Shown: in pieces, positions 1-10,522 of the stretch
Layout: every line of letters begins with the position of its first letter
Position numbering within the stretch: position 1 is the stretch's first letter
Origin: Candidatus Tectimicrobiota bacterium
Lineage (GTDB): Bacteria > JACPSX01
Length of the DNA: 10,522 nt
Reading direction: 5' to 3'
Assembly (NCBI GenBank): GCA_016193065.1
Contig: JACPSX010000236.1
Span: 1-10,522, forward strand
The notes under the pieces: model-generated
What the model was told of the DNA's origin: nothing
Database searches by the model: none
Seen by the model: the letters and a program-made list of their open reading frames with translations, nothing else
Program-made: the position numbers and the translations under genes

Positions 1-27
1 AGCCCGGGAAGCTCCCACTTTCTGTTT

Positions 28-60
28 CCCCCCCCCACCCCCTCCCGCCCGGGGAGGGGG
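28..60 (-). terminator. Possible 3' hairpin / G-rich tract behind the receptor gene
   Basis: About 80 bases past the receptor stop codon, minus-strand RNA can form a 9-bp stem (arms at 52-60 and 38-46, loop 47-51). The G-rich 3' arm runs on into a stretch of nine G (28-36). No U-run follows, so it is not a textbook intrinsic terminator. It may still stabilise or end the receptor mRNA. The same G tracts also fit a G-quadruplex motif (see findings). The remainder of 1-138 shows no gene I can support. Confidence 0.35.
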
Positions 61-138
61 GAAATCATTTGGCTGCCAGGGCCGGGGGGAAGAATGTCAA
101 AGGGAGAAATAGAAGATTCAGGATTCTGGGACACGGTG

Positions 139-2217
139 TTAGAGTCCTTCGAAGCGATAGCTGACACCTGCAAACGCCGCGACGCCGCTGGCCGGTACCA
201 GGAAAGGCTCTACCTGGCCCGTGCGGTTGTTCGTGGCAATGATTCCGGAAGTCTCGTACTTCTTGTTCAGCAGATTTTCGACCGCCAGCGAGGCGGTCAT
301 TGTTCCCCCGGGCACTTTCCGCTCATAGGCCAGCTTGCTGTTGAAGACCCAGTAGGGGTTGAGGCGGTCGTGATGATTGGCCTCGTCGTTCAGCAGATAC
401 TGGCTCCCCACGTAGGAACCCGTCAAGCCCACGTTCCAGCCCGCGGCCGGGCGGTAGTTGACACCTCCCCCCAGCCGGTGCCGCGGCACGAGCGGGAAGA
501 AATCTCCCTTCCGGACGGTCTGTGAAAACGTGGGCGCAGGTCCCGAGACGGTCACATCGGTCTCGAAGGTGGCCTCGGTAAACGTGTAATTGAGGAAGCC
601 GTCCATCTGCTCAACCGGGTGAACCTTGAGCGAGACCTCGATTCCCCGGCGCCGGGACTTGTCGATGTTTTGATTGAGCCCGGTGAACTCCACCGGGTCG
701 GTAAAAACAAAGAAGATCTCATCGCGCACGTCGGACTGAAAGAAGGCCAGCGTTCCCTCCCCCCATCCGGCCAGACGGGTCCGGATCCCGACCTCATGAT
801 TTTTCGATTTCACGGGCTTCAGGTCAGGGTTCGAGGTGAAGGCTCCCAGCGCGAACAGCTCGTCCTGCGTGGGAGTGCGGAACCCTTCCGAGTAGGTATA
901 ATAGAACCCCAGAGCGGGAACCGGGTTGTACACGACGCCGGCTCTGGGACTCAGCCTCCTGAACTTCTTGTCGCCGCTGTTGGCGGCGGTGATCCGGTCG
1001 GTGAAATTCAGGCGGTCCAGGTCATAGCGGAAGGCGCCCGTGATGGTCACTTTCGAGGACACATCAAACGAGTCCTGGAGATAAAAACCGTTCGCATTTT
1101 GCCGGGTCGCACGCCGGTTGAGAAACGGGAAGCCGGTGATCGAGGATCCCAGATTCCCGATATCGTGATGGTTGTACTCCGCCCCCAGGGTCAGGACATT
1201 GCGGCGGCCGCCCCAGCGGGTATCCTGGGTGAGCTGAAGGGTCCCTCCCCGGGATTCGATGTTGGTCTCGTCGCGCGTTGTGGAGGTTTGTCCAAAGACA
1301 ACGCTTTCCGTCGCCAGGTGCCGAAAATAGGCGTTTACGGACAGAGAAAGATCCAAGGGCAGCTTCCGGCGGCCGTTCAACACGACCGTATTGAGACGGT
1401 TGTCCTGAAAGTCACCGGGGGTAAAATTCCGCGTGCGGTCAATGGAAAGCACGCTTTCGGGCAGAGAGCCCGCCTGGCTTAACCGGTCATTCACGTGAGT
1501 GAAGGACAGGGACAGGTCCGTCTGGCTTTGGGGCCGGAAGCCGACCTTCCCCTGAAAGCGCCGCACCTTACCTCCCGATTCCTCCCGGAAGCCCCTCTCG
1601 CTGTCCCGCGCCACTCCGAAGAAGTAGTCCCATTTCTGGAAGGGGCCGCCGGCTTGCAGCCGATAGCGCTCCCGGTCAAAGCCCCCTTGCAGGGTCTCAA
1701 GCGTGATCTGAGGTTTCGCGCCCCCGCGCTTGGTGATGATGTTGATCACCCCTGAGAGGGCATTCTTGCCGAACGGAGCGGCTGCGCCCGGCAGGATCTC
1801 GATGCGCTCCACATCCTCCAGGGGCACGAGATCAAAGTTCGTCTGGTTGAAATCAGGCTGGTTCACCCGCACGCCGTCCACAAAGACGCTGATGGAGGGA
1901 ACGGGCTGGGCGTTAAACCCCCTCAAGTCGACCGTGGGTTGAAAGGAATTGCCCACTTGATCAAACACCACGATGCCGGGCTGGTTCTGGAGGACTTCCT
2001 GGAGGGTCTTGGCCCCGGAGGCTTTGATTTCTTTCTCGGTGAGAATCGTCACATGGGCAGGCAGGCGCTGGACATCGAAGCCCGCGTCCGGGAGACGGGT
2101 GGCGCTGACCACCACCTCTTCGACCCCTTCTCCAGCCGGGTCGCGCTGGGCAGAAAAACCCGGGTTCGCTACTCCCACAAGCAGGCTCAACGCCGCAATC
2201 CTCAAAAGCCGTTTCAT
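139..2217 (-). CDS. btuB: TonB-dependent outer-membrane receptor, probably vitamin B12 (BtuB-like)
   Basis: This 692-residue protein most likely imports cobalamin across the outer membrane using TonB/ExbBD energy. Residues 1-23 form a signal peptide (basic start, hydrophobic core, cleavage after FSA). A TonB box follows at about 33-40 (EEVVVSAT). The plug domain spans about 48-166, with the segments VDLRGF, VFVDGVRVNQ, LEDVERIEILPG and SGVINIITKRGG typical of family PF07715. The rest is a beta-barrel rich in alternating aromatic residues, including the signature FRTPTQDELF, and ends near an aromatic last strand (SYRFEGL). Length is normal for the family (BtuB is about 600, relatives up to 750). 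The ATG at 2217 has an SD (GGAAGAGGAG) ending 7-8 bases upstream. The substrate call rests mainly on the two cobalamin riboswitches in its leader; from the protein alone another corrinoid or a siderophore is possible. No btuFCD genes are visible here. Confidence 0.88.
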   Translation of the reverse strand: MKRLLRIAALSLLVGVANPGFSAQRDPAGEGVEEVVVSATRLPDAGFDVQRLPAHVTILTEKEIKASGAKTLQEVLQNQPGIVVFDQVGNSFQPTVDLRGFNAQPVPSISVFVDGVRVNQPDFNQTNFDLVPLEDVERIEILPGAAAPFGKNALSGVINIITKRGGAKPQITLETLQGGFDRERYRLQAGGPFQKWDYFFGVARDSERGFREESGGKVRRFQGKVGFRPQSQTDLSLSFTHVNDRLSQAGSLPESVLSIDRTRNFTPGDFQDNRLNTVVLNGRRKLPLDLSLSVNAYFRHLATESVVFGQTSTTRDETNIESRGGTLQLTQDTRWGGRRNVLTLGAEYNHHDIGNLGSSITGFPFLNRRATRQNANGFYLQDSFDVSSKVTITGAFRYDLDRLNFTDRITAANSGDKKFRRLSPRAGVVYNPVPALGFYYTYSEGFRTPTQDELFALGAFTSNPDLKPVKSKNHEVGIRTRLAGWGEGTLAFFQSDVRDEIFFVFTDPVEFTGLNQNIDKSRRRGIEVSLKVHPVEQMDGFLNYTFTEATFETDVTVSGPAPTFSQTVRKGDFFPLVPRHRLGGGVNYRPAAGWNVGLTGSYVGSQYLLNDEANHHDRLNPYWVFNSKLAYERKVPGGTMTASLAVENLLNKKYETSGIIATNNRTGQVEPFLVPASGVAAFAGVSYRFEGL

Positions 2218-2227
2218 CTGGATCTCT

Positions 2228-2250
2228 CCTCTTCCCCCCGCGGGGAAAGG
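2228..2250 (-). promoter_or_regulatory. RBS-sequestering hairpin (P13/L13) of the proximal cobalamin riboswitch
   Basis: On the minus strand, CCUUUCC (2250-2244) pairs with GGAAGAGG (2235-2228) with one bulged G. The 3' arm is the Shine-Dalgarno sequence of the receptor gene. The 8-base loop (2243-2236, CCGCGGGG) contains CGCGGG, the exact reverse complement of CCCGCG in the aptamer's L5 (2327-2322). In cobalamin riboswitches a L5-L13 kissing contact formed on ligand binding stabilises this hairpin and blocks ribosome entry. The pairing is visible in the sequence; the regulatory outcome is inferred from the family. Confidence 0.8.
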
Positions 2251-2267
2251 TGGATTGTGAATTCGGC

Positions 2268-2408
2268 CCAGACCCGGTCTCCTGGCTCTCGTTCACCCTA
2301 CTTGCCGCGCCTTCCCAGCCTCGCGGGCCAGTGGCTCTTGAAAGCGGCTTTCGTCCCGATCACAGTCGCGGGGCGGCGGAAGCTTCTCACTCCCTTCCCT
2401 CGGTCTGG
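2268..2408 (-). ncRNA. Cobalamin riboswitch, proximal copy
   Basis: The minus strand carries the conserved cobalamin aptamer in order: a P1 stem (CCAGACC at 2408-2402 with GGUCUGG at 2274-2268), GGGAAGGGAGUGAGAAGCUU, CCCCGCGACUGUGAUCGGGA, GCCACUGG, GGCUGGGAAGGCGCG, CAAGUAGG, and the B12 box AGCCAGGAGACCGGG near 2288-2274. It binds adenosyl- or related cobalamin and normally shuts off the downstream gene. It lies directly upstream of the receptor gene and its expression platform is the hairpin at 2228-2250, so control is probably translational. The aptamer assignment is secure; the preferred cobalamin form cannot be read here. Confidence 0.94.
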
Positions 2409-2509
2409 AGCCCTACCTTATTTCTGGTAAATTGCTCTGGCCGGCGCACCTCCTTTCTGTACCCCCCACACAGCCCTGCCCCTCACCGGGAGGAGGACAA
2501 GGAAGGGAT

Positions 2510-2547
2510 AAAAAAATCCCCAGACCCAAAACCAGATGGGCCTGAGG
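2510..2547 (-). terminator. Intrinsic terminator between the tandem riboswitches
   Basis: On the minus strand the arm CCUCAGGCCCA (2547-2537) pairs with UGGGUCUGGGG (2528-2518). This gives 11 continuous pairs with two G-U wobbles and an 8-base loop, followed at once by A and seven U (2517-2510). It is a textbook Rho-independent terminator. It lies about 70 bases downstream of the distal cobalamin aptamer and upstream of the proximal one, so it is the likely attenuator of the distal riboswitch. Confidence 0.88.
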
Positions 2548-2565
2548 ATTGCCTCTTTCCGTCCC

Positions 2566-2581
2566 CAGGTTGTGAAACCTG
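2566..2581 (-). promoter_or_regulatory. Small hairpin in the distal riboswitch expression platform
   Basis: A perfect 6-bp stem with a 4-base loop (CAGGTT, TCAC, AACCTG on the minus strand) sits between the distal aptamer and its terminator. The overlapping stretch CCUGGGGA (2569-2562) can pair with UCUCCAGG in the distal aptamer's L5 region (2677-2670), eight pairs with one wobble. It could be the kissing partner or part of an antiterminator. The complementarity is visible; the role is inference. Confidence 0.4.
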
Positions 2582-2614
2582 ACCCCGGTCCGCGAGGGTC
2601 GCAGATTTCCGCAA

Positions 2615-2769
2615 CCCTGCAGGCAGGTCTTCTGGCTTCCGGATCGTCCTACTGGCTGCGCCTTCCCGGCCTGGAGAGCCAGTGGCTGCTGCAGCGTTCG
2701 TCCCCGGTTACAGCGTCGGGCCCGCTCCCGATTTGCACGGGATTCCCTCTTCCGTGAATACCTGCAGGG
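2615..2769 (-). ncRNA. Cobalamin riboswitch, distal copy
   Basis: A second full cobalamin aptamer lies on the minus strand. P1 is formed by CCCUGCAGGU (2769-2760) and ACCUGCCUGCAGGG (2628-2615). The core has GAGGGAAUCCCGUGCAAAUC, GGGAGCGGGCCCGACGCUGU, AACCGGGGACGAA, GCCACUGGC, GGCCGGGAAGGCGCAGCCAG, UAGGA and the B12 box AAGCCAGAAGACCUGCC (2638-2622). It matches the consensus at least as well as the proximal copy. An intrinsic terminator follows it, so this copy probably acts by premature termination. No gene lies between the two copies, so both serve the receptor gene. Confidence 0.95.
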
Positions 2770-2782
2770 GTAACGATGCTCC

Positions 2783-2812
2783 ATCATCCAACGGCCAGGG
2801 GCCGGGCGTCAA
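2783..2812 (-). promoter_or_regulatory. Putative sigma70 promoter of the riboswitch-btuB transcript
   Basis: The minus strand reads TTGACG (2812-2807), an 18-base spacer, then GATGAT (2788-2783), which is 5 of 6 and 4 of 6 matches to the consensus. Transcription would start near 2775, a few bases before the P1 stem of the distal riboswitch, which is where a promoter is expected. The -10 is imperfect, so the call is moderate. Confidence 0.5.
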
Positions 2813-2927
2813 GCCCATTTTTGAGGGAAATTTGTGGCGGCCGGAAAAAGCGCCCGCAGTGGACCCCGATCCGAAACTCGACATGGGCTGGGAAGCAGGA
2901 AGATTGCTATTTGACCCTAGGCTCGGG

Positions 2928-2956
2928 AGGTGGGAGAACTCAATTCTTCCGCACCT
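2928..2956. repeat. Hairpin inside the inverted-repeat block
   Basis: The plus strand reads AGGTGGGAGAA, CTCAA, TTCTTCCGCACCT. The arms pair over 11 bp with two single-base bulges around a 5-base loop. No U-run follows on either strand, so it is not an intrinsic terminator. Confidence 0.45.
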
Positions 2957-2967
2957 AGAGTGGTAAT

Positions 2968-3005
2968 CGGAAAGTGGTGTAGGTCTCCGCACGAGAGCGC
3001 TTTCC
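2968..3005. repeat. Second hairpin inside the inverted-repeat block
   Basis: GGAAAG (from about 2969) pairs with CTTTCC (3000-3005). Inside it TCTC pairs with GAGA around the loop CGCAC. It is a two-tier stem with an internal loop and no adjacent T-run. Confidence 0.35.
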
Positions 3006-3196
3006 CTGAGCCCCTTGGGAGTGCACAGCAGGGTTCGGAATTTCGGATCGGGGTGGACATTCCAAAAATTTAGCGATACCCTGTGTGCTGGTTTCAAGAG
3101 CAGAATCTCCGTGGCAATAAAGATGTAATTCTTTCGGGTCCGGCCAGGACAGGCCGCAAAGACTGTTCCTTATTTCAATCCAGCGGGAGCTACAAA

Positions 3197-3559
3197 ATGG
3201 ATTACTTGGTATGTAAGGAAGGGGAATTGAGGGAGCGCAGTTGCAGGCTCGTGCAGGCCGGTGACGTACAGATCGGAGTCTTTCGGGTCAAGGGAAAATT
3301 GGTTGCTTACGCCAACAACTGCATACACCAGGGCGGCCCGGTCTGCCAGGGCGAGATCCTGGGCAAGGTCGAAGAAGTCCTGGGGACAGACAAGACCATA
3401 ATCAGCGAGCGCTTTTCGGAAAACGAGATCCACCTCGTCTGCCCCTGGCACGGCTGGGAATATAACCTGGAGACCGGAGAGTGCGCAGCGGATCGCCGCT
3501 TGCGGCTGCGGCCCTACCCTGTCGTACTGCGCGGAGACGAGGTGTACGTTAAGGTGTGA
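3197..3559 (+). CDS. Small Rieske [2Fe-2S] protein
   Basis: This 120-residue cytoplasmic protein consists of one Rieske domain, which carries electrons through a [2Fe-2S] cluster held by two Cys and two His. The ligands are C42-I-H44 and C82-P-W-H85, followed by the usual GWEYNLETGEC stretch. Between H44 and C82 there are 37 residues, against roughly 16-17 in ring-hydroxylating dioxygenase ferredoxins, so there is a larger insertion between the cluster loops, containing one extra cysteine (C50). There is no signal peptide or membrane anchor, which argues against a bc1-type Rieske subunit. The ATG at 3197 is chosen over a GTG at 3083 because GGGAG lies 7 bases upstream and the Rieske fold begins there. 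It is followed closely by the 109-residue gene and an amidohydrolase. Its redox partner is unknown; a role in electron supply or in a multisubunit decarboxylase/oxygenase is inference. Confidence 0.9.
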   Translation: MDYLVCKEGELRERSCRLVQAGDVQIGVFRVKGKLVAYANNCIHQGGPVCQGEILGKVEEVLGTDKTIISERFSENEIHLVCPWHGWEYNLETGECAADRRLRLRPYPVVLRGDEVYVKV

Positions 3560-3597
3560 CGAACCACCGTAGTGCAAAGATCCCCGGGAGGTCTTCT

Positions 3598-3927
3598 ATG
3601 AGCGAACCCAATATCTCCGGCGAGTCCATGATCCCCGACAGGTCTCTGGAGGAGATGGCCTGCCGGCTGTGCCGCCGTTACAGTGATCCTGCCGCGCGGG
3701 AAACCGAGAGGATCGCGGATAAAACCCTGCAGGATCTGCTCTCTCTGGTCATCCACAGCTACTTCCAGCGCCTGGAATCCCGGGAGGAGAACGGGCCGCT
3801 CGCACCGATCCGGCCGGATTCGAACGTCACCGCGACGGAAGTGGTCGTTCTGGTCACGGAGCTGCTCAAAGCGGTCGACGTGGAGGTCTTCGAGCTGGGC
3901 ATGTGGCAGGCCCTCGGCAAGCGCTGA
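3598..3927 (+). CDS. Unrecognised 109-residue helical protein of the Rieske-amidohydrolase cassette
   Basis: I cannot assign a function. The protein is soluble, with no signal peptide or membrane segment, and looks mostly helical. Residues 15-62 are rich in charged and amphipathic sequence and include a C22-x2-C25 pair (ACRLCRRY). After a short proline-containing linker (68-76), residues 78-107 look like a second helical segment ending ELGMWQALGKR. A single CxxC is not enough for a metal site by itself but could act in a dimer. The ATG at 3598 is preferred over the overlapping GTG at 3556 because GGGAGG lies 6 bases upstream. It sits 38 bases after the Rieske gene and about 100 bases before the amidohydrolase, so it is probably co-transcribed and may be a small accessory subunit of the enzyme. 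Confidence 0.75.
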   Translation: MSEPNISGESMIPDRSLEEMACRLCRRYSDPAARETERIADKTLQDLLSLVIHSYFQRLESREENGPLAPIRPDSNVTATEVVVLVTELLKAVDVEVFELGMWQALGKR

Positions 3928-4030
3928 TCCATCGCTTAGGCCCCGCCGCAGTTGAAGTGGGCAGGCGCCTAAAACAGTGGGCCGGTCGAACGATACGGAT
4001 TTGAAAAACGCGATAAGAGGGGGAAAGCAA

Positions 4031-5257
4031 ATGTCTCCAGACATGGGACCCAACGGGAATCAGGGGGTACTCGCAAATGCCGAGCGCCAGGCCGCCGAGC
4101 GAGGCCTGGACCGGTTTCCGATCGTGGATGCCGATGCTCATCACTACGAAATGCAGTCCTGGGGCAGTATCGTAAAGTACATCGAGCACCCCACCACGCG
4201 CCGGCGGGCCGAGGAAGGCATGAAGCTGGGCGCCGGCCGATTCCAGCTCCTCCCCCACCAGTTAGGAGACCAGCAGGTGGCAGGCCGGATCAAGCGGCGC
4301 TTTACCCCCCAGGACCCCTACGAAGGCGTCCTGCACGAGATTGATCGCTTCCAGCGGGAGATGTCACAACTGGGGGTTGATTATTCCGTCGTGTTTCCCA
4401 CGCTCATGCTGAACCTGGGGTTGCACCCCCAGGCCGAGGTGGAATCGGCCATTGCCTGGGCCTACGCCCGCTGGATCACCGAGGAAGTGCTGAACCGCAG
4501 CGAAACCATCAAGACAATGCTCTACATCCCCTTCAACGATCCGGACATGAGTCTGAAGATGGTCGAGACCTTTACCGGCAAGCCCGGAGTCGTGGGTTTT
4601 ATGGTCACCAGTCTGCGCTACCAGCCGGTCCACCACAACCGGTACATGAAGTTCTACAGAGCCGTGGAAGAGTCCGGTTTACCGCTGGCCTTTCACCCGG
4701 TCTATAACTGGAGCGAGCGCTCTTTGGAGCAGTTTGACCGCTTTATCGGGGTACACTCCCTCGGCTTTCCCCTCTACAACATGATCCATTTGACGAACGT
4801 GGTGATCCACGCCATCCCCGAGCGCTTCCCGCGGCTCAAATTCATCTGGATGGAATGCGGGGTGGCCTGGATCCCGTTCCTGATGTTCCGGCTGGACAAC
4901 GAGTACATGATGCGGCCCTCGGAAGCCCCGGGTCTCAAGAAGAAGCCCAGCGAGTACATGCGGGAGTTCTTCTATACGTCCCAGCCCCTGGAGTGGCCCG
5001 ACAATCTGAACCATCTGGCTTATATCTTCGAGATGATCCATGCAGAGACCCAGCTTCTGTATGCCTCGGACTATCCCCACTGGGACTTTGATCTCCCCAG
5101 CCGCATCTACGATCTTCCCTTCCTGACCGAGAAAGCCAAGCGGCGCATCCTGGGGAGAAACTCCCTGGAGCTGTTCCACCTGCCGGTTCCCGAGAAATAC
5201 TCTTCCGGGGAACCAGAAGCAACTACGGTAGGCGACGGCTTCTCACAAAAGAAGTAG
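4031..5257 (+). CDS. Amidohydrolase-2 family metal-dependent enzyme (hydrolase or decarboxylase)
   Basis: This 408-residue protein is a TIM-barrel metalloenzyme of the amidohydrolase-2 type (PF04909), the group that includes ACMSD and related non-oxidative decarboxylases. The start of the barrel is FPIVDADAHHYE, giving D33-x-D35-x-H37 in place of the usual D-x-H-x-H, so Asp replaces the first metal His, as in a known subset of the family. Further likely metal or active-site residues are H222 (LAFHPVYNW), E275 (WMECG), and D347 with H350 (ASDYPHWD), the C-terminal Asp typical of the family. Length is normal. The ATG at 4031 has a GGGGGA Shine-Dalgarno about 7 bases upstream and is preferred over a GTG at 3977. 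The substrate is unknown. Neighbouring Rieske and small helical proteins suggest catabolism of an aromatic or carboxylated compound, but that is inference. Confidence 0.88.
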   Translation: MSPDMGPNGNQGVLANAERQAAERGLDRFPIVDADAHHYEMQSWGSIVKYIEHPTTRRRAEEGMKLGAGRFQLLPHQLGDQQVAGRIKRRFTPQDPYEGVLHEIDRFQREMSQLGVDYSVVFPTLMLNLGLHPQAEVESAIAWAYARWITEEVLNRSETIKTMLYIPFNDPDMSLKMVETFTGKPGVVGFMVTSLRYQPVHHNRYMKFYRAVEESGLPLAFHPVYNWSERSLEQFDRFIGVHSLGFPLYNMIHLTNVVIHAIPERFPRLKFIWMECGVAWIPFLMFRLDNEYMMRPSEAPGLKKKPSEYMREFFYTSQPLEWPDNLNHLAYIFEMIHAETQLLYASDYPHWDFDLPSRIYDLPFLTEKAKRRILGRNSLELFHLPVPEKYSSGEPEATTVGDGFSQKK

Positions 5258-5258
5258 G

Positions 5259-5396
5259 GGAATCCTCGGGTCAGTCAAACGCCCCGGTTCTCCATCCTTC
5301 CCGGTTGGTTCACCGCACCTCGGCAGGCAGGGGACCGGCTGCGGAAGCGCTGGAGTTTCCCGGCTGGGAATGCCCCCTGACGTTGGTGAGGATTCC
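5259..5396. repeat. Nested inverted-repeat structure after the amidohydrolase gene
   Basis: GGAATCCTC (5259-5267) and GAGGATTCC (5388-5396) are perfect inverted copies. Further complementary pairs lie nested inside in the correct order: GTCAG with CTGAC, CTCCA with TGGAG, CCGCA with TGCGG, plus a side hairpin TTCCC/GGGAA near 5357-5370. The whole folds as an irregular rod starting right after the stop codon. There is no U-run, so it is not a standard terminator. It fills most of the gene-free stretch 5258-5448; I see no coding frame there. It may be a 3' UTR structure, a small RNA or a mobile-element remnant. Confidence 0.4.
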
Positions 5397-5448
5397 ATAA
5401 GAGACTCACTTTCAATGGGTTCCTGACTCAAACCCCCGCTCGCTAGGT

Positions 5449-5503
5449 ATTTAAGCAAAATGTATCAATTGCCTTGACAAAGTGGACCTTCAAGATCTAT
5501 ATT
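5449..5503 (+). promoter_or_regulatory. Sigma70-type promoter of the SUF operon
   Basis: TTGACA (5474-5479) is a perfect -35 box. After an 18-base spacer comes TATATT (5498-5503), 5 of 6 to the -10 consensus. An AT-rich stretch just upstream (about 5449-5470) stands out in this GC-rich sequence and could serve as an UP element. Transcription would start near 5510, leaving a leader of about 80 bases before the regulator gene. This is the best promoter in the window and fits a transcript from the Rrf2 gene into sufBCDS. Confidence 0.75.
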
Positions 5504-5535
5504 CTCTTGGGCGATAAGAGAGGGAGGGCTAGGGG

Positions 5536-5573
5536 AAGACCAAAAGAAGTTTTGCTAAGAATCTTAAGGTCTT
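5536..5573 (+). promoter_or_regulatory. Candidate operator / leader dyads before the Rrf2 gene
   Basis: Three inverted repeats lie in the leader: AAGACC (5536-5541) with GGTCTT (5568-5573) as outer arms, CAAAA-GAAG-TTTTG (5541-5554), and TAAGA-A-TCTTA (5556-5566). They lie downstream of the -10 box and upstream of the regulator start. Rrf2/IscR proteins often repress their own operon by binding such sites. The dyads are visible; their use as an operator is inference, and an RNA hairpin is also possible. Confidence 0.35.
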
Positions 5574-5591
5574 ACGGGAAGGGTGGCTCTC

Positions 5592-6080
5592 ATGGATCTG
5601 ATGGAAAATTCAAAAAGGGGAACGGAAAGAAGCTCTTTAATGAACGTGGGGTACCGTGTGGACTATGCAGTCCGGGCCCTCTCGTACCTGGCAGCTCAGC
5701 CTCCCGGCAGGATTGTTCCGAGGGCTGAACTTGAAAAGAAGCAACATATCCCCCCTCACTATCTCTCCAAGATTATGAAAGATCTGGTTTCCGGAGGGCT
5801 GGTGAAATCCTACCTGGGCTGTAGGGGTGGGTTTAGCTTGGCCAGAGCGGCCCAGACGATCAGCATCAAGGAAGTCTATGAAGCCGTAGAAAGACCTCTT
5901 GTCATCATGGAGTGTCTTGAGAAGGGGCCTTCCTATTGTTCCTACATCCCGGTGTGTACCCAGGTCTCGATTTGGCAAAGGGCCCAAACCCTACTGGCAA
6001 ACTTCCTTTCGGGAGTTTCCGTGAATGACATTGCAGATCAAAAAGGTCTGAGGGAGAGATTGGGCGGACTGCACGGCTAA
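5592..6080 (+). CDS. Rrf2/IscR-family transcriptional regulator of the SUF operon
   Basis: This 162-residue DNA-binding protein probably senses iron-sulfur cluster status and controls the suf genes that follow. The winged helix-turn-helix begins at YRVDYAVRALSYLA (21-34), with the recognition region PPHYLSKIMKDLVSGGLVKS and wing CRGGFSLAR (77-85), then the family's IKEVYEAVE. Three cysteines, C108, C116 and C122 (spacing x7, x5), match the position of the cluster ligands of IscR (x5, x5), so it probably binds a cluster; C77 is extra. The start is uncertain. ATG 5592 has GGAAGGG 8 bases upstream, a GTG at 5583 is possible, and ATG 5640 would give a 146-residue protein starting MNVGYRVDYA, closest to the usual Rrf2 N-terminus. 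The gene follows its own promoter and is 42 bases from the next small frame, with no terminator between. Confidence 0.9.
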   Translation: MDLMENSKRGTERSSLMNVGYRVDYAVRALSYLAAQPPGRIVPRAELEKKQHIPPHYLSKIMKDLVSGGLVKSYLGCRGGFSLARAAQTISIKEVYEAVERPLVIMECLEKGPSYCSYIPVCTQVSIWQRAQTLLANFLSGVSVNDIADQKGLRERLGGLHG

Positions 6081-6122
6081 TTCCCGAATAAAACGCAAGA
6101 GTCAACCTTTAAGCACAGAGAG

Positions 6123-6239
6123 ATGAAACCAATGGAAGAAACCGCTCAGGCGACCGCGACACAGGGGGAGATCCTGAGAGCCTTCTCCGGGATCAAGGAC
6201 CCCGACCTGGGCTTAAGAATGGTTCAAGAGGAGAAGTAA
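6123..6239 (+). CDS. 38-residue peptide resembling the N-terminus of a DUF59/MIP18 domain, coupled to sufB
   Basis: An ATG-started frame of 38 codons fills the gap between the regulator and sufB and ends in TAATG, sharing one base with the sufB start. Residues 15-31 ([17 protein letters not shown]) match the opening of the DUF59/MIP18 (SufT/PaaD) fold and of Mrp/ApbC N-termini, where a helix is followed by DPE/DLG. The protein then stops before the rest of the about 100-residue domain, including any conserved Cys. It could be a remnant of a sufT-like gene or a small peptide kept for translational coupling. Its last codons contain the sufB Shine-Dalgarno (AGAGGAGA). Its own SD is weak (AGAGAG); ATG at 6132 is an alternative start. 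The similarity is from memory of the family, not a search. Confidence 0.5.
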
Positions 6240-7696
6240 TGAGCACTTCCACGAACACGATAGAGACCCTGGCAAACCGGGAATACAAATACGGGTTTGT
6301 CACGGAAATCGAAGCGGACGTCGTCCCCCGCGGACTAAACGAGGAAACCGTTCGACTGGTCTCCGCGAAGAAGAATGAACCGGAGTTCATGCTGGAGTGG
6401 CGTCTTAAGGCTTACCGGCATTGGGTGAAGATGGAAAAATCCGAGGGAGAACCGAAATGGGCCAACATCAAGCACCCGCCCATCGATTACCAGGACATCA
6501 TCTACTACTCGGCACCCAAGCCCAAGAAGAAGCTGAACAGCCTGGATGAAGTGGACCCGGAGGTGCTGAGAACGTTCGAGAAGCTGGGCATTCCCCTGGA
6601 CGAACAGAAAAAGCTCAGCGGTGTCGCGGTGGATGCGGTCTTCGACAGCGTTTCCGTGGCGACTACTTTTAAAGAAAAGCTCGCTGAGCTGGGAATTATC
6701 TTCTGCTCGTTCTCCGAGGCGGTGAATAATCACCCGGAGCTGGTCGAGAAGTACCTTGGATCGGTGGTCCCTTACTCCGATAACTTCTTTGCCACCCTGA
6801 ACTCCGCCGTCTTCAGCGACGGATCGTTCTGCTACATCCCGAAGGGCGTGCGCTGCCCCATGGAGCTCTCCACATACTTCCGGATCAATGCGGCGGACAC
6901 GGGCCAGTTCGAGCGCACGCTGATCATCGCCGAAGAGGGCAGTTACGTGAGCTATCTGGAAGGATGCACCGCGCCCATGCGGGACGAGAACCAGTTGCAC
7001 GCCGCGGTCGTGGAGCTCATCGCCCACGACAACGCCACCATCAAGTACTCGACCATCCAGAACTGGTACCCCGGGGACAAGGACGGGAAGGGGGGCATCT
7101 ATAACTTCGTCACCAAGCGCGGAAAGTGCCTAGGAAGGAGCTCCAAGATCTCGTGGACCCAGGTGGAGACGGGCTCGGCCATCACCTGGAAGTACCCCAG
7201 TTGCATCCTCCAGGGTGACAACTCCGTGGGTGAGTTTTATTCGGTGGCGTTGACCAACCACCACCAGCAGGCCGACACGGGAACCAAGATGATCCACATG
7301 GGCAAGAACACCCGGAGTACGATCGTCGCGAAAGGAATCTCCGCGGGGTATGGCCAGAACACCTACCGCGGCCTGGTCAAGATCCTGAAGAGCTCCACGG
7401 GGGCGCGCAACTACACGCAGTGCGACTCGCTGCTCATCGGCGACAAATGCGGGGCCCACACCTTCCCCTACATAGAGGTCAAGAACTCCACGGCCCGGAT
7501 GGAGCACGAGGCGTCCACATCGAAGATCGGGGATGACCAGATTTTCTACTGCAACCAGAGGGGAATCTCGAAGGAAGACGCCGTGAACCTGATCGTGAAC
7601 GGCTTCTGCAAGGAGGTATTTCGGAACTTGCCGATGGAGTTTGCCGTAGAGGCGCAGAAGTTGCTCAGTATCAGCTTAGAGGGCAGCATCGGCTAA
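6239..7696 (+). CDS. sufB: SufB, Fe-S cluster scaffold subunit
   Basis: SufB is the core scaffold of the SufBC2D complex, where iron-sulfur clusters are built in the cytoplasm from persulfide sulfur. The 485-residue protein is full length (E. coli 495) and follows the family throughout: an N-terminal helical part ([16 protein letters not shown] at about 42-57), the beta-helix core with [27 protein letters not shown] and [14 protein letters not shown], and the C-terminal domain. Cys395 in TQCDS and Glu424 in RMEHEAS correspond to the E. coli residues C405 and E434 needed for cluster assembly. The ATG overlaps the stop of the 38-residue frame and has an AGAGGAGA Shine-Dalgarno. SufC follows after 33 bases. 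Function is clear by family; nothing is truncated. Confidence 0.98.
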
Positions 7697-7729
7697 ATTT
7701 TCCAACACTTCGTCAAAAAGGGACAAGGC

Positions 7730-8500
7730 ATGCTAGAAATCAACAACCTGCACGTGAAAGTGGGCAACCAGAAAATCCTCAAAGGCGTAAATCTCAAGGT
7801 AAACGCCGGAGAGGTCCACTCCATTATGGGCCCCAACGGCTCCGGCAAGAGCACCCTGGCCCAGGTCCTGGCCGGCCGGGAGGGGTATGAAGTCACCGCC
7901 GGAGAGGTGATTTACGAAGGGAAAAACCTCCTGGAGATGCCGCCCGAGGAGCGCGCCTGCGCCGGGGTCTTCCTGGCCTTCCAATACCCGGTGGAGATCC
8001 CCGGGGTGAACAACGCCTACTTCCTGAAAGCGGGCCTAAACGCCATCCGCAAGTACCAGGGCCTTGAGGAACTTGACGCCATGGATTTCCTCCCTCTGGT
8101 CAAGGAGAAGATGAAGGCCCTGGAGATAGACGAACTTCTCCTGAACCGGTCGGTGAACGAGGGTTTCTCGGGCGGTGAGAAGAAGCGCAACGAGGTATTC
8201 CAGATGTCGGTACTGGAGCCCAAGCTCGCCATCTTGGACGAGACCGATTCCGGGCTGGACATTGACGCTTTGAGGATCGTCGCCAACGGCGTCAACGCGC
8301 TGCGCAGCCCCGATCGTGCCATTATCGTCGTCACCCATTACCAGCGGCTCCTCAACTACATCATCCCCGACTACATCCACGTGCTGGTGGATGGCCGGAT
8401 CGTCAAATCCGGCGGCAAAGAGCTGGCCCTGGAGCTGGAAAACAAGGGCTATGCCTGGGTCGAGGCCGAGATCCACACCGCCGCGCCGGCAAACGCCTGA
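7730..8500 (+). CDS. sufC: SufC, ABC-type ATPase of the SUF scaffold complex
   Basis: SufC is a soluble ABC ATPase that binds SufB and SufD and drives the conformational change needed for cluster assembly; it is not a transporter. The 256-residue protein has Walker A GPNGSGKS (34-41, K40), a Q-loop around FLAFQYP, the SufC-type signature SGGEKKRNE (147-155), Walker B LAILDE (166-171) followed by TDSGLDIDAL, and the switch His203 in VVTHYQ. These positions equal those of E. coli SufC. The acidic SGLDIDAL stretch and KKRNE are typical of SufC rather than transport ATPases. It lies 33 bases after sufB and 15 bases before sufD. Confidence 0.98.
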   Translation: MLEINNLHVKVGNQKILKGVNLKVNAGEVHSIMGPNGSGKSTLAQVLAGREGYEVTAGEVIYEGKNLLEMPPEERACAGVFLAFQYPVEIPGVNNAYFLKAGLNAIRKYQGLEELDAMDFLPLVKEKMKALEIDELLLNRSVNEGFSGGEKKRNEVFQMSVLEPKLAILDETDSGLDIDALRIVANGVNALRSPDRAIIVVTHYQRLLNYIIPDYIHVLVDGRIVKSGGKELALELENKGYAWVEAEIHTAAPANA

Positions 8501-8515
8501 CCGGGGGGCAGAACA

Positions 8516-9859
8516 GTGACCGTGGTGACGCAACAAATAGACAGTTACCTGGAAAGCTTTGCGCGGTTCGAGAACAGCGCCCCGGGAAGCGGCCAAGGGT
8601 GGGCACGCTCGATCCGCCAGGCGGCAATCACCCGCTTCTCCGAGCTGGGGTTTCCGACCATCCGGGATGAGGACTGGCGGTTCACCAGCGTGGCTCCGAT
8701 CGCCCAGGCGGACTTCAAGCTCGCCCGGGACGGCCGCTTTGCACTGTCGTCCCGGGAGATCGGGCAATTCACATTCCCTGGCCTAGCATGCAGCCAGCTC
8801 GTCTTCGTGAACGGACGATACTCACCGGAGCTTTCCTCGCTCGGGCTCCTACCCAACGGGGTGACCGTCGGGAGCCTGGCGTGGTTCCTCGACAATGATC
8901 CGGATCTCGCAGAACCTCATCTCGCCCGGTACGCCGACTACCAGCAGGACGCCTTTGCAGCCCTTAACACCGCCTTCATGGAAGACGGCGCGTTTGTGCA
9001 CATCCCCAGAGGGACGGTGCTTCCGGAACCGATCCACCTGCTGTACATCTCCACCGCGGCCGGCGCTCCGCTCATCACCCATCCGCGAAATCTGATTCTG
9101 GCGGACGAGGATAGCCAGGCGACCATCGTGGAGGACTACGTCTCGCTGGGCAGCGGCGTCCATTTCTCGAACTCGGTCACGGAAGCGGTGCTGGGCCAGA
9201 ATAGCGTGCTGAGCCACTACCGGCTCGAGCGCGAGAGCAAGGAGGCGTTCAACATCTCGACCCTGCGGTTTCAGCAAGGCCGGAGCAGCAGCCTCGCGTC
9301 CCACTCGGTGTTGCTGGGCGGAGCGCTGATGCGCAACAACATCCACCCGGCTCTGGCGGGCGAGGGCTGCGATTGCCTGATCAACGGCCTGTTCATGGCC
9401 ACCGGCCGGCAGCACATGGATAACTACATGAAGGTCGAACATGCCGGCCCGCACTGCAACAGCCGGCAGTTCTACCATGGCATCCTCGATGGTCGTTCGC
9501 GGGGCGTCTTTCACGGCCGGATCATCGTGCACAAGGATGCCCAGAAGACCGACGCCAAGCAGACGAACAGGAACCTGCTGCTCTCGGAGAACGCTCAGAT
9601 CGATACCAAGCCGCAGCTTGAAATTTACGCCGACGACGTGAAGTGCACCCATGGAGCGACCATCGGCCAGATCGACGAGGACGCGATCTTCTACCTGCGC
9701 TCCCGCGGCATTGCCGAGGAATCGGCCCGCGCCCTCTTGCTCTTCGCCTTCGCCGGGGAATGCCTCCAGCGCATGAAGATCGAGCCCATCCGCAAGCATC
9801 TGGAAGCGCTCGTCACGCAATGGTCGCCCTTGGGGAAACTCCTGGAGGAGGCCCGATGA
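8516..9859 (+). CDS. sufD: SufD, Fe-S scaffold partner of SufB
   Basis: SufD pairs with SufB in the SufBC2D complex and is needed for iron entry into the nascent cluster. The 447-residue protein shows the N-terminal helical segment ([20 protein letters not shown] at about 35-54), a beta-helix core ([18 protein letters not shown]), and the C-terminal family block with [20 protein letters not shown], then Cys377 and His379 in VKCTHGAT, equivalent to E. coli C358 and H360. The start is GTG at 8516, with only a weak G-rich SD; GTGs at 8522 and 8525 are near alternatives. The stop overlaps the sufS start (ATGA). Length is normal for the family. Confidence 0.97.
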
Positions 9860-10522
9860 CCATCGCCAGTGACACTATCAGCAAAAAGATCCGCCCGGAT
9901 CGACCGTCGGGCTTTGATGTCGAGAACATCCGGCGGGACTTCCCGATCCTGGCCCGGAAGGTCCATGGCAAGCCGCTGGTCTATCTCGACAACGCCGCCA
10001 CGACCCAGAAGCCCCAGGTCGTGATCGACACCATCACGCGGTACTATCAGGAGGATAACTCCAACATCCATCGCGGTCTCCACTTCCTGAGCGAAAAGGC
10101 CACCCAGGACTATGAAGCCGCTCGCGCCAAGGTGAGGCGGTTTCTAAACACTGCGCAGGACCGGGAAATCATCTTCGTTCGCGGCGCTACGGAGGGCATC
10201 AACCTCGTCGCGCAGACTTACGGCCGGGCATCCGTGAAAGCAGGTGATGAGATCGTCCTCTCCATCATGGAGCATCACTCCAACATCGTCCCCTGGCAAA
10301 TGTTGTGCGAGGAAAAGGGTGCTCGCTTGCGGGTCGTCCCCATTAACGACGAGGGCGAGCTGTTGCTCGATGAATACGAGAAGCTGCTCAATGCAAGAAC
10401 AAAGCTCGTGTCCATCGTTCACATATCGAACGCCCTGGGCACGATCAACCCGGTCAAGCAGATCATCCAGATGGCGCACGACCGGGGCATTCCCGTCCTG
10501 GTCGACGGGGCTCAGGCGGTCC
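9856..10522 (+). CDS. sufS: SufS, cysteine desulfurase (partial, runs off the window end)
   Basis: SufS is a PLP-dependent class V aminotransferase-fold enzyme that turns L-cysteine into L-alanine and holds the sulfur as a persulfide for SufBCD. The window contains the first 222 residues out of about 410. They show [11 protein letters not shown] (43-53), [30 protein letters not shown], the PLP-stacking His141 in [23 protein letters not shown], and VDGAQAV with Asp217 and Gln220 that contact PLP. The PLP-binding lysine and the persulfide cysteine lie beyond the edge. The N-terminus is about 18 residues longer than in E. coli. The ATG overlaps the sufD stop by four bases, with GGAGGAGG just upstream. 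A sufU/iscU-type gene commonly follows in this operon type but is outside the window. Confidence 0.97.

Follow-up and report, generated by a model that had tools for sequence, protein, structure and literature searches.

Background

In Enterobacteria the btuB riboswitch is a single cobalamin aptamer that controls an outer-membrane receptor at its ribosome-binding site (RBS). The leader described here likewise combines a cobalamin aptamer with a receptor at the RBS, but it has two aptamers and its receptor is not a clear BtuB. Tandem AdoCbl leaders are rare, with several aptamers in less than 1% (PMC2258182), and 26 AdoCbl doublets are listed as pseudo-cooperative (PMC9481103, after Sudarsan 2006). 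As in our leader, these tandems have two aptamers per leader and a separate expression platform for each, whereas the outputs found here differ, being a terminator and then an RBS. Closer in output are the 'bi-mechanism' tandems, defined from SAM-II/SAM-V and some SAM-II/SAM-II pairs (PMC9481103), where the terminator also comes first and the RBS of the same gene second, although ligand and aptamer class are other than those of the present leader.

Tandems lack a comprehensive sorting by output (PMC9481103). The part of the contiguous-riboswitch survey PMC12452182 that was consulted holds no mixed cobalamin tandem, and no published mixed-output cobalamin tandem was found in the literature searched, the coverage of which is incomplete. 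A first-pass annotation of this DNA had called such a mixed tandem unusual, which is true for cobalamin (less than 1%, PMC2258182; 26 doublets, PMC9481103), while for SAM mixed output is already a named architecture.

Two cobalamin aptamers on one leader

The window, that is the whole stretch of 10,522 nt analysed, carries on its minus strand a leader of about 560 nt preceding a TonB-dependent receptor gene (2217-139). The first-pass annotation had proposed two cobalamin aptamers in series and their scoring with the Rfam covariance model; the scoring was run, and both lie well above the RF00174 gathering cut-off of 31.5 bits. The distal (first) aptamer at 2605-2780 matches the full model (1-189, 110.1 bits, E 1.8e-27), P1 closing helix included, and the proximal (second) aptamer matches model positions 46-168 at 2399-2276 (82.3 bits, E 1.6e-19). 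In a permissive scan of the leader no other Rfam family exceeded its own cut-off. Both aptamers are, judged by sequence, predicted to bind cobalamin, and no further cobalamin riboswitch was found in the genome (2.9 Mb, 86% complete).

The P1 of the proximal aptamer was left unaligned by Rfam and is formed by CCAGACC (2410-2404) pairing with GGUCUGG (2274-2268) in 7 bp. Because this helix closes the aptamer, which with P1 spans 2268-2410 on the minus strand, the earlier bounds of 2268-2408 were nearly right. When aligned with the second aptamers of L097, L096 and L086, 92.9% of the P1 cells are paired, and among the four sequences changes on both sides (A-U versus G-C, U-A versus C-G) are seen at two of the seven pairs. 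The helix is lost when the partner is slid by 1-3 columns. It should be noted that the covariation comes from four sequences only, and that 71 of 500 shuffles match the observed count.

A recent duplication of the window aptamers was rejected, as the partners share just 71% identity. The earlier view that nothing gene-like lies between them holds, since the ORFs crossing the gap overlap the structured aptamers and show no gene signs. The sole promoter-like site found in the leader scan (TTGACG-18-GATGAT, 2812-2783, minus strand) lies immediately before the distal aptamer and is a weak match, agreeing with the consensus at 9 of 12 positions.

The terminator after the distal aptamer

Stem search, folding and shuffles identified an intrinsic terminator at 2509-2550 on the minus strand, with a stem (2550-2515) of 14 pairs with G-U allowed, a loop of 8 and a folding energy of -23.4 kcal/mol, followed by U7. 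When the 205-nt inter-aptamer gap was dinucleotide-shuffled 2000 times, no stem of 14 pairs arose. The terminator and its seven U had been correctly noted before, while the length of the stem is 14 pairs and not 11 bp. Transcription is predicted to terminate at 2550-2515 after the distal aptamer.

A candidate antiterminator strand, CCUGGGGA (2562-2569, minus strand), pairs with UCCUCAGG (2548-2541) in 8 bp at -11.3 kcal/mol. In the folding this pairing is partly populated in RNA prefixes before the 3' arm of the terminator exists, and it is gone afterwards. The same strand is a possible partner of the distal L5, UCUCCAGG (2677-2670). Each of these two pairings is attained by about 7-8% of shuffles, and the antiterminator and distal-L5 roles of 2562-2569 are therefore only suggestive. 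The L5 pairings of the window do not recur in related loci. Kissing pairs from L5 to the RBS and from L5 to the linker are present in the window and were rejected as proof of a mechanism, being equalled by 7-8% of shuffles and absent from related loci.

The ribosome-binding site after the proximal aptamer

Downstream of the second aptamer no terminator was found before the start codon, which is separated from the Rfam match by 58 nt. The Shine-Dalgarno (SD) sequence of the receptor, AGGAG at 2230-2226, lies 8 nt before the AUG, and a hairpin at 2226-2250 on the minus strand extends over part of it, with 2250-2242 pairing to 2237-2234 and 2232-2228 (-13.7 kcal/mol). The SD bases G2229 and G2228 have an unpaired probability of 0.02 in folds of three lengths. 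The hairpin had been described as burying the SD, which is partly right, because it is present but pairs only 3 of the 5 nt (AGG). Further, an element adjacent to the RBS is conserved across second aptamers, and the window hairpin aligns with it. Against the reading we favour, the hairpin forms without ligand in the fold model. We infer that the second aptamer controls the RBS.

A recurring UCGAGG(GA)-like element is seen after the second aptamer, upstream of or over the RBS, in L034, L086, L087, L090, L099 and L103, and the window, L096 and L097 have the form CCCCGNGGGGGGA where those loci have it. The invariant GGGAAGG core could pair with the anti-SD strand CCUUUCC, but any pyrimidine-rich strand would do the same, and this candidate was set aside.

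The same layout in other genomes

When 84,980 genomes were scanned by pattern for pairs of cobalamin cores spaced as in the window (31-nt range), 63 stretches were obtained. Eighteen of these were scanned with Rfam, and 15 carry two same-strand RF00174 matches, while L080, L036 and L042 carry one. Four loci, L034 (Candidatus Auribacter), L039 ('Acidobacteria' MAG), L086 (Deltaproteobacteria) and L090 (Geobacter), with MAG record names kept as deposited, have the order aptamer, strong terminator, aptamer, no terminator and TonB receptor, the receptor starting 11-34 nt past the Rfam match of the second aptamer. A BLAST search with the second aptamer in 386 same-domain genomes revealed, among the best 150 matches listed, four more tandems, of which L097, L099 and L103 are mixed; the tandem L104 has no terminator between its aptamers. 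L099 shows a weak terminator-like match (-12.6 kcal/mol) after its second aptamer. L125, which came from an earlier survey, is mixed as well, with a second aptamer of 29.6 bits, below the Rfam cut-off.

Going by these sequences, the window layout is thus not unique, eight further mixed tandems being found before TonB-receptor genes (L034, L039, L086, L090, L097, L099, L103 and L125), and the receptors of all eight contain a Plug domain. For the receptors of L034, L039, L086 and L090 the B12-receptor model scores best, yet below its cut-off; the window receptor differs in this respect. In the Firmicutes tandems L054, L057 and L088 a terminator follows each aptamer, as it does in L073, where the gene is far away or beyond the contig.

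A tree that included 29 single riboswitches unites the second-position aptamers from the window, L039 and L086 in a clade with support 1.000, separate from their first-position partners, and also joins the L039 and L086 first aptamers (support 0.963). The second aptamer of the window is 86% identical to that of L039 and 71% identical to its own partner. Because of these position-wise clades and identities, the two positions in loci of the L039, L086 and window type appear to be separate lineages of long standing. Local duplication is suggested for some Firmicutes pairs, for example L057, whose partners are 91% identical. The recurrence of the layout across separate lineages before B12-type receptors points to selection rather than accident.

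Other tandems were also seen. L050, L060 and L093, from Acidobacteria MAGs, are near-identical tandems with 82-83% identity between partners, located before a TonB-receptor-like protein, and have no clear U-tailed terminator between the aptamers. By eye, L061 precedes a gene for a PEP-CTERM-type secreted protein-like product, and L068 and L087 precede genes for prepilin-like N-methylation proteins; neither kind has an obvious B12 link.

A Shine-Dalgarno sequence between terminator and second aptamer

Between the terminator and the second aptamer lies a near-perfect SD, AGAAAGGAGGUG (2447-2458, minus strand), which can pair over 12 nt with the 3' end of the 16S rRNA and is not followed by a suitably spaced start codon. 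No other 12-nt anti-16S match is present on either strand of the window. An SD-like match of at least 9 nt occurs in six of the nine mixed tandems (window 12, L034 10, L086 9, L103 11, L097 9 and L125 12 nt) and is weak or lacking in L039, L090 and L099. A start codon with usable spacing is absent in five of these six; the exception is L125, where an AUG and an ORF of three codons follow the match. L087 also has a 12-nt match, with no terminator seen there. Matches of at least 9 nt occur in 0.7% of random 165-nt stretches, a null that is generous because single switches of the terminator type, L006 among them, ordinarily have a terminator and then an SD in their leader. The idea that the extra SD serves a leader ORF was rejected, since no consistent start codon was seen by eye.

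A tentative and rather doubtful explanation is that the extra SD is a start-less loading site that holds the 30S subunit on transcripts past the first switch, so that the mRNA is protected or quickly translated. The receptor mRNA would then be kept ready until the second switch opens. This idea has a precedent, as a riboswitch-controlled SD has been proposed as a standby site in the Sinorhizobium metA SAM-II leader (PMC9373788). Both leaders have an SD lacking a start codon at the usual spacing, but the metA SD is the one controlled by the riboswitch, whereas the window SD precedes the second aptamer.

That the SD is instead left over from a lost gene has to be taken seriously as an alternative to the standby site, because leaders of the L006 type are ordinary and because an SD-like match ends a btuD-like frame in L127 (1-5000). 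This operon consists of aptamer 1, btuF-, btuC- and btuD-like genes, aptamer 2 and a TonB receptor, with the Btu names read from the translations and the SD-like sequence forming the end of the btuD-like ORF. Such an operon form is possibly the ancestor of the compact tandem.

Mode of action and alternatives

We consider it probable that the leader is a bi-mechanism tandem, with two independent cobalamin off-switches on one RNA acting on transcription and then on translation. Corrinoid bound by the distal aptamer would let the terminator form, and most transcripts would stop. Those that escape would carry the second aptamer, which when bound would cause the hairpin at 2250-2226 to hold part of the receptor SD, and with the SD held translation of the receptor would not start. 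With no corrinoid present, the antiterminator (2569-2562/2548-2541) and an opened RBS hairpin would allow the receptor to be made.

That B12 is read first on transcription and then on translation, as the first-pass annotation had it, fits the anatomy and its recurrence in eight other loci, while the control by ligand is the part that we infer. The steeper repression expected from such a design appears weak: computed for two independent off-switches, the 90-to-10% range narrows from 81-fold to 40-fold at best, with an effective Hill coefficient of 1.19. The larger gains are more likely to be a deeper total repression and an mRNA kept in store for re-use.

The history suggested by L127 could also account for the first half of the leader. 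A terminator-type riboswitch and its SD would have lost their own gene and landed before a second riboswitch-receptor unit, with the first switch now adding little. The SD-like sequence closing the btuD-like ORF ahead of aptamer 2 in L127 is consistent with this, as is the normal order of terminator and then SD in single terminator-type switches, e.g. L006. Yet nine loci from separate lineages have both the terminator and the first aptamer intact, and the clades formed by the L039 and L086 first aptamers (0.963) and by the second aptamers of the window, L039 and L086 (1.000) point to long co-inheritance, so that we regard a present leader of this kind as unlikely; a relic origin is in any case compatible with present function. 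When translation from a leader is repressed, Rho termination can follow as a secondary effect. By Rho-dependent or weak-hairpin termination the second switch could act on transcription like the first, which would give an ordinary pseudo-cooperative tandem, the class in which AdoCbl doublets are listed (PMC9481103). The stretch from the second aptamer to the start codon has no intrinsic terminator, however, the RBS-proximal element is conserved, and the Firmicutes loci of that type show clear second terminators, all of which makes two transcriptional switches quite improbable here.

The first-pass annotation had further allowed for an unrecognised internal promoter that would make the second riboswitch independent of the first. 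A consensus scan found no sigma-70-like site between the aptamers, although the sigma-70 consensus may not be that of the host, and even the site found before the distal aptamer is a weak one. We hold an internal promoter to be very unlikely. If the bi-mechanism reading is right, cobalamin joins the ligands of tandems that mix transcriptional and translational control, and the loci provide a concrete set of leaders for asking whether two-step control saves mRNA and whether the start-less SD is a standby site.

Receptor gene and genomic neighbourhood

The regulated gene (139-2217, minus strand) encodes a TonB-dependent outer-membrane receptor of 692 aa with Pfam Plug and TonB_dep_Rec_b-barrel domains. 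It had been described as btuB-like; the receptor family with plug and barrel is right, but the score of 129.4 bits with the BtuB model TIGR01779 (NCBIfam) is far below the equivalog cut-off of 599.7, and siderophore and PqqU models outscore BtuB in NCBIfam and PDB comparisons. Because PqqU and siderophore receptors are more similar to this receptor than BtuB is, its cargo is uncertain and perhaps not plain B12. Peptide patterns found no relatives of it in the genome contigs searched. A B12-binding domain was detected in the host genome (86% complete) and CobS was not, and the host may therefore depend on imported corrinoid.

On the plus strand the rest of the window (3197-10522) is ordinary, with genes for a Rieske protein, an amidohydrolase, an Rrf2 regulator, sufB, sufC and sufD, and the start of a cysteine-desulfurase-like gene.
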